In this document: one piece after another, positions 1 to 64,000 of the stretch
Layout of the letters: every line of letters begins with the position of its first letter
Position numbering within the stretch: the stretch's first letter is position 1
Assembly: GCA_000710935.1 (NCBI GenBank)
Contig: BAYV01000015.1
Coordinates: 1-64,000 of the forward strand
Origin: Iodidimonas nitroreducens
GTDB taxonomy: Bacteria; Pseudomonadota; Alphaproteobacteria; Sphingomonadales; Rhodothalassiaceae
Reading direction: 5' to 3'
Length of the DNA stretch: 64,000 bases
Notes under the pieces: model-generated
The model's database searches: none
The model's input: only the letters and a program-made list of their open reading frames with translations
What the model was told of the DNA's origin: nothing
Position numbers and translations under genes: made by a program

Positions 1-60
1 GCCCGGGATGACGAAAAAGGGGCCCGGGATGACGAAAAAGGGGGCCGGGATGAGGACACC
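1..60. repeat. Short 21-bp direct repeat at window edge
   Basis: The unit GCCCGGGATGACGAAAAAGG starts at 1 and again 21 bp later at 22; a third, degenerate copy begins near 43 and loses similarity after about 12 bases. The array lies just downstream of the pntB stop, so it is non-coding here. It may extend beyond the left edge. No mobile-element gene is attached. Confidence 0.75.
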
Positions 61-75
61 CACCCCGGCCATTTT

Positions 76-1497
76 TCACAGATTGCGGATGATTTCTTCC
101 ACCATCTTCTTGGCATCGGCGAACAGCATCATGGTATTGTCGCGCCAGAAGAGTTCATTATCCACCCCGGCATAGCCACTGCCCAATGAGCGTTTGACGA
201 ACAGCACCGTTTTCGCCTTTTCCACATCTAAAATGGGCATCCCATAGATGGGGCTTGTGGGATCGGTTTTGGCAATCGGATTGGTGACATCATTGGCCCC
301 GATAACAAAAGCCACATCGGCGGTTTGAAAGGCATTATTGATGTCTTCAAGCTCGAACACCTCGTCATAAGGGACATTGGCTTCGGCCAGCAGCACATTC
401 ATATGGCCCGGCATCCGCCCGGCCACCGGATGAATGGCGTATTTCACGCTTACCCCTTCGGCCTTCAGGGCATCGGCCATTTCCCGCACCGCATGCTGGG
501 CTTGCGCCACCGCGAGACCATAGCCCGGAACGATGATCACCGAACCGGCATTTTTCAAGATGAAGGCGGCATCCTCAGCCGAGCCGGATTTGACCGGGCG
601 ATCGGGCCGCGCGCCCTTGATCCCGCCCGCCTCATCACCGCCAAAGCCACCCGCAATGACCGAGATGAAGGAACGGTTCATGCCTTTGCACATGATATAG
701 CTTAGGATCGCCCCCGAAGAGCCAACCAAAGCCCCGGTCACGATCAGGGCATTATTGCCAAGGGTAAAACCGATCCCCGCCGCCGCCCAGCCGGAATAGC
801 TGTTGAGCATGGACACCACCACCGGCATGTCCGCCCCGCCAATCGGCACGATGAGCAAAAATCCGATCACGAAGCTGAGGCCGATGATAGTCCACATCAA
901 ATGGCCGCCGCCCGAGGCCGCGCCCTCGCTGAAGGCAAAAGCGATGATCAGGCCAATGATCGACAGGCCGATCAGGGCATTGATCAGATGCCGCCCCGGC
1001 AGGATGATCGGCGCGCCCGACATCGTGCCCTGCAATTTCAAAAAAGCGATGATCGAGCCGGAAAAGGTGATCGCGCCAATCGCCGCACCAAGGCTCATTT
1101 CAATGCGACTGGCGGCAAAAATCCGCCCCATCTCATCAACAATGCCGAATGAGCCGGGATTGAGAAAAGCCGCCGCCGCCACCAGAACCGCCGCCAGGCC
1201 CACAAGACTGTGGAATGCGGCCACAAGCTGGGGCATCGCGGTCATGGCGATCCGGCGGGCGATCACCAGCCCCACGCCACCGCCCAGCACAATCGCCGCA
1301 AGCACCGGCCATAAGCCAAAAGCAAAAACATCGGGGCGGGAAACGGTGGCCACCACCGCGATCAGCATCCCGATCATCCCATAAACATTGCCCTGGCGCG
1401 ATGTTTCAGGATTCGACAGCCCACGCAGGGCCATGATGAAAAGCACTGCGGCAACAAGATAGGCCACCGCCGTCAGATCGATGAACTGCTGGTTCAT
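76..1497 (-). CDS. pntB: NAD(P) transhydrogenase subunit beta PntB
   Basis: Membrane subunit of proton-translocating transhydrogenase, which uses the proton gradient to drive hydride transfer from NADH to NADP+. The protein (473 aa from this start; family about 460) has a long N-terminal block of membrane segments and a C-terminal soluble NADP(H)-binding domain with the motif GYGLAVAQAQ. An upstream in-frame extension exists, but the ATG at 1497 is preceded by a GAGGGTGG-like ribosome-binding site and gives the usual N-terminus MNQQFIDLT, so it is preferred. It is the last gene of a pntAA-pntAB-pntB operon, 10 bp after pntAB. The split alpha subunit is the usual alphaproteobacterial arrangement. 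Confidence 0.97.
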   Translation of the reverse strand: MNQQFIDLTAVAYLVAAVLFIMALRGLSNPETSRQGNVYGMIGMLIAVVATVSRPDVFAFGLWPVLAAIVLGGGVGLVIARRIAMTAMPQLVAAFHSLVGLAAVLVAAAAFLNPGSFGIVDEMGRIFAASRIEMSLGAAIGAITFSGSIIAFLKLQGTMSGAPIILPGRHLINALIGLSIIGLIIAFAFSEGAASGGGHLMWTIIGLSFVIGFLLIVPIGGADMPVVVSMLNSYSGWAAAGIGFTLGNNALIVTGALVGSSGAILSYIMCKGMNRSFISVIAGGFGGDEAGGIKGARPDRPVKSGSAEDAAFILKNAGSVIIVPGYGLAVAQAQHAVREMADALKAEGVSVKYAIHPVAGRMPGHMNVLLAEANVPYDEVFELEDINNAFQTADVAFVIGANDVTNPIAKTDPTSPIYGMPILDVEKAKTVLFVKRSLGSGYAGVDNELFWRDNTMMLFADAKKMVEEIIRNL

Positions 1498-1507
1498 ATC
1501 CCCACCC

Positions 1508-1843
1508 TCATTTCTTTTCTTTTTTCTTGTACATCGACAGCATCCGCGCGGTGACGGCAAAGCCGCCAAAGATATTCACCGATGCAAGCGCAATCGCCGC
1601 CAGCCCCAGCCATGTGGCCAGATGCATCCCTTCGCCCCCCACCGCGATGATCGCCCCCACGATGATCACCGAGGAAATGGCATTGGTCACACTCATCAAG
1701 GGCGTGTGCAGGGCGGGGGTCACGCTCCACACCACATAATAGCCGACAAAAACAGCCAGCACGAAAATGGAAAGCTGCTGCACAATCGGGCTGGTGGTCG
1801 CAGCGCTTGCGCCTGCGGCCGCCATCATAACGGTTTCAAACAT
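1508..1843 (-). CDS. pntAB: NAD(P) transhydrogenase subunit alpha part 2 PntAB
   Basis: Small membrane piece of the transhydrogenase alpha subunit (111 aa), corresponding to the C-terminal membrane part of the single-chain alpha subunit of enterobacteria. It has about three hydrophobic segments, for example around IFVLAVFVGYYVVW, and ends in a lysine-rich tail. The ATG at 1843 has an AAGGGGAA-type ribosome-binding site; a longer in-frame version would run into the end of pntAA. It lies 13 bp after pntAA and 10 bp before pntB, so the three are almost certainly co-transcribed and assemble as one complex in the inner membrane. Confidence 0.95.
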   Translation of the reverse strand: MFETVMMAAAGASAATTSPIVQQLSIFVLAVFVGYYVVWSVTPALHTPLMSVTNAISSVIIVGAIIAVGGEGMHLATWLGLAAIALASVNIFGGFAVTARMLSMYKKKEKK

Positions 1844-1856
1844 GGAACATTCCCCT

Positions 1857-2999
1857 TCAGGCGGCGGATTTGAGCTGTGGATGGATGATCTCGCCATCCT
1901 GCGTTACCAAAGATGCGCGAATGATTTCATCCTCTTGATCGAGTTTGAGCGCCCCCCCTTCCTGATCAACAAGGGGGGTGAGATAATTGAGCAGATTCTT
2001 GGCATAAAGGGTGGAGGCATCGGTCGCCACCAAAGAGGGCAAATTGCGATGTCCCACAAGGATCACCCCATCTTTATGGATGATTTCCCCGGGCTTTGAG
2101 CCTTCGCAATTGCCGCCCATCTCAACGGCCATATCAACGATCACCGAGCCCGGTTTCATGGTCGCCAACATTTCAGCGCTCACCAGCTTTGGTGCCGGGC
2201 GGCCGGGGATCAAGGCCGTGGTGATCACGATATCCTGCTTTTTGATGGTTTCCGCAATCAGGGCCGCCTGTTTTTGCTTATAGGCATCGCTCATTTCCTT
2301 GGCATAGCCGCCTTCGGTTTCAGCGTTTTTGGCCTCGTCATCATCAACCATGACAAATTTTGCGCCCAGGCTTTCCACCTGTTCCTTCGCTGCCAGACGC
2401 ACATCGGTGGCGGAGACAATCGCCCCCAACCGCCGCGCCGTAGCAATCGCCTGCAATCCGGCAACGCCGGCGCCCATCACCAGCACGCGCGCCGGGGCGA
2501 TGGTGCCCGCCGCAGTCATCATCATGGGAAAAGCGCGGGTGAAAAAGCGCGCCCCTTCCAGAACCGCTTTATAGCCTGCCAGATTGGCCTGCGACGACAA
2601 AACATCCATGGATTGCGCCCGGGTGATGCGGGGCACCAGTTCCAAAGCCACGGCCCGGATTCCAGCCTTGGCATAGGCTTCGATCCGGGGCTTTTCGCCA
2701 AAAGGATTGAGCAGCCCCAGCATCAAGGCCCCGGCTTTCACGCCGTCAAGGCTATCGGCATCGAGGCCGCGCACGCTCAAAATCACCTCGGCATCGGCCA
2801 GCGCTTTGGCCAGGTTTTCGGCAATCGTGGCCCCGGCTTCGCGAAAGGCGCTGTCGGTGAGGGATGCGGCGGTCCCTGCCCCCTTTTCCACATGCACATC
2901 AAAGCCCAGTGCCGTTAGCTTCTTCACCGATTCGGGCGATGCCGCCACGCGCTTTTCATCGGCAGTGGTTTCTTTTACGATACAAAGCTTGAGTGTCAC
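1857..2999 (-). CDS. pntAA: NAD(P) transhydrogenase subunit alpha part 1 PntAA
   Basis: Soluble NAD(H)-binding subunit of the transhydrogenase (380 aa). It resembles alanine dehydrogenase: N-terminal TLKLCIVKET, then a Rossmann NAD-binding motif VMGAGVAGLQAIATARRLGA near residue 175 and the RQD-loop region SSQANLAGYKAV. The start codon is GTG at 2999 with a good AGGAGG site about 9 bases upstream. First large gene of the pnt operon; a 48-aa membrane protein gene precedes it by about 70 bp. Together with PntAB and PntB it should supply NADPH at the expense of the proton gradient. Confidence 0.97.
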   Translation of the reverse strand: MTLKLCIVKETTADEKRVAASPESVKKLTALGFDVHVEKGAGTAASLTDSAFREAGATIAENLAKALADAEVILSVRGLDADSLDGVKAGALMLGLLNPFGEKPRIEAYAKAGIRAVALELVPRITRAQSMDVLSSQANLAGYKAVLEGARFFTRAFPMMMTAAGTIAPARVLVMGAGVAGLQAIATARRLGAIVSATDVRLAAKEQVESLGAKFVMVDDDEAKNAETEGGYAKEMSDAYKQKQAALIAETIKKQDIVITTALIPGRPAPKLVSAEMLATMKPGSVIVDMAVEMGGNCEGSKPGEIIHKDGVILVGHRNLPSLVATDASTLYAKNLLNYLTPLVDQEGGALKLDQEDEIIRASLVTQDGEIIHPQLKSAA

Positions 3000-3067
3000 G
3001 GTCGCCAGTCCTCCTCATGATCGCCTAAAGACTATCGCCAACAGGATGCGCGCAGATCAATCCAGCC

Positions 3068-3214
3068 CTAAAGCAGCAGCAAAGCGAGCAAAGCCAGGGC
3101 AATGAGATGCCCCGCTGCCAGCCAGAATAAAAAGGTTCCAAAGCGGCTGAATTGCACTTCCTTGTCGCGTTCAAAATCAGATTTTTGTGCTTCATCCTCA
3201 GTCATCGACGCCAT
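3068..3214 (-). CDS. 48-aa single-span membrane protein upstream of pnt
   Basis: A small gene read directly from the bases: ATG at 3214 follows GGAGGGG at ideal spacing and runs to a TAG at 3068. The product has a charged N-terminal half (MASMTEDEAQKSDFERDKEV) and one C-terminal membrane helix (from about FGTFLFWLAAG to ALLALLLL). Position and layout match the tiny proteins often labelled aa3-type cytochrome oxidase subunit IV next to pntAA in alphaproteobacteria, but the sequence is not close enough to assert that family. Same strand as pnt and close upstream, so probably in the same transcript. Function unknown; accessory subunit or stabiliser is an inference. Confidence 0.75.
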   Translation of the reverse strand: MASMTEDEAQKSDFERDKEVQFSRFGTFLFWLAAGHLIALALLALLLL

Positions 3215-3367
3215 AAGCCCCTCCAACATATTGGTTCATCACAATCAGCAAGTACAAAGACCATAGCAAAGCCCGGCTATGAGCACAAAATGCAAATGAT
3301 GCTGCGCCGCAAAAGAAACGATATGACAAAAATCGCCATATTCAACCCTTAAAAACATAGATGAGGC

Positions 3368-4708
3368 TCAAAGGCCCGCTTCGGCTAAGGCGCGGGCCTG
3401 CCGGATGGCCAGACTTTCCACCGAAAAATCTTCGATGATCCCTTGGAAAAGCTGATACCAATTCACCTCGGCCCGCAAATGCAAAAAGACCCCGCCAAGG
3501 CCGATGGCCGCGCGATCCATGAACACAAATTCCCGGGGCGGGGTGACGGGGCCCAGTTCTTTCAGCTTTTTATGCACTTTTGCCGCGGTTTCGGCACCAT
3601 ATTGGCCGGGCTGTTCGGCGGCATTGATCAGCCGGGGGCGATCTTCCATCAAGGGCGCATAGAGAAAAGTTGCCCAGATATTGAGCACATCGATCAATTC
3701 GTCACTGAGATTTTGAAATCCCCAGCTTTCATAGGCATGGGCGGCCAGATCGCGATCCCCATCGCGCAAAGCCCGGTACAGATCGATCACCCCGCCCACA
3801 AATGCCGGGGGAAACACCCGAACACAGCCAAAATCCAGCAGATTGATGGCGAGATCATCCCGCGCCGTATAATTGCCCAGATGGGGATCGCCATGGATCA
3901 CCCCATAGCGATGAAAAGGAATGTACCAGGCCCGAAACAGATGGATCGCCAAACGGTTGCGCGTTTCCAGATCGGCATCCTTGAAGTGCAAAAGCGGGGA
4001 GCCCTGAAGCCAGCCCATGGTAAGCAGCCGATCGGTGGATAAATCGGGATAAAGGGCGGGCACATGCACCTGCGGTTCATCGGCGAGCATGGCACGATAA
4101 AGGGTGATGTGCCGGGCCTCGCGCCCATAATCCAATTCTTCGCGCAGGCGGGCGGCCAGTTCCTCGCGAATATGGCGGGTATCGATGGAACGATCATAGC
4201 GTTTGTAAAGGGAAAGCAGCCAATCGAGCTGCGCCAGATCAGCCTCCACCGTGCTCGCCATATCAGGATATTGCAGCTTCACCGCCAGATCCTCGCCCCC
4301 CGGCCCGATGGCCCGATGCACCTGCCCCAAAGAAGCGGCGGCACAGGCTTCGCGTTCGAAAGATTGGAAGCGTTCGCTCCATCCCGACCCCAATTCGGCG
4401 CGCATTCTGCGTTTCACAAATTGCGCCCCCATCGATGGCGCCTGGGCCTGCAATTGCGCCAGTTCGGCCGCCATATCCCGGGGCAGAGCATCGGGGATGG
4501 TGGATAAAATCTGGGCAATCTTCATCACCGGCCCCTTCAGGCTGCCCAGCGCCTGCCGCAGATCGGCCCCCAAAGCCTGCTGATCCACCGCCCGGCCAAG
4601 CATCCGGCCACTGGCCATCCGCGCCCCAACACCCCCCATGGAACGCCCCACCCGGGCATAACGCCCCACCCGCGCGCTCAATCTGTTTCTTTCCGTGTCA
4701 TCCGTCAT
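3368..4708 (-). CDS. ABC1/UbiB-family atypical kinase (AarF/COQ8-like)
   Basis: Protein of the ABC1/ADCK/UbiB family (446 aa from the ATG at 4708), atypical kinase-fold ATPases linked to ubiquinone biosynthesis and lipid homeostasis. Visible motifs in order: a KxGQ-like segment KGPVMKIAQ near residue 60, the VKLQYP nucleotide-binding lysine region, the catalytic segment HGDPHLGNY and the metal-binding LLDFGCVR. The canonical KxGQ glycine is replaced (KIAQ). A TTG ten codons upstream is an alternative start; neither has a strong ribosome-binding site. It stands alone between the pnt operon and a divergent response regulator, so it is not tied to a ubi cluster here. Confidence 0.88.
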   Translation of the reverse strand: MTDDTERNRLSARVGRYARVGRSMGGVGARMASGRMLGRAVDQQALGADLRQALGSLKGPVMKIAQILSTIPDALPRDMAAELAQLQAQAPSMGAQFVKRRMRAELGSGWSERFQSFEREACAAASLGQVHRAIGPGGEDLAVKLQYPDMASTVEADLAQLDWLLSLYKRYDRSIDTRHIREELAARLREELDYGREARHITLYRAMLADEPQVHVPALYPDLSTDRLLTMGWLQGSPLLHFKDADLETRNRLAIHLFRAWYIPFHRYGVIHGDPHLGNYTARDDLAINLLDFGCVRVFPPAFVGGVIDLYRALRDGDRDLAAHAYESWGFQNLSDELIDVLNIWATFLYAPLMEDRPRLINAAEQPGQYGAETAAKVHKKLKELGPVTPPREFVFMDRAAIGLGGVFLHLRAEVNWYQLFQGIIEDFSVESLAIRQARALAEAGL

Positions 4709-4910
4709 GATGGGGCCTGTTTCTAAAGGAGAGGGCAAGAGGAAATGCGGCTTTGGATATGTGGCATGATCGGGGCTTTAAAACCAGCATACGCCGTTCA
4801 TCTGTGGTCGGATCGCAGGCAATCAAACCCTTTTTTAAGATTTGTCCCGATATGATACAAATCTTTCCTGCGCATCCCGAACGAGGGCTGCGCCAAGCGC
4901 GGTGCAGCTT

Positions 4911-6374
4911 ATGAACGAAACGATCCTTATCGTTGATGATGAGCCGACCCAGCGGCATCTTTTGACCGCCATGATCGCCCGATCAGGCCATCATGTTGAA
5001 AATGCGGGGGACGGATCAGAAGCCGTGGCGCGGATCGATGACCCCGAAAAACCGGCCATCGCCTGTGTCATTCTGGATATGCAGATGCCGGGGATGAACG
5101 GATTGGATGTGCTGCAAGCGGTGCGCCCCCGCCATCCCCACCTGCCGGTGATCATTCTCACCGCCCATTCCGGGGTCAGCCGGGTGGTGGAAGCCATGAA
5201 AGCCGGAGCCAGCGATTTCATCGTCAAGCCCGCCAGCGCTGAACGCCTGCGCACCGCCATCGATAGTGCGCTCAGCCATGTGAGCATGACCGGCGAACTG
5301 CCCCATATCAAACCATCGCAAAAAGATTTTCCCGGTTTTGAAAATATGGTGGGGGAAAGCCCGCCCTTTCTCGATGCCATCCGATTGGGCCGGAAAGCCG
5401 CCGCCGTCTCGATCCCGGTTTTGATCGAAGGGCCATCGGGTGTGGGAAAGGAAATCTTTGCCCGGGCCATTCATCAGGCCAGCAATCGCAAGGCCAAACC
5501 CTTCATCACCGTCAATTGCGGGGCGATCCCTGAAAATCTGGTGGAAAGCATTTTATTCGGCCATGAAAAAGGGGCCTTCACCGGCGCTAGCGACCGCCAT
5601 ATCGGCAAATTTCAGGAAGCCTCGGGCGGCACGCTGTTCCTTGATGAGGTGGGGGAATTGCCCCTTGATGTGCAGGTCAAGCTTTTACGTGTTTTGCAGG
5701 AAAATGAAGTGGACCCCATCGGCGCCGCGCGCCCGGTGCCCGTGGATATCCGGCTGATTTCCGCCACCAATCGCCATATGGCCGCGCTGGTTGAAGATGG
5801 CCATGTGCGCGAAGATCTGTTCTACCGGCTCAATGTTTTCCCCCTGACCATCCCCGCCTTGCAGGATCGGGCCGGGGATATTCCCCTGCTGGCCCGGCAT
5901 TTCGTGGGACAGATCGCCCGCGCGGAAAATCTCGAGGAAAAACCCTTGTCGGCGGATGCCATGGCGCTGCTTTCACAAGCCTCATGGCCGGGCAATATCC
6001 GCCAATTACAAAATGCCGTGTTTCTGGCGATGGTGATGAGCGATGGGCCGGAATTGACCGCCGATGATTTCCCGCAATTGCACCCGGCCAGCCCAACCGC
6101 CCCCAAAACCGCAGCGGAAAAAGCCCCGCACAATCCGCCCACAGACCGACATCCCGAACCATCGACCCCGGCTTTTTCGATCAATCTGCTCGATCATAGC
6201 GGCAGCCTTCGCCCCTTGGCCGATCTGGAAGCCGAGATCATCGCCGCCGCCATTCGGCTTCATGATGGCAGGCTTTCTGAAATCGCCCGGCGTTTGGGCA
6301 TTGGCCGCTCTACGCTTTACCGACGTCTGGATGAATTGGGCTTATCGAAAGACCCTGAAAAATTATCCCGATGA
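4911..6374 (+). CDS. Sigma54-dependent response regulator, NtrC family
   Basis: Two-component response regulator (487 aa) that should activate RNA polymerase with sigma54. N-terminal receiver domain: ILIVDDE, acceptor aspartate in VILDMQMPG, conserved K in IVKPAS. Central AAA+ domain (about residues 145-385): Walker A GPSGVGKE, the sigma54 contact motif GAFTGA, Walker B GTLFLDEVGELP and an arginine finger region. C-terminal Fis-type helix-turn-helix (SEIARRLGIGRSTLYRRLDEL). A longer frame from 4842 exists, but MNETILIVDDE at 4911 is the normal receiver start. No sensor kinase gene is adjacent, so its signal and target promoters cannot be read from context. The proline-rich linker before the HTH is typical of poorly conserved hinges. 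Confidence 0.93.
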   Translation: MNETILIVDDEPTQRHLLTAMIARSGHHVENAGDGSEAVARIDDPEKPAIACVILDMQMPGMNGLDVLQAVRPRHPHLPVIILTAHSGVSRVVEAMKAGASDFIVKPASAERLRTAIDSALSHVSMTGELPHIKPSQKDFPGFENMVGESPPFLDAIRLGRKAAAVSIPVLIEGPSGVGKEIFARAIHQASNRKAKPFITVNCGAIPENLVESILFGHEKGAFTGASDRHIGKFQEASGGTLFLDEVGELPLDVQVKLLRVLQENEVDPIGAARPVPVDIRLISATNRHMAALVEDGHVREDLFYRLNVFPLTIPALQDRAGDIPLLARHFVGQIARAENLEEKPLSADAMALLSQASWPGNIRQLQNAVFLAMVMSDGPELTADDFPQLHPASPTAPKTAAEKAPHNPPTDRHPEPSTPAFSINLLDHSGSLRPLADLEAEIIAAAIRLHDGRLSEIARRLGIGRSTLYRRLDELGLSKDPEKLSR

Positions 6375-6470
6375 TCTTTTTCAGGCCCGATCATGATTTT
6401 TGCCTTAAATGCACCCAAAATCAGCCTATGCTGAAGCATCGTTCTTCTGTGGAACCGAAAGTCTTGTGCT

Positions 6471-7361
6471 GTGATTGGTGTTTTTGATAGCGGCTCGGGT
6501 GGCCTCACCATCCTGCAGGCCTTGCGCGAAACCCTGCCCGAGCGCGATTTTCTCTATGTCGGCGATCACGCCCGCGCCCCTTATGGCGAACGAGAAGGGG
6601 CCGAGGTGCATGAATTCACCCGCCAGGCGGTGGATTATCTTTTAGGGCAAAATTGCCGATTGATCATTTTAGCCTGCAATACCGCTGCCGCCGTGGCCCT
6701 GCGCCCCCTGCAACAGGGATGGCTCGCCCAAACCGCCCCCCATGCCCGGGTTTTGGGGGTGCATGTGCCTTTGGTGGAAAGCATCACCGGGCTGGGCTGG
6801 AATGCCCCTGTCAATCCCGTTGCCGACCATGGCGCGATCTGCACAAATGAAGCCAAACCACGCACCTTAGGCATTTTCGCCACCCCGCGTACGGTGACCT
6901 CCGGCGCCTTTAAAACCGAGATCAAATCCCGCGCCCCTGCTATCCATGTGCTGCAACAGCCCTGCCCCGGGCTGGCCGATGCCATCGAAGCCCATGCCCC
7001 CGATGAGCGGATCGAAGCTTTGGTGCGTGGCTATGTGGATCAGTTAATGGCGCAGCCGGGGGCCGATGCCATCGACAGCGTGGCGCTGGCCTGCACCCAT
7101 TATCCTTTTGCTTTAAAGCAATTTCGCGCGGCCCTATCGCCTGCCATCGCCATCCATACCCAACCCCGGATGGTGGCGCTGGCCTTGGCGAATTATCTCA
7201 AACGCCATCCCGATATCGATGATCGGGGCGCGGGCCATCTGCGGCTTTTAACAAGCACCGATCCGCTCCATCTCAATGGGCTCGCCTCACGTCTGCCGGC
7301 CGAACTGCGCCGGTTTGAAGCCTTGCCCGCGCCCCTTGGCTCAGGCGTCCTCTTCGCTTGA
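6471..7361 (+). CDS. murI: Glutamate racemase
   Basis: Asp/Glu racemase family protein (296 aa) that should supply D-glutamate for peptidoglycan. The N-terminus [14 protein letters not shown] and the two catalytic cysteine motifs ACNTAAA and ALACTHYPF are present. The middle carries a variable insertion around [10 protein letters not shown] to [10 protein letters not shown], longer than in E. coli MurI, as in several alphaproteobacterial homologues. Start codon is GTG at 6471. The 3' end overlaps the convergent gapR gene by 21 bp, so the two transcripts must overlap. Confidence 0.9.
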
Positions 7362-7619
7362 CGGGGCAGCCGATCCACCTTCCAAAGCGTGCATATACAC
7401 ATCGAGCAGGGCTTCGAGCTCTTCGCGCTCATGGCGTTCCATTTTTCTGATCCGCACCACCTGGCGCATGATTTTCGGATCAAAGCCGGATGATTTGGCC
7501 TCCGCGTACACATCCTTGATATCGTCGGCGATCCCCTTCTTTTCTTCTTCCAAACGCTCGATTCGTTCAATGAAAGAACGCAGAATATCGCCTGCTATTC
7601 CGCCTGCATTGGTCGCCAT
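7341..7619 (-). CDS. gapR: GapR-family nucleoid-associated protein (DUF2312)
   Basis: Protein of 92 aa from the ATG at 7619; longer in-frame starts lack family similarity. The central stretch [20 protein letters not shown] followed by [11 protein letters not shown] and VVRIRKMER is the hallmark of DUF2312/GapR. In Caulobacter, GapR is an essential nucleoid protein that binds overtwisted AT-rich DNA and helps topoisomerases during replication; that role is family knowledge, not shown here. The acidic tail ([12 protein letters not shown]) is longer than in Caulobacter GapR. Convergent with murI and divergent from the bufferin operon. Confidence 0.9.
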
Positions 7620-7957
7620 GAAGGGAATCTCCTGATGAGGGGCTTTGCCATTTACGGCCAGAAAGGATCGCTGCCGATCCCATAATGGCGGGGGACCATA
7701 GCGACATGGCCAAAGACATGCAATGCCATGCATAAAACGCGTTCATGATGAGGTACAAAGAGGCGACTTGAAGTCTTTGTGAGAACAGGCATTTTACTGC
7801 TGACAACAATGTGAAATCGATTCCTCTTCAACTTCGGCCCCTAACACCTTAGTTTAACACTGTGTCGGAGCAAAGGGATTGCGTGCCCTTTGCCATACCC
7901 GGCAACAGATAACCTGATAATCAGGTTTGATATGCCTATTATATTGGAGAAGATCTT
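7620..7957. promoter_or_regulatory. Divergent promoter region gapR / bufferin operon
   Basis: A 338-bp gap between divergent genes, with no convincing small gene. It holds three inverted repeats: GACTT-G-AAGTC at 7765-7775, CAAAGGG with CCCTTTG at 7871-7892 (8-bp loop), and a perfect 17-bp palindrome at 7911-7927. A TATTAT element lies near 7937 and a GGAGA ribosome-binding site at 7945-7949 sits 8 bases before the bufA start. The repeats are candidate operators or mRNA hairpins; no known consensus was matched. Confidence 0.55.
7911..7927. promoter_or_regulatory. 17-bp palindrome upstream of bufA
   Basis: AACCTGATAATCAGGTT is a perfect inverted repeat (8-bp arms around one A). It lies 30 bp before the bufA ATG and just upstream of the possible -10 element, a good place for an operator of a dimeric regulator. 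Regulator unknown. Confidence 0.5.
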
Positions 7958-8233
7958 ATGAAAACGCTGACGTCAAAAGCCACCACACTCGCCCTTGCCG
8001 GTGCGCTTGCCGCCGCCGTTTCCGCCACCACCGTGCAGGCTCAGGATTGGGCCAAGAAGGCCGAAAAATGCTATGGCGTTGCCAAAGCCGGCCAGAATGA
8101 TTGCAAAGCCGGTCCCGGCACTTCATGCCAGGGCACGTCTAAAGTGGATGGCCAGGAAAATGCATGGATGTTCGTTCCTAAAGGCGTGTGCGACAAGCTG
8201 GCCGGTGGCAGCCTGACTGAGCCCAAAGCCTGA
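7958..8233 (+). CDS. bufA: Bufferin precursor, DUF2282 family (BufA1-like)
   Basis: Secreted peptide precursor (91 aa). N-terminal signal peptide with likely cleavage after VQA at residue 28. The mature part carries four cysteines at 38, 49, 57 and 78 in the DUF2282 pattern EKCYG...NDCK...SCQG...KGVC. In the bufferin family, cysteines of the precursor are converted to thiooxazole groups by the DUF692 enzyme and the product is exported to the periplasm to sequester copper; this is established for Caulobacter bufferin and inferred here. The AWMFVPKG segment before the last Cys is typical. First gene of a four-gene operon; GGAGA site 8 bases upstream. Confidence 0.92.
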
Positions 8234-8241
8234 GGCCATTG

Positions 8242-9141
8242 ATGCCTTTGGCACAACAGCCTGACAAACCGATGCCGCATCGCGCTGGCATCGGTTTGAA
8301 AGTCGAGCATTATCGGGACGTTCTGAACGGACGTCCCGATCTCGGTTTTTTCGAGGTTCATCCCGAAAATTATATGCTTGCGGGCGGTCCGCGCCTTCAG
8401 GCTCTTCAGGCCATTCGCGCCCATTATCCCCTCAGCCTCCATGGTGTGGGGGCGTCATTGGGATCGAAAGATCCGGTGGATCGCGATCATCTTGATCGCC
8501 TCAAGGCCCTGCAGGATAGGTTCGAGCCTTTTGTGGTCTCCGAACATTTATCCTGGAGCCGCTTTGAAGATCATTTCCTGTCAGATCTGCTGCCCCTGCC
8601 CCTCACCCGCGATGCTTTGGCGGCCATGGCGGCCAATGTGGGCCGGATGCAGGATGCCCTTGGCCGCACGATTCTGATTGAAAATCCATCCACCTATCTT
8701 GAATTTACCCATGCCGAGATGAGCGAGCCGGACTTTTTAAGTGAACTGGTGAAGGAAACCGGCTGCGGGCTGCTTTTGGATATCAATAATATCCATGTGT
8801 GCGCCAGCAATCACGGCTTTGATCCCCATGCCTATCTGGCGGCCATCCCCGGTTCTGCCATCGGCGAAATTCATATGGCGGGCCATGCCATTGATCGCTA
8901 TGGCGCGCGGGATATTCGGATCGATACCCATGGGGCACCGATCTGCGATGATGTCTGGGCGCTTTATGATCATGCCATCGGGCTTTTCGGCCCACGCCCC
9001 ACCTTGATCGAACGCGATGACAATCTGCCGCCCTTCGCTGATCTTCTGGCCGAAGCCCAAAAGGCCGAACGCATCATGGCGGGCAAGGCATCCCCCTCTT
9101 TCAAACAGCCCGACCATTTGGCTGAGGCGAATCATGGCTGA
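8242..9141 (+). CDS. bufB: Bufferin-modifying enzyme BufB, DUF692/MNIO family
   Basis: Multinuclear non-heme iron dependent oxidative enzyme (299 aa) with a TIM-barrel fold, which modifies cysteines of the BufA precursor. The family signature is complete: FFEVHPENYM, LHGVGASLGS, VVSEHLSW, LIENPSTYLEF, GLLLDINNIHVCASN, GEIHMAGH, RIDTHG and TLIERDDN, which supply the histidine, aspartate, glutamate and asparagine metal ligands. The ATG at 8242 is preferred over a TTG one codon upstream; it follows the bufA stop by 8 bp. The end overlaps bufC by 8 bp, indicating translational coupling. Cytoplasmic, acting on the precursor before export. Confidence 0.92.
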   Translation: MPLAQQPDKPMPHRAGIGLKVEHYRDVLNGRPDLGFFEVHPENYMLAGGPRLQALQAIRAHYPLSLHGVGASLGSKDPVDRDHLDRLKALQDRFEPFVVSEHLSWSRFEDHFLSDLLPLPLTRDALAAMAANVGRMQDALGRTILIENPSTYLEFTHAEMSEPDFLSELVKETGCGLLLDINNIHVCASNHGFDPHAYLAAIPGSAIGEIHMAGHAIDRYGARDIRIDTHGAPICDDVWALYDHAIGLFGPRPTLIERDDNLPPFADLLAEAQKAERIMAGKASPSFKQPDHLAEANHG

Positions 9142-9946
9142 AACCGGGTCTTTAGCGGCTGTGCAATCGGCTTTTGCCGCTGCCCTTGAAGGGCGTGGAG
9201 ATGACGCCATTGCAGCGATGATCAAACCGATGGATGGGGTGCCCGCGGGCATCCAGCTCGATATTTATCGCAATAATATCCACGCTGCCCTCACCCGGTC
9301 CTGTCAGGGGCTGTATCCGGCCCTTCATGCCCTTGTGGGCGAAGGCTTTTTCCACCAGATGATGCGCGATTATCATCGCCTGCACCGCCCAGCACATGGG
9401 CGCATGGTGGATTATGGCCATGATCTGCCAGCGTTTTTGGAAAGCGATGATTTTCGCAATCGCTATGAAGCGGCCAACCGCCATCCCTATTTTGCCGATA
9501 TCGCCCGGCTCGAACTCGCCAGTTTCAAAATGCTCAGCGCCCCCGAAATGGCCCCGCTTGACCCTGCCTTTCTGGCCAACATCCCCCCGCAAGATGTGGA
9601 ATCCCTGCGTTTTGATCTGGCCCCTTATGCCTGCCTTCTGGCCAGCCCCTGGCCTGTTCTTGATATCTATAAAATGGCCATGGCGGCGGCTGAGGGCGAT
9701 GATAGCGTCAACGCGCCCGCCCTTGCCGATAATCCTGCCCGCCTGCTGATTATCCGACTTCACGGAGATGTTGAGATTATCCCCTTGTCCTATGGGGACT
9801 TCTCGTTTCTCATGAGCCTCGATGCCGGGGCGGCTCTGGGCGAAAGTGCGGCGGCCGCCTTTGCATCACAAAATGATTTCGATCTTTCTTCAGTCCTTAG
9901 CCAAGCGCTATCAATGGGTGTTTTTGCATCCTTCACGGAAAAATAA
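9134..9946 (+). CDS. bufC: BufC, DUF2063 partner of the MNIO enzyme
   Basis: DUF2063 domain protein (270 aa from ATG 9134). The N-terminal part has the family pattern: an FAAAL helix, DIYRNNIHAALTRSC, LYPALHALVGEGFF, then VDYGHDLPAFLES. This domain is thought to bind the precursor and assist the DUF692 enzyme; in bufferin operons it is the standard third gene. A frame open from 9017 lies inside bufB and was ignored. The C-terminal half (from about residue 150) is the less conserved region found in long BufC proteins. Overlaps bufB by 8 bp and precedes the DoxX gene by 26 bp. Confidence 0.9.
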   Translation: MAETGSLAAVQSAFAAALEGRGDDAIAAMIKPMDGVPAGIQLDIYRNNIHAALTRSCQGLYPALHALVGEGFFHQMMRDYHRLHRPAHGRMVDYGHDLPAFLESDDFRNRYEAANRHPYFADIARLELASFKMLSAPEMAPLDPAFLANIPPQDVESLRFDLAPYACLLASPWPVLDIYKMAMAAAEGDDSVNAPALADNPARLLIIRLHGDVEIIPLSYGDFSFLMSLDAGAALGESAAAAFASQNDFDLSSVLSQALSMGVFASFTEK

Positions 9947-9972
9947 CCCGTGTCATCATCAGGAGACCGCAT

Positions 9973-10458
9973 ATGACCAACTCGCACATGGGCTCAGACA
10001 GCCTTGTGAATAAAGCCCGATCCGCCTATGGCCTGTTCAATCTCACCCCCGAATGGCTGGTTTTGCTGGTGGCCCGCATCGCCATCATCCACACATTCTG
10101 GTCATCGGCCAGCAACAAGCTGGCAGGTGTTTTTGAACTGAAGCCTTTTCAGGCCATGCTGTTTGAAAGCGAATTCGGCATGCCCTTCCCCGAGGTTACG
10201 GCTTTATTGGCGGGCTGGGCGGAATATGCTTTGCCTTTCCTTTTGCTGATCGGGCTGGCCAGCCGCCTTGCCGCTGCGGGCATTTTGTTCATGACCCTGC
10301 TGATCCAGTTTTATGTGTTCTGGAGTGCCGATGATTTTTGGGTGATGATGCTGCAAACTCACATTTTCTGGGCCGTGCCCATGCTGGTCATCATGAAATA
10401 TGGCGCTGGCAGCCTGTCTGTTGATGCCCTTTTGAAGAAGACCGTGTTCGCCCGCTGA
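9973..10458 (+). CDS. bufD: DoxX-family membrane protein (BufD)
   Basis: Small integral membrane protein (161 aa) with about four hydrophobic helices (LVLLVARIAIIHTFW, FPEVTALLAGWAEYALPFLLLIG-type core, LFMTLLIQFYVFW, IFWAVPMLVIM). The pattern around RIAIIHTFWSSASNKLAG and GWAEYALPFLLLIGLASR fits DoxX. It is the usual fourth gene of bufferin operons; its exact task (membrane redox or export support) is not established. The ribosome-binding site CAGGAG lies before ATG 9973. A strong terminator at 10485-10517 ends the operon. Confidence 0.9.
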   Translation: MTNSHMGSDSLVNKARSAYGLFNLTPEWLVLLVARIAIIHTFWSSASNKLAGVFELKPFQAMLFESEFGMPFPEVTALLAGWAEYALPFLLLIGLASRLAAAGILFMTLLIQFYVFWSADDFWVMMLQTHIFWAVPMLVIMKYGAGSLSVDALLKKTVFAR

Positions 10459-10484
10459 GCCGCTTTTTTTCCTGAAAACGATCG

Positions 10485-10517
10485 GGCCGGGGGTTTAAAA
10501 TCCCCGGCCTTCGTTTT
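10485..10517. terminator. Bidirectional terminator, bufferin operon / DUF1244
   Basis: GGCCGGGG (10485-10492) pairs perfectly with CCCCGGCC (10502-10509) around an AT-rich loop, followed by TTCGTTTTT. It lies between the convergent bufD and DUF1244 genes and overlaps the stop codon of the latter. Confidence 0.85.
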
Positions 10518-10815
10518 TCTTCAGGCTTTCGGCCATCAATGCAAGCTGGGCTTCGCTGGCCGGCGTTTGATGGCGCTGTTTCCATTCGGCGGGCGACATG
10601 CCGTAAATTGCGGTGCGGGCCGCCTCCTTATCCATGGGATGCCCCATATCCGCCGCCGCTTCGGCGTACCAATCCGCCAGACAATTGCGGCAAAAGCCGC
10701 TTTGGCCCATCATGTCCACATTCTGCACATCCGTGCGATGGCGCAAATGCTGCACCAGCTTGCGAAAGGCTGCGGCCTCCATCTTTTCACGCTGCTGTTG
10801 GGTGGGATTGCTCAT
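10495..10815 (-). CDS. DUF1244 family protein
   Basis: Conserved alphaproteobacterial/gammaproteobacterial protein of 106 aa without assigned function. The family core is visible: HLRHRTDVQNVDMMGQSGFC, RNCLADWY and YGMSPAEWK. The GFCRNC cysteine pair looks like a metal or redox site, which is inference. Predicted soluble, no signal peptide. Its stop codon lies inside the shared terminator hairpin. It is 34 bp downstream of the prepilin peptidase gene on the same strand, so it may be co-transcribed with it. Confidence 0.9.
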   Translation of the reverse strand: MSNPTQQQREKMEAAAFRKLVQHLRHRTDVQNVDMMGQSGFCRNCLADWYAEAAADMGHPMDKEAARTAIYGMSPAEWKQRHQTPASEAQLALMAESLKKNEGRGF

Positions 10816-10849
10816 TCACACTCTCCTCTTTCTCTTGCTTTGATCCTGC

Positions 10850-11611
10850 TTAAAACCCGCCAAAAAACCTTTGGCCATAGAGCCATAATAGCCAGAAAGA
10901 CAGGGCAATGAAGGGGCCAAAGGGAATGGCATCCCCCGCCCCCAGATGATGCCCGCGCAGCCTTTGCCCCAGCACATAAAAAAGCCCGGAAAGGCTGGCG
11001 AGCAACAGCACATAAGGCAAAGCCTGCCAGCCCATCCACGCCCCGGCGGCAGCCAGCAATTTGGCATCCCCAAGGCCCAGACCCTCGCGCCCCCGCAGAT
11101 GGCGATAGGCAAAAGCAATCCCCGCAAGAAGGCCATAGCCCACCATCGCCCCCAAGGCCGCCGAAAGCAGATCCACCGGCCCGATAAAGGCCGCCACAAA
11201 AAGCCCCATCAGGATCAAAGGCAGGGTCAGCAGATCGGGCAAAAAGAAATGCCGGGCATCGATCACCGCAAGGGTCAGCAGAATCAGCCCCAGAAACAGG
11301 GTGGCCAGGGATGATAACCCCCAGCCCATCGCCAAACCTGATTGGGCGGCAATCAGCAGGGCCAAAAGCTCGAAAATCAGCGTATGGCGGGGAATGGGGG
11401 TGCCGCAGGTGCGGCAGCGCCCGCGCAATATCAGAAAGGAAAGGATCGGCACCAGATCATAGGCTGCCAAGGGGGTGCCGCAGGTTCGGCAGGCCGAACG
11501 CACCATGGCCACCGGCTCATCCCGCGGCAGGCGATCCGCCAACAGAGCAAAAAAACTGCCCAAAAAGGGCGCAATGAAAAGCCCTGAAAGGCCCCAATGA
11601 GGCTCAATCAC
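10850..11611 (-). CDS. Prepilin peptidase (A24 family)
   Basis: Membrane aspartic protease (253 aa) that cleaves leader peptides of type IV pilins or type II pseudopilins and may N-methylate them. Two CRTCG cysteine pairs form the zinc-binding N-terminal cytoplasmic domain. The catalytic aspartates are in DARHFFLPD and GLGDAKLLA, between about seven to eight membrane segments. Start is GTG at 11611 with a weak AGGAT site. No pilus or secretion genes lie nearby, so its substrates are elsewhere in the genome. Confidence 0.9.
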   Translation of the reverse strand: MIEPHWGLSGLFIAPFLGSFFALLADRLPRDEPVAMVRSACRTCGTPLAAYDLVPILSFLILRGRCRTCGTPIPRHTLIFELLALLIAAQSGLAMGWGLSSLATLFLGLILLTLAVIDARHFFLPDLLTLPLILMGLFVAAFIGPVDLLSAALGAMVGYGLLAGIAFAYRHLRGREGLGLGDAKLLAAAGAWMGWQALPYVLLLASLSGLFYVLGQRLRGHHLGAGDAIPFGPFIALSFWLLWLYGQRFFGGF

Positions 11612-11813
11612 ATCCTATCGCCCGTATCCTAAAGCCCGTATCGGGGTTGCCTTCACATGCCATCACCAGGCCTCATCACATAAAAAACGGCAAGGAAATG
11701 CACCGCAATCAGATTGTGCCTGTTGCATCCTGATGCTGCAATGGGCAAAACTGCGAGGGTCGCCAAGTTTGCTTTTGTCATGATCTTCACCGCTCAACAA
11801 GGCCCAAGCCTTT

Positions 11814-12740
11814 ATGACATCTGAACCCTCTGGCCTTTATCCGGCGCCTTATCGCCTTGTTCGCCCGGCCTTCAAGGCTGGCCCTTTTCTGTGCGCATCG
11901 CCCCATAGCGGCCGCTATTATCCCGATGATTTCAAGCGTGCCTCGCGCCTTGATGAAATGCTGTTGCGGCGCTCGGAAGATTTTCATGTGGATGAGCTGT
12001 TTCAACTGGCCCCGGATTTTGGCGCGCCTTTGCTTATGGCCCATTATCCCCGCGCCTATGTGGATCTCAATCGCGCGGAAAACGAGCTTGATCCCCTGCT
12101 GATCCGCGATCCCCTGCCCCAAAGCAGCGCCATGATCAGCGAACGGGTGGCCGCGGGTCTTGGCACTTTGGCCCGGGTCGTGGCCATCGGGATGCCGATC
12201 TATCACAAGCCCTTATCGCTGGCCGAAGCCAAAGCCCGCATCGCACGCATTCACACCCCCTATCATCAGGCCTTGGATGCGCTTTTATCTGCCGCCCACA
12301 AGCATCATGGCTGGTCCGTGTTGCTCGATTGTCATTCCATGCCCTCAAAACCCCTGCGGGCGGGCGAGGGCGATCAGCATGGCTTTGATGCTGATATTGT
12401 TTTGGGGGATTGCCATGGCACAAGCTGTGATCCCCGCCTGATCAACCGGGCTGAGGACATCCTCCATGATCTGGGCTATCGGGTGGCCCGCAATGATCCC
12501 TATGCCGGGGGCTATTGCACCCAGCATCATGGCCGCCCCCATGAGGGCCGCCATGCTTTGCAGATCGAGATTAATCGCGGCCTTTATATGGATGAGATCA
12601 GGCTACTGAAAAAGCCCGCTTTCGAGGTTGTGGCCGCCGATATGGGGCGTTTGTTAAAGGGGCTTTTCAGCCTTGATCTGGGCCATGCCAATACGGCCCT
12701 GGGCGAAAGTGGCCCCCCCCGCCATCTGGCCGCCGAATGA
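11814..12740 (+). CDS. N-formylglutamate amidohydrolase family protein
   Basis: Zinc hydrolase-like protein (308 aa) of the N-formylglutamate amidohydrolase family. Motifs: SPHSGRYYP near the N-terminus, YPRAYVDLNR, HTPYHQALD, LLDCHSMPS, the metal-ligand cluster GDCHGTSCD, and QIEINRGLYMDE. The HutG-type enzyme releases formate and glutamate at the end of one histidine degradation pathway, but no hut genes are adjacent, so hutG is not assigned. It lies between a divergent prepilin peptidase and the acetyl-CoA synthetase gene. Function at substrate level is uncertain. Confidence 0.85.
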   Translation: MTSEPSGLYPAPYRLVRPAFKAGPFLCASPHSGRYYPDDFKRASRLDEMLLRRSEDFHVDELFQLAPDFGAPLLMAHYPRAYVDLNRAENELDPLLIRDPLPQSSAMISERVAAGLGTLARVVAIGMPIYHKPLSLAEAKARIARIHTPYHQALDALLSAAHKHHGWSVLLDCHSMPSKPLRAGEGDQHGFDADIVLGDCHGTSCDPRLINRAEDILHDLGYRVARNDPYAGGYCTQHHGRPHEGRHALQIEINRGLYMDEIRLLKKPAFEVVAADMGRLLKGLFSLDLGHANTALGESGPPRHLAAE

Positions 12741-12876
12741 TCCCATCGGTATCATGAACATAAGGTCATCCCCGCGCCGCTTGCAGCCCCGGCCTCGTCT
12801 ATGCCATCAAGGGCAGATAAAGCCTTTGGGCATAAAAACTGGATCAGGTTCCATTTTTGGGTAGCAGGAGCATGTC

Positions 12877-14832
12877 ATGACACAAGAAAAAACCGAGCAG
12901 GATCAAACACGCTTTCCGGTGCCTCAAACATTGGCGCAATCCGCCCGGTGCAATGCGGATGATTATCAAAGGCTTTATCGTGCCTCTATCGATGATCCTG
13001 ATGGCTTTTGGCGTGAACAGGGGCAACGCCTGCAATGGGAAACCCCCTATACCCAAGTGAAAAACACCTGCTTTGATGGTGATGTCTCGATCAAATGGTT
13101 CGAGGATGGCACCCTCAATGCCAGCGTCAATTGCATCGATCGCCATCTGCCCGAAAAAGCCAATGATATTGCCCTGATCTGGGAAGGCGATAATCCCGCC
13201 TATCACCATGCCATCACCTATGGCCAGCTTCATGATCATGTCTGCCGCTTTGCCAATGTCTTGAAAAATATGGGCGTCAAAAAAGGGGATCGGGTCACCA
13301 TCTATATGCCGATGATCCCCGAAACGGCCTATGCCATGCTCGCCTGTGCCCGTATCGGGGCTGTTCATTCCGTTGTTTTTGCGGGTTTTTCTGCAGAAGC
13401 TTTGGCCAATCGGATCAAGGATTGCGATAGCCAATGGGCGATCACCGCCGATGAAGGCGTGCGCGCCGGAAAATCCATTCCTTTGAAGAACAATCTCGAT
13501 GAGGCCGCCCGCTCCTGTCCCGGGCTGAAAGCGGTTTTAGCGGTGCGCCATACCGGGGCCACGGTTTCATGGGTGGATGGCCGCGATTATTGGTATCATG
13601 AAGCGGCGCTGAAGGTGGACAGCCGGTGCGAACCGGTAGTGATGAACGCCGAAGATCCCCTGTTCATCCTTTACACATCCGGCTCCACCGGTAAGCCGAA
13701 AGGTGTGCTGCACACCACCGGCGGCTATCTTTTATGGGCTTCGATCACCCATGATTATGTGTTTGATTATCAGCCGGGCGAGATTTACTGGTGCGCCGCC
13801 GATGTGGGCTGGGTCACCGGCCACAGCTATATCATCTATGGACCGCTGGCCAATGGCGCCACCAGCCTGATGTTTGAAGGCGTGCCCACCTGGCCCGATG
13901 TGGATCGTTTCTGGCAGATCATCAACAAGCACAAGGTGAATATCTTCTACACCGCCCCCACCGCCCTGCGCGCCCTGATGCGCGAAGGCGATGCCCCGGT
14001 GGAGCGCCATGATCTATCCTCGCTGCGGATTTTGGGATCGGTGGGCGAGCCGATCAATCCTGAAGCCTGGCTGTGGTATCATCGCGTGGTGGGCAAAGGC
14101 CGGTGCCCGATTGTGGATACATGGTGGCAAACCGAAACCGGCGGCATGATGATCACCCCCCTGCCCGGCGCCACGGATCTGAAACCCGGCTCGGCCACCC
14201 GGCCCTTTTTCGGGGTGAAACCCGCCCTTGTGGATGCCGAGGGCCAGATCATCGAAGGCGCGGGGGCCGGTAATCTGGTGATCACCGATAGCTGGCCGGG
14301 GCAGGCGCGGACGCTTTATGGCGATCATGAACGCTTCATCCAAACCTATTTCAGCGCCTATCCCGGCACCTATTTCACCGGCGATGGCTGCAAACGCGAT
14401 GCGGATGGCTATTATTGGATCACCGGCCGGGTTGATGATGTGATCAATGTTTCAGGCCATCGCATGGGCACCGCCGAGGTGGAAAGCGCCCTAGTCGCCC
14501 ATCATCTGGTTGCGGAAGCGGCAGTGGTGGGCTTTCCCCATGATGTGAAAGGCCAGGGCATTTATTGCTATGTGACCCTGAATGCCGGACTGGAGCCCAC
14601 GGAAGATCTGGCCAGGGAATTGCGCCAATGGGTGCGTAAGGATATTGGCCCCATCGCCACCCCCGATCATATTCATTTCACCCCATCCCTGCCGAAAACC
14701 CGATCCGGCAAGATCATGCGGCGTATTTTGCGCAAAATCGCGGAGAATGATTTTTCAAATCTGGGTGATACCTCCACCCTTGCCGATCCTTCGGTGGTGG
14801 ATAGCCTGATCGAAGGCCGCCAGATCCGCTGA
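12877..14832 (+). CDS. acs: Acetyl-CoA synthetase
   Basis: AMP-forming acetate:CoA ligase (651 aa, full length). The adenylate-forming signature [11 protein letters not shown] sits near residue 270, followed by [11 protein letters not shown], the TWWQTETGG motif and the hinge [14 protein letters not shown]; the C-terminal catalytic lysine is in [12 protein letters not shown]. That lysine is the usual acetylation switch in Acs. Strong AGGAGC site before ATG 12877. Its 3' end faces an acetate-type symporter operon (gap 13 bp, convergent), which fits an acetate uptake and activation module. Confidence 0.95.
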
Positions 14833-14845
14833 GCACATGGGAATT

Positions 14846-16642
14846 TTATGAGCTTTCATCGGCAGGATGGCGCATGGCATGGGCCCCGGCATAGCCGCTG
14901 GGCAGGCGGATATCATTCACCAGATCATTGATCTCGGCGGGGGGCGGGGCGGTGAAATGGCTAACGCTTATGGCCATGGCAAAATTCACCAGCATCCCGA
15001 TGATCCCGATGCCTTCGGGGGAGATGCCGAAAAGCCAGTGGGCGGCGCTGTTCCATTCCGGCATCACGAATTTGAAAAACAGGATATAGCCAAAGGTGAA
15101 AAGAAGGCCGCTGATCATGCCGGCAATCGCCCCCTCGCGGTTCATCCGCTTGGTGAAAATGCCCATGAAAATCACCGGAAACAGGGATGCCGCCGCCAAG
15201 CCAAAGGCAAAGGCCACAACTTCGGCCACAAATCCCGGCGGATTGATCCCCAGATAACCCGCCACCAATATGGCCGTAGCCGCCGAAAGCCGGGCAAACA
15301 TCAGTTCCTGCCTGTCGGTCATATCCGGCAGGAATGTCTTTTTCATCAGATCATGGCTCACCGCCGATGAAATCACCAATAAAAGCCCGGCTGCGGTGGA
15401 TAAAGCCGCCGCCAATCCGCCCGCCGCCACAAGGGCGATCACCCAGGGTGGAAGCTGGGCTATTTCGGGGTTCGCCAGCACCATGATATCGCGATCCACA
15501 TAGATTTCATTGGGGCTATCGGATGGATTGGCGGTCAGCCGCTCCCCCCATTGGCCGCGCTGGTCATCTTTATAAAGGGGCGCGCCCTCAAAAGCCTCGC
15601 CAGCCCGATATTGGATGATCCCATCCTCATTTTTATCATGCCATGCAATCAGCCCCATATTTTCCCAATTCCCAAGCCAGAAGGGGGCCTTTTCATAGGG
15701 CTGCTCATTCACCTGATCGATGAAATTGATCCGGGCAAAGGCCCCCACCGCAGGCGCCGTGGTATAAAGCAGGGCGATAAAAAACAGCGCCCAGCCCGCA
15801 GAAAGCCGGGCATCCGATGCCTTGGGCACGGTGAAAAACCGCACGATCACATGGGGCAACCCCGCCGTTCCCACCATCAGCGCGGCGGTGATGGCCATCA
15901 TATCGATCATCGATTTGCTGCCGCTGGTATAGGGCGCAAAACCCAGATCAACCAGGGTTTGATCCAGCTTTTGTAAAACCCATAGCCCCGATCCATCGGC
16001 CATCTGGGCCCCCAGCCCGATTTGTGGCACCGGCTGGCCGCTGATCAGGATCGACATGAAAATGGCGGGCACCAGATAGGCAAAAATCAGCACGCAATAT
16101 TGCGCAACCTGGGTATAGGTCACCCCTTTCATGCCGCCCATCACCGCATAGAAAAAAACCACGCCCATGCCGATCAGCACGCCATAGGTGATATCCACTT
16201 CCAGAAAGCGCGAGAAAACCACGCCTACCCCGCGCATCTGCCCGGCCACATAGGTAAAGGAAATAAAGATCAAGCAGATCACCGCCACCACCCGCGCCGT
16301 GCGGGAATAATAGCGGGTGCCCACAAAATCGGGCACGGTGAACTGACCGAATTTTCGCAGATAAGGGGCAAGAAGCAGGGCCAGCAAAACATAGCCGCCG
16401 GTCCATCCCATCAGATAAACCGAGCCATCATAGCCCGCAAAGGCAATGATCCCGGCCATCGAGATGAAAGAGGCCGCGCTCATCCAATCGGCAGCCGTGG
16501 CCATGCCATTGACCACCGGATGAACGCCGCCACCCGCCACATAAAAATCTTTGGTGCTTCCCGCCCGGCTCCAGATGGCAATGCCGATATAAAGGGCAAA
16601 GCTGAGGCTAACGGTGATGATGATCAGGGTTTGCGTTTCCAT
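14846..16642 (-). CDS. Sodium:solute symporter, ActP-like large subunit
   Basis: Inner-membrane transporter of the SSS family (598 aa) with about 13-14 helices. Conserved segments include KDFYVAGGGVHP, NGMATAADWMSAASFISMAG and LSTAAGLLLVISSAVSHDL. A large hydrophilic loop around residues 315-385 (NWENMGLIAWHDKNEDGIIQ) is typical of the subgroup that pairs with a DUF4212 partner. Acetate or a similar small carboxylate is the likely substrate because acs is adjacent and ActP belongs to this group, but the sequence alone does not fix it. It follows the DUF4212 gene by 5 bp. Confidence 0.9.
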   Translation of the reverse strand: METQTLIIITVSLSFALYIGIAIWSRAGSTKDFYVAGGGVHPVVNGMATAADWMSAASFISMAGIIAFAGYDGSVYLMGWTGGYVLLALLLAPYLRKFGQFTVPDFVGTRYYSRTARVVAVICLIFISFTYVAGQMRGVGVVFSRFLEVDITYGVLIGMGVVFFYAVMGGMKGVTYTQVAQYCVLIFAYLVPAIFMSILISGQPVPQIGLGAQMADGSGLWVLQKLDQTLVDLGFAPYTSGSKSMIDMMAITAALMVGTAGLPHVIVRFFTVPKASDARLSAGWALFFIALLYTTAPAVGAFARINFIDQVNEQPYEKAPFWLGNWENMGLIAWHDKNEDGIIQYRAGEAFEGAPLYKDDQRGQWGERLTANPSDSPNEIYVDRDIMVLANPEIAQLPPWVIALVAAGGLAAALSTAAGLLLVISSAVSHDLMKKTFLPDMTDRQELMFARLSAATAILVAGYLGINPPGFVAEVVAFAFGLAAASLFPVIFMGIFTKRMNREGAIAGMISGLLFTFGYILFFKFVMPEWNSAAHWLFGISPEGIGIIGMLVNFAMAISVSHFTAPPPAEINDLVNDIRLPSGYAGAHAMRHPADESS

Positions 16643-16647
16643 AAGCT

Positions 16648-17088
16648 TTAATGTGATCCCCTTACATTCGGGCCAGATTCTGCCGGGCCAGATTCTGCCG
16701 GGCCAGATTCTGCCGGGCCAGATTCTGCCGGGCCAGATTCTGCCGGGCCAGATTCTGCCGGGCCAGATTCTGCCGGGCCAGATTCTGCCGGGCCAGATTC
16801 TGCCGGACGAGATTTTTCAGGATGAGAAAACTGCCGTTCCAGCCTGTTCATCCGCCGCACATAATAAAGCACAAGCCCCAGAAACACATAAATTGCCCCT
16901 TGCTGGGAAAACCAGAAACCAAGCTTGAAACCAAAAAATTGAATGTGATTAAGGGGTTCGACAAACACAATCCCCGCGCCAAAGGATGCGATAAACCAGA
17001 TCGCCATCAGCTTTGCCAAAAGGGAAATATTCGCCGCCCAATAGTGATTGATGCGGCTGTCTGAGAGGGATAAATCCCTGCTATGCAT
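16648..17088 (-). CDS. DUF4212 symporter small subunit with AESGP-repeat tail
   Basis: Small membrane partner of the adjacent symporter (146 aa from ATG 17088, preceded by GGGGGA). The body matches DUF4212: YWAANISLLAKLMAIWF, FGFKLGFWFSQQGAIYVFLG, YYVRRMNRLERQF, with two membrane helices. Unlike the family, which ends about here, this one carries a tail of nine identical AESGP units encoded by a perfect 15-bp tandem repeat, then NVRGSH. The tail should face the cytoplasm. Length of the array is probably variable between strains. Start could be five codons upstream at 17103. Confidence 0.88.
   Translation of the reverse strand: MHSRDLSLSDSRINHYWAANISLLAKLMAIWFIASFGAGIVFVEPLNHIQFFGFKLGFWFSQQGAIYVFLGLVLYYVRRMNRLERQFSHPEKSRPAESGPAESGPAESGPAESGPAESGPAESGPAESGPAESGPAESGPNVRGSH
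16670..16804. repeat. Nine perfect copies of a 15-bp tandem repeat
   Basis: GGGCCAGATTCTGCC is repeated nine times without a mismatch from 16670 to 16804, with a tenth degenerate unit after it. The unit is a multiple of three and encodes AESGP in the DUF4212 protein, so changes in copy number would keep the frame. Perfect identity suggests recent expansion. Confidence 0.97.
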
Positions 17089-17291
17089 TTGCTTTTCCCC
17101 CATGATCCGGCTCGATATCTGTTTCTTTCCAAAAAACCATAACCTGATTTTCCATGATTTCAAAAAAATGATTCCGCCGCCCAAAATCAATCGATCTTGC
17201 ACATGGTTCGCATTTTCCTCTTGGGCGCGGGCAAAGGCATCGGCTATGGATTGCTTTTAATCCGTCGTCAGATCCACGCGCCCTTGAAGGG

Positions 17292-18989
17292 ATGATTGCC
17301 GTGTCGCGCTTTTTCAGCCTCAATCTGTTTTTGCTGACAGGCGTGCTGCTGCTGATCGGTTTGCCGGTGGCGGTGGTGGTGGGGCATCTGTTTTTGCCCG
17401 GCGGGGAAAGCTGGTCTTATCTGAGCGAGACGGTTTTGCCGCGCTATGTGATGAACTCGCTGATTTTGGTGCTCATGGTGGGCTTTGGTACCTTTTTGAT
17501 CGGCACCGGGGCGGCATGGCTTGTAACCATCTATGAATTTCCCGGTCGGCGCTTTTTTGAATGGGCGATGATCCTGCCTTTGGCCGCACCGGCTTATGTG
17601 CTGGCCTATGCCTATACCGATTTTTTGCAGGTCTCGGGCCCGGTGCAAAGCCTGCTGCGTGATCTCACCGGCTTGGGGCCGCGCGATTACTGGTTCCCCC
17701 AAATCCGCTCCCTTGGTGGTGCGATCACGGTTTTCATCCTTGCGCTTTATCCTTATGTGTATCTGGCAGGGCGGGCGGCCTTTTTGCAGCAATCGGAATG
17801 TGTGGTGGAAGCCAGCCGCACCCTTGGCTGCACCCCATGGGCGGCTTTTCACCGGGTGGCCCTGCCTTTGGCCCGCCCGGCTTTGGCGGCGGGGGTGGCT
17901 TTGGCCCTGATGGAAACACTGGCCGATTTCGGGGCGGTCTCCTATTTTGGTGTGCAAAGCTTTACCACGGGCATTTATCGCGCCTGGTTTTCTTTTGGGG
18001 ATCGGGTTGTGGCGGCGCAATTGGCCAGTTTGCTCCTCGGCTTCGTGGTTTTATTGCTTTTCCTTGAAAAAACCAGCCGACGCGGGGCGCGCTATTACCA
18101 AACCAGCCAGAAAATGCGTTCGCTCAATATTCAGCGATTGACCGGGCTGCGCGGATGGCTGGCCGCCTTTTTATGCGCCCTGCCTTTTTTTGCCGGATTC
18201 CTGCTGCCGGTTCTGATCCTTTTGCATTTGGCTTATGCGGGCGGCGATGCGCAATTTGGCCATCGCTATCTGGACCTTGCGGAAAAAAGCATCAGCCTTG
18301 CCCTGATCACCGCCCTGCTCGCTGTGATGCTGGCTTTACTGATTTCCTATGCCCGGCGCACCGATAGCACCCCCCTTAGCCGCACAACCAGCGCAATTGC
18401 CGGTATTGGCTATGCCATTCCCGGCTCGATCATCGCCGTGGGGGTTTTGATCCCCTTTGCGTGGTTCGATAATAAGGTGGATGCATTTTTCCGCAGTAGC
18501 TTCGATTATTCCACCGGCCTGTTGCTCACCGGATCGATTGCGGCCCTGATTTTTGCCTATCTGGTGCGGTTTTTGGCTTTGGCCCAGCAAACCACCTGGG
18601 CCGGGCTGTTGAAAATCACCCCTTCGATGGATGCCGCCGCCGCAAGCCTTGGGGTGGGCCGGTTCGAAGCTTTGCGCAGGGTGCATATGCCCTTGCTCAA
18701 GGCCCCCTTGCTCACGGCCGGATTGCTGGTTTTTGTCGAGGTGATGAAGGAATTGCCCGCCACCTTGATCATGCGCCCGTTCAATTTCGATACACTGGCC
18801 GTGCAGGCCCATAATCTGGCTGCCGATGAGCGCCTGGCCGAAGCGGCAACACCGGCGCTGACCATCGTTTTGGTCGGGCTTTTGCCGGTGATCATTCTCA
18901 CCCGATTGATCAGCCGCTCCCGGCCCGGCCATGCGCCGATGCCGCGCAAACAGCTCTTGAATGCGCCGCCGCCATCCCTTATTAGATAA
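17292..18989 (+). CDS. Ferric iron ABC transporter permease (FbpB/SfuB-like)
   Basis: Double-length inner-membrane permease (565 aa) with two binding-protein-dependent transport modules, each having an EAA loop: EASRTLGCTPWAAFHRVALPL near residue 175 and AAASLGVGRFEALRRVHMPLL near 445. About twelve membrane helices. This fused form is typical of Fe3+ permeases such as FbpB, SfuB and HitB. GAAGGG precedes ATG 17292. The iron-binding protein gene follows; the ATPase subunit is not in the window. Confidence 0.92.
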   Translation: MIAVSRFFSLNLFLLTGVLLLIGLPVAVVVGHLFLPGGESWSYLSETVLPRYVMNSLILVLMVGFGTFLIGTGAAWLVTIYEFPGRRFFEWAMILPLAAPAYVLAYAYTDFLQVSGPVQSLLRDLTGLGPRDYWFPQIRSLGGAITVFILALYPYVYLAGRAAFLQQSECVVEASRTLGCTPWAAFHRVALPLARPALAAGVALALMETLADFGAVSYFGVQSFTTGIYRAWFSFGDRVVAAQLASLLLGFVVLLLFLEKTSRRGARYYQTSQKMRSLNIQRLTGLRGWLAAFLCALPFFAGFLLPVLILLHLAYAGGDAQFGHRYLDLAEKSISLALITALLAVMLALLISYARRTDSTPLSRTTSAIAGIGYAIPGSIIAVGVLIPFAWFDNKVDAFFRSSFDYSTGLLLTGSIAALIFAYLVRFLALAQQTTWAGLLKITPSMDAAAASLGVGRFEALRRVHMPLLKAPLLTAGLLVFVEVMKELPATLIMRPFNFDTLAVQAHNLAADERLAEAATPALTIVLVGLLPVIILTRLISRSRPGHAPMPRKQLLNAPPPSLIR

Positions 18990-19003
18990 TAATAATTCTT
19001 ATT
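18985..19003 (+). promoter_or_regulatory. Fur-box-like site before the iron-binding protein gene
   Basis: GATAATAATAATTCTTATT matches the classic 19-bp Fur box at about 15 of 19 positions. It overlaps the stop codon of the permease gene and sits 22 bp before the binding protein ATG, so it could control an internal promoter. In alphaproteobacteria Irr or RirA might use a related site. Confidence 0.5.
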
Positions 19004-19024
19004 TTCACTGGTCAGGAGACGATC

Positions 19025-20065
19025 ATGCGCAGCTTTTTCCAAAATGGGTCAAACCGGCTCGCCGCCGTGATGGGCTTGATGATCCTGCCTTTTCTGATCC
19101 CCGATCTGGCCGCGCAAGAGGTGAATATCTATTCCTCGCGTCATTATCAAACTGATGAGCGGCTTTATGAAGATTTTGAAAAAGCCACGGGCATCCGCAT
19201 CAATCGGCTGGAAGGCGAAGGCGATGCCCTGATCGCCCGGCTGAAACAGGAAGGGCGGAACAGCCCCGCCGATATTCTGCTCACTGTGGATGCCGGGCGC
19301 CTGTGGCGAGCCGAAGACGCAGGCCTGTTTCAGCCCATCGCATCCGATGAGCTGACGGCGAAAATTCCCGCGCATCTGCGTCACCCCGATGGCTTGTGGT
19401 TTGGCTTTTCATCCCGGGCGCGGATGATTTTCGTCAATCGCGATCTGGCTGATCCCGCCTTGATCACAGGCTATGAAGATCTGGCCGATCCGCGCTGGAA
19501 AGGGCAGATCTGCATCCGCTCATCCTCCAATATCTATAATCTATCGCTGATGGCCTCGATGATCGCCCATCATGGTGAGGCGGATGCTTTGGCCTGGGCA
19601 AAAGGCGTGGTGGCGAATTTCGCCCGGCCGCCCCAAGGTGGCGATACCGATCAATTACGCGCCGCAGCCGCCGGGGAATGCGCCATAGCGGTGGCCAACA
19701 GCTATTATTTCGCCCGCCTGATGCTGTCAGAAGATCAAGCCGATCGCGAAGTCGTCGCCCAATTGGTGCCCATTTTTCCCAATCAGGACGGCCGGGGTAC
19801 CCATGTCAATATCTCGGGAGCCGGGGTTTTGAAATATGCCCCCCATCAAAAAGAAGCCATTGCCTTTCTCGAGTATCTGGCCAGCGATAGCGCCCAGATT
19901 TATTTCGCGGCAGGCAATAATGAATATCCGGTGACCGATGTGGCGATCAATAATGACGCCCTGAAAACCTTGGGCGATTTCAAGGTTGATGATCTGAATG
20001 TGGGGCAATTGGGAATCAACCAGCCCACCGCCCAGCGTTTGTTTGATCAGGCGGGCTGGCGCTAG
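19025..20065 (+). CDS. Fe(3+) ABC transporter substrate-binding protein (FbpA-like)
   Basis: Periplasmic ferric-binding protein (346 aa) with an N-terminal signal peptide ending near DLAAQ. The mature start EVNIYSSRHYQTDERLYEDF, the ADILLTVDAGRLW segment and the C-terminal NEYPV motif are characteristic of FbpA/FutA. Tyrosines for iron coordination are probably those in VANSYYFARL. Ribosome-binding site CAGGAG. Follows the permease by 35 bp and a Fur-like box lies between, so it may be expressed more strongly than the permease under iron limitation. Confidence 0.93.
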   Translation: MRSFFQNGSNRLAAVMGLMILPFLIPDLAAQEVNIYSSRHYQTDERLYEDFEKATGIRINRLEGEGDALIARLKQEGRNSPADILLTVDAGRLWRAEDAGLFQPIASDELTAKIPAHLRHPDGLWFGFSSRARMIFVNRDLADPALITGYEDLADPRWKGQICIRSSSNIYNLSLMASMIAHHGEADALAWAKGVVANFARPPQGGDTDQLRAAAAGECAIAVANSYYFARLMLSEDQADREVVAQLVPIFPNQDGRGTHVNISGAGVLKYAPHQKEAIAFLEYLASDSAQIYFAAGNNEYPVTDVAINNDALKTLGDFKVDDLNVGQLGINQPTAQRLFDQAGWR

Positions 20066-20084
20066 CGCAAATCCGATTGAACGA

Positions 20085-21164
20085 TCAATGGTTAGGTCGC
20101 GTCGCTCTTAGTGGTTTGGTCACGTTGCTCTTGGCAAGAAGCGCCATGGCGGCGTTACAGGCCTCTTTGGTATAAGGCAAAACGGCTATGCGTGCCTCAA
20201 GCTCGGCATGGGCCGCATCACCGGCGGCGATCTTTGGGAAAAGACTGCCAACGGCGCGCAGCGCCGGGGCGAGCCCGGTCAAATCGAACCCTGCCGCGCG
20301 CGCCAAACAATAGCCCACGGCATCCGCCTCTGTTTCAACGCGGTCAAGATTAAGTGCATGGGCAATGGTCACGTCGCGCCATGTTCCGATTGCGGTGACC
20401 CCAAAAGGCGCAAGAATGAAGTCGAATAACGATCCGAAGATGTTGGTCAAGGTGACCGGCAGGAAAACCTCAACATTGTGAAAACGTTCGCGGCTTTTTT
20501 GGTCGTGACGGAGGAGAAGATGAGCTGCCTCGTGGGCTACGGTAAACGGAAGGGCAGGCTCTATCTCCGGCGTATTGAACAAGGCACGGCTGAAGAAAAA
20601 CTGGCCGTCATTCTCGCTCGCTGCCGGTCCGCGCGTGTCGCCGATCGACAGCGCGTAAAGGCACGCAGGCAAAAGCAAGCTGCCAGTTGATGGCGCCTTC
20701 GGGAGGGCCGAAAATCCCCGATAGGCTGGACCAAGAAGGAAGCGGGCGCTTGCGTCATCAGCGTCCGCGGCAGCAGCGGCGGCCTCTCCTCCCCAGCTAT
20801 CCGGAAGGGTGAGCGCGTCAGACGAGGCGCGTACCGCAAGGGGAATGCTCTTCTTCATTGATGCTGGGTCTGCGTCTCGCGTCACCACATTCATGGCATA
20901 GCCTTGTAAAGGGGGCGGGCAGTGGCTCAGGAAAACCGTTTCGAGCCTCAGCATGAAGCCATGCACGCGGACATAGTCCCGCAAGTCTGCGTCACTGACA
21001 GGAGCTTTTGTCGCGGCACTCGCGATGGAGCGCAGATCGGCGTTCGGTGTGCTGCATCCGGCAAGCAGCAGACCAACGCAGGCGACGGCAAAAACCCAGG
21101 CGCCGGAGTTGCCGCACCGCGTCTGCGTCACTCTCACCCGCGCCGAAGCCAAGTTGATATCCAT
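20085..21164 (-). CDS. M48-like metallopeptidase lipoprotein
   Basis: Predicted lipoprotein (359 aa from ATG 21164): a hydrophobic segment ends in the lipobox LLAGC. The zinc motif HEAAH lies in TVAHEAAHLLLRHD and the third ligand in VETEADAVGY, the arrangement of M48 and related gluzincins. Substrate unknown. By eye, base and codon use differ from neighbours (more GCG/CGC, fewer GAT/CCC runs). Both ends run into copies of a 23-bp direct repeat, and its last residues ATRPNH equal those of the next gene, because both stops sit in the repeat. This suggests a gene gained by insertion or repeat-mediated duplication. A longer start at 21236 would use repeat sequence and is not favoured. Confidence 0.72.
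   Translation of the reverse strand: MDINLASARVRVTQTRCGNSGAWVFAVACVGLLLAGCSTPNADLRSIASAATKAPVSDADLRDYVRVHGFMLRLETVFLSHCPPPLQGYAMNVVTRDADPASMKKSIPLAVRASSDALTLPDSWGGEAAAAAADADDASARFLLGPAYRGFSALPKAPSTGSLLLPACLYALSIGDTRGPAASENDGQFFFSRALFNTPEIEPALPFTVAHEAAHLLLRHDQKSRERFHNVEVFLPVTLTNIFGSLFDFILAPFGVTAIGTWRDVTIAHALNLDRVETEADAVGYCLARAAGFDLTGLAPALRAVGSLFPKIAAGDAAHAELEARIAVLPYTKEACNAAMALLAKSNVTKPLRATRPNH
20087..20132. repeat. Two copies of 23-bp direct repeat, 3' side of M48-like gene
   Basis: Units at 20087-20109 and 20110-20132 follow the pattern AATGGTTNGGTCGCGTCGC plus four bases; the second has three or four changes. They cover the stop codon of the M48-like gene. The same unit occurs on the other side at 21181-21226. 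Confidence 0.88.
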
Positions 21165-21180
21165 GGTCTCAGTCGCACTC

Positions 21181-21226
21181 AATGGTTCGGTCGCGTCGCC
21201 CTTAATGGTTGGGTCGCGTCGCTCCG
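21181..21226. repeat. Two copies of 23-bp direct repeat, 5' side of M48-like gene
   Basis: Units at 21181-21203 and 21204-21226, each AATGGTTNGGTCGCGTCGC plus four bases; a weaker third copy may precede at about 21160. Same orientation as the pair at 20087-20132. The repeat supplies the last codons and stop of the glutamate-synthase-like gene. Confidence 0.88.
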
Positions 21227-22713
21227 GGCAAAACATCGGGATAAATCTCGTTCAAAGGCAAAGAGCGGCCATTCTGCATCACGATCCGCGCATGCATCCG
21301 CTTCAGGCGGCGCGGCTCAGGCACCCCGCAGCTATGGGCGATGATCCCCACTTCCTTGTGCATATTGCGAATATAATTTGCCACCCTTTGGGATTTGTCC
21401 TCAACATCAAGGCCGCGTTGCAGGCGTTTATCGTGGGTCGCGATGCCGGTGGGGCAGGTATTTTTATTGCACTGCATGGCCTGAATACAGCCCAGCGCAA
21501 ACATGAAGCCCCGGGCCGAAACCACATAATCCGCCCCCATGCATAAAGCCCAGGCCACATCGGCGGGATTGATCAGCTTGCCGGAAGCGATGATCTTGAT
21601 CCGATCCCGCAATTGATAGCCATTGACCATATCCACCACCATCGGCAGGCTTTCCTGAATGGGCAAGCCCACATAATCCATCAGGCTCATCGGTGCCGCT
21701 CCGGTACCGCCCTCGCAGGAATCGATGGTGATGAAATCGGGTGCGGATTGCAGGCCCCGGCGATGGATGGCTTCAAACAGATCATCAAACCATCCATAAG
21801 CGCCCACCACGCATTTAAAGCCCACGGGCTTGCCGGTGATATCGCGCATCCGATTGATCAGATCGAGCAACTGATCGGCATTATCGATATCGGGATGGCG
21901 ATTGGGGCTGATTGAATCTTCGCCCACCGGAATCCCGCGAATCCGGGCGATTTCTTCTGTCACCTTGCCACCCGGCAGAATGCCGCCCTTGCCCGGCTTG
22001 GCACCCTGGCTCAGCTTTAATTCGATCATCTTAATCTGCTCATGCGCGCCCAATTCGCGCAATTTCTCCTCGCTCAGCGCGCCATCAGGGGTGCGGGCCC
22101 CATATTTGGCGGTGCCCAGTTGAAAGACGATATCCGCCCCGCCCCCCTCATGATAAGGCGACAAGCCCCCCTCGCCAGTATTGAGCCACGCCCCGGCCAT
22201 GCCGCATCCCGCCGACAGGGCCTTTACCGCCGGTTTTGAAATGGCGCCATAGCTCATGGCCGAAACATTGAACAGGCTGGAGGTGGTATAGGGATGCCGG
22301 CACATTCCGGCGCCGATGGTTTCAGCCGAGGTTTCTGCCGCATCGCTTTCCAATGTGGGAAAGGGGCAATTCACAAACAAAACCGAACCCACTGTGTGGA
22401 TATCCCGGGTCGAGCCAAAGGCGCTGGTGGTATCCTCGTTTTTTGCCGCCTGATACACATAGGTGCGCTGGGATCGGTTAAAGGGCATTTCTTCGCGATC
22501 CATGGCAAAGAAATATTGCCGCAGGAAAATGCCCATATGCTCCATCACATAGCGCATCCGCCCAATAACCGGATAATTTCGCCGGATGGCATGGCTGGTT
22601 TGGGTGCGATCGATGATATATAAAATCACCACAGCCATAGCCCCAAGGCCGACCGTGAAAATGAACAGGGCCGCCAGAAACAGCAAAGCATCCACAACGA
22701 AACCAGATGGCAT
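21202..22713 (-). CDS. FMN-binding glutamate synthase family protein
   Basis: Membrane-anchored member of the glutamate synthase FMN-domain family (503 aa). One N-terminal helix pair (ALLFLAALFIFTVGLGAMAV) is followed by the TIM-barrel: SAMSYGAIS, GEGGLSPYH, QGAKPGKGGILPG, DSCEGGTGAAP and the iron-sulfur motif CNKNTCPTGIATHD. It lacks the amidotransferase domain of GltB, so it is an archaeal-type/stand-alone synthase-like oxidoreductase; the physiological reaction is not proved. ATG 22713 has a GAGGTG site; ATGs at 22725/22728 lack one. The final residues GATRPNH come from the 23-bp repeat, hinting that the natural C-terminus was altered. Confidence 0.88.
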   Translation of the reverse strand: MPSGFVVDALLFLAALFIFTVGLGAMAVVILYIIDRTQTSHAIRRNYPVIGRMRYVMEHMGIFLRQYFFAMDREEMPFNRSQRTYVYQAAKNEDTTSAFGSTRDIHTVGSVLFVNCPFPTLESDAAETSAETIGAGMCRHPYTTSSLFNVSAMSYGAISKPAVKALSAGCGMAGAWLNTGEGGLSPYHEGGGADIVFQLGTAKYGARTPDGALSEEKLRELGAHEQIKMIELKLSQGAKPGKGGILPGGKVTEEIARIRGIPVGEDSISPNRHPDIDNADQLLDLINRMRDITGKPVGFKCVVGAYGWFDDLFEAIHRRGLQSAPDFITIDSCEGGTGAAPMSLMDYVGLPIQESLPMVVDMVNGYQLRDRIKIIASGKLINPADVAWALCMGADYVVSARGFMFALGCIQAMQCNKNTCPTGIATHDKRLQRGLDVEDKSQRVANYIRNMHKEVGIIAHSCGVPEPRRLKRMHARIVMQNGRSLPLNEIYPDVLPGATRPNH

Positions 22714-22847
22714 CACGCACCTCATCATCCAACAAAGAAGGTCATCCTAGGGGATTGCGCCCTGATCGCCCATGCAAGATTTGATGATGTGGGAAAAGCG
22801 ACGATCAAAGAGCAGTGAGCGCCATGAAACTGCGGGATGCCTGCCGC

Positions 22848-23069
22848 CTATTTACGCCAGATATCTTGAACGGCACTGAGAAAATAACGCAGAAAATACC
22901 AGGCGGCGGCGGCATTCATGGCAATCGCCCCCATCAGCGCCAATTGCAAAATCCAGCCCTCATGGCCCAGCCATCCGCTGCTGGCGAGCAATAAAAGCAG
23001 CAATCCCGCGCACAAAAACAGGGCCGCGCGCATCATCAGCCGCATCATGCCGGGTTCCAGAACCTTCAC
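22848..23069 (-). CDS. Small two-helix membrane protein coupled to nadA
   Basis: A 73-aa hydrophobic protein with two predicted membrane segments (ALFLCAGLLLLLLASSGWL and LALMGAIAMNAAAAWYFLRY). Start GTG at 23069 overlaps the nadA TGA by 4 bp (GTGA), a classical translational coupling. No family recognised. The genuine status rests on this overlap and on the clean membrane topology. Function unknown; linkage to NAD synthesis may be positional only. Confidence 0.65.
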   Translation of the reverse strand: MKVLEPGMMRLMMRAALFLCAGLLLLLLASSGWLGHEGWILQLALMGAIAMNAAAAWYFLRYFLSAVQDIWRK

Positions 23070-24115
23070 GCCGGCAACCGCCCATCTTCATCGGCTATAG
23101 CAACATTTGAAACATCCGTGGCCGGAGCGGATTTGGGGCTCATCTCAAGCATCTTTTGCAAGGGCTTCAGGGCTTTCAGCCGCACATCCTCGGGCAGTTG
23201 GATTTGCGGCTGCAGATCGCGCAGGGCCACATAAAGCTTTTCCAAACTGTTCATCGCCATGAAGGGGCACATATTGCAATTGCAATTACCATCCGCCCCC
23301 GGCGCGCCGATGAAAATCTTATCGGGCTGGGCTTTTTGCATCTGATGAATGATATGGGGTTCGGTGGCCACGATGATCGTGCGGGCCGGGCTTTCACTGG
23401 CAAATTTCAAAATCGCGCTGGTGGATCCCACTTGATCGGCCAGATCAAGAATATGGGCCGGACATTCAGGATGCGCCGCCACCGGGGCATCGGGATGGGC
23501 GGCTTTCAGCTTGATCAATTCCTGTTCGCTGAAGCGTTCATGAACGATGCAACTCCCCGGCCATAAAAGCATATCCCGGCCCGTGATGCGCGACAGATAG
23601 GCCCCCAGATGGCGATCCGGGGCAAACAGGATTTTCTGCTCAAGGGGGATCTGGCGAATGATCGCCTCGGCATTGGATGAGGTGACGATGATATCGGTTT
23701 CCGCCTTCACCGCCGCCGAGCAATTGATATAGGTGAGCGCCAGATGATCGGGATGAGCCCGGCGGAAGGCCGCAAATTCGGCTGGCGGGCAGCTGTCTTC
23801 AAGGCTGCACCCGGCGCGCATATCCGGCAGCACCACGGTTTTTTGGGGCGACAGGATTTTCGCCACCTCGGCCATGAATCGCACCCCGCAAAAAGCGATC
23901 ACATCCGCCTGCGTTGCCGCCGCCCGGCGCGAAAGATCAAGGCTATCGCCCACGAAATCGGCAATATCCTGGATCGCCGGGTCCTGATAATAATGAGCCA
24001 AAATCACCGCCTTGCGTTCATGGCGCAGGCGATCAATTTCCGCCTCGATATCGATCGAGGGATCGATCAGCGGCTGTGGAGAGGGCTGAAACGGATCAAA
24101 GACGACATCATCCAT
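23066..24115 (-). CDS. nadA: Quinolinate synthase A
   Basis: Condenses iminoaspartate with dihydroxyacetone phosphate to quinolinate in de novo NAD synthesis (349 aa). The conserved blocks are AVILAHYYQDPAIQDIADF, VGDSLDLSR, FCGVRFMAEVAKIL, and the [4Fe-4S] cysteines in AGCSLEDSCP, HPECPAHI and CNCNMCPFMAMN. No nadB or nadC in the window. A small membrane protein gene is translationally coupled at its 3' end. Confidence 0.95.
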   Translation of the reverse strand: MDDVVFDPFQPSPQPLIDPSIDIEAEIDRLRHERKAVILAHYYQDPAIQDIADFVGDSLDLSRRAAATQADVIAFCGVRFMAEVAKILSPQKTVVLPDMRAGCSLEDSCPPAEFAAFRRAHPDHLALTYINCSAAVKAETDIIVTSSNAEAIIRQIPLEQKILFAPDRHLGAYLSRITGRDMLLWPGSCIVHERFSEQELIKLKAAHPDAPVAAHPECPAHILDLADQVGSTSAILKFASESPARTIIVATEPHIIHQMQKAQPDKIFIGAPGADGNCNCNMCPFMAMNSLEKLYVALRDLQPQIQLPEDVRLKALKPLQKMLEMSPKSAPATDVSNVAIADEDGRLPA

Positions 24116-24257
24116 GGCAATTCATTCCATTTGGCTTGGTGCTGAAATTTGTCACAGGCACCGGCTTTTATCCTGATATAAGAAAAATATTGGAAAATTG
24201 CAGGGGGGAGGCGGTGATTTCCCACTCTCTCAGACTTTCCAGACCGCTCTCATTTGT

Positions 24258-25175
24258 TCATACAAAAAAGCGACCGCTTTGGTCAAATAATCCCTCAAAT
24301 TTGATGATTTTGCGATCAGCCAGATCCACCAAATGCGCCAGAACCGATCTTTGGGCCGCCGGATAAAGCCGGGGATCAAGATCGGCATAAAGGCCTGCGA
24401 CGATCTCCTCCACCCCGCAGGGCTTGTTTTCCACGTAACCGATGATCCCTTTTTCGCGATCAATCCGGTGCTGGATCAGCCCCGATATATGCGCGCGCGG
24501 CTGCAGGACCGGCGGGCCATGGGTAGGCCATAAAATCGCGGCATTGCAATCCTTGATAAGGTGCAAGGAGCGCATATAGCGGCCCATATCGCCATCGGGG
24601 GGCGAAATCACACTGGTGGACCAGCCCATGATATGATCGCCGGTAAAAATAGCGTTTTCCGCCATCAGGGCAAAGCACAGATGATTGGATGTGTGCCCCG
24701 GGGTCCACAGGGCTTTCAAGGTCCACCCCCCGCCCCTGATCTCGTCCCCATCAGCCAGATGATGATCGGGCACGAAATCGACATCAGCGCCTTCTTCGCC
24801 CGCACCCCCCACCAAACCGGCAGGCAGATCATCCCGCGCCGCCGTGCCATGGCGGCCCAAGCCATAGCAGGGCGCGCCGGTCCGTTCCTGCAATAAACGC
24901 GCGCCGGGGCTGTGATCGCGATGGGTATGGGTGATCAGGATATGGCTCACCCGGGCCGCCCCCACCGCATGGAGGATGGCATCGATATGGTCGGGATCAT
25001 CCGGGCCGGGATCGATTACCGCCAATTGTTCATCACCAATCAGATAGGTGCCCGTGCCGCTATAGGTGAAGGGCCCCTGATTGGGCGCAATGAGCCGCCG
25101 CACCATGGGGCTCATCCGCACCGCCACGCCATGGCGCGGATTGATGAAACGCAGGGCTTTAAAAGCATCTGACAT
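24258..25175 (-). CDS. Metallo-beta-lactamase fold hydrolase (LACTB2-like)
   Basis: MBL-fold hydrolase (305 aa) with the metal motif THTHRDH near residue 84, downstream ligands in WTPGHTSNH and FTGDHIMGW, and WPTHGPP. The C-terminal winged-helix part (EIVAGLYADLDPRLYPAAQRS) is the layout of LACTB2/glyoxalase-II-like ribonuclease or hydrolase proteins. Substrate unknown. Monocistronic by spacing; divergent from the LuxR gene across a 251-bp AT-rich gap. Confidence 0.88.
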   Translation of the reverse strand: MSDAFKALRFINPRHGVAVRMSPMVRRLIAPNQGPFTYSGTGTYLIGDEQLAVIDPGPDDPDHIDAILHAVGAARVSHILITHTHRDHSPGARLLQERTGAPCYGLGRHGTAARDDLPAGLVGGAGEEGADVDFVPDHHLADGDEIRGGGWTLKALWTPGHTSNHLCFALMAENAIFTGDHIMGWSTSVISPPDGDMGRYMRSLHLIKDCNAAILWPTHGPPVLQPRAHISGLIQHRIDREKGIIGYVENKPCGVEEIVAGLYADLDPRLYPAAQRSVLAHLVDLADRKIIKFEGLFDQSGRFFV

Positions 25176-25426
25176 GAAAAAGCTTTCGCATAGGCATGAG
25201 AATGGATCAAGCGTGGATAATGCGGGCTTTTTCCCGTGAAAAAATTGTATTCATGCAAAAATGATGGGCATAAATATAAGAATGGATAGCCAAAACTGCA
25301 TAAATGCGGTTGTATGATGACGGTTGCACTCGTAGAAAACACCTCTTGGGTGCATCATTTTATAAATACATAATTTATGCGTGTATTCTTGTCATGTTTA
25401 TGAAAAAACGGTAATTTATTTTGACA
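25176..25426. promoter_or_regulatory. AT-rich divergent intergenic region upstream of luxR-type gene
   Basis: A clearly AT-richer stretch than the surrounding genes, with repeated ATAAAT/ATTTATG words between about 25260 and 25385, near the LuxR start. It should hold the promoters of both divergent genes. No perfect lux box or other known operator was found by eye. Confidence 0.45.
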
Positions 25427-26125
25427 ATGCCTTTCTATGATTGGGATGATTTCGCTCATCTGCCAATCACCCTGGACATCCAATCTTTCATTCGCCTGAA
25501 TGGCTTTGGGGGCACCTATTATATCCGCTCCTGCCAGGGGCGGCTTTGCGTGGCCATCGATCAGCGCCCGGCCGCGTGGATGGAGCATTATCATCAATCG
25601 AACTATCTTTATTATGATCCCATTGCCTATGCGTCCTATTCGAAAAATACCGCCTTCTTTTGGGATGATATTCTCAAAAAAACGCAGCTCACCCAAAAAC
25701 AGGCCCGCATCATGGATGAAGCGCGGCCTTTTGGCTGCGCCTCGGGCTATAATATTCCCTTTCATCAGGGCGGTTTTGATTTTTCGGTCTTTTCGATCTT
25801 TGGCGATGATCGCCCATCCGTGAAGGCAAGGCTGCGGGAAAAAAGTGCCGAGATCAAAAAGCTGGCCACACGGCTTCATGAAGCGGTATCAGCGGTGATC
25901 GAGACTGACCGCCCCATCGATAGCCCCGATATTACCGAGCGCGAACGCGAATGCCTGTTGTGGACGGCAAAGGGCAAGACCAACAAGGAAATCGGCATCA
26001 TCCTGTCGATTTCCGAGCATACGGTGAAAGCGCATCTGGCCACCGCAGCCAGAAAGCTCGATAGCCATACAAAAACCCAAACCGTGGTGGAGGCAATCAA
26101 GCGCGGCCTGTTCGTGCCCTGGTAA
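25427..26125 (+). CDS. LuxR-type quorum-sensing regulator without adjacent synthase
   Basis: Transcription factor (232 aa) with an N-terminal autoinducer-binding domain and a C-terminal GerE/LuxR helix-turn-helix (ITERERECLLWTAKGKTNKE, SISEHTVKAHLATAARKLD). The ligand-pocket residues usually conserved in acyl-homoserine-lactone receptors are present: W and Y in WMEHYHQSNY, DP in YYDPIAY, W in FFWDD and G in CASGYNIPF. No luxI gene in the window, so it is a solo here. A TTG two codons upstream is an alternative start. Genes around it include a thioesterase and Cox-like subunits on the other strand. Confidence 0.92.
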   Translation: MPFYDWDDFAHLPITLDIQSFIRLNGFGGTYYIRSCQGRLCVAIDQRPAAWMEHYHQSNYLYYDPIAYASYSKNTAFFWDDILKKTQLTQKQARIMDEARPFGCASGYNIPFHQGGFDFSVFSIFGDDRPSVKARLREKSAEIKKLATRLHEAVSAVIETDRPIDSPDITERERECLLWTAKGKTNKEIGIILSISEHTVKAHLATAARKLDSHTKTQTVVEAIKRGLFVPW

Positions 26126-26137
26126 AGGCCGCTTTTT

Positions 26138-26626
26138 TCAGGCTTCAGTCTGTCTGGACAGCGCCTTTTCCATCAAAACCGGTTTGCAGGTGACCGTGGC
26201 GCGGGCCAGCAGGCGATGATCTGCATCATAAAGCGAGCCTTCAAGAAAGCCGATGCTGCGCCCCAGATGCAGGCACTGACCCCGCCCGATCAGGCGCCCC
26301 AAACGCACCGGGGCGATGAAGCTGGTCTTGATTTCCAGCGTTGGCACAAAACAGGTGAAACCCGATTTGGCAATGGCCGCAATCCCCGATGTGCTATCCA
26401 GCATCGCCGCCACAAAGCCCCCCTGCACCTGCCCGAATGGATTGCAGAATTCAGGCTTGGGGGAAAAGGCAATGAGGCTGGTGCCCGCATCCCGATCCAG
26501 CGCCAGCACCTCGCCCCCCAAAAGGGCGAAAGCCGGGCTTTTGAACAGGCTGCGAAAATGATCGAGATCGGCCTGCTGATGATGATCCGGCTGCTGATGA
26601 TCCGGTTGAATATCTGCCCCGCTCAA
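26138..26626 (-). CDS. PaaI-family hotdog thioesterase
   Basis: Acyl-CoA thioesterase-like hotdog protein (162 aa). The motif NPFGQVQGGFVAAMLDSTSG contains the catalytic Asn/Gly/Asp region, followed by TLEIKTSFIAPVRLG and FLEGSLYD. TTG start at 26626 overlaps the CoxM-like stop by 4 bp (TTGA), so it is translationally coupled. The N-terminus contains a duplicated HQQ-type segment (PDHQQPDHHQQAD) from a short DNA repeat. Natural substrate unknown; its place suggests a CoA-linked aromatic or acyl degradation step with the Cox-like subunits. Confidence 0.88.
   Translation of the reverse strand: MSGADIQPDHQQPDHHQQADLDHFRSLFKSPAFALLGGEVLALDRDAGTSLIAFSPKPEFCNPFGQVQGGFVAAMLDSTSGIAAIAKSGFTCFVPTLEIKTSFIAPVRLGRLIGRGQCLHLGRSIGFLEGSLYDADHRLLARATVTCKPVLMEKALSRQTEA
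26573..26605. repeat. Short in-frame duplication in thioesterase N-terminus
   Basis: CTGCTGATGATGATCCGG is followed directly by CTGCTGATGATCCGG, the second copy lacking one GAT triplet. It encodes the HQQPDHHQQ segment. Confidence 0.75.
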
Positions 26627-27429
26627 GATGCGATCCCGGCGGCCTTCACCGCCCTTTGGGCCATCAGCTTCACCAGATGGGCGCGATAGGCGGCACTGGC
26701 ATGATGATCATGATTGAGCGCGGCCTCATCCACCCTGAGCGGCTCCAATGCCTCGGGCGAAAACGATTTTTGCAAGGCCTGCTCGAAATCATCAAGACGA
26801 TGCACCACCGGCCCCGCCCCGGTGACCGCCAAACGCACGCCGGTTCTGAATTCCGCCACGAAAACCCCGGCAATGGCATAGCGCGATGCCGGATGATGAA
26901 ATTTCATATAAGCCGCGCGCCGGGGTTTTTTGAACCTGATGGCCGTGATCAATTCACCCGCATCAAGGGCCGTTTCAAACATGCCGGTGAAAAAATCATC
27001 CGCCGCAATCTCACGCCGGTCGGTGATAATGGTGGCATCAAGGGCGAGCACCGCCCCCGGATAATCGGCGGCCGGATCATTATTGGCCACCGAGCCGCCC
27101 ATCGTGCCACGATAGCGCACCGCCTGATCGCCAATCGCCCCGGCCAAAGCCGCCAGCGCCGGGATCGATCCCCAAACCTGCGGCGCCATGGCCACCTGAT
27201 GATGGCTGCACATCGCCCCCAGCACAAGATGATCATCGGCCATGGTGATCTGCTTCAGATCAGGGATCGCCGAAAGGTCCAAAAGATCTGAGGGCATGGC
27301 AAGACGCTGCTTCATGGTGGGGATCATGGTCATGCCGCCCGCCAGATAGCTTGCATCATCCGCCGCTTCGAAAGCGGAGCGGGCAGCGGTGACGCTATCG
27401 GGTTTTTGATACGTAAAGCTGTACATCAT
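26623..27429 (-). CDS. FAD-binding subunit of a xanthine dehydrogenase/CO dehydrogenase-type hydroxylase (CoxM-like)
   Basis: Medium subunit of the molybdenum hydroxylase family (268 aa). FAD-binding motifs [14 protein letters not shown] and [16 protein letters not shown] are clear, with the C-terminal CO-dehydrogenase flavoprotein domain after [23 protein letters not shown] 27429 overlaps the CoxS stop by 4 bp (ATGA), which decides the start over a longer frame. The molybdopterin-binding large subunit is missing from the window, so the substrate cannot be named. Confidence 0.92.
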
Positions 27430-27905
27430 GCTTTCGCCTGATTGAGGCTGCGCACGCCCGCATCGATGGCCTTCACGATATTCTGATAGCCGGTACAGCG
27501 GCACAGATTACCCTCAAGCTCATGGCGGATGGTGGCTTCATCGGGGGCTTCATGGCGTTTGGCAATATCAATCCCGGCCATGATCATCCCCGGGGTGCAA
27601 AAGCCGCATTGCAGGCCATGATGTTCATGAAAAGCGGCCTGCATGGGATGCAGATCATCGCCCGTGGCCAGCCCCTCGATGGTGGTGAGATCGCAACCAT
27701 CGGCCTGCACCGCCAATAGGGTGCAGGATTTCACCGTCTGTCCATCCAATTGCACCAAACAGGCCCCGCATTGGCTGGTATCGCAGCCCACATGGGTGCC
27801 GGTCAGCCCCAGGGTCTGGCGCAAAAGATCGACCAAAAGGCGATTGGGCTCCACCGATAGCGAGACCGGCGCGCCATTGACTTTCAGATGAATGGGATAG
27901 GTCAT
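27426..27905 (-). CDS. 2Fe-2S subunit of a molybdenum hydroxylase (CoxS-like)
   Basis: Small iron-sulfur subunit (159 aa) with two [2Fe-2S] clusters: the plant-type ferredoxin motif [16 protein letters not shown] plus a later Cys (VKSCTLLAV), and the C-terminal motif CGFCTPGMI ... CRCTGYQNI. Electrons should pass from the molybdenum site to the FAD subunit encoded next. Overlaps CoxM-like gene by 4 bp. Upstream by 92 bp lies lysE on the same strand, so no large subunit precedes it either. Confidence 0.94.
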
Positions 27906-27997
27906 GAAGCCTCATCGCTGGCATGAATTTGTGGGTAAAACCATGCGCAGATCATTGCGCGACCGGCGATGAAGAGCAAGCCCCCTATCGATTTTTC

Positions 27998-28654
27998 CTA
28001 AAAATCGGCCGTCACTTCCTTGATGGCCCGAAAGGCCAAAGCAAGGGCGATGAGCGTCATGATGATGCCGATGGCCAGATCGAGACGCCGCAAGCCCCGG
28101 GGCGACGACAGAAACGGCGCGGCGCGCCCTGCCATCTGCGCAAGACCAAAAAACCAGACCGCCGAACCCAGCACGGCCCCCACCGTAAAAGACAGGCGAT
28201 CGAGCCCCGCCGCATGGGCCGAAGCCAAGCCCCCCACCAAAACCAGCGTATCCACATAAGCATGAGGATTGAAAAGCGTGAGGGCCAGTGCCACCAGCGC
28301 GGCCCGACGCGCTGTGGGGCGAGCCATGTTCGCCTTGCCCGATGCCGTCTTATCCTCAAGACCGGGGGATGGCCGGGCCGCCGCCCGGAAGGCCAGAAAG
28401 GCATAAAAGCTGATGAACAAAATGCCCATGGCTGTCGCACTTTGGCGCAACAGGGGGTGCGAGGCGAAAAAGGCCCCCGCCCCCAATGCCCCGAGGGAAA
28501 TCAGCACCGCATCGGCGAGAAAACAGGTAAGGGCCACCGCCATGGGATGCTGGCGATGGACCGCTTGCCGCAAAAGAAAAGCATTTTGCGGGCCGATGGC
28601 CATCACCAAACCGATCGAGATCACAAAGCCTTCAAGGAAAGACCAGATCGTCAT
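27998..28654 (-). CDS. LysE/ArgO-type amino acid exporter
   Basis: Membrane exporter (218 aa) with six hydrophobic segments and the family signatures GLVMAIGPQNAFLLRQAV at the N-terminus and LTLFNPHAYVDTLVLVGG in the fourth or fifth helix. ArgO/LysE proteins export arginine and lysine. ATG at 28654 overlaps the stop of the upstream alpha/beta hydrolase by 4 bp. No LysG/ArgP-type regulator gene is adjacent. Confidence 0.9.
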   Translation of the reverse strand: MTIWSFLEGFVISIGLVMAIGPQNAFLLRQAVHRQHPMAVALTCFLADAVLISLGALGAGAFFASHPLLRQSATAMGILFISFYAFLAFRAAARPSPGLEDKTASGKANMARPTARRAALVALALTLFNPHAYVDTLVLVGGLASAHAAGLDRLSFTVGAVLGSAVWFFGLAQMAGRAAPFLSSPRGLRRLDLAIGIIMTLIALALAFRAIKEVTADF

Positions 28655-29670
28655 CTGATGCGATCGGCAGGCCTGCGCGACCTGCGCGAGACGATTCCAT
28701 CAAGCCACGAGAGCAGGATGTCATTCACCTCCTGTGGTTTTTCCTGCTGCATCCAATGCCCCGAACCGCGCATATCGATGCGCTGATAATTCGTGAAAAA
28801 TGCTTCCTTGCCATCGGCCAGATGGGCCGGGCACACGCCATCCAGATCGGCGGTGATCATCAGGGCCGGAATATCGATGGAGGGCTTGCCCCCCAAGGGC
28901 TGAAAGCGTTCCATATCCGCCCAGTTCGCATCCATATTGCGGTAATAATGCAAGGGCCCCAGCATCCCGCCAGCGCGAAAGGCTTCCGTATAAACCGCCA
29001 ATTCGCGTGGAGGCAGAAAATCTTCGCCCGGCCATTTTTCAATCGGCCCCTCAAGCCAGCGCACCAGATCCAGATCCGGGGTGGAAAAAGCCCCGCCGCC
29101 CTTGCCGGAGCGCGGCTTTGGCCGCCGCATGAAAAAGCGCATAGTGCGTTCGATATCGTCCTCGAAAATCGCTTCGCACAGCCCCTCATCCTGAAATTGC
29201 ACGATATACATCTGCGGCCCAAAGGACTTTGCAAACAGGGCCACAGGCGCAATCGAGCCGCGCGGGATAAAGGGCACATTGAGATTGCCAATGGCCTGCA
29301 ATCGCTCCGGGCAATAAAAAGGCAAGGACCAGTTGATCAAAGCCCCCCAATCATGGCCGATGATGATCGCCCGCTCCACCCAATAATGATCGAGCAGGCC
29401 GGTGATATCCCGGGCCAGCATCCCCATGCCATAAGCCGCGCGATCACGGGGCTTATCGGATCGGCCATAGCCCCGCATATCGGGGGCGATCACGCAATAG
29501 CCCGCCCGCGCCAATGCCGGGAACTGATGCCGCCAAGTAAAGGCCAGATCAGGAAAACCATGCAGGAAAAGCACCACCGCCCGGGCTTTTTCAGGGGGTG
29601 GCCCCGCGCGGTAAACAGCCAGATGAATATCATTGGTTTTGATCATCTCAGGCACGGGAAATGCAAACAT
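28651..29670 (-). CDS. Alpha/beta hydrolase, epoxide hydrolase-like
   Basis: Alpha/beta-fold hydrolase (339 aa). Oxyanion motif HGFPDLAFTW, DMRGYGRSDKP, nucleophile aspartate in GHDWGA, and the later acid and base in DLDGVCP and GSGHWMQQEKP. An aspartate nucleophile, rather than serine, together with the lid region fits soluble epoxide hydrolases (or haloalkane dehalogenase relatives). Substrate unknown. Translationally coupled to the LysE-type exporter. Confidence 0.86.
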   Translation of the reverse strand: MFAFPVPEMIKTNDIHLAVYRAGPPPEKARAVVLFLHGFPDLAFTWRHQFPALARAGYCVIAPDMRGYGRSDKPRDRAAYGMGMLARDITGLLDHYWVERAIIIGHDWGALINWSLPFYCPERLQAIGNLNVPFIPRGSIAPVALFAKSFGPQMYIVQFQDEGLCEAIFEDDIERTMRFFMRRPKPRSGKGGGAFSTPDLDLVRWLEGPIEKWPGEDFLPPRELAVYTEAFRAGGMLGPLHYYRNMDANWADMERFQPLGGKPSIDIPALMITADLDGVCPAHLADGKEAFFTNYQRIDMRGSGHWMQQEKPQEVNDILLSWLDGIVSRRSRRPADRIR

Positions 29671-29741
29671 AAGCCTCCTGCATGGATTTTATCCACTTTA
29701 TTGTTTCTATCGTGCAAAGGCGGCCGCGGCCCTGGAAACCT

Positions 29742-31493
29742 TCAGCCCCGGCCTTCAAGATCACGAATATTGGCATAATCTTCGCTGCGCAAACTATCAA
29801 TAATATCATCCGCCGTTCCATGGGGCAGGCCAAGGCTGCGCAAAACCTGCGCCCCCAATTGCAGGCTGGCTTCCAAAGTTTCCGGAACACAGGCGGTGGC
29901 CCCCAGCTTTTCCAGTTCCTGACCATGGCGATGGTCGCGGGATCGGGCAATGATCGGAATATCGCTGTTCATCCGGCGGGCCGTGCGCACCGTGCGGGCG
30001 GCGGATGCCGCACTATCAAGGGTGATGATGAGGCTTGAAGCCTTATGGAGCCCTGCGGCTTTCAGGGTTTCCGGGCTGGCCGCATTGCCATAGAAAACCG
30101 GCAGGCCCGCGCGATTGGCATTTTCGATGGTATCGGCATTCAAATCCAGCGCCACATAGGCGATCCTTTGGCTGGCCAGCACCCGCGCCAGCATCTGGCC
30201 CACCCGCCCAAAACCGGCGATCACCACATGGCCTTCCAGTTCATGCCCGGTGTCTTCCAGATTCTCCGGATTGGCGGATTGGGCATCATGGATCAGCGCA
30301 TGGGTGCGCATCCGGCCTTCGATCAAGCGCCCCAGCCAATCCAAAGCCGGGGTAAGGGCAATTGACAAAACCACCATCACGCTCAGAATTTGAACCGCGC
30401 GATCATCGAGCAGGCCCAAGGCCAAAGCGGCGGCAAAAACGATGAAGGCAAATTCTCCGGCCTGCGACAATAACAGCCCAAAGCGCAAAGATGATCCGGT
30501 GGGCAGCTTGAACAAGCGCCCCAAAAGGGCCGCCACCACCGCCTTCAAAATCAGCATTCCGAACAATAAAACCGCAATCCAGCCCAGATTTTCCAGCACC
30601 AGAATAGGATCGATGGCCATCCCCACGGTGAGGAAAAACAATCCCAAAAGCAGGCTGCGATAAGGGGAAATATCAAGCTCGACCTGCGAGCGATAGGCAG
30701 TTTCAGCCAGCAGCATACCGGCCAGAAAAGCCCCCAATTCCATCGAAAGGCCCACCTGCTCCATCAGGAAAGCCGATCCCAGAACGATCAGCAAGGTGGT
30801 GGCGGTGAAAAGCTCAGCGCTGCGGGATCGTGCCACCAGCCGAAAAAAAGGCTGGGCGGCATAGCGCCCGAGCAGGATCACCGCGCCGATGGCGAGGATG
30901 GTTTCCCCCACCGCCGACAAAGCGGCCATGGAAATGCGCGGTGTCCCATTGGCCATGGCCGAGACCAGCAAAAGGATCGGCACCACCGCAATATCCTGAA
31001 ACAAGAGCACCGAAAATGTCCGCCGCCCCACCTTGCTGGCCAGCGCATCCTGATCGATCATCAAACGCATGACCACAGCCGTAGAGGATAAACCAAGGGC
31101 CAGCCCCACCACGGTTGCCGATTCAGACGATACCCCAAAGGCCATGAGCACCAAAGCAATCAGCAAAGCACTGAGCGAGACCTGAAGCCCGCCCAGCCCG
31201 AAAATATAGCCGCGCATGGCTCGCAGGCGCTGGAGAGAAAGCTCCAACCCAATGGTAAACATCAGAAAAACAATGCCAAATTCGGCCAGGGAATGGATCT
31301 GATCGGTTTCTTCGACCAACCCCAAAACCCCCGGCCCGATCAGCATACCAGCGATCATATAGCCCACAACCGGGCTCCAGCTTAATCGCTGAACTCCCAA
31401 AGCCGCCAGAATGGCCGCCAGAAGAAAGACCAGCGCATCGAGAAGGGCGCTTTCACTTCCAATGGTTGCGATCTGTGAAAGCTCAGCCTCCAT
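29742..31493 (-). CDS. KefB/KefC-type monovalent cation:proton antiporter
   Basis: CPA2 antiporter (583 aa): about twelve membrane helices (residues 12-385) followed by a linker and a cytoplasmic TrkA-N/RCK domain beginning HVVIAGFGRVGQMLARVL, a Rossmann nucleotide-binding motif. Segments such as GLALGLSSTAVVMRLM and LSQAGEFAFIVFA match the family. It should exchange K+ (or Na+) for H+ under RCK control. Alone on its strand by spacing. Confidence 0.93.
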   Translation of the reverse strand: MEAELSQIATIGSESALLDALVFLLAAILAALGVQRLSWSPVVGYMIAGMLIGPGVLGLVEETDQIHSLAEFGIVFLMFTIGLELSLQRLRAMRGYIFGLGGLQVSLSALLIALVLMAFGVSSESATVVGLALGLSSTAVVMRLMIDQDALASKVGRRTFSVLLFQDIAVVPILLLVSAMANGTPRISMAALSAVGETILAIGAVILLGRYAAQPFFRLVARSRSAELFTATTLLIVLGSAFLMEQVGLSMELGAFLAGMLLAETAYRSQVELDISPYRSLLLGLFFLTVGMAIDPILVLENLGWIAVLLFGMLILKAVVAALLGRLFKLPTGSSLRFGLLLSQAGEFAFIVFAAALALGLLDDRAVQILSVMVVLSIALTPALDWLGRLIEGRMRTHALIHDAQSANPENLEDTGHELEGHVVIAGFGRVGQMLARVLASQRIAYVALDLNADTIENANRAGLPVFYGNAASPETLKAAGLHKASSLIITLDSAASAARTVRTARRMNSDIPIIARSRDHRHGQELEKLGATACVPETLEASLQLGAQVLRSLGLPHGTADDIIDSLRSEDYANIRDLEGRG

Positions 31494-31635
31494 CCGTGTC
31501 TGTCTCCCTGCCTGAAATTAACGCTGGCCACTGCTTTTAATCGGCCCTATCAAGCCCTATATGAACCAATCATCGCGAAGGAACAATTGTCCTGTCAATT
31601 TTTCCTGTCATCTGAACCGGATATAAAGAACGCAT

Positions 31636-32637
31636 ATGCTTTTTGCCCTTCTTCAAGCAATCATCGGCCTTGGCCTTCTGGTGATTGCCGGTGATTATCT
31701 TGTCAAAGGTGCTGTGGCGCTGGCCGAAACTTTTGGCCTGCCGCCCTTGCTGATTGGCCTCACCATCGTGGCTTTTGGCACGTCCGCCCCGGAATTTTTC
31801 GTTGGGATTGATGCCGTTTTGCGCGGGGCCCCCACCTTGGCCTTAGGCAATGTGGTGGGCAGCAATATCGCCAACAGCCTTCTGGTTCTGGGCCTGCCAG
31901 CGCTGATCGCACCGCTGGCCTGTTCCGCCCCGCGACTGAACCGGAATATGGCGATCATGCTGGGGGCGACCATTTTATTCATTGCCCTGTCGGCGGGCGG
32001 CGCTCTGGTTTTCTATGAAGGCCTGATATTGTTCGCGGGGCTGGCTGGTTATCTGGTTTATTCCGGCCTGCGCGCCCGCAGCAATCCCGCAGTGGCGGCT
32101 GAATTTCTCGATCTTCCCGAGGTTGAAACCGATGATGCGGCCAATCCGCGCAAAAAATTGCTCAAATCGCTCCTGTTCGTTATCGGGGGCTGCGCCGGGC
32201 TTGTGATCGGGGCTGATCTTCTGGTGAGCGGTTCGGTGTTCATTGCCACAAGCTTGGGCGTTTCCGAAGCCATCATCGGCCTCACATTGGTGGCTTTGGG
32301 CACCTCCTTGCCTGAATTGGCCACATCGATCATGGCGGCTTTCCGTGGGCATTGCGATGTGGCCTTGGGCAATGTCATCGGCAGCAATATCTTTAATCTT
32401 TTGGGGGTGATGGGCGTCACGGTCATGGTGGGCAGCGTGCCCGTGCCCGATAGCTTTTTCGAGGTCGATCTTTGGGTGATGCTGGCTGCGAGCCTTGCGG
32501 TCTTCCCCTTTACCCTGCGGCGCGGTTCGGTGGGGCGCGTGGCGGGCCTGTTCCTGCTTTTATTCTATGGCGCCTATATCGGCTGGATTGCCTATAATGG
32601 GATGCATATGGCGAATGTCGCCGCCCAGCTTTCCTGA
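31636..32637 (+). CDS. Calcium/sodium antiporter (CaCA family, YrbG-like)
   Basis: Membrane exchanger (333 aa) with two inverted repeats, each carrying an alpha-repeat motif: GTSAPEFFVGIDA near residue 53 and GTSLPELATSIMA near residue 225, with GNVVGSNIAN and GNVIGSNIFN. Ten helices expected. A central acidic cytoplasmic loop (DLPEVETDDAANPRKK). Followed by the FolM-like gene after 11 bp, so possibly co-transcribed with the folate genes. Confidence 0.93.
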   Translation: MLFALLQAIIGLGLLVIAGDYLVKGAVALAETFGLPPLLIGLTIVAFGTSAPEFFVGIDAVLRGAPTLALGNVVGSNIANSLLVLGLPALIAPLACSAPRLNRNMAIMLGATILFIALSAGGALVFYEGLILFAGLAGYLVYSGLRARSNPAVAAEFLDLPEVETDDAANPRKKLLKSLLFVIGGCAGLVIGADLLVSGSVFIATSLGVSEAIIGLTLVALGTSLPELATSIMAAFRGHCDVALGNVIGSNIFNLLGVMGVTVMVGSVPVPDSFFEVDLWVMLAASLAVFPFTLRRGSVGRVAGLFLLLFYGAYIGWIAYNGMHMANVAAQLS

Positions 32638-32648
32638 AGGCCGCCGTC

Positions 32649-33434
32649 ATGAACCCCTATCCCCTTAAAAAAGCCATCCTGATCACCGGAGCCGCCCAAC
32701 GCATCGGCCGGGCCATGGCCCTTGATCTGGGCAAAGCCGGTTATCCCATCGCCGTGCATTATCACCGGTCCGCACAGGATGCCGATGAAACTGTTGATGC
32801 CATTCGTGCCGCCGGGGGCCGGGCGCACGCCCTTTGTGCCAATCTGGAAGATGAAGATGATCTGGCACGCTTATGGCCGCGCGCCATCGAACGCTTTGGC
32901 CTGATCGGCGGCCTGATCAATAATGCCTCAATCTTTTTGAAAGATGATCTGGACAGCACCACCCGCGAGACATGGACGCGGCATATGCAGATCAATCTGC
33001 GGGCGCCATTCGTGCTGATACAGGCTATGGCCGCGCATCTGAGCCACCAAAGCGGGGAGGATGCCACGGGATCGATCATCAATATCATCGATCACAGGGT
33101 GTGGAAGCTCAATCCGCATTTCACCAGCTATACGCTATCGAAATCGGCTTTATGGACCCTCACCCAAACCGCCGCGCAGGCGCTGGCCCCCCATATCAGG
33201 GTGAATGCCATCGGCCCCGGTCCGGTGCTCCCCAGCATCCATCAGAATGTCGAAATTTTCGAGAATGAAGCCAGCGCCACCCCCCTTGGCCATGGCCCAA
33301 AGCTTGAGGAATTCGGGCAAACCGTGCGCTTTCTGCTTGAAACGCCCTCGATCACCGGTCAGATGATTGCGCTGGATGGTGGCCAGCATCTGGCATGGCG
33401 CACCCCCGATGTGGATGCAGGCACAGGAGACTGA
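32649..33434 (+). CDS. SDR oxidoreductase, FolM/pteridine reductase-like
   Basis: Short-chain dehydrogenase (261 aa): nucleotide motif TGAAQRIGRA, NNAS motif LINNASIF, active-site Tyr and Lys in YTLSKSALW. The catalytic Ser position appears replaced (IINIIDHRVWK), as in pteridine reductase/FolM-like SDRs, and the AAQRIGRAMA N-terminus also fits. The next gene, folB, is 1 bp away, which supports a role in pterin or folate metabolism; dihydromonapterin reductase is an inference. Confidence 0.82.
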   Translation: MNPYPLKKAILITGAAQRIGRAMALDLGKAGYPIAVHYHRSAQDADETVDAIRAAGGRAHALCANLEDEDDLARLWPRAIERFGLIGGLINNASIFLKDDLDSTTRETWTRHMQINLRAPFVLIQAMAAHLSHQSGEDATGSIINIIDHRVWKLNPHFTSYTLSKSALWTLTQTAAQALAPHIRVNAIGPGPVLPSIHQNVEIFENEASATPLGHGPKLEEFGQTVRFLLETPSITGQMIALDGGQHLAWRTPDVDAGTGD

Positions 33435-33435
33435 T

Positions 33436-33852
33436 ATGGACGGCAGCGACGACATCACAGCGCGACCTGCTCCCGATATCGCCAATGCCTGGCGCAAAAT
33501 CCGCCATGTATTCATCCGTGATCTGATCATCGAAGCCCAAATTGGCGTGTGGGAGAAGGAAAAAACCGCCCGCCAGCGCATTCGGGTCAATGTGGATCTG
33601 GGGGTCGAGGATCGGGACGACCATCTAGATCGCATCGAAAATGTGGTGTGCTATCACGAGGTGATCAAAGGCATCCGCGCCATCATTGCGGGGGGGCATA
33701 TCCATCTGGCCGAAACCCTGGCCGAAGAGATCGCCCGCATGGCGCTCGCCGATTCCCGGGTGTCTTCGGCACGCATCCGGGTGGAAAAACTCGACATCGT
33801 GGCGGATGCCGCCAGTGTCGGCGTGGAAATCGAGCGCATTCGCCCTTTATAA
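33436..33852 (+). CDS. folB: Dihydroneopterin aldolase-type FolB
   Basis: FolB family (138 aa) acting on dihydroneopterin in folate synthesis. Core motifs VFIRDLIIEAQIGVWEKEK, NVVCYHEVIKGI, HLAETLAEEIA and VRVEKLD-like VEKLDIV are visible. ATG 33436 has AGGAG at good distance and follows the SDR stop by 1 bp; a longer frame inside the SDR gene was rejected. N-terminal extension of about 25 residues compared with E. coli FolB. Confidence 0.9.
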   Translation: MDGSDDITARPAPDIANAWRKIRHVFIRDLIIEAQIGVWEKEKTARQRIRVNVDLGVEDRDDHLDRIENVVCYHEVIKGIRAIIAGGHIHLAETLAEEIARMALADSRVSSARIRVEKLDIVADAASVGVEIERIRPL

Positions 33853-34247
33853 GAGCTCAAAAGATCGGCTTTGGCCACGAATCTCATAGAGCTTTTGCAC
33901 AGCCCGCCAAAGCCGTCAAGCGGCTTCTGATGGCCGTTCCATGTCCTTAATGATCTTTCCTGATTTGTTCATTGACTTAATAATAATGCTTTATTATCAA
34001 TATGTTGATGAAATTGCCTATTTATTGTGCAAAGCCCTGTGACTCAAAGGTTACCGCCATGTTACAGCCACAGCCCAAAGCTTACCCACATAGTTATCCA
34101 CAGGCTCCGTGGACAAGTTTTCGCCGACTCAAATCCGCCCCATCCAGCCCCTTGAGATGACATGATTTTTTGCCCTGAAGACCCTTTTGGGCAAAATTTT
34201 GCGCAGGCAATGACCTGTCCATAATAGAAGATCATGCTATTGAGCAG
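33853..34247. other. 395-bp intergenic region with AT-rich block and DnaA-box-like sites
   Basis: No gene is evident between folB and uvrC. From 33950 to 34030 the sequence is unusually AT-rich (TTAATAATAATGCTTTATTAT) and contains TTGACT with a TATCAA element 17 bp later, a weak promoter candidate. Further on are DnaA-box-like words and GANTC methylation sites at 33879, 34041 and 34126. It may be simply the uvrC promoter region; an origin-like role is only a speculation. Confidence 0.5.
34082..34116. promoter_or_regulatory. DnaA-box-like cluster
   Basis: TTACCCACA (34082-34090) and the perfect consensus TTATCCACA (34094-34102) lie in tandem three bases apart, and TTGTCCACG reads on the minus strand at 34108-34116. 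They sit beside the AT-rich block. Could regulate uvrC or titrate DnaA. Confidence 0.55.
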
Positions 34248-36230
34248 ATGAAAGCAGCAGATCGATCCATGGCCAGACAACAGCAAAATCATCCCCCATC
34301 CCATCAGGGGGTCAGCGCGCCTGATAATCCCCTTCTGGGGGATGGCCGCGATGATGATCTGCCAAATGATCCCTTAACCGATACCGGGGTGAAAGGCGCG
34401 GATGCCATCCGCGCGGCTTTGGCCAATGCCCCCCATGCGCCGGGCGTTTATCGGATGTTTGATGCCCGCGATGATGTGCTTTATGTGGGCAAAGCCAAAA
34501 ATATCAAAAAGCGGGTGAGCAGCTATGTCCGGGTCACGGGGCTGAGCACCCGGATCAAACGCATGGTGATGCTGACCCGGCGGATGGAATTTGTCACCAC
34601 CCATACCGAAGCCGATGCCCTGCTTTTAGAAGCCAATCTGATCAAAAGGCTGAAGCCGCCCTATAATATCTTACTCCGCGATGATAAATCCTTCCCCTAT
34701 ATCGTCATCCGGCGCGGCCACCCATGGCCACAGATTGCCAAGCATCGCGGGGCACGGGGCAAGGATGGGGATTATTTCGGGCCTTTTGCGTCTGCCAGCG
34801 CCGTCAATCAAACCCTGAACACCATGCAGCGCATTTTTTTGCTCCGCACCTGCAGCGATCAGGTGCTGGAAAATCGCTCGCGGCCCTGTTTGCTTTACCA
34901 GATCAAACGCTGCTGCGCGCCCTGTGTGGGGCGCATTTCCCATGAAGATTACCAAAAGCTGCTCATCGATGCCCGGGCTTTTCTGGAGGGTCGCGATACC
35001 GGCATCCAGAAACAACTGGCCACCGATATGATGAAGGCGGCTGAAATCCTTGATTATGAAGCTGCCGCTGTTTTGCGCGACCGGCTCAAGGCACTGGCCC
35101 ATGTGCAAAGCCATCAGGGCGTGGCCACCAGCCGCTTGCGCGATGCCGATATCATCGCCGCCAGCCATAAGGCCGGGGCCACCTGCATTCAGGTTTTTTT
35201 CTATCGCGCCGGGCAAAATCGCGGCAATCGCGCCTATTTCCCACGTCATGAGCCTGATGCGGCCATCGATGATGTGCTGGGGGCTTTTCTCGCCCAGTTT
35301 TATGACAATAAACCCCCGCCGGCCCAGATCATTTTGAATGAAGCGCCAGCGCATCTGCCGCTTCTGGCCGAAGCCTTGAGCGTATCGGCGGGCCATAAAG
35401 TGCATTTGATCCTGCCCCAAAAAGGCATCAAACGCGATCTGCTGGCCGAGGTGGAAAAAAACGCGACCCTCGCCCTTGATCGACGCCTGGCTGAACGCTC
35501 CAATGAACGGCAATTACTGCACGATCTGGAACAGGCCCTTGATCTGGAGACGACCCCAAACCGCATCGAAGTTTATGATAATAGCCATATTCAAGGCAGC
35601 CACGCTGTGGGGGCAATGATCGTTTCGGGACCGGAAGGATTTGATAAAAGCCAATATCGGCGTTTCAATATCAAAGACAGCAGCCTCACCCCGGGCGATG
35701 ATTATGCCATGATGCGCGAAGTGATGACCCGGCGTTTTGCCCGGCTTTTGAAAGATGATCCCGATCAAAGCCGTGGTCTGTGGCCCGATCTGATGCTGAT
35801 CGATGGAGGCAAAGGGCAATTATCGGCGGTTCTGGCGGTGGCCCAGGATTTCGGGATTGGCGATGATGTGGCGATCATCGGCATTTCCAAAGGCCCTGAT
35901 CGCCATGCCGGGCGCGAACAATTCCACAAGCCGGGAAAACCCCCCTTCATTTTGCGCGAAGGCCATTCGGCGCTTTATTATCTGCAGCGCCTGCGCGATG
36001 AGGCCCATCGCTTTGCCATTGGCGGCCATCGCGCCCGGCGATCCAAGGCAATCAGCAAAAATCCCCTTGATGATATTGCGGGCATTGGTCCGGGGCGGAA
36101 ACGGGCGCTTTTGCATCATTTCGGCTCGGCGGGGGGGGTGGCCGATGCAGCCCTGAAGGATCTTGAGGCCGTGGATGGTATTTCAGGGGCCATGGCAAAG
36201 CGCATTTATGGTCATTTCCATGATCGTTGA
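34248..36230 (+). CDS. uvrC: Excinuclease ABC subunit C
   Basis: Nucleotide excision repair endonuclease (660 aa) making the dual incision with UvrB. N-terminal GIY-YIG domain (GVYRMFDARDDVLYVGKAKN) after a disordered, Asp/Pro-rich extension of about 60 residues; UVR motif region near residues 255-290; the RNase H-like C-terminal nuclease domain (VYDNSHIQGSHAVGAMIVS, LMLIDGGKGQLSAVL); helix-hairpin-helix at the end (DIAGIGPGRKRALLHHFGS). ATG 34248 or 34269 may be the start. The end touches the frame leading into rnhB. Confidence 0.95.
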   Translation: MKAADRSMARQQQNHPPSHQGVSAPDNPLLGDGRDDDLPNDPLTDTGVKGADAIRAALANAPHAPGVYRMFDARDDVLYVGKAKNIKKRVSSYVRVTGLSTRIKRMVMLTRRMEFVTTHTEADALLLEANLIKRLKPPYNILLRDDKSFPYIVIRRGHPWPQIAKHRGARGKDGDYFGPFASASAVNQTLNTMQRIFLLRTCSDQVLENRSRPCLLYQIKRCCAPCVGRISHEDYQKLLIDARAFLEGRDTGIQKQLATDMMKAAEILDYEAAAVLRDRLKALAHVQSHQGVATSRLRDADIIAASHKAGATCIQVFFYRAGQNRGNRAYFPRHEPDAAIDDVLGAFLAQFYDNKPPPAQIILNEAPAHLPLLAEALSVSAGHKVHLILPQKGIKRDLLAEVEKNATLALDRRLAERSNERQLLHDLEQALDLETTPNRIEVYDNSHIQGSHAVGAMIVSGPEGFDKSQYRRFNIKDSSLTPGDDYAMMREVMTRRFARLLKDDPDQSRGLWPDLMLIDGGKGQLSAVLAVAQDFGIGDDVAIIGISKGPDRHAGREQFHKPGKPPFILREGHSALYYLQRLRDEAHRFAIGGHRARRSKAISKNPLDDIAGIGPGRKRALLHHFGSAGGVADAALKDLEAVDGISGAMAKRIYGHFHDR

Positions 36231-36233
36231 ACG

Positions 36234-36259
36234 AAACCTCACAGGGCCAAACCTCACAG
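36234..36259. repeat. 15-bp period duplication in the rnhB leader
   Basis: AAACCTCACAG occurs at 36234 and again at 36249, period 15 bp. It lies between the uvrC stop and the preferred rnhB ATG, or within the rnhB N-terminus if the TTG at 36227 is used. Confidence 0.7.
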
Positions 36260-36292
36260 AGATTGACTGTTGCCAAGCGGGGGCGAGCGCCT

Positions 36293-36898
36293 ATGCCTGA
36301 TTTCAGCCATGAGCAGGCTTTTTCGGGCCGTGTGGCCGGGATCGATGAAGCCGGGCGCGGGCCATTGGCCGGGCCGGTGGTGGCCGCAGCGGTTATTTTT
36401 GATCGCACCCGCCCCCTTGATGCCAGCCTCATCGGGCTTGATGACAGCAAAAAACTCAGCAAAGGCAAAAGGCTCATTTTATTTGATGCCATCAAGCGCC
36501 ATGCCCTCAGCCATGCCATTGCTTTAGCGACGGTCGAAGAAATCGATCGCCTCAATATCCTGCAGGCCAGCCTGCTCGCCATGCGCCGGGCTGTGGCCCT
36601 GTTGGAACCGGCTCCTATAGCCTGTTTGGTGGATGGCAATCGCGATCCCGGCCTGCCTTTTCCCACCCAGTGCATCATAAAAGGCGATCATAAAAGCCTT
36701 TCCATCGCCGCTGCGAGCATTTTGGCCAAGGTCAGCCGCGACCGGATCATGGCGGAATTGGCACAAGATTGGCCGCACTATGAATGGCAGAAAAACGCAG
36801 GATATGGCGTGCCAGCGCATCTTGAAGCGCTAAGGCTTGTGGGCCCATCCCCCCATCATCGCAAGAGCTTTGCCCCGGTTCGTAAGATTCGACTCTAG
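36293..36898 (+). CDS. rnhB: Ribonuclease HII
   Basis: Degrades RNA in RNA-DNA hybrids and removes misincorporated ribonucleotides (201 aa). The catalytic motif GIDEAGRGPLAGPVVAAAV near residue 15, LDDSKKLSKGKR and the SIAAASILAKVSRDR block are complete. The ATG 36293 start giving MPDFSHEQAF fits alphaproteobacterial homologues; an upstream TTG at 36227 would overlap uvrC by 4 bp and add 22 residues. Its last codons lie inside a dense GANTC cluster leading to ccrM. Confidence 0.92.
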   Translation: MPDFSHEQAFSGRVAGIDEAGRGPLAGPVVAAAVIFDRTRPLDASLIGLDDSKKLSKGKRLILFDAIKRHALSHAIALATVEEIDRLNILQASLLAMRRAVALLEPAPIACLVDGNRDPGLPFPTQCIIKGDHKSLSIAAASILAKVSRDRIMAELAQDWPHYEWQKNAGYGVPAHLEALRLVGPSPHHRKSFAPVRKIRL

Positions 36899-36950
36899 TA
36901 TAATCTTGCAAAATATTGATTCAAAATGAAGAATCTGATTGACCCGAGTC
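36886..36950. promoter_or_regulatory. Five GANTC methylation sites upstream of ccrM
   Basis: GATTC 36886, GACTC 36891, GATTC 36918, GAATC 36931 and GAGTC 36946 fall within 65 bp, where about one per 256 bp is expected by chance. They end 41 bp before the ccrM ATG. In Caulobacter the ccrM promoter is controlled by CtrA and the methylation of GANTC sites in its leader; a comparable feedback is inferred here. Confidence 0.8.
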
Positions 36951-36982
36951 GCTGTTTTTTCCACACTGGCGGCGTTCAGTGA

Positions 36983-38149
<1,167 letters not shown>

Positions 38150-38218
38150 TCGCGCAAGATCATCGGCCTTGCCGTTCAACGACCAGATAACGATGACATA
38201 ACGAAGAGGATCGGCACC

Positions 38219-39739
38219 ATGGCCAAAGGCAGGAAGCGACGTTCTCTGATTTTATGGCTGTCGATCCCTTTTGCGGCCCTTATCACGCTGCTGGCCTTGA
38301 TGGCGCTGCGGTTGATGCTGTTGCCCGATACCGCGCATTCGGAGAAGCAACAGGCCATAACGGGGGCCATGGCGGGGGCCTATTCTCATCCGATTGATGG
38401 CGAAGCCGCCCTGATGCGCTTATCGCAGGCGCTGCAATTTCAAACCATATCCACCGAAAATCCGGCTGATCGCGATGCCAGTGCCTTTGCCGCTTTTCAT
38501 GCCTTTCTGGCGGATCATTTCCCCTTGGTTCATGCCCGGGCGGAGCGCATCGATCTTGGCAGCGATGCGCTTTTTTTCAAGCTTGCGGGCAGCAAGCCCA
38601 CACTGCCGGGTTCTGTTTTGATGGCGCATCAGGATGTGGTGCCTATCGAGCCGGGCACCGATCAAGATTGGCAGCATCCGCCTTTTTCCGGGGCGATTGC
38701 CGATGGCCATATCTGGGGTCGCGGGGCCATGGATGACAAAGGCGCCCTCCTCGCCATTCTGGAGGCTTTGGAGCTTTTGCTGGCAGATGGTTTCGAGCCC
38801 GAGCGCACTTTATGGCTGGCTTTTGGCGCCGATGAAGAAGTGGGCGGCGAAAATGGCGCGGTGAAAATCGCCACATGGCTTTCCGAGCATGACATTCCCA
38901 TTGCCTTTGCCCTTGATGAGGGCCTGGCCGTTCTGCATGGCATTACCCCGGGCGTCAGCGCGCCGGTGGCCATGGTGGGGCTGGCGGAAAAAGGATCGAT
39001 GACCATCCGCCTCAGCGCCCAAGAAGATGGCGGCCATTCTTCGATGCCGCCGCGCATTTCCGCCCCCGGCAGGCTGGCCAAAGCGCTCACCCGGCTGGAA
39101 CGCAATCCCATGCCCGCCAGCCTTGATGGCATCCCCGCGCAGATGCTTGTGCGGCTGGCCCCGCATATGGATTTTCCCCTCGATCTGATCACCGCCAATC
39201 TGTGGCTCACCGAAGCTTTGGTGATTGATCAGTTTTCTGCCGCCCCTTCAAGCAATTCGATGATCCGCACCACCACCGCCATCACCATGCTGCAGGCCGG
39301 TTTTAAATCGAATGTGCTGGCGCAAACTGCCGAAGCCACCATCAATTTCCGCCTGCGCCCCGGCGATAGCGGGCAGGATATCCTCGATCATGTGCGGCGG
39401 GTGATCGATGATGAGGCGATCACCATCCATGGCACAGACGAAGAGGCACAGCCCGCCTCGCCCATTTCATCCACGCAATCGGCGGCTTTCTCGGTTTTGG
39501 AAAGGAGCATCGCCAAAAGCTTTCCCGATGCCCTGCTGGCCCCCGGGCTGGTGATTGCCGCCACCGATGGCCGCCATTTCACCAAGGCGGCGGATGATGT
39601 TTATCGCTTCAGCCCGATGCGCCTTCATCCCGATGATCTCGCCCGGCTCCATGGCACCAATGAACGCTTGAAGATCGATAATTATCTTGAGATGATCGGT
39701 TTTTATGCCGAATTGATCAACGCGACTGATCAGAATTAG
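38219..39739 (+). CDS. M20 family metallopeptidase, membrane-anchored (CPS1/PM20D1-like)
   Basis: Zinc peptidase (506 aa) with an N-terminal membrane anchor (LWLSIPFAALITLLALMAL) placing the catalytic part outside the cytoplasm. M20 metal motifs: MAHQDVVP, RGAMDDKGALLAILEALE, GADEEVGGENG, and the terminal histidine in TDGRHFTKAADDVYRFSP. The dimerisation domain is around residues 255-370. Closest in layout to carboxypeptidase S-like N-acyl amino acid hydrolases. Substrate unknown. Alone on its strand between ccrM and mutY. Confidence 0.88.
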   Translation: MAKGRKRRSLILWLSIPFAALITLLALMALRLMLLPDTAHSEKQQAITGAMAGAYSHPIDGEAALMRLSQALQFQTISTENPADRDASAFAAFHAFLADHFPLVHARAERIDLGSDALFFKLAGSKPTLPGSVLMAHQDVVPIEPGTDQDWQHPPFSGAIADGHIWGRGAMDDKGALLAILEALELLLADGFEPERTLWLAFGADEEVGGENGAVKIATWLSEHDIPIAFALDEGLAVLHGITPGVSAPVAMVGLAEKGSMTIRLSAQEDGGHSSMPPRISAPGRLAKALTRLERNPMPASLDGIPAQMLVRLAPHMDFPLDLITANLWLTEALVIDQFSAAPSSNSMIRTTTAITMLQAGFKSNVLAQTAEATINFRLRPGDSGQDILDHVRRVIDDEAITIHGTDEEAQPASPISSTQSAAFSVLERSIAKSFPDALLAPGLVIAATDGRHFTKAADDVYRFSPMRLHPDDLARLHGTNERLKIDNYLEMIGFYAELINATDQN

Positions 39740-39757
39740 AGCAAGTCCTGACCGCGA

Positions 39758-40837
39758 TCAGGACTGGGCGGCCAGAGCATGGCGGGCGATTTTTTGCATC
39801 AGCCCGGGCAGGCCATCAAGCTGATCCCGGGCCAGCCAATGCCCATCTTTTGGCGCGCTGATCGGCTGATCGGCCCGCAAAACGGTGATCAGCAATTCAA
39901 AATGGGTGAAAACATGCCGCACCTCGCCCGGCAGGGTGCTCCACTGGGCTTGATAGGGGGCATGGGCCATGGCCTCAGCCATCAAAGGCGGCGTATCAAG
40001 CCAAGGGGATGTGGGAATTTCCAGCATCCCCCCCAAAAGCCCTTTTGCGGGCCGCCGCCGCACAAAAACCGCCCCATCCTTTTCCAGCCAGAAGGCCAAA
40101 GCATGGCGTATGGGGCGCTGTTTTTTTGGGGCCTTTACCGGCAGGCTTTCAGCATCGCCTTTGGCAGCAGCCCGGCAATGAGCCTGCCATGGGCATGCCG
40201 GGCAGCGGGGCTGGCGCGGGGTGCAGATCACTGCCCCCAAATCCATCAGGGCCTGAGCAAAATCCCCGGGCCGATCATCGGGAACAAGCGCCAATGTCTG
40301 CGCCCTGATCGGCTTTTTGGCGGCGGGCAAAGGCTGAGTGATGTGATAAAGGCGGCTGATCACCCGTTCCACATTGCCATCCACAGCCGCCGCCGGGCGA
40401 TCAAAAGCAATGGCGGCGATGGCGGCGGCGGTATAATCTCCGATCCCCGGCAGGCGCTTTAAAGCCGCTTCATTATCGGGGAAAAGCCCATCATGATCGC
40501 GGCTGATGATGATGGCACAGGCATGAAGATTACGCGCCCGGGCATAATAGCCAAGCCCCGCCCATTGATCGAGCACGGCTTCAAGCGGCGCTGCGGCCAG
40601 ATCCCGCACCCCCGGCCAGCGGGCCATGAAACGCTCGAAATAGGGCTTCACCGCCGTAACCGTGGTTTGTTGGAGCATGATTTCGGAAAGCCACACGGCA
40701 TAGGGATCAGACCGCTCACCCGCCGCCGCCCGCCACGGCAAATCCCGCCGGTGGCGATCATACCATAAAAGCAGATCACGGCTGATCGGCTGCGATCTTT
40801 TTTGCGATTTCCTGATGGATGTCTGGCGTGATCCCAC
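39758..40837 (-). CDS. mutY: A/G-specific adenine glycosylase
   Basis: Removes adenine opposite 8-oxoguanine (359 aa). Helix-hairpin-helix LKRLPGIGDYTAAAIAAIAF with the catalytic Asp in AVDGNVERVISR, the [4Fe-4S] cysteines CTPRQPRCPACPWQAHC (spacing 6-2-5), and a C-terminal NUDIX-like domain for 8-oxoG recognition (AFWLEKDGAVFVRRRP...HVFTHFEL). A much longer frame reaches 41065 but overlaps the divergent DUF721 gene; GTG 40837 with AGGTTA upstream gives the family length and is preferred, with TTG 40864 as an alternative. Confidence 0.93.
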   Translation of the reverse strand: MGSRQTSIRKSQKRSQPISRDLLLWYDRHRRDLPWRAAAGERSDPYAVWLSEIMLQQTTVTAVKPYFERFMARWPGVRDLAAAPLEAVLDQWAGLGYYARARNLHACAIIISRDHDGLFPDNEAALKRLPGIGDYTAAAIAAIAFDRPAAAVDGNVERVISRLYHITQPLPAAKKPIRAQTLALVPDDRPGDFAQALMDLGAVICTPRQPRCPACPWQAHCRAAAKGDAESLPVKAPKKQRPIRHALAFWLEKDGAVFVRRRPAKGLLGGMLEIPTSPWLDTPPLMAEAMAHAPYQAQWSTLPGEVRHVFTHFELLITVLRADQPISAPKDGHWLARDQLDGLPGLMQKIARHALAAQS

Positions 40838-40877
40838 AGGATAACCTAAACTGTCATGCGTCAATGACAAGAACCCA

Positions 40878-41462
40878 ATGATGAAAAGCGGATCGCGCAC
40901 AGTGGCAGCCAAAGCCGGAAGCGTCAAACGATCATCGTCCCCAAATTCATCGGGCGTCGGCTCAGCGGGCACGCGGCCCCCCGGGCGGCGCGGCCATGCC
41001 ATGCCCCTGTCGCGGCTGATGCCGGATCTGGCGCGATCCGTCTGGCGGTCACGGGGGTTTATCAATCAGGAAATCGTGGCCCGCTGGGCAATGATCACAG
41101 GCACCGCCATCGCCTCGCAATCCGTGCCCTTGCGCCTTAACTTTCCGCGTGGCGAACGCATGGGCGCCAGCCTTGAAATTCGGGTCACCCCGGCCTTTGC
41201 CCCCATCCTGCAACATCAGGAACCGCTGATCATCGAGCGGGTGAACAGCTTTTTCGGCTATCGGGCGGTAAGCCGTATTCTTCTCCAACAAGGCCCCCTG
41301 CCCCCCAAACCCGCACGCGCGGCTGCACAAAATCCGCAAGCCCCCCCTGATCAAGAAGCTTTGGTGCAGTCAAGTCATCTCGCCAAAGGGGTGGCCGATG
41401 ATGATCTGCGCCACCTGCTGGAACGCTGGGGCGCGGATCTATTGGCGAAAAAACATCCTTAG
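40878..41462 (+). CDS. DUF721 protein, DciA-like
   Basis: Protein of 194 aa with the DUF721 core from about residue 45 (LMPDLARSVWRSRGFINQEI, VARWAMITGTAIASQSVP, NSFFGYRAVSRI). DciA proteins of this family assist loading of the replicative helicase in bacteria lacking DnaC. The first 40 residues are basic and low complexity; the C-terminus is Pro/Ala-rich then helical. Divergent from mutY, a common arrangement in alphaproteobacteria. Start at the first of two adjacent ATGs. Confidence 0.85.
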   Translation: MMKSGSRTVAAKAGSVKRSSSPNSSGVGSAGTRPPGRRGHAMPLSRLMPDLARSVWRSRGFINQEIVARWAMITGTAIASQSVPLRLNFPRGERMGASLEIRVTPAFAPILQHQEPLIIERVNSFFGYRAVSRILLQQGPLPPKPARAAAQNPQAPPDQEALVQSSHLAKGVADDDLRHLLERWGADLLAKKHP

Positions 41463-41502
41463 GCAAAGCCCAACAATAAAGTATAACATCGCCGAAATTC
41501 CG

Positions 41503-41520
41503 TATAGCCATCAGGCTATA
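41503..41520. other. Small perfect hairpin upstream of dsbA-like gene
   Basis: TATAGCC, loop ATCA, GGCTATA: a 7-bp perfect stem 40 bp before the DsbA-like start. It has no T-run, so it is not a standard terminator; possible mRNA structure or operator. Confidence 0.45.
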
Positions 41521-41559
41521 AACGCCCTAAAATCACTATATCTGGTAAGGTGAAGACAT

Positions 41560-42312
41560 ATGAAACACAATTTAAAGCAATTTGGCGCCTATAAGCGGGG
41601 TGCCGCCCTTTCGATTCTGGCCCTGATGGCGGCAACGCTTTCTGCCTGCGGCAATGAAAATGAGCCGTCTCAATCCTCATCGTCCAAAGCCGAAAGCCCG
41701 GCGCAATCAACGGCCAGTGCATCAGGCGATGGCCCCAATTATCTTGATGTTATCACCACCGATACCGCATCGGAAAAAGGCTTTGCCCTGGGCGGTGTGG
41801 CCATGGGTAATCCCGATGCGCCGGTCACGATCATTGAATATGCGTCCCTCACCTGCCCCCATTGCGCTGCTTTTCACAAGGATGTGCTGCCCGGTTTGAA
41901 GGAAAATTTCATCCAATCCGGCAAGGTGCGCTATGTTTTTTATAATTATGTGATGAACCGTATCGATCTCGCGGCCTCCAGCATTTCCCGCTGTTTTGGG
42001 CCGGAACGGTTTTTTCCGCTGTCTGATCTTTTCTTTTCCCGCCAGCGCGAATGGCTGGCCAATGCCCGGGATCAGGGGCAGGTGATTGATGATATGGCGG
42101 CTTTGGTGCGCCGGGCGGGGATCAGCCGCACCGAATTCGATCAATGCCTTGCCGAGCGCGATTTGCAGCAGCATCTGGTTGAAATGACCAGCGGCGGGCA
42201 AGCGCGCTGGCAGATCACCGGCACGCCCACCATCATCGTTGATGGTAAAAAGCGGGGGGCAGAAGCCCAGAATTATGAAGGTCTGGCCAAAATGATCAAT
42301 GACGAACTCTAG
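41560..42312 (+). CDS. DsbA-family thiol:disulfide oxidoreductase lipoprotein
   Basis: Periplasmic thioredoxin-fold protein (250 aa). Signal peptide ends in lipobox LSAC, followed by a Ser/Gln-rich linker. The active site is CPHC in EYASLTCPHCAAFHKDVLP, and the cis-Pro loop is TGTPTIIVDGKK. This fits the DsbA/BDB thioredoxin-like group common in alphaproteobacteria, which oxidises exported proteins. Placed 15 bp upstream of smc, a frequent alphaproteobacterial arrangement. Confidence 0.92.
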   Translation: MKHNLKQFGAYKRGAALSILALMAATLSACGNENEPSQSSSSKAESPAQSTASASGDGPNYLDVITTDTASEKGFALGGVAMGNPDAPVTIIEYASLTCPHCAAFHKDVLPGLKENFIQSGKVRYVFYNYVMNRIDLAASSISRCFGPERFFPLSDLFFSRQREWLANARDQGQVIDDMAALVRRAGISRTEFDQCLAERDLQQHLVEMTSGGQARWQITGTPTIIVDGKKRGAEAQNYEGLAKMINDEL

Positions 42313-42327
42313 CCTGAGGCTCCTGCC

Positions 42328-45300
42328 TTGCAGTTTACACGGCTTCGACTGACCGGCTTCAAGTCCTTTGTCGATCCGACCGAACTTCGGATCGAACCCG
42401 GACTCACGGGGGTCGTGGGCCCCAATGGCTGCGGCAAATCGAATCTGGTGGAAGCCCTGCGCTGGGTGATGGGCGAAAATTCGGCAAGATCCATGCGCGG
42501 ATCGGGCATGGACGATGTGATTTTTGCCGGCACCGATCGTCGGCCCGCGCGCAATCTGGCAGAAGTCTCGCTGGTCGTTGAAAATCCCGATCGCACGCTT
42601 CCCGGGGCCTTTGATGATGAAGACCGGCTGGAAATCACCCGCCGGATCGAGCGCGATCAGGGCTCATCCTATCGCATCAATGGTCGCGATGTGCGGGCAA
42701 AAGATGTGCAGCTTTTATTTGCCGATGCGGCCACCGGGGCCCATTCCCCGGCGATGGTAAGCCAGGGCCGGGTGGGGGCGCTGATTTCCGCCAAGCCCCG
42801 GGATCGCCGGGCCATTTTAGAAGAAGCCGCAGGCATTTCCGGGCTGCATAGCCGCCGCCGGGAAGCCGAGCAGAAATTAAAGGCCACCGAAGCCAATCTT
42901 TTGCGTCTGCAAGACAGCCTCAGCCGCCTTGAAAGCCAAGCCACCAGCCTGAAGCGGCAGGCAAAGCAGGCCGAACGCTATCGCCAGATCAGTGATCGCA
43001 TCCGCCAAGCCGAAGGCTGCCTGCTCTATCAGGAATGGCGCATGGTCAGCACCCAAAGCGAAAGCTATGAAGCGACGATCCGCAAAGCCGATCAGGAGGT
43101 GGCAAGCCTTAATTTGCAATTATCCGCATTGGAAGCCGCCCATGAAAAACTGGCCGCCCTTCTGCCCGAATTGCGTCAGACCGAAGCCCATTGTGCCGCC
43201 AGAGTGCAAAGGCTGAGCCAGGCCGCAGATCAATTGCGCCATGAAGATCAAAGGCGGGCCGATGCCTTGGAGACCATCGCCCGGCAGATCGAACAGATCA
43301 ACCGCGATGAAGAACGGGAGGGTGAAAGCCGCCATGATGCCCGGCAGGCGCTGGACCGCCTTCAACAGGAACGCCAAAGCCTGATCGCGGGCCTCGAAAA
43401 TCAGCAAAAATCCCATGCCGAGGCCAAAGCCCGCCTGATTGAGGCCGATCAGCATAATCGGCTGGCCGAACAAGCCCATGATGCGATCAATCAGCAGATG
43501 ATCGAGGCGCGAGGCAGGCGTTCCAGCCTTGGCAGCGATCTGGCGACCCTGATGCGGCGTCTTGATCGCGGGCAGGCCGATATGCTGGAAAATCAAAAGG
43601 CTATCGATCTGCTATCGGCGGATCACGAGGATCAGGCCGATATCGCCCGCCTTGAAGCCGATCTGGCCCGGCAGATCGAAAGCGTGGAACAGCGCAATAA
43701 GGCCCTTGAAGACGCCACCCGCCGCACCGCCGCCGCCCACGAACTGATGGATCAAAAGCGCGCGGCTCTCTCGGAAATCAGCAGTGCGATGGCCCATATC
43801 ACCGGCGAAATCGCCGCCCTGGAGAAGCGCCTGAAGGATAAAGCCCCCGGACGGGCCGCCGCGCTGGCCACCAAAATCAGCGTTGAACCCGGCTATGAAC
43901 AGGCTTTGGGGGCAGCCTTAGGCGATGATCTGGATGCCGCCCATGATGATCGGGAAAAAGCTCAAGGCACAGAAGACGCAGATCGGATCTGGCGTCATCT
44001 GCCCGATTATCCCGAAACCCCCGCTTTGCCCCCTGCGGCACAGGCGATCAGCCAGTGGGTGAAGGCGCCCTCTGTTCTCAGCCGCCGCCTGACGCAGATC
44101 GGGCTGGTTCCAAACCGGGCAGAGCTTGATCGCCTTGCCCCCCAATTGCGCCCCGGCCAAAGGCTGGTGACCCCTGATGGTGCGATGATGCGCTGGGATG
44201 GGCTTTATAGCAGCGCCCGGGCCCCCTCTGCCGCTGCGGTGCTTTTACAACAGAAAAATCGCTTTGCGGCCCTCAAGATCGAGGAAGCCGCCCATGAAAA
44301 GCGGCGGGAAACCGCCCAGATGGATTATCGCACGGCCCAAGCCGCTGTTGATAAGGCGCGTAATGATGAACAGGGTCAGCGCCGGATTGGCCATGAAGCC
44401 GAAGCGCAGCTGCGCGATCTGCGCAAGCAGCTATCGGAAAAAGAGCTTGCCGCCAGCAAAAGGGCCTCGCGCCTTGCGGGCCTTGAAGAATCACGCAAAA
44501 CTCTGGAACAGGATCTGAGCGCGGCGCTTTCCCGCAAGGAAAACCTCCAAAAAACTTTGGCGGCCCTCCCCGATCCTGCTGATCTGGACCGCCGGGTTGA
44601 GGGAAAAAAAACCGAGTTGGAAACAGCCCGGCGCGAGGCGAGCGCCGCCCGCTCTGCCTTTGAAACCCAAAAGCGCGAGGCCGAAAACCGGCAGCAACGT
44701 TTGCTCGCCATCGATAGCGAGATCACCGCCTGGACAAGCCGCCTGAAACGCGCCGAAGATCACTTGGCCGATCTGGATAAACGCCGCCAAAGCGCACGTT
44801 CCGAGCAACAAAAGCTCAGCATCCCCGATCAGGACAGCGCCGCCAAACATCAGGCGCTGGCCGATGAACTGAAGAAGGCACAAGAAGCCCGGCGCGATGC
44901 CGCCGATGAAGTGGCGCAGGCGGAAACCGCTTTCGCAGAAAAAGACAAAGCCCTCAAAGCCGCCCAAACCGCCCTTTTCGATGTGCGTGAAAGCCGGGCG
45001 CGGATGGAATCCTCCTTTGAAGCCGCCCGGGAACGCCGGGCCGCCTTGGCGCGGCTGTGCGGAGAAAGCTTTCAATGCCCGCCCCCCGATCTTTTGCACA
45101 AGCTGGCTGTGGAATCGCCTGAGGATTTGCCCGATATCGAAAGCCTGCAAGGCAATCTCAAAGATCTGAAGGCCGATCGCGATCGGATGGGGCCGGTGAA
45201 TTTGCGCGCCGAAGAGGAACTGGCCGAAATCACGGAACAACTCAATCATATAGAAACCGAGCGCAGGGATCTGGAAGCCGCCATTGGCCGCCTGCGCCAT

Positions 45301-45813
45301 GCCATTGGCAGCCTCAATCGCGAAGGGCGGGATCGCCTGCTCACCGCCTTCAATGCGGTGAACGGGCATTTCACCTCGCTGTTTCAAACGCTGTTTGGCG
45401 GGGGGCATGCGCAATTGGAACTCGTCGAATCGGATGATCCTCTGGATGCCGGACTGGAAATCATGGCCAGCCCCCCGGGCAAGCGCCTGCAAAATCTGTC
45501 TCTTTTATCGGGGGGCGAACAGGCGCTGACCGCCCTGTCCCTGATTTTTGCCGTTTTCATTACCAATCCATCGCCGATCTGTGTGCTTGATGAAGTGGAT
45601 GCCCCCCTTGATGAAGCCAATGTGGAGCGCCTGTGCACCCTGCTCGATGATATGATCAGCCGCACCAGAACCCGATTTTTGATCGTAACCCATAATGAAG
45701 TCACGATGGCCCGGATGCATCGCCTGTTTGGGGTGACCATGGCCGAACGGGGCCTGTCGCAGCTGGTTTCTGTGGATCTGGAACGGGCCGAACAGATGGT
45801 GGCCGCCCAATAA
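42328..45813 (+). CDS. smc: Chromosome segregation ATPase SMC
   Basis: Full-length SMC (1161 aa). Head part 1 with Walker A [20 protein letters not shown] near residue 32; long coiled coils about 160-490 and 660-960; hinge about 500-650 ([20 protein letters not shown]...[13 protein letters not shown]); head part 2 with signature [19 protein letters not shown] and Walker B [16 protein letters not shown]. It should organise chromosomes with ScpAB, which are not here. Start codon is TTG at 42328, 15 bp after the DsbA-like gene, so probably co-transcribed. Confidence 0.95.
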   Translation: [1161 protein letters not shown]

Positions 45814-45894
45814 TTGCGGATAGCCCGGCTCACATCCCTCTTGCGCTACAAATAATCCATGTTTTTCAGCAGGTTAAATAATGATCACCTTTTC

Positions 45895-45923
45895 TTGACA
45901 GGCCCCGGACCCGCTTCTATAGT
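45895..45923 (+). promoter_or_regulatory. Sigma70-type promoter of the atp F0 operon
   Basis: Perfect TTGACA (45895-45900), 17-bp spacer, then TATAGT (45918-45923), one mismatch from consensus. Transcription should start near 45930, about 55 bp before the atpI ATG. It lies 82 bp after the smc stop. Confidence 0.85.
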
Positions 45924-45983
45924 GCGCGCGCATTTGATCGCGTCAGGCGCTTGCCGGGCGCGGATGCCTATCAGAAACGGCCA

Positions 45984-46325
45984 ATGATCGTGGATTCAAA
46001 GAAGCAGGCGCATCGAAAAGACGACTTCAAAAAGAGGTTGCAGGACGCGCGTGCCAAACAGGGTCTCGATCAAAAAGAGAACGGCACGGGATCAGACGAC
46101 GGACAACAGGGCCAAAGCCTGTCACAGGGCTATCGAATGGGTCTTGAATTCGTCTCGGCGGTTGCAGTGGGGGCCTTCTTAGGCTACTGGCTGGATCGCT
46201 GGTTTGGCACCACGCCGATTTTTCTGATTGCGCTGTTGCTGGTGGGAACGGTTACGGGTATTCGCAATCTGATGCGCTTGCTGGTGGACCAAAGCGATAC
46301 TGACGACCGAGACGACATGAAGTAA
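45984..46325 (+). CDS. atpI: ATP synthase protein I
   Basis: Small membrane protein (113 aa) that leads F0 operons and helps assemble the c-ring. Charged, Gln/Asp-rich N-terminal half, then two helices with the motif YRMGLEFVSAVAVGAFLGYW followed by LDRWFGTTPIF, and GIRNLMRLL. ATG 45984 chosen; an upstream in-frame TTG at 45951 is less likely. Followed by atpB after 37 bp. Confidence 0.9.
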   Translation: MIVDSKKQAHRKDDFKKRLQDARAKQGLDQKENGTGSDDGQQGQSLSQGYRMGLEFVSAVAVGAFLGYWLDRWFGTTPIFLIALLLVGTVTGIRNLMRLLVDQSDTDDRDDMK

Positions 46326-46362
46326 ACCGATAGTTGGAAGACTTTCACCGGAGCATGGAAGC

Positions 46363-47109
46363 GTGGCAAACCCGCTCGAACAATTTGAAATTCATCCGAC
46401 CGCACCCTTGAGCATCGCAGGGATTGATGCCTCATTGACCAATGCCGGCATTTTCATGCTGGCCACCAGTGTCAGTGTAGTATTTTTCGTGCTGATGGGG
46501 ATGCGCCGCAGCAGCCTCGTCCCCGGGCGTTGGCAGTCGATGGTCGAGATGTGCTATGAATTCATCGCAGGCATGGTGAAAGAAAATATCGGCCAGAAAG
46601 GTCGGTCTTATGTGCCCTTCGTTTTTACCCTGTTCATGTTCATTCTGGCAGGCAATCTGATCGGTCTTTTGCCCTATTCCTTTACGGTAACCAGCCATCT
46701 GGCGGTGACATTCGCCTTTGCCGGCTTGATTTTCCTTGCCACCATCATCATCGGCTTCATCAATCATGGTATGCATTTTCTGGGGATGTTCATCCCCCGG
46801 GATACGCCGGTTGTTTTGCTGCCCCTGATCGTGGTGATCGAGGTCATCTCGTTTTTGTCGCGTCCCGTCACCCATTCGGTGCGTTTGTTCGCCAATATGA
46901 CGGCGGGGCACATTCTGTTGAAGGTTTTTGCGGGTTTCATCGTCAGCCTTTTGCTGGCCGGAGGCTTTTTATCGAGCATTTCGGTCCTGCCCGCGCTGAT
47001 GATTGTGATCCTTAATGCCCTTGAACTTCTTGTCGCTGTTGTGCAGGCTTATGTCTTCGCGCTTTTGACCTGCGTTTATCTCAATGATGCCGTCAATCTT
47101 GAGCATTGA
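46363..47109 (+). CDS. atpB: ATP synthase F0 subunit a
   Basis: Proton-channel subunit (248 aa). Five to six helices; the essential arginine lies in THSVRLFANMTAGHILLKVF, and the C-terminal helix has NALELLVAVVQAYVFALLTCVYL. GTG start at 46363 with a GGAAG site. Part of the I-a-c-b'-b order typical of alphaproteobacteria, where F1 genes are elsewhere. Confidence 0.96.
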   Translation: MANPLEQFEIHPTAPLSIAGIDASLTNAGIFMLATSVSVVFFVLMGMRRSSLVPGRWQSMVEMCYEFIAGMVKENIGQKGRSYVPFVFTLFMFILAGNLIGLLPYSFTVTSHLAVTFAFAGLIFLATIIIGFINHGMHFLGMFIPRDTPVVLLPLIVVIEVISFLSRPVTHSVRLFANMTAGHILLKVFAGFIVSLLLAGGFLSSISVLPALMIVILNALELLVAVVQAYVFALLTCVYLNDAVNLEH

Positions 47110-47201
47110 TCGGCTAAAGGCTCTTTCATCCCAAATCACCAACCGTCAACCGGTGTGACGCTCTTGCATCATCAACCGACCTCATTCGAAAGGACTGACA
47201 C

Positions 47202-47429
47202 ATGGACGCAGAAGCCGCAAAATTGATCGGCGCCGGAATTGCCACTTTGGGCATGGGTGGCGCAGGGATCGGCCTTGGCCTGATCTTTGGCTATTTCCTT
47301 CAGGCCGCATTGCGCAATCCGGCCGCCGCCGATAAACTCCGCCCGACACTGATTTTCGGGTTCGCGGTGACAGAAGCTCTGGGCATTTTTTCGTTCCTCG
47401 TTGCCCTCATTCTTTTGTTCGTCGCTTAA
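47202..47429 (+). CDS. atpE: ATP synthase F0 subunit c
   Basis: Ring subunit (75 aa), two helices. First helix glycine-rich ([20 protein letters not shown]), polar loop RNPAA, second helix with the proton-carrying glutamate in [14 protein letters not shown]. Ribosome-binding site AAAGGA before ATG 47202. Confidence 0.97.
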
Positions 47430-47546
47430 GGCAGCAAACGAGATTGCACCCGGCCATGGATGCCGCCCGAATTCGGATCAGCCGGATTGGGGGCCTTCAA
47501 TGGCCGGGGCGTGATCTGAACCGTTGTTCGATCAAAAGGAAGCAAG

Positions 47547-48038
47547 ATGCCACAGTTTGATCCGGCGCTTTTTGCACCACAGATCATCTGGCTGATGATC
47601 GCCTTTGGCGTGCTTTGGCTGGTTATGGCCCGCATTGGCCTGCCCCGCGTGGAACGCACGATGGTCGAGCGATCAGAACAGATCGAAGCCGATCTTGATG
47701 CTGCACGGCAGATGTCGGCAAAATCGGATGAGTTAACGGCGGCCTATGAAGCGACCCTTTCAGAAGCGCGGGCCAAGGCCGCAGCCATCGCCGAACGGAC
47801 CAAGGCGGATATTCGCCAAAGGACCGATCAGTTGATGGCCGAAACCCAAGCCAAGCTCGATGCCAGAATGGTCGAGACCCAAGCCGAAATTGATAAAGAG
47901 TTCAGATCGGCACTATCCGAAGTGGATGGGGTGGCGGCAGAGGTCGCCGCATCGATCATCGCGCGTTTAGCGGGCGAAGAGCTTGCCGCTAAAGATCTTG
48001 AGGCCGTCGTTTCACAAGTCCGTTCGGAGGCAGCATGA
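47547..48038 (+). CDS. ATP synthase F0 subunit b' (AtpF'/AtpX-type)
   Basis: Second type of b subunit (163 aa) found in alphaproteobacteria and photosynthetic bacteria. One N-terminal helix (FAPQIIWLMIAFGVLWLVMA), then a long charged coiled coil forming the peripheral stalk with subunit b. Its TGA overlaps the b gene ATG by 4 bp, coupling the two stalk subunits. Confidence 0.92.
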   Translation: MPQFDPALFAPQIIWLMIAFGVLWLVMARIGLPRVERTMVERSEQIEADLDAARQMSAKSDELTAAYEATLSEARAKAAAIAERTKADIRQRTDQLMAETQAKLDARMVETQAEIDKEFRSALSEVDGVAAEVAASIIARLAGEELAAKDLEAVVSQVRSEAA

Positions 48039-48658
48039 TGGCGCGTGATCTTCAATTTTTCATAATGGCTGATTTTGCGGCGGATGATCTGGCGGCACAA
48101 GGCGGCCAGGGCGGCCAAGGCGGTCATCAGGAAGCGGTTCAGCAGGAACTGGTCGAGGTTGATGCCCATCAAGATGGGGGTTTGCTGCAATCGGCTGAAT
48201 TTTTTGTTGCCGCTGGTTTTTTGATTTTTGTCGGTCTGATGCTTTGGCTTGGCGTCCACAAAATGATCGCCAAGGCGCTTGATGATCGGTCTGATCGCAT
48301 TGCCGGACAGATCGAAGAAGCCCGCCAGCTTCGCGAAGAGGCGCAGGCCGATCTGGCCCAGCGGCAGCGCCGTCAGAAAGAAGCAACGGCCGAAGCCGAA
48401 GCCATCCTCAATCAAGCGGAAGAAGATTCACGTTTGTTGATGGATGATGCGGTGATCGCCATGGATCGCATGGCCGGTCGGCGGGAAGAGATGGCCGCGC
48501 AAAAAATCAATCAAGCCAAGCTCGATGCCATCAAAAGCCTGCGGGCCGAAGCCGCCCATATCGCTGTTGAGGCCGCCCGCCGGGTGATGCGCGAGCAATT
48601 GGCCGGGAAAAAAGGCTCCACCGCCATGGCGCAATCTATCAAAAGCCTGGAACAATAA
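48035..48658 (+). CDS. atpF: ATP synthase F0 subunit b
   Basis: Stalk subunit b (207 aa). Compared with usual b subunits (about 160 aa) it has an N-terminal extension of about 45 residues, Gly/Gln-rich (GGQGGQGGHQE), before the membrane helix EFFVAAGFLIFVGLMLWLG; then the coiled coil. Overlaps b' by 4 bp; a strong terminator follows at 48697. A later internal ATG (codon 11) may be used. Confidence 0.93.
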   Translation: MMARDLQFFIMADFAADDLAAQGGQGGQGGHQEAVQQELVEVDAHQDGGLLQSAEFFVAAGFLIFVGLMLWLGVHKMIAKALDDRSDRIAGQIEEARQLREEAQADLAQRQRRQKEATAEAEAILNQAEEDSRLLMDDAVIAMDRMAGRREEMAAQKINQAKLDAIKSLRAEAAHIAVEAARRVMREQLAGKKGSTAMAQSIKSLEQ

Positions 48659-48696
48659 TCGCTCTCTCGGCTTTCGCATCTTTTCCTTAAAGCCAT

Positions 48697-48736
48697 AAAA
48701 AAGGGCACCGCCTTGATGAAAGGAGTGCCCTTTTTT
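48697..48736. terminator. Rho-independent terminator after the atp F0 operon
   Basis: AAAAAAGGGCAC (48697-48708) pairs with GTGCCCTTTTTT (48725-48736). A and T runs on both sides make it bidirectional between convergent atpF and the secreted-protein gene. Confidence 0.92.
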
Positions 48737-48762
48737 CTTTATGTTCAGATCCTGTGATGGCG

Positions 48763-49113
48763 TCAAAGACCGCAGCTTTTTTCCGCCGCTGTCAGCGCTG
48801 CCCGGGTATCCACCAGCATTTCATTTCGCACATCATAGGTCAGTTCCTGCTCCTCGACGAATTGGGTCATTTTTTCATCATCGCCACTGATGGCGATGGC
48901 AGCCAAAACGACCATCTTTTCAAAATCGTCTTTGGGCAGGGTTTGGGCCAGTGAGTCCACATAGCAATCACAGGTCTCGGCATCGGTCCCCCGCTCGGCC
49001 TTGCAGGCATTCCGCAGCTGATCCTGAGCGCTTTCAACGCTCAGGACCTGAGCAAGAGCCGTGTTCATCCCCATTGTGGCAACCAGCAAAGCGATGACAG
49101 ACAAAGAACGCAT
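48763..49113 (-). CDS. Secreted cysteine-containing protein of unknown function
   Basis: A 116-aa protein with a signal peptide (MRSLSVIALLVATMGMNTALAQ) and four cysteines in the mature part: NACKAERG, ETCDCYVDS and a C-terminal KSCGL, suggesting two disulfides. ATG 49113 has AGGAGTT at good spacing; a longer frame was rejected. No recognised family, though the CxCY...Ls arrangement is reminiscent of small periplasmic proteins. Alone between the atp terminator and maoC. Confidence 0.8.
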   Translation of the reverse strand: MRSLSVIALLVATMGMNTALAQVLSVESAQDQLRNACKAERGTDAETCDCYVDSLAQTLPKDDFEKMVVLAAIAISGDDEKMTQFVEEQELTYDVRNEMLVDTRAALTAAEKSCGL

Positions 49114-49187
49114 ATATTTAACTCCTGAAAAAACGAAACAAACCAAACACAATCCCAGTCAGACAGCGCCATCGCAGATCAAGCCAA

Positions 49188-49664
49188 TCAGATAGTTTCC
49201 CCAGCAGACCGTGCCGCAAAAAAGCCATTGCTTTTAAAGGTCAGTACGGGCTCACCCTTTTGATTGAGGACTGTGTAGTCGCTTTGGATATTGCCTATTT
49301 CGGGCCGGGATTTCAAGCGACGCGTGTTCGTAATCTTCATCTGCACGCTTAACACGTCCCCGGGGAAAACCGGCTGCAACCAACGGATTTCATCAACCCC
49401 CGGTGAACCCAAAGAGGCAACACCATTCTCTTTCATATGATCCACCATCATCCGCATGGTCATGGCGCATGTATGCCAGCCCGAAGCGCATAACCCCCCA
49501 AATAATGAGGATCGCGCCGCTTCATCATCCACATGAAAGGGCTGGGGATCATAGCGCCGGGCAAAATCGATCACCTCATCCCGGGTCACTTCATAGCGCC
49601 CGAAATGATCCTCTTGTCCGATCTTGAAATCTTCAAAAAAAACCGTCTGCCGGTGCTGGCTCAT
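49188..49664 (-). CDS. MaoC-like enoyl-CoA hydratase
   Basis: Hotdog-fold (R)-specific hydratase-like protein (158 aa). The catalytic Asp/His segment YDPQPFHVDDEAARSSLFGG followed by LCASGWHTCAM is the hydratase 2 motif. Typical opening FFEDFKIGQEDHFGRYEVT. Substrate is presumably an enoyl-CoA; exact pathway unclear. Single gene. Confidence 0.92.
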   Translation of the reverse strand: MSQHRQTVFFEDFKIGQEDHFGRYEVTRDEVIDFARRYDPQPFHVDDEAARSSLFGGLCASGWHTCAMTMRMMVDHMKENGVASLGSPGVDEIRWLQPVFPGDVLSVQMKITNTRRLKSRPEIGNIQSDYTVLNQKGEPVLTFKSNGFFAARSAGETI

Positions 49665-49789
49665 ATCTGTTCCTTATGCCTTGGATCGATCGCTGATATT
49701 AGCCCAAAGACGCCTTTTTGCCTGCCACCGCTAAAGGCAGGCCCCATACACAGCCCCGAATACCAGCCCGATAAAGGGCCAGGATGCCC

Positions 49790-50893
49790 TTAATTGGCAA
49801 AGCGAAACATCATGATATCGCCATCCTGAACCACATAATCCTTGCCCTCAAGACGCATTTTACCCGCATCCTTTGCCCCATGTTCACCGCCAAGGGCAAT
49901 ATAATCGGCAAAAGCCGTGGTTTCGGCACGAATGAAGCCCTTTTCAAAATCCGTGTGGATCACCCCGGCGGCCTGCGGCGCGCGGGTGCCTTTGGTGATC
50001 GTCCAAGCCCGGGCTTCTTTTGGTCCGGCGGTGAAATAGGTCTGCAGGCCCAAAAGCTGATAGCCGGCCCGGATGATGCGGGCGAGCCCGGTTTCCTCCA
50101 ATCCCATATCGGCTAGAAATTCGCGCTTTTCCGCATCACTATCCATCTGGGAGATTTCCGCTTCGATGGCTGCGGAAATGATCACGCATCCAGCCCCTTC
50201 AGCTTCCGCCTTTTTGGCCACCTTTGCCGAAAATTCATTCCCATTGGCGGCAACGCCTTCATCCACATTGCACACATATAAAACCGGCTTTCCGGTCAGC
50301 AATTGCAGCCCCTCGAACAGGCGCTCTTCCTCGGCGTCAGCGCGTTCGAGAGTGCGCGCCATCAGGCCTTCTTCCAAAAGCGTGATCACCCGCTGTACCA
50401 GGCCCAAAATCGCCTTGGCCTCTTTGTCCTGGCCGCGAATGCGCCGTTCCAGATTGGGGATGCGCTTGTTGAGCGAATCCAGATCCGCCAGCATCAATTC
50501 GGTTTCAACCGTTTCAGCATCGGCGATGGGATCGATCTTGCCATCAACATGGGTGACATCATCATCCTCAAAACAGCGCAGCACATGGACCACCGCATCC
50601 ACTTCGCGAATATTCCCCAAAAACTGATTGCCCAGCCCTTCGCCCTTTGAAGCCCCGCGCACAAGCCCGGCAATATCCACAAATGACAAGCGTGTGGGGA
50701 TGATCTGCTTTGATTTCGCAAGGGCCGCAATCTGCTGCAAACGGGGATCGGGAACAGACACATCACCGATATTGGGATCAATGGTACAAAAAGGATAATT
50801 CGCCGCTTCAGCCGCAGCGCTATTGGTCAAGGCATTGAAAAGTGTTGATTTTCCCACATTCGGCAAACCAACGATCCCGCATTTGAAACCCAT
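49790..50893 (-). CDS. ychF: Redox-regulated ATPase YchF (Obg-like)
   Basis: OBG-family P-loop protein (367 aa, standard length). G1 motif GLPNVGKSTLFNALT, switch DIAGLVRGASKGEGLGNQFL, coiled-coil insertion, and the C-terminal TGS domain (KGTRAPQAAGVIHTDFEKGF, DYVVQDGDIMMFRFAN). Hydrolyses ATP rather than GTP and associates with ribosomes. The order rplY-pth-ychF is widely conserved. Confidence 0.97.
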   Translation of the reverse strand: MGFKCGIVGLPNVGKSTLFNALTNSAAAEAANYPFCTIDPNIGDVSVPDPRLQQIAALAKSKQIIPTRLSFVDIAGLVRGASKGEGLGNQFLGNIREVDAVVHVLRCFEDDDVTHVDGKIDPIADAETVETELMLADLDSLNKRIPNLERRIRGQDKEAKAILGLVQRVITLLEEGLMARTLERADAEEERLFEGLQLLTGKPVLYVCNVDEGVAANGNEFSAKVAKKAEAEGAGCVIISAAIEAEISQMDSDAEKREFLADMGLEETGLARIIRAGYQLLGLQTYFTAGPKEARAWTITKGTRAPQAAGVIHTDFEKGFIRAETTAFADYIALGGEHGAKDAGKMRLEGKDYVVQDGDIMMFRFAN

Positions 50894-50929
50894 GTCTTTT
50901 TCCCGTTGTCGGGCTACAAAAAAGGGCGA

Positions 50930-51520
50930 TCAGCCCCCGGCCCGCGACTTTGAAACGCTTTGTGCAACATTCGTCATGAAACGCGTCCAATCCCCGCGCC
51001 CCAGATCACCCGCATGGGCGGCCATCGCTTCGCACAGATCATCCACCCAGGGCCATTCGGACTTGGCAAAATCCGACAGCACATAAGGAACCACTCGATC
51101 CTTATCGCCGGGATGGCCAATGCCCAGCCGCACCCGCACGAAATCGGGGCCACCCACATGAGAGATGATTGAACGCAAGCCATTATGGCCGGCATGACCG
51201 CCGCCAATCTTCACCCGCATCCGCCCCGGTGCCAGATCCAGCTCATCATGAAACACAATGAGATCAGATGGATCGAGCTTATAATAACGCAGGGCTTCGC
51301 CAATGGCGCGGCCGCTTTCATTCATATAGGTTTGGGGCTTGATGATGATCAGCTTTTCGCCATCGATGCTGCCCTCGCTCACCAAACCGGAAAAGCGCGG
51401 ACGATCAGGCGTAAACAGATGGCGGCGGATGATTTCATCCACCGCCATGAAGCCTATATTATGCCGATTATCAGCATATTGATTGCCCGGATTACCAAGA
51501 CCGGCCAGAAGACGCATCAA
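50930..51520 (-). CDS. pth: Peptidyl-tRNA hydrolase
   Basis: Recycles peptidyl-tRNA (196 aa). N-terminal [20 protein letters not shown] has the catalytic His, with [33 protein letters not shown] and HNGLRS. Begins 8 bp after rplY and is followed by ychF, so the three form one operon. Confidence 0.96.
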
Positions 51521-51528
51521 ACTGTCTT

Positions 51529-52155
51529 TCAGTCTTCAGATGAGCCTTCTTCATCATCAGCACTCGCGCCCCCCTCTTCGGAACGCAGGGCAGACGGCGC
51601 GGCAATGGTAGCGATGGTAAAATCGCGATCGGTGATGGTGGGCTCGCAGCCGGCAGGCAACGTAACTGTGGAAATCTTCACCGAATCATTCACATCCAAA
51701 CCGCTCAGATCGATTTCGATGCTTTCGGGAATATCCGAAGCCGGCACGCTCAGCTCAATTTCATGGCGCACTACATTCAGCACACCGCCGCGCTTCAAGC
51801 CGGGGCATTTGCTTTCATTGAGGAAGTGAACGGGCACTTCCACCGTCACCTTCGAGCCTTTGGACAAGCGCAGAAAATCAACATGCAAAGGCACATCAGT
51901 GACCGGATGCAATTGAATATCACGGGGCAGAACACGTTCTTTTTTGCCATCCAGCACCAGTTCAAACTGATGCGACAGAAAACCGCCACGGTTAAGGATC
52001 GCCACCAGTTCATTGCGCTTGATCGTCACGGTTACGGGGGCTTTTTTCGCCCCATAAACCACCGCGGGAACCAAACCTTCTCGGCGCGCTGCGCGGGCGG
52101 ATCCCTTTCCGGCCTTTTCGCGCGATTGCACGTTCAGGGTCAAAGCCTGAGCCAT
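51529..52155 (-). CDS. rplY: 50S ribosomal protein L25/Ctc
   Basis: 5S rRNA-binding protein, long Ctc form (208 aa). The L25 domain (residues 1-95: [20 protein letters not shown]) is followed by a TL5-type C-terminal domain and an acidic Ser/Glu tail. ATG 52155 with GGAGAT; longer in-frame starts rejected. First gene of the rplY-pth-ychF operon. Confidence 0.95.
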
Positions 52156-52274
52156 CGTTTTATCTCCATTGATTTCATTCATGGAGCACAGCCGACCTCC
52201 AGGGATGTTCGGACTCTGTGCTCGCACGAGGGTGTAACGCCTGAAGCCTGAAAAAGCAAGAACCTGATGCCCGA

Positions 52275-53186
52275 TCAGCCTTTCTTCATGGCCGCCAAAG
52301 CCTTCATGGCAAATTTTTCGGTGTGCTTTGATCCCATTTCCAAAGCCTGCTGCTGATCACAGGCCACCAGATCATCCCATTGATCGCGCAGGCCTTCGGG
52401 GCTTGCACCCGCCCCCAGATACACCCCTTCGGTTTCAACGATATGGGCTTTGGCAAAATGCCCGGCGCCAGCGCTGATAATCTGCCCATTGGGGGCATCC
52501 TCACCGGCCAGCAGCATCACCGCCGGGGTCACCAGTTCGGGGCGAAACAGATCAAGAAGCTGGGGCGGGAACAGATCTTCGGTCATCCGGGTGGCGGCAA
52601 TCGGAACAATCGCATTCACATGGATATTATCCTTTGCCCCTTCCAGCTTCAGCGTATTCATCAAACCCACCTGACCCAGCTTGGCCGCGCCATAATTGGT
52701 TTGCCCGAAATTGCCATAAAGCCCGCTGGATGACGAGGTCATGACGATCCGGCCATATTTCTGCTGTTTCATGATCGGCCACACCGCATGGCTGCAAATG
52801 GCCGCGCCCATCAGATGCACATCCACCACCAGCCGAAAATCATCAAGGCTCATCTTGGCAAAGGATTTATCGCGCAAAATTCCGGCATTATTGATCAGAA
52901 TATCGATCCGGCCATAAGCCTCCATCGTCTCGGACATCAGGCGCGCCACCCCGGCTTCATCAGTCACCGACGAACCATTGGCAATGGCCTTGCCACCGAG
53001 CACATGAATTTCATCCACCACGGCTTTGGCGGCATCGGATGATCCCCCCGATCCATCCACGCTGCCGCCCAGATCATTCACCACAACAGACGCCCCACGC
53101 CGCGCCAGCTCCAGAGCATGGCTGCGCCCCAGCCCACCCCCGGCACCGGTCACAATCGCCACACGGCCATCAAAACGGATCGTCAT
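52275..53186 (-). CDS. SDR dehydrogenase, (3R)-hydroxyacyl-CoA dehydrogenase-like
   Basis: Short-chain dehydrogenase (303 aa): TGAGGGLGRSHALELARRG, NNAGILRD, catalytic Ser and Tyr-x-x-x-Lys in TSSSSGLYGNFGQTNYGAAK. The VVVNDLGGSVDGSG segment is characteristic of the dehydrogenase part of peroxisomal multifunctional enzyme type 2, so an acyl-CoA substrate is probable. Single gene 88 bp downstream of rplY's 5' side, same strand but separate promoter likely. Confidence 0.9.
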   Translation of the reverse strand: MTIRFDGRVAIVTGAGGGLGRSHALELARRGASVVVNDLGGSVDGSGGSSDAAKAVVDEIHVLGGKAIANGSSVTDEAGVARLMSETMEAYGRIDILINNAGILRDKSFAKMSLDDFRLVVDVHLMGAAICSHAVWPIMKQQKYGRIVMTSSSSGLYGNFGQTNYGAAKLGQVGLMNTLKLEGAKDNIHVNAIVPIAATRMTEDLFPPQLLDLFRPELVTPAVMLLAGEDAPNGQIISAGAGHFAKAHIVETEGVYLGAGASPEGLRDQWDDLVACDQQQALEMGSKHTEKFAMKALAAMKKG

Positions 53187-53358
53187 ATCCTGCTCTCCTG
53201 AATATTATGGCCCCGAATGCGTGCGGGCCGCCTGCTGATCGAACCTGTTCATAAAAGAACGCCACCATCAAGACAACCGCCGCAACAGGGGGCTGGCTCA
53301 ATAGTGGCGGGATCGGATTTGAATTTTCGTTTCGCCTCCGAAATCAGGGCCTAGGAAA

Positions 53359-55176
53359 TCAGACTCGGATCTGCTTTACGAAATTATCGGCAGCACCACC
53401 CAGGGTCTTGAAATCATGGCCCAGATTGGTGATCACGACCAGAAGTTCTTCTGAAGCGGCACCATTTTCACTGGCGGCTTTGGTCATCTGCTCAACCTTT
53501 TCCGAGAATCGATCCGTTTCCGAGGCAGCCAATTCAACGGTTCTGGCGATTTCCTGCGTGGCTGCGGCCTGTTCTTCAACGGCAGAGGCAATGGCCGAAG
53601 CACTTTCTTCCGCCTTGCCGATCATATCTTTGCTCATCACCATCCGCTGCACCACATTATGGGTCAGCGATTGCACCTGATTGATCCGCTCCCCAATATC
53701 ATTAGTGGCCTTGGCCGTTTGCGCCGCCAGATTTTTCACCTCGCTGGCCACCACGGCAAAGCCCCGCCCGGCTTCGCCTGCACGCGCTGCCTCGATGGTG
53801 GCGTTCAAGGCCAATAGATTGGTCTGATCGGCAATATCATTGATGAGGGTGACGATCTGACCGATCTGATGAACCGAGTCTTCAAGCGTTTTGACGGTTG
53901 TGGATGCCTCATCTGTTGCCGAAACCGCATCCGTTACATTGCGCGAACTATGATGAACCTGCTGGGATATTTCCTCCACTGATGCCCGCATTTCCTCGGC
54001 AGCGGCTGAAATCACCTGAATATTGTCCAGAACCGCTTTCGATGAGCCAGACAATTCCCGGCTCCAGGAATGATTGTCTGATGCCCGGTTCTTCATGCCC
54101 TTGGCACTTTCTTCAACTTTACGTGCCTGATCTTCAAGACCGCGCATCAGGTTCGAGACTGTTTCATCGAAATGGGAGGCAAGGCTATTGCGCTCGCTCG
54201 CCGCTTGTTCTTGCCTTTTTAGCTCGTTCTCGCGACCTTCGGCTTCCCGGCGGGCTTCGGCTTCCCGGGCGGCGGCGGCCTGTTCCTCAGCCTTTTGTCG
54301 ATTAGCTTCCTGCTCGGCACGCAGGCGTTCGGTTTCCACCTGAGCCGCGCGGAAGGATGAAAGCGCCGTGGCGATGCCGCCCAATTCATCACCCCGCGCC
54401 AGGGCCCCAATATCAAGGGATTGATCGCCATCGGCCACCCGAACCGTTGCCGCAGCAATCGTGCGTGTGCCCTTCACGACTTCACGCCCCACAACAAAGG
54501 ACGCCCCCAATAAAAGCAAGCCGATCAAAAGGCTGATCACGATCAGATTACGCAAAGTATTTGCCGCATTATCCTGCGCCATGGCCGCATTGGCATCTGC
54601 ATTGCCAACGCTGGATGCAACAAGTTCTTCAACCGTTTGCGAAACCCGATCCCCCAAAGCCCCAAAAGGGGTGAGAAGGGATGCAGCGCTGGCAAAATCG
54701 ATTTCGAGCATAGCCGAGACGACCGCCAGCGCATCGCGATAGGATTGCAATTCCACCGCCACCTGTTCCAATTGAACAGCCACAGCTTCACCATCCGGTG
54801 TTTTGGCCAAAGCTGCCAGACGATTTTGCACCTGACCGATATCGCCCGCCACCTCTTCAATTTCCGCAGGATCAACCCCCGGCTCTCCGGCGGCTGTCGC
54901 GGTCATGAAGCGATAAAGGCGGGTTTCAGCCGTTTTGAAATCGCTGCCGATATCGCTCACCATAACGCTGCCCTTCAAACCGCGCGTGATGATTTCACTC
55001 ATGATCTGATTGCTTGCGGTCAAGGCCTGCACCGCGATGCCGAGAATGAGACCAATCCCCAAAAGCGCAAGGATCGGAGCCATCGCAAATTTTGCCGCAA
55101 ACGGCCAGTTCCTGATGGATCTCCAGCGCCTTGGGCCCATTGGTCCGGGGGATTTATCTTGCCCAGTCATCATCAT
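53359..55176 (-). CDS. Methyl-accepting chemotaxis protein
   Basis: Transmembrane chemoreceptor (605 aa). N-terminal helix (about 28-52), periplasmic four-helix-type sensor region (about 53-205), second helix ([21 protein letters not shown]), HAMP domain, a highly charged Ala/Glu/Arg coiled coil (about 282-330), and the signalling hairpin [20 protein letters not shown] followed by [18 protein letters not shown]. It starts 15 bp after the TonB receptor gene and is the last gene of a yfiR-like/TonB/MCP operon, implying that it reports on the same ligand. No CheR-binding pentapeptide is seen at the C-terminus. Confidence 0.92.
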
Positions 55177-55191
55177 GCTAACCTTGCTCTT

Positions 55192-57237
55192 TTACCAATG
55201 GAACGATGTTTGCAGATAAACCTGCCGTTCGGCAGCATCCACTTGGCTGGGACGATGGGTTTTACTGTCAAACGCAACCGCCGACAGGGTCACTTTCCAC
55301 CAATCGGTGATGTCATAAGAGGCCTGACCCGAAAGGGTGAAAAAATCATCCACACGATCAAGAGTGAGACCACCCCCCGCATTGGGCACGATCCGATCCG
55401 AAGAGGATACGAATTGGCCATAAAGATCGATGCTGAAGCCATCGAGGCTATAACCGCCATGCAGATTGACCTTGTGCTTAGGCGTCGAACGCTCGAATTC
55501 CAGACCCACAAAGCTCACACCCTGGGAAAAAAGGTCGAATTTGTCATTCACATCAATGAAGGCGTAATTCACACCCCATTGCAGATTATCTTTTTCCCCT
55601 TTGAATTCCAGTTCAACGCCCACCTGCTCTGATGCGCCCACATCAACGGGCTGGGAAACGAAAAAGGGCGGATTGACAAAGCTGGGCGCAAAATTCGCCA
55701 CCGCCACGTTTTTCGACAAGGATGTGTAGAACAGATTGGCCTTGAAGCTGGACAGCAACATGGGCAATTGCCGCTCGACACCTATATCATAGCCTTCGGT
55801 GATGCTGGCCCCCAGATCGGGATTTCCGGTGACGAAAAAGCTGGTGCCCGGCAAAGGCCCGGGGCCCACGCCCACCGCCGCAAATTCGATAAGGCTCATC
55901 ATCTTCACCCCACGCGCCGCCGACAGACGCAGCGAGGTATCGGCATCCGCCCGCCACACAAGGCCCGCATTATAGGAAATTTTGGTCAGAGCTTTGTCGA
56001 AATCGTCATTGGTCAGCGGAAAGCCGGGAATTTCATCACCAGAGCGCTAGAAGTCGATGGTATCGACCCGGCTGCTGCCAACAAAATTGAGATTATCGGC
56101 AATCTGCCAATCCCACATCCCGCTGATCGCCAGAGAATCGAAATTCGCCTTCACCCCTTCGCCAATCGGGCTGGCCGGAAAATCGCCCCGAAACACATTA
56201 TGGCGATATTCTCCAAAAATGCGGAAAGCGTGATTATTGCCGATTTTAAAGAGATCTTCGACCTGCGCCACCAACACTTCATTTTCGTAATTCAGGGCTC
56301 CAAAGCCCGTCACCACGGTTTCATGATCCAATGCATTGAAATACATATTGGCTTTCAAGGTGCCGATGGAACTATCGCGCAAATATGAGCCGCGCAAAGA
56401 CCATGTTTCCACATCGGGTGTGGCTCCGGAAAAAGTGGGAACCACAGACGCGCGCTCGGTCGATGACCATGAGCCTTCAAAGCCGATTTCAGATTTCGCA
56501 TCGAGCCTGAACTGCCCGCGCGTGCTGAAGGCGCTGGTCGTGGGATCAACCTTTGGAATGATGCGCGGCGCCTCACCGGCATCAAAGGCTTCGGCATCGA
56601 GATAGCTGCCCGAAAGGGAAATGCCGCCGGATTTGAAACGCTTGGTCAAAACACCGGACACTTCCTTGCTTTCCTGAGTGCCCGCAATAAAGCGCACATC
56701 ATTCACATCATCATGCATCGGGTTATAGGTAACGATATTGATCACCCCGATGGCCGCATTGAAACCGAACAGGGCTGTATTGGGGCCTTTCACAACCTCG
56801 ATCTGACGGATTTCCGCCATCTGCACCGGAATGGCATTCCAAAAAACCATGCCGAAATGATCGGAATAAACCTGACGGCCATTGACCAGAACCAAAAGGC
56901 GCGGATTATAGGGGGAATTAAACCCCCGCACCGAAACATCGGCACCTTCAGTTGTCCAGCGGATCACATCGATCCCCAGAACATGGCGCAAGGCATCGGG
57001 GATATTGGTGGCCCCGGTGCGGGCGATATTTTCTGAAGTGACGATTTCCATGGGAACCGGCACATCGGAACCGCGTTGGGGCTTGCCTGTGGCCGATGTC
57101 GTGACCGGCTCGCCAAACAGCATTTCAAGGGACCCGTAATCAACAGACTGAGCCGCCGCCATCTGGCTATTACTGATCGCCAGAACGGACACACAGGCAG
57201 TGAGAGCGTATTTTTTGAATTTAAGCATATTAGTCAT
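55192..57237 (-). pseudogene. TonB-dependent receptor interrupted by one in-frame TAG
   Basis: Outer-membrane receptor (about 680 codons). Signal peptide (KKYALTACVSVLAI...MAAAQ), plug domain (SDVPVPMEIVTSENIARTGA, DVSVRGFNSPYNPRLLVLVN, IEVVKGPNTALFGFNAAIGV), then a beta-barrel ending in LQTSFHW. Codon 397 (minus strand, 56049-56047) is TAG, after VDTIDF. The same frame continues without other stops: RSGDEIPGFPLTNDDFDK and ISYNAGLVWRADADTSLRLS, ordinary barrel sequence. So it is a single amber substitution, not a frameshift. It may be a recent pseudogene, a sequencing error or read-through. Genes on both sides in the operon are intact. Confidence 0.88.
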
Positions 57238-57260
57238 CCTGCAAACTGATGTGAACCGGC

Positions 57261-57788
57261 TCAGATTTCTTTGATGAGCATGAGAAAGGCCGAACCAAAG
57301 CTCGTTCCGGTTGCCTCGGCGGCAGCCTTATTGACCAGAATTTCAACGCGCGGCGCAGAAGAAACCCCCACCACGCAGGCACCGCCTTCAACACAGGCCC
57401 GATCCGACGAAACGGTAATCACCGCTTTGGATTTTGCTTCAGCCGCAATAGCGGGGAGAAATGCCGTTGTTTGATCGGCCACAAAGGCGATTTTTGCCCC
57501 CGCCAAAGCGGAAAGATCGCCCGCTGGCAGCAATCTGGGCACGAGCTTTGATTTTCCCGCTGCGGGATTGGCGGTGAGGAAGGCAAAAATGGCATCAGCA
57601 TCGCTTTTGGATGCCCCATTCCCCGCATCATAAATGATGGCGGTATCAAGGGAGCCCGGCGGCAGATCGCTAACGAACGACAAGGCGCGCGTTGCAACCT
57701 GAAGATCTTTTTCGCTGGTGGCCAATGCCTGCGAAGCAAGGCAAGTGCCAAGAACAAGCGAGAAAACCAAGCTCAGGGCTTGGCGCAT
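57261..57788 (-). CDS. YfiR-like periplasmic protein (DUF4154)
   Basis: Exported protein (175 aa from ATG 57788; signal peptide MRQALSLVFSLVLGTCLASQ ALA). The pattern ADQTTAFLPAIAAEAKSKAV, ITVSSDRACVEGGACVVGV, PRVEILVNKAAAEATGTSFG, with a C-terminal LMLIKEI, follows the YfiR/DUF4154 fold. In Pseudomonas, YfiR is a periplasmic repressor of the diguanylate cyclase YfiN; here the partner is more likely the chemoreceptor two genes downstream. Two cysteines (ACVEGGAC) may form a disulfide. First gene of the operon; TonB gene starts 23 bp later. The family assignment is by pattern only. Confidence 0.72.
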   Translation of the reverse strand: MRQALSLVFSLVLGTCLASQALATSEKDLQVATRALSFVSDLPPGSLDTAIIYDAGNGASKSDADAIFAFLTANPAAGKSKLVPRLLPAGDLSALAGAKIAFVADQTTAFLPAIAAEAKSKAVITVSSDRACVEGGACVVGVSSAPRVEILVNKAAAEATGTSFGSAFLMLIKEI

Positions 57789-58119
57789 TGGCCGTCCACC
57801 CCGATAAAGATCAGAAAATGTTCCCGTGGTGGCATCAGTCATGCCGCCCCTCCCGCTCTAATGATTTATCACAATGTTGTGAGATTGATCATTCGCAGGG
57901 AATTCCTAAAAACTTCTTAAAATACGTGCATTACAATACGCTTAATGACATTATTTTTGTAAATATTGCAGAATATACGCAATATTTAGGTGAAAAATAA
58001 CCTCAAGGAGATAATAGATATATTCATAATTGCAGAAAGACTAATCAGCCATTGCAACTTTAAGAAGTTTATTTTTGACGCGCCCACGCTCCGGCATCTT
58101 CCGCGCCATGCCCGCTCTT
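57789..58119. other. AT-rich intergenic region upstream of yfiR-like gene
   Basis: A 331-bp gap, AT-rich from about 57855 to 58075, with ATTTATCACAATGTTGTGAG near 57860 containing the partial inverted repeat CACAAtgTTGTG. It should carry the promoter of the yfiR-TonB-MCP operon. No gene or known operator is visible. Confidence 0.5.
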
Positions 58120-59460
58120 TCAATCCGCTTCACGCTGAAAATCATAAACCGGCCCCAGCCCCAAAAGGCCGGTCAGTTCATCAAGAGCCGTGCGGCTTTC
58201 ATCCAGCAAATGCGGATCGCGCAGATCATCGGCTGACAAACGATCCCGATAATGGCGATTGACCCAAGCGGATAAAGCATCGATGCGGGCCTCATCCAAA
58301 ATCACTCCGGCCCCCAAAGCATCACGTTCGGCCTCGGTCAACACCACCCGCAGGCGCAAGCAGGCGGGCCCGCCCCCATTGCGCATGCTTTGCCGTACAT
58401 CCAGATACTGCGCCGCGCCGATCACTTTGTTTTGCGCCAATAAGCGATCCACATAGGCTTTGGCGGATGGCGTTTCCGCCACCTCCATCGGCAGGATCAG
58501 GGTCATCCCCGGTTCATGAGGCAGGCTGAGAAGCTGGGAATTGAACAGATAGGATTTGACAGCATCCTTCAGGCTCACCTCAGCGGCGGGAACCCTGATG
58601 AAGGAAAAATCAATCGCAGGCGCGGCTTTCGCCAAATTTTCCTCCAAAGCCGCAGGATCGGCAAAAGCCTGTTCATGATAGAAAAACACTGGTCCGTTCG
58701 ACACCGCAACCACATCATTATGAAAGGCTCCGGCATCGATCGCCACCGGATTTTGCTGCACAAACAGCGCCGATTTCACCCCATGCTGGCGGGCAATGGC
58801 TTCAGATGCCTCACGTGTTTGCCGGGCCGGATAGCGCTTTGGTGCGCCATCGCGGGAAAAGGCTTGGGCCCCATAAACAAACAGATGCAATCCGGGCTGA
58901 TCATAAGCGCTGGAAAAGCGATTATGATTGGCCGCCCCCTCATCCCCCATATGCGGCGAGGATGGCAGAGCCGGATGATGACCAAAGCGCGCACCTTCAG
59001 GGAAAATCGACTGAAGCACCCGCGCCGTCACCGGATGTTCGATGGACCGATGAAACATCGCCACCAGATTGGCCGGGGTGATATGCAATCGGCCATCATG
59101 GCTATCGGATGAGGGGGTGATGGTGGCGGCATTGGCGGTCCACATCGCCGAGGCGGAACTGAGATTGCGCACCAATTCCGGGGCGGTGGCGATGGCCCGC
59201 TCCAATATCTGCTGATCGCTGCCCGAAAACCCAAGCCTGCGTAATGTTTTGATATGCGGGCGTTCATGGGGGGGCAAAATCGCCTGCCCCAGCCCCATTT
59301 TCATCAGGCTGCGCATTTTCTCCAGCCCCTGCAATGCCCCCTCGCGCGGGTTGGAAATTTGCAAGGCATGGCTTTGCGCCGCCTCATTGCCATAGGATAA
59401 TCCTGCATAATTATGGGTTGGGCCCACCAGCCCATCGAAATTGAATTCCCGAGCAACCAT
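58120..59460 (-). CDS. astB: N-succinylarginine dihydrolase
   Basis: Second step of the arginine succinyltransferase pathway: succinylarginine to succinylornithine, CO2 and ammonia (446 aa, normal length). Family motifs: EFNFDGLVGPTHNYAGLSYG, NPREGALQGLEKMRSLM, MWTANAATITPSSDS, FHNDVVAVSNGPVFFYHE, and the catalytic Cys in NGGGPACLRLRVVL. Last gene of the ast operon; it begins 2 bp after astD. Confidence 0.97.
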   Translation of the reverse strand: MVAREFNFDGLVGPTHNYAGLSYGNEAAQSHALQISNPREGALQGLEKMRSLMKMGLGQAILPPHERPHIKTLRRLGFSGSDQQILERAIATAPELVRNLSSASAMWTANAATITPSSDSHDGRLHITPANLVAMFHRSIEHPVTARVLQSIFPEGARFGHHPALPSSPHMGDEGAANHNRFSSAYDQPGLHLFVYGAQAFSRDGAPKRYPARQTREASEAIARQHGVKSALFVQQNPVAIDAGAFHNDVVAVSNGPVFFYHEQAFADPAALEENLAKAAPAIDFSFIRVPAAEVSLKDAVKSYLFNSQLLSLPHEPGMTLILPMEVAETPSAKAYVDRLLAQNKVIGAAQYLDVRQSMRNGGGPACLRLRVVLTEAERDALGAGVILDEARIDALSAWVNRHYRDRLSADDLRDPHLLDESRTALDELTGLLGLGPVYDFQREAD

Positions 59461-59462
59461 GA

Positions 59463-60980
59463 TCAGGCCTTTTCCTGCTTGATACCCTTTGGGGGGGCGG
59501 ATGCACTGAGCCGATCCTCGTCCTGTTCAAGGCTGGCAACGGGATAAGCACAATAATCCGCCGCATAATAAGCGCTGGGGCGATGATTGCCGCTGTCGCC
59601 GATGCCCCCGAAAGGCGCCGCCGAGGAAGCGCCGGTGAGCGGCTTGTTCCAATTCACGATGCCTGCCCGGGCGCGAGCGTGAAAGCGATCATAAAGGCTG
59701 CGATCATCCGATAACAGCCCGGCGGCCAGCCCAAAGCGGGTTTCATTGGCGCGGTCGATGGCAGCATCGAAATCAGCCACCCGGATGATCTGCAAAACCG
59801 GACCGAAGATTTCATCGTCATCGGGCGCGGTGATGGGGGTGCTATCAATCAGGCCCGGGGCGAGAAAGGCATCGCCGCGTTCCAGCCGCACCGGTGGGCG
59901 GATCGCCCGCCCCCCCGCTGCCAGAAGCCTGGCGCTTTGATCCAGCACCCGATCCGCCGCCGAAGCATTGATCACCGGCCCCATAAAGGGTTCGGGGGTT
60001 TCATCCCATGCGCCGATGATGATCCTGTCCATCAGCGCCACCAGCGCATCGATCACCTGATCCCCTTCTGAACCGAACGGTAAAATCAGGCGACGGGCGC
60101 AGGTGCAGCGCTGGCCCGAGGTGATGAAAGCCGATTGAATGATCACCGAGGCCGCCGCCTCCAGATCCGCCACATGGCTCACGATCAGAGGATTATTGCC
60201 GCCCATTTCCAGTGCCATGATCTTGCCCGGCTGGCCCGCCACCTGCCGATGCAGGGCCTTGCCCGTGGGCACACTGCCGGTAAACAAAATACCGTCCACA
60301 TCCTCATGCGCCGAGAGCGCCATGCCGGTTTCCCGCGCCCCTTGCACCAGATTGAGCACGCCTTCGGGCAGGCCCGCTTCCTGCCAGATCGCAAGCATCA
60401 ATCCGGCCACCGCCGGGGTTTGTTCGCTGGGTTTGAAAACCACGCTATTGCCCGCAATCAGCGCCGGTACGATATGGCCATTGGGCAGATGGCCGGGGAA
60501 ATTATAGGGGCCAAACACCGCCAGCACCCCATGGGGCCGATGCACCAGCTTTTGCCGCACGCCATCATGGGTGCTGCTGCGCGCGCCGGTGCGTTCATGA
60601 TAGGCGCGGATCGAAATGGCGATTTTAGCGGCCATCGCCCCGGCTTCGCCCAGGGCATCCCATAAAGGCTTGCCGGTTTCGGAGGCGATCATCCGTGCCA
60701 GCCCTTCCTTGCGCTCCGCCAAAAGCGCGCCGAAACGCTCGATCACCACCAGCCGTTCGTCCAAGGATTGCGCCGACCAGTGGCGAAAACCAGCACGCGC
60801 CGATTTGACCGCCCGGTCCACATCATCGGCATTTGCCTGCTGGCCCTGCCAGATCACCGTGCCATAGGCGGGATCATGGCTTTTCAATAAAGGCCCATTG
60901 CCCGGCACCCATGCGCCATCGATATAATTACAGCCCTGTGTACTGCCCAGTGTACTGCCTTGTGTACTGCCTTGTGTCAT
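59463..60980 (-). CDS. astD: N-succinylglutamate 5-semialdehyde dehydrogenase
   Basis: Aldehyde dehydrogenase of the AST pathway (505 aa). Signatures FGPYNFPGHLPNGHIVPALI, catalytic Glu in LEMGGNNPLIVSH and Cys in SGQRCTCARR. The N-terminus is unusual: MTQGSTQGSTLGSTQG from a 12-bp tandem repeat precedes the normal start region CNYIDGAWVPG. A C-terminal extension is Glu/Lys-rich. Lies between astA (54 bp upstream) and astB (2 bp downstream). Confidence 0.96.
   Translation of the reverse strand: MTQGSTQGSTLGSTQGCNYIDGAWVPGNGPLLKSHDPAYGTVIWQGQQANADDVDRAVKSARAGFRHWSAQSLDERLVVIERFGALLAERKEGLARMIASETGKPLWDALGEAGAMAAKIAISIRAYHERTGARSSTHDGVRQKLVHRPHGVLAVFGPYNFPGHLPNGHIVPALIAGNSVVFKPSEQTPAVAGLMLAIWQEAGLPEGVLNLVQGARETGMALSAHEDVDGILFTGSVPTGKALHRQVAGQPGKIMALEMGGNNPLIVSHVADLEAAASVIIQSAFITSGQRCTCARRLILPFGSEGDQVIDALVALMDRIIIGAWDETPEPFMGPVINASAADRVLDQSARLLAAGGRAIRPPVRLERGDAFLAPGLIDSTPITAPDDDEIFGPVLQIIRVADFDAAIDRANETRFGLAAGLLSDDRSLYDRFHARARAGIVNWNKPLTGASSAAPFGGIGDSGNHRPSAYYAADYCAYPVASLEQDEDRLSASAPPKGIKQEKA
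60930..60977. repeat. 12-bp tandem repeat at the astD start
   Basis: Four units, minus-strand ACACAAGGCAGT twice perfect, then ACACTGGGCAGT and ACACAGGGCTGT. It encodes TQGS/TLGS repeats immediately after the start codon. Confidence 0.92.
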
Positions 60981-61034
60981 GCCTTCTCGTCTTTCCTTAT
61001 CCTATCCGTCTTGCCAAGCATTCCGATCCATGGC

Positions 61035-62108
61035 TCATTTTTTGCCGCTTCTGGCCTTATTGAGGGGGGCGATCATCAAGGGATCGCCGATCTTCACCCC
61101 CAAAACCCGCGCGGCTTCGGGCGGCAGGATGATCCCCTCATGATCCGCCTGCGCCTGTTCCTGCGTTTGCACCACCGGCACCGCCAGCATCCGCACATCG
61201 GGCCATTGAAGGGACGCCACCAGCATCATGGGCGGTTTTTGTGGTTCGCCATCCTGCTGACTGCTGATCCCGGCCAGATGCACCCGCCGGGCCTTGCGCA
61301 AGGTGCGAATATCGCGCACCGGCACTTCATAGCAGGGGCCGCCATCGAAAATATCCACCGCCCCCGCCGCCCGGAAGCCTTCTTCGGTCAAAAGCCGCAC
61401 GGCCCCCCGGGCATCATCATGGGGCTTGCCGATCACATCCTGGGCTTCCTGGGGCAAAAGATTGGTATAAATCGGGAATTTCGGCATCAGATCGGCGATG
61501 AACTGGCTGTTGCCCATGCCATTGATGCGATCCGCATCATGAAAATCCATGCCAAAAAAATGCCGCCCAATCGCCTCCCAGAAAGGCGAGCGCCCGGACG
61601 CATCGGTCCAGCCGCGGATTTCCGCCATGATCTTTTGGGAAAAGCGCTCGGGGAAAGCCCCGATCATCAGATAGCGCGCCTTTGACAATAAAGCCCCGGT
61701 GGCCCCTTTTCGATAATCGGGATGAAGGAACAAGGTGCCCAATTCGGTGGTACCCGCATAATCATTCACAAGCTGCAAAAGCTTCGTATCCACCTTCATA
61801 TCGGGATTATGGCTCAGTTGCGTCAGATGCAGGATGCGGTAGCTGTAAAAGGGCTTGCTATGGCCCACAGAGGCAAAAATCCCCGAGGTTCCAACAACCT
61901 TGCCGCGCTCCACATCTTCCAGAACAAACAGATAATAATCATCGCCATCAGGCCCCGAAGCGCTGGCAAAGCTTTTCACGGATTGCTCGATCTTGCTCGC
62001 CAGAATCTCCCTGTCGGGCGGCAGGGTGGTAAGCCCGCCGCCGGTCGATAGCGCCAGTTCATAAAGATCATCACCATCCAAAGGCCGGGCCGGGCGCAAA
62101 AGCAGCAT
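61035..62108 (-). CDS. astA: Arginine N-succinyltransferase
   Basis: First step of the AST pathway, transferring succinyl from succinyl-CoA to arginine (357 aa). LLRPARPLDGDDLYELALST, TGGGLTTLPPDREILASKI, LFLHPDYRKGATGALLSKAR and FGMDFHDADRINGMGNSQFI are typical. It begins 2 bp after the M20 peptidase stop and precedes astD by 54 bp. Confidence 0.95.
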   Translation of the reverse strand: MLLLRPARPLDGDDLYELALSTGGGLTTLPPDREILASKIEQSVKSFASASGPDGDDYYLFVLEDVERGKVVGTSGIFASVGHSKPFYSYRILHLTQLSHNPDMKVDTKLLQLVNDYAGTTELGTLFLHPDYRKGATGALLSKARYLMIGAFPERFSQKIMAEIRGWTDASGRSPFWEAIGRHFFGMDFHDADRINGMGNSQFIADLMPKFPIYTNLLPQEAQDVIGKPHDDARGAVRLLTEEGFRAAGAVDIFDGGPCYEVPVRDIRTLRKARRVHLAGISSQQDGEPQKPPMMLVASLQWPDVRMLAVPVVQTQEQAQADHEGIILPPEAARVLGVKIGDPLMIAPLNKARSGKK

Positions 62109-62110
62109 GA

Positions 62111-63409
62111 TCAGGCCCCCTCCCCAATCAGCAGATCATCAAAAGCCCCATGGGCGAAGCCAAAGATGATGAGAGCCGATAAGCGGGCGCGTTCGGCGAA
62201 GCTTTCCACCAGCACATATTCATCGGCGCTGTGAATATCACCGCCGCGCACCCCCAAAGTATCCACATTGGGCAAGTTTGCGGCCGCCAGATTATTGCCC
62301 TCGCAACAGCCGCCGGTGGCGCGATAGGAAATCCCGATATCCATAGCCTCGCCACAGGCGCTGACAATATCAAACAGCGCCTGATTGCGCGGGCCGATGG
62401 GCTTGGGCGGACGGTTGAAATCGCCATGAAGGCTGACCTGAAACCCTTCCCGGGCACCGATATCCTTGCTGATCGCCATGAGCCCTTCGCGCACCCATTG
62501 GGCATCCGCATCACTTTCCACCCGAACATTAAAGCGCAAAACAGCGCTATCAGGCACGATATTGGGGGCCGCGCCGCCCGCAATCACCGCCGGATTGATG
62601 GTCACCCCCGATCTTTGGCCATTCAAGGCATCAAGCTGGGTGATCAATTCGGCCATCATCACCACGGCATTGCGACCAAGGGCAAATTCGCGCCCGGCAT
62701 GGGCCGCCCGCCCCCGAACGACAAAGCTGAAATTGCCCGATCCCTTGCGCGCCCCGGCCAGGGTGCCATCGGCCAAAGCCGGTTCATAGGTCAGGCCAAT
62801 CCGGGCGAAAGCCGCCCGTTCCGCCAGATAGGCCGCCGATCCCAAAGAGCCGATTTCCTCATCGGCGCTGATCAGCACATCCCAGCCGAAATCACTGAAG
62901 TCAAAATCTTCCCACGCCCCGGATCGTTCCACCGCCAAAAGGGCGTGCAGCATCACGATCAATCCGCCCTTCATATCCGCAACACCGGGGCCGTTCAGGG
63001 TTTGATCATCCAGCCAGCGCGGGGTTTGAAAGGGGTGATCGGCGGCAAAAACCGTATCGATATGACCGGTGAGCAAAATCCTGCGCGGGGCCTGTGGGCG
63101 AATGCTGAACAACCGGCATGGCCCCAGTTCCAATGATTGATCCTCGCCTTTCAGGCTGATCATGCGAACCGGCGACAAGGGCAAAAGGGTGCAATCGGCC
63201 CCGGTTTTGGCAAAGGCGTCCTCAAGCGTTTCGCCCATGCGCCGAAGGCCATCGAGATTGCCGCTGCCGCTATTGATTTTTGACCAGGCAATCACCTGAT
63301 CAACCATCGCCGCCTGCTGGCCATCCAGCCATGAAAAGGCATCGGCATGGCGCTTTTTGATCTCAAAAAGCCGGTCGGAAAGCACAGCATTCATCGTCTG
63401 TGGGGTCAC
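62111..63409 (-). CDS. M20 peptidase/amidohydrolase at head of ast operon
   Basis: M20 family zinc hydrolase (about 432 aa). Metal motifs TGHIDTVF, GPGVADMKGGL, SADEEIGS, and the terminal GGDIHSADEYV. Start is uncertain: GTG 63409 follows GGAG by 6 bp, but ATG 63394 and longer starts to 63466 are possible. Its fixed position before astA, 2 bp away, implies an AST-pathway step. The normal final enzyme AstE (M14 family) is absent from the window, so it could release succinate from succinylglutamate. That is inference. Confidence 0.88.
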   Translation of the reverse strand: MTPQTMNAVLSDRLFEIKKRHADAFSWLDGQQAAMVDQVIAWSKINSGSGNLDGLRRMGETLEDAFAKTGADCTLLPLSPVRMISLKGEDQSLELGPCRLFSIRPQAPRRILLTGHIDTVFAADHPFQTPRWLDDQTLNGPGVADMKGGLIVMLHALLAVERSGAWEDFDFSDFGWDVLISADEEIGSLGSAAYLAERAAFARIGLTYEPALADGTLAGARKGSGNFSFVVRGRAAHAGREFALGRNAVVMMAELITQLDALNGQRSGVTINPAVIAGGAAPNIVPDSAVLRFNVRVESDADAQWVREGLMAISKDIGAREGFQVSLHGDFNRPPKPIGPRNQALFDIVSACGEAMDIGISYRATGGCCEGNNLAAANLPNVDTLGVRGGDIHSADEYVLVESFAERARLSALIIFGFAHGAFDDLLIGEGA

Positions 63410-63586
63410 AAAACACTCCATATCCCAAGCCATCGGCCCGTTCATGATCGCGCAAAGCCCATTCATAGGGAAAAAGGCAAAAGCAGAACAATCACAAAGG
63501 CGTTCTTTCCAGATGCGACCCCGAAGATAAGGACCTATCCGCGCGGCCCACGAATGAGCCGACCGGGGCGCGCCCCCGCGGGCTGA

Positions 63587-64000
63587 TCATAGCGCATCAC
63601 CGGCACGCCGGAAACGCCGGAAAGAATTATCGCCAAAGTGCCCTTCGCCCCTTGAAGCAAGCCTTTCGGCCTTCTGCAGATCATCATGCGTATTGATATT
63701 GAAAAACGGATCATAAGACGTAATCGGCCAATCCACTTTGGCCATGGTACATTCCCGTGCAAAGCCCTGCATCGACCGACGACCGCTATTCCAATAATCT
63801 GGCAAGATATCAAGCACTTCGGTTCGCCATACACCAGCCAGCGGGTGCAACCTGCCACCAGAACAAGCCAGCGCAACGCCATGACCTTCCAATGCATGAT
63901 GAAGGCGCGGCAGCAGATCATCGGGGAGAAAAGGCATGTCGCACCCGATCATCATCACTGTCGGCATATCCCTTGCTTTGGCAAAAGTCAGCGCGCTTTC
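63587..64000 (-). CDS. mobA: MobA-like molybdenum cofactor guanylyltransferase (partial)
   Basis: The 5' part is cut off by the right window edge; at least 137 C-terminal residues are visible. Motifs MIGCDMPFLPDDLL, HPLAGVWRTEVLDIL and FNINTHDDLQKAE fit MobA, which attaches GMP to molybdopterin. The reading frame is open to the edge. Possible use for the molybdenum hydroxylase CoxM/CoxS-like subunits elsewhere in the window is an inference; a MocA/nucleotidyltransferase relative is the alternative. Confidence 0.85.
   Translation of the reverse strand, partial: ESALTFAKARDMPTVMMIGCDMPFLPDDLLPRLHHALEGHGVALACSGGRLHPLAGVWRTEVLDILPDYWNSGRRSMQGFARECTMAKVDWPITSYDPFFNINTHDDLQKAERLASRGEGHFGDNSFRRFRRAGDAL

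Follow-up and report, generated by a model that had tools for sequence, protein, structure and literature searches.

Organisation of the bufferin locus

The stretch of DNA analysed here (the window, 64,000 nucleotides from Iodidimonas nitroreducens) carries four genes on its + strand, which follow each other in the order bufA-bufB-bufC-bufD. The bufA gene (7958..8233) encodes a bufferin 1 precursor of 91 aa, bufB (8242..9141) a multinuclear non-haem iron oxidative enzyme (MNIO) of 299 aa, bufC (9134..9946) an MNIO partner protein of 270 aa, and bufD (9973..10458) a DoxX-family membrane protein of 161 aa. The spacings between them had been given as 8, -8 and +26 bp, and the ORF coordinates confirm these values to the base. 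A strong terminator had also been claimed, and the operon is indeed closed by a terminator-like hairpin on the + strand (10484..10510; 12 pairs, 8 of them GC), which has a counterpart in Iodidimonas muriae and overlaps the 3' end of the convergent DUF1244 gene. The neighbourhood is likewise common to the window and I. muriae, with gapR lying divergently upstream and the DUF1244 and prepilin peptidase genes downstream.

All four profile searches returned the families named in the original prediction (DUF2282, DUF692/MNIO, DUF2063 and DoxX), and membership of the four genes in these families is far beyond chance. BufA matches Pfam DUF2282 at 87.8 bits (E 4.7e-25, cut-off 22.4). BufB matches Pfam MbnB_TglH_ChrH (PF05114) at 350.8 bits (cut-off 25) and NCBIfam NF050167, MNIO_BufB, at 379.9 bits (cut-off 310); it is 79% identical to BufB of I. 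muriae, the nearest named relative. Among 98 homologues, eleven of its residues (H67, H102, D115, E147, D180, N183, H211, D228, H230, E257 and D259) show more than 97% conservation, and they can be aligned with 3bww and partially with the MbnB and TglH chains; that the iron ligands and catalytic acid are among them is established for the family.

BufC scores 66.7 bits against Pfam DUF2063 (cut-off 27.2). Sequence searches of BufA and BufC against the PDB gave no meaningful match, and for BufC a fold search was therefore performed with its AlphaFold model (pLDDT 94.6). The best PDB fold matches were TglI of the TglHI complex (8hci, 8hi7) and NGO1945 (3dee), the latter being the founder of DUF2063. 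The model thus points to BufC being a DUF2063 plus RRE-type MNIO partner protein (PME-type 1). BufD matches Pfam DoxX (PF07681) at 51.7 bits (cut-off 23.6), while its score against the NCBIfam HvfX family, 57 bits, is under the cut-off of 80. A DoxX gene is frequent, though not obligatory, in Buf1 clusters, and among 80 related loci the order ABCD was found in 68, ABC in 8 and AB in 4, some of the last being short contigs. At one related locus (L092, 2-1278), a second MNIO and DUF2063 pair lies directly upstream of the bufA operon.

The gene order is the bufferin-type order that had been predicted, being the same as in published Buf1 clusters (PMC12452194, PMC3511200). The closest parallel is the bufferin 1 operon CC3254-CC3257 of Caulobacter crescentus, in which the four families and their order are alike, although Caulobacter has two bufferin operons and Iodidimonas only one. 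The gig (gold-induced genes) operons of Cupriavidus metallidurans and Legionella are also bufferin clusters (PMC12452194), present in other bacteria; their regulation in Legionella points to an influence of RpoS, and no box is described (PMC5413113). Fontiphorin, oxazolin and gonophorin, the EGKCG captophorins, likewise combine an MNIO and a DUF2063 partner with a signal-peptide precursor that receives 5-thiooxazoles, but their precursors contain EGKCG repeats with many modified cysteines, whereas BufA of Iodidimonas has a four-cysteine DUF2282 domain (PMC13097082). The locus is thus a complete and ordinary Buf1 bufferin (captophorin) cluster, whose gene content and chemistry are already known. 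The wiring is less common, with an upstream box where Caulobacter has its sigma-F promoter and with a terminator-like hairpin in the second gene.

The BufA precursor and its predicted modification

BufA is 89% identical to its I. muriae counterpart, and another genome of the same genus carries a bufA sequence identical to that of I. muriae. The N-terminus, read by eye, shows a basic start, a hydrophobic stretch and a VQA motif, from which a Sec signal peptide cut after A28 is predicted. Of the NCBIfam bufferin precursor models only BufA2 fired, at 25.1 bits and thus below its cut-off of 60, which is to be expected because BufA is a Buf1-type precursor.

The four cysteines (residues 38, 49, 57 and 78) lie exactly where the original prediction placed them, and the alignment shows all four to be kept in nearly all homologues. 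As modification sites, however, they are not equivalent: in published Buf1 only the central cysteine pair is modified, and the outer two are joined by a disulfide (PMC12452194). It follows by analogy that only C49 and C57 should be converted to 5-thiooxazoles, and that C38 and C78 should form a disulfide. Formation of a 5-thiooxazole means the loss of 4 H per cysteine and gives absorption near 305 nm (PMC13097082). For residues 29-91, the mature peptide if cleavage takes place after A28, the calculated monoisotopic mass is 6543.12 Da unmodified and 6533.04 Da with two thiooxazoles and the disulfide, that is about 10 Da lighter; two plain disulfides would give 6539.09 Da, and four thiooxazoles 6526.99 Da.

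Some homologues depart from this pattern. The homologue at locus L070 (4729-4968) has a tyrosine at the position of the first conserved cysteine (EKYYG), and therefore the outer disulfide could not form in that protein. Another bufA homologue (L108, G039:C6:952778-952939) has an in-frame TAG right after the second cysteine and is possibly a decayed copy. In an alphaproteobacterial MAG, three tandem bufA-like precursor genes precede one MNIO gene (L011, 152-1881).

Very probably, then, the locus is a functional Buf1-type bufferin operon, and published homologues suggest how it may work. BufA would be synthesised with its Sec signal peptide, and BufC would bring it, still in the cytoplasm, to the iron enzyme BufB, which would turn C49 and C57 into 5-thiooxazoles by four-electron oxidations. 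The modified peptide would be exported and then cut after A28, the C38-C78 disulfide would close in the periplasm, and the peptide would chelate excess copper there, with BufD (DoxX) as an accessory membrane protein. A profile search of the Iodidimonas genome found DUF2282 and MNIO to be represented by a single gene each. With no second precursor or MNIO enzyme to confuse the outcome, a deletion or a mass measurement at this single-copy operon would be unambiguous, which makes it a clean test case.

Two other readings of the peptide have to be weighed against this scheme. On one hand, BufA might be exported unmodified, with plain disulfides C38-C78 and C49-C57, while BufB and BufC are inactive or act elsewhere. 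The four cysteines are able to pair and their modification is a prediction; yet the conserved residues of BufB are kept, BufC is intact, and the whole operon is intact and single-copy, in a genome whose only DUF2282 and MNIO genes are these, so we give this possibility hardly any weight. On the other hand, a modified peptide might mainly handle some soft metal other than copper, or an oxidant (gold, cadmium or chromate), with copper not being the physiological signal. The Caulobacter operon was first identified as chromate- and cadmium-induced and is sigma-F dependent (PMC3511200), its counterparts in Legionella and Cupriavidus respond to both gold and copper (PMC5413113), and the control element in Iodidimonas differs from the known one. 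Nevertheless, those members that have been characterised confer protection from excess copper (PMC12452194), and we consider a role centred on another ligand rather unlikely. Other Iodidimonas strains have an iodide-oxidising multicopper oxidase; a connection with it was also considered and rejected, as the genome contains no Cu-oxidase_3 match.

A hairpin within bufB

Within bufB lies a further hairpin on the + strand (8312..8340), which was not part of the original prediction and is formed by a 12-bp stem with a CGAG/CTCG extension and a TTTTTT run after it (to 8346). It is as strong as the operon terminator. It could possibly act as a transcription attenuator or as an mRNA-stabilising stem, as the comparison of related sequences suggests; that an attenuator at this position would hold the precursor mRNA above the enzyme mRNA is a reasonable guess, drawn from two related species.

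We regard it as evenly balanced whether the hairpin has such a role or is just a by-product of codon use. The stem sits in the codons of the conserved RDVL-GRPDLGF stretch, the family tendency in the homologous region is weak (mean z -0.5), and the structure is carried by only two close species, a third genome of the genus (L091) having a weak structure with z -1.8. Codon use by itself, however, does not readily reproduce the fold: in either species, none of 300 synonymous-codon shuffles folded as well (z -5.0 in the window and -3.5 in I. muriae). Moreover, a search of the window's + strand for stems of at least 10 pairs, 6 or more of them GC, with T5 following no more than 14 nt away found only two, this hairpin and the operon terminator. 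No known riboswitch or RNA family was matched in Rfam.

Candidate control region upstream of bufA

In Caulobacter, the operon is controlled by sigma-F and NrsF through a GTAACC-N16-CGAA promoter, and neither NrsF nor this promoter was found for the Iodidimonas operon. The Iodidimonas genome (98.7% complete) gave no match to the NrsF profile PF06532, while the control search found NrsF of Caulobacter. The promoter was absent from the 160 bp upstream of bufA in both Iodidimonas and I. muriae, while the same scan found it in the Caulobacter and Brevundimonas loci. Sigma-F control of this operon was thus rejected, and a copper response through sigma-F/NrsF therefore cannot be assumed.

At 158 bp upstream of bufA there is a candidate control box on the + strand (7800..7834), which the original prediction had not included and whose core is TGAC-AACAAT-GTGA (7801-7814). 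Many genomes of the order have such a box ahead of bufA, where it apparently takes the place of the sigma-F promoter. The pattern T[CG]AC-N5-7-GTGA occurs in 35 of 71 distinct bufA upstream regions, whereas Markov shuffles gave 1.2 (maximum 6 of 200), but as it was picked after some of the counted sequences had been viewed, this count taken by itself makes the evidence look stronger than it is. A weight matrix served as the independent test; it was trained on 29 sites from other genomes, with Iodidimonas left out, and scanned on the window and related loci. Of all positions on either strand of the 64-kb window, the site at 7800 scored highest, and in I. muriae the site at 4544 (locus L003), at the same distance from bufA, ranked first in its locus. 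The score of the window site is 7.5, versus 22-47 for most training sites, and it is therefore a diverged copy.

The fuller form of the box reads C-TCAC-YAAnTC-GTGA-N5-ATAT-N-ATTTT. A second set comprised 84 upstream regions; a sigma-F site was present in 33, a loose box in 13 and both in none, although in some of these 13 the loose box may be a chance occurrence. A second exact copy of the Iodidimonas form was not found in the genome, and thus no regulon could be based on that form. No dedicated regulator gene was seen adjoining the boxed operons at the nine loci examined.

It might be argued that the box belongs to the divergent gapR, or that it is a housekeeping promoter element and not a bufferin control site, as gapR is the upstream gene in Iodidimonas. 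In other genomes, however, the box still precedes bufA where the upstream gene encodes a same-strand TPR protein. Furthermore, the strict pattern occurs about once per genome, with 9 occurrences in 14 genomes of one family, 8 of which lie before bufA. We thus find such an explanation quite unlikely, and infer from the sequence comparisons that the operon may be controlled through the box at 7800 rather than by sigma-F.

This regulatory box is the one lead of some novelty at the locus. Tentatively, and with doubt somewhat outweighing confidence, we propose a second, so far undescribed mode of bufferin control, in which a dedicated metal- or stress-sensing DNA-binding protein would act at TCAC-N6-GTGA...TATnATTTTT in bacteria without sigma-F control, supplemented in Iodidimonas by an attenuator in bufB that would keep precursor mRNA above enzyme mRNA. 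The shared box offers a starting point from which the regulator of those bufferins that lie outside the sigma-F group could be traced, the cited bufferin literature containing no such regulator.

One more element was considered in this region, a perfect 7-bp inverted repeat (7911..7927; AACCTGA-TAA-TCAGGTT, AACCTGATAATCAGGTT) just upstream of the bufA ribosome-binding site. Its role as a conserved operator was not supported, since it occurs only once in the genome and is not conserved in I. muriae, where a different inverted repeat, GATTATCT-N7-AGATAATC, lies at about the same place.
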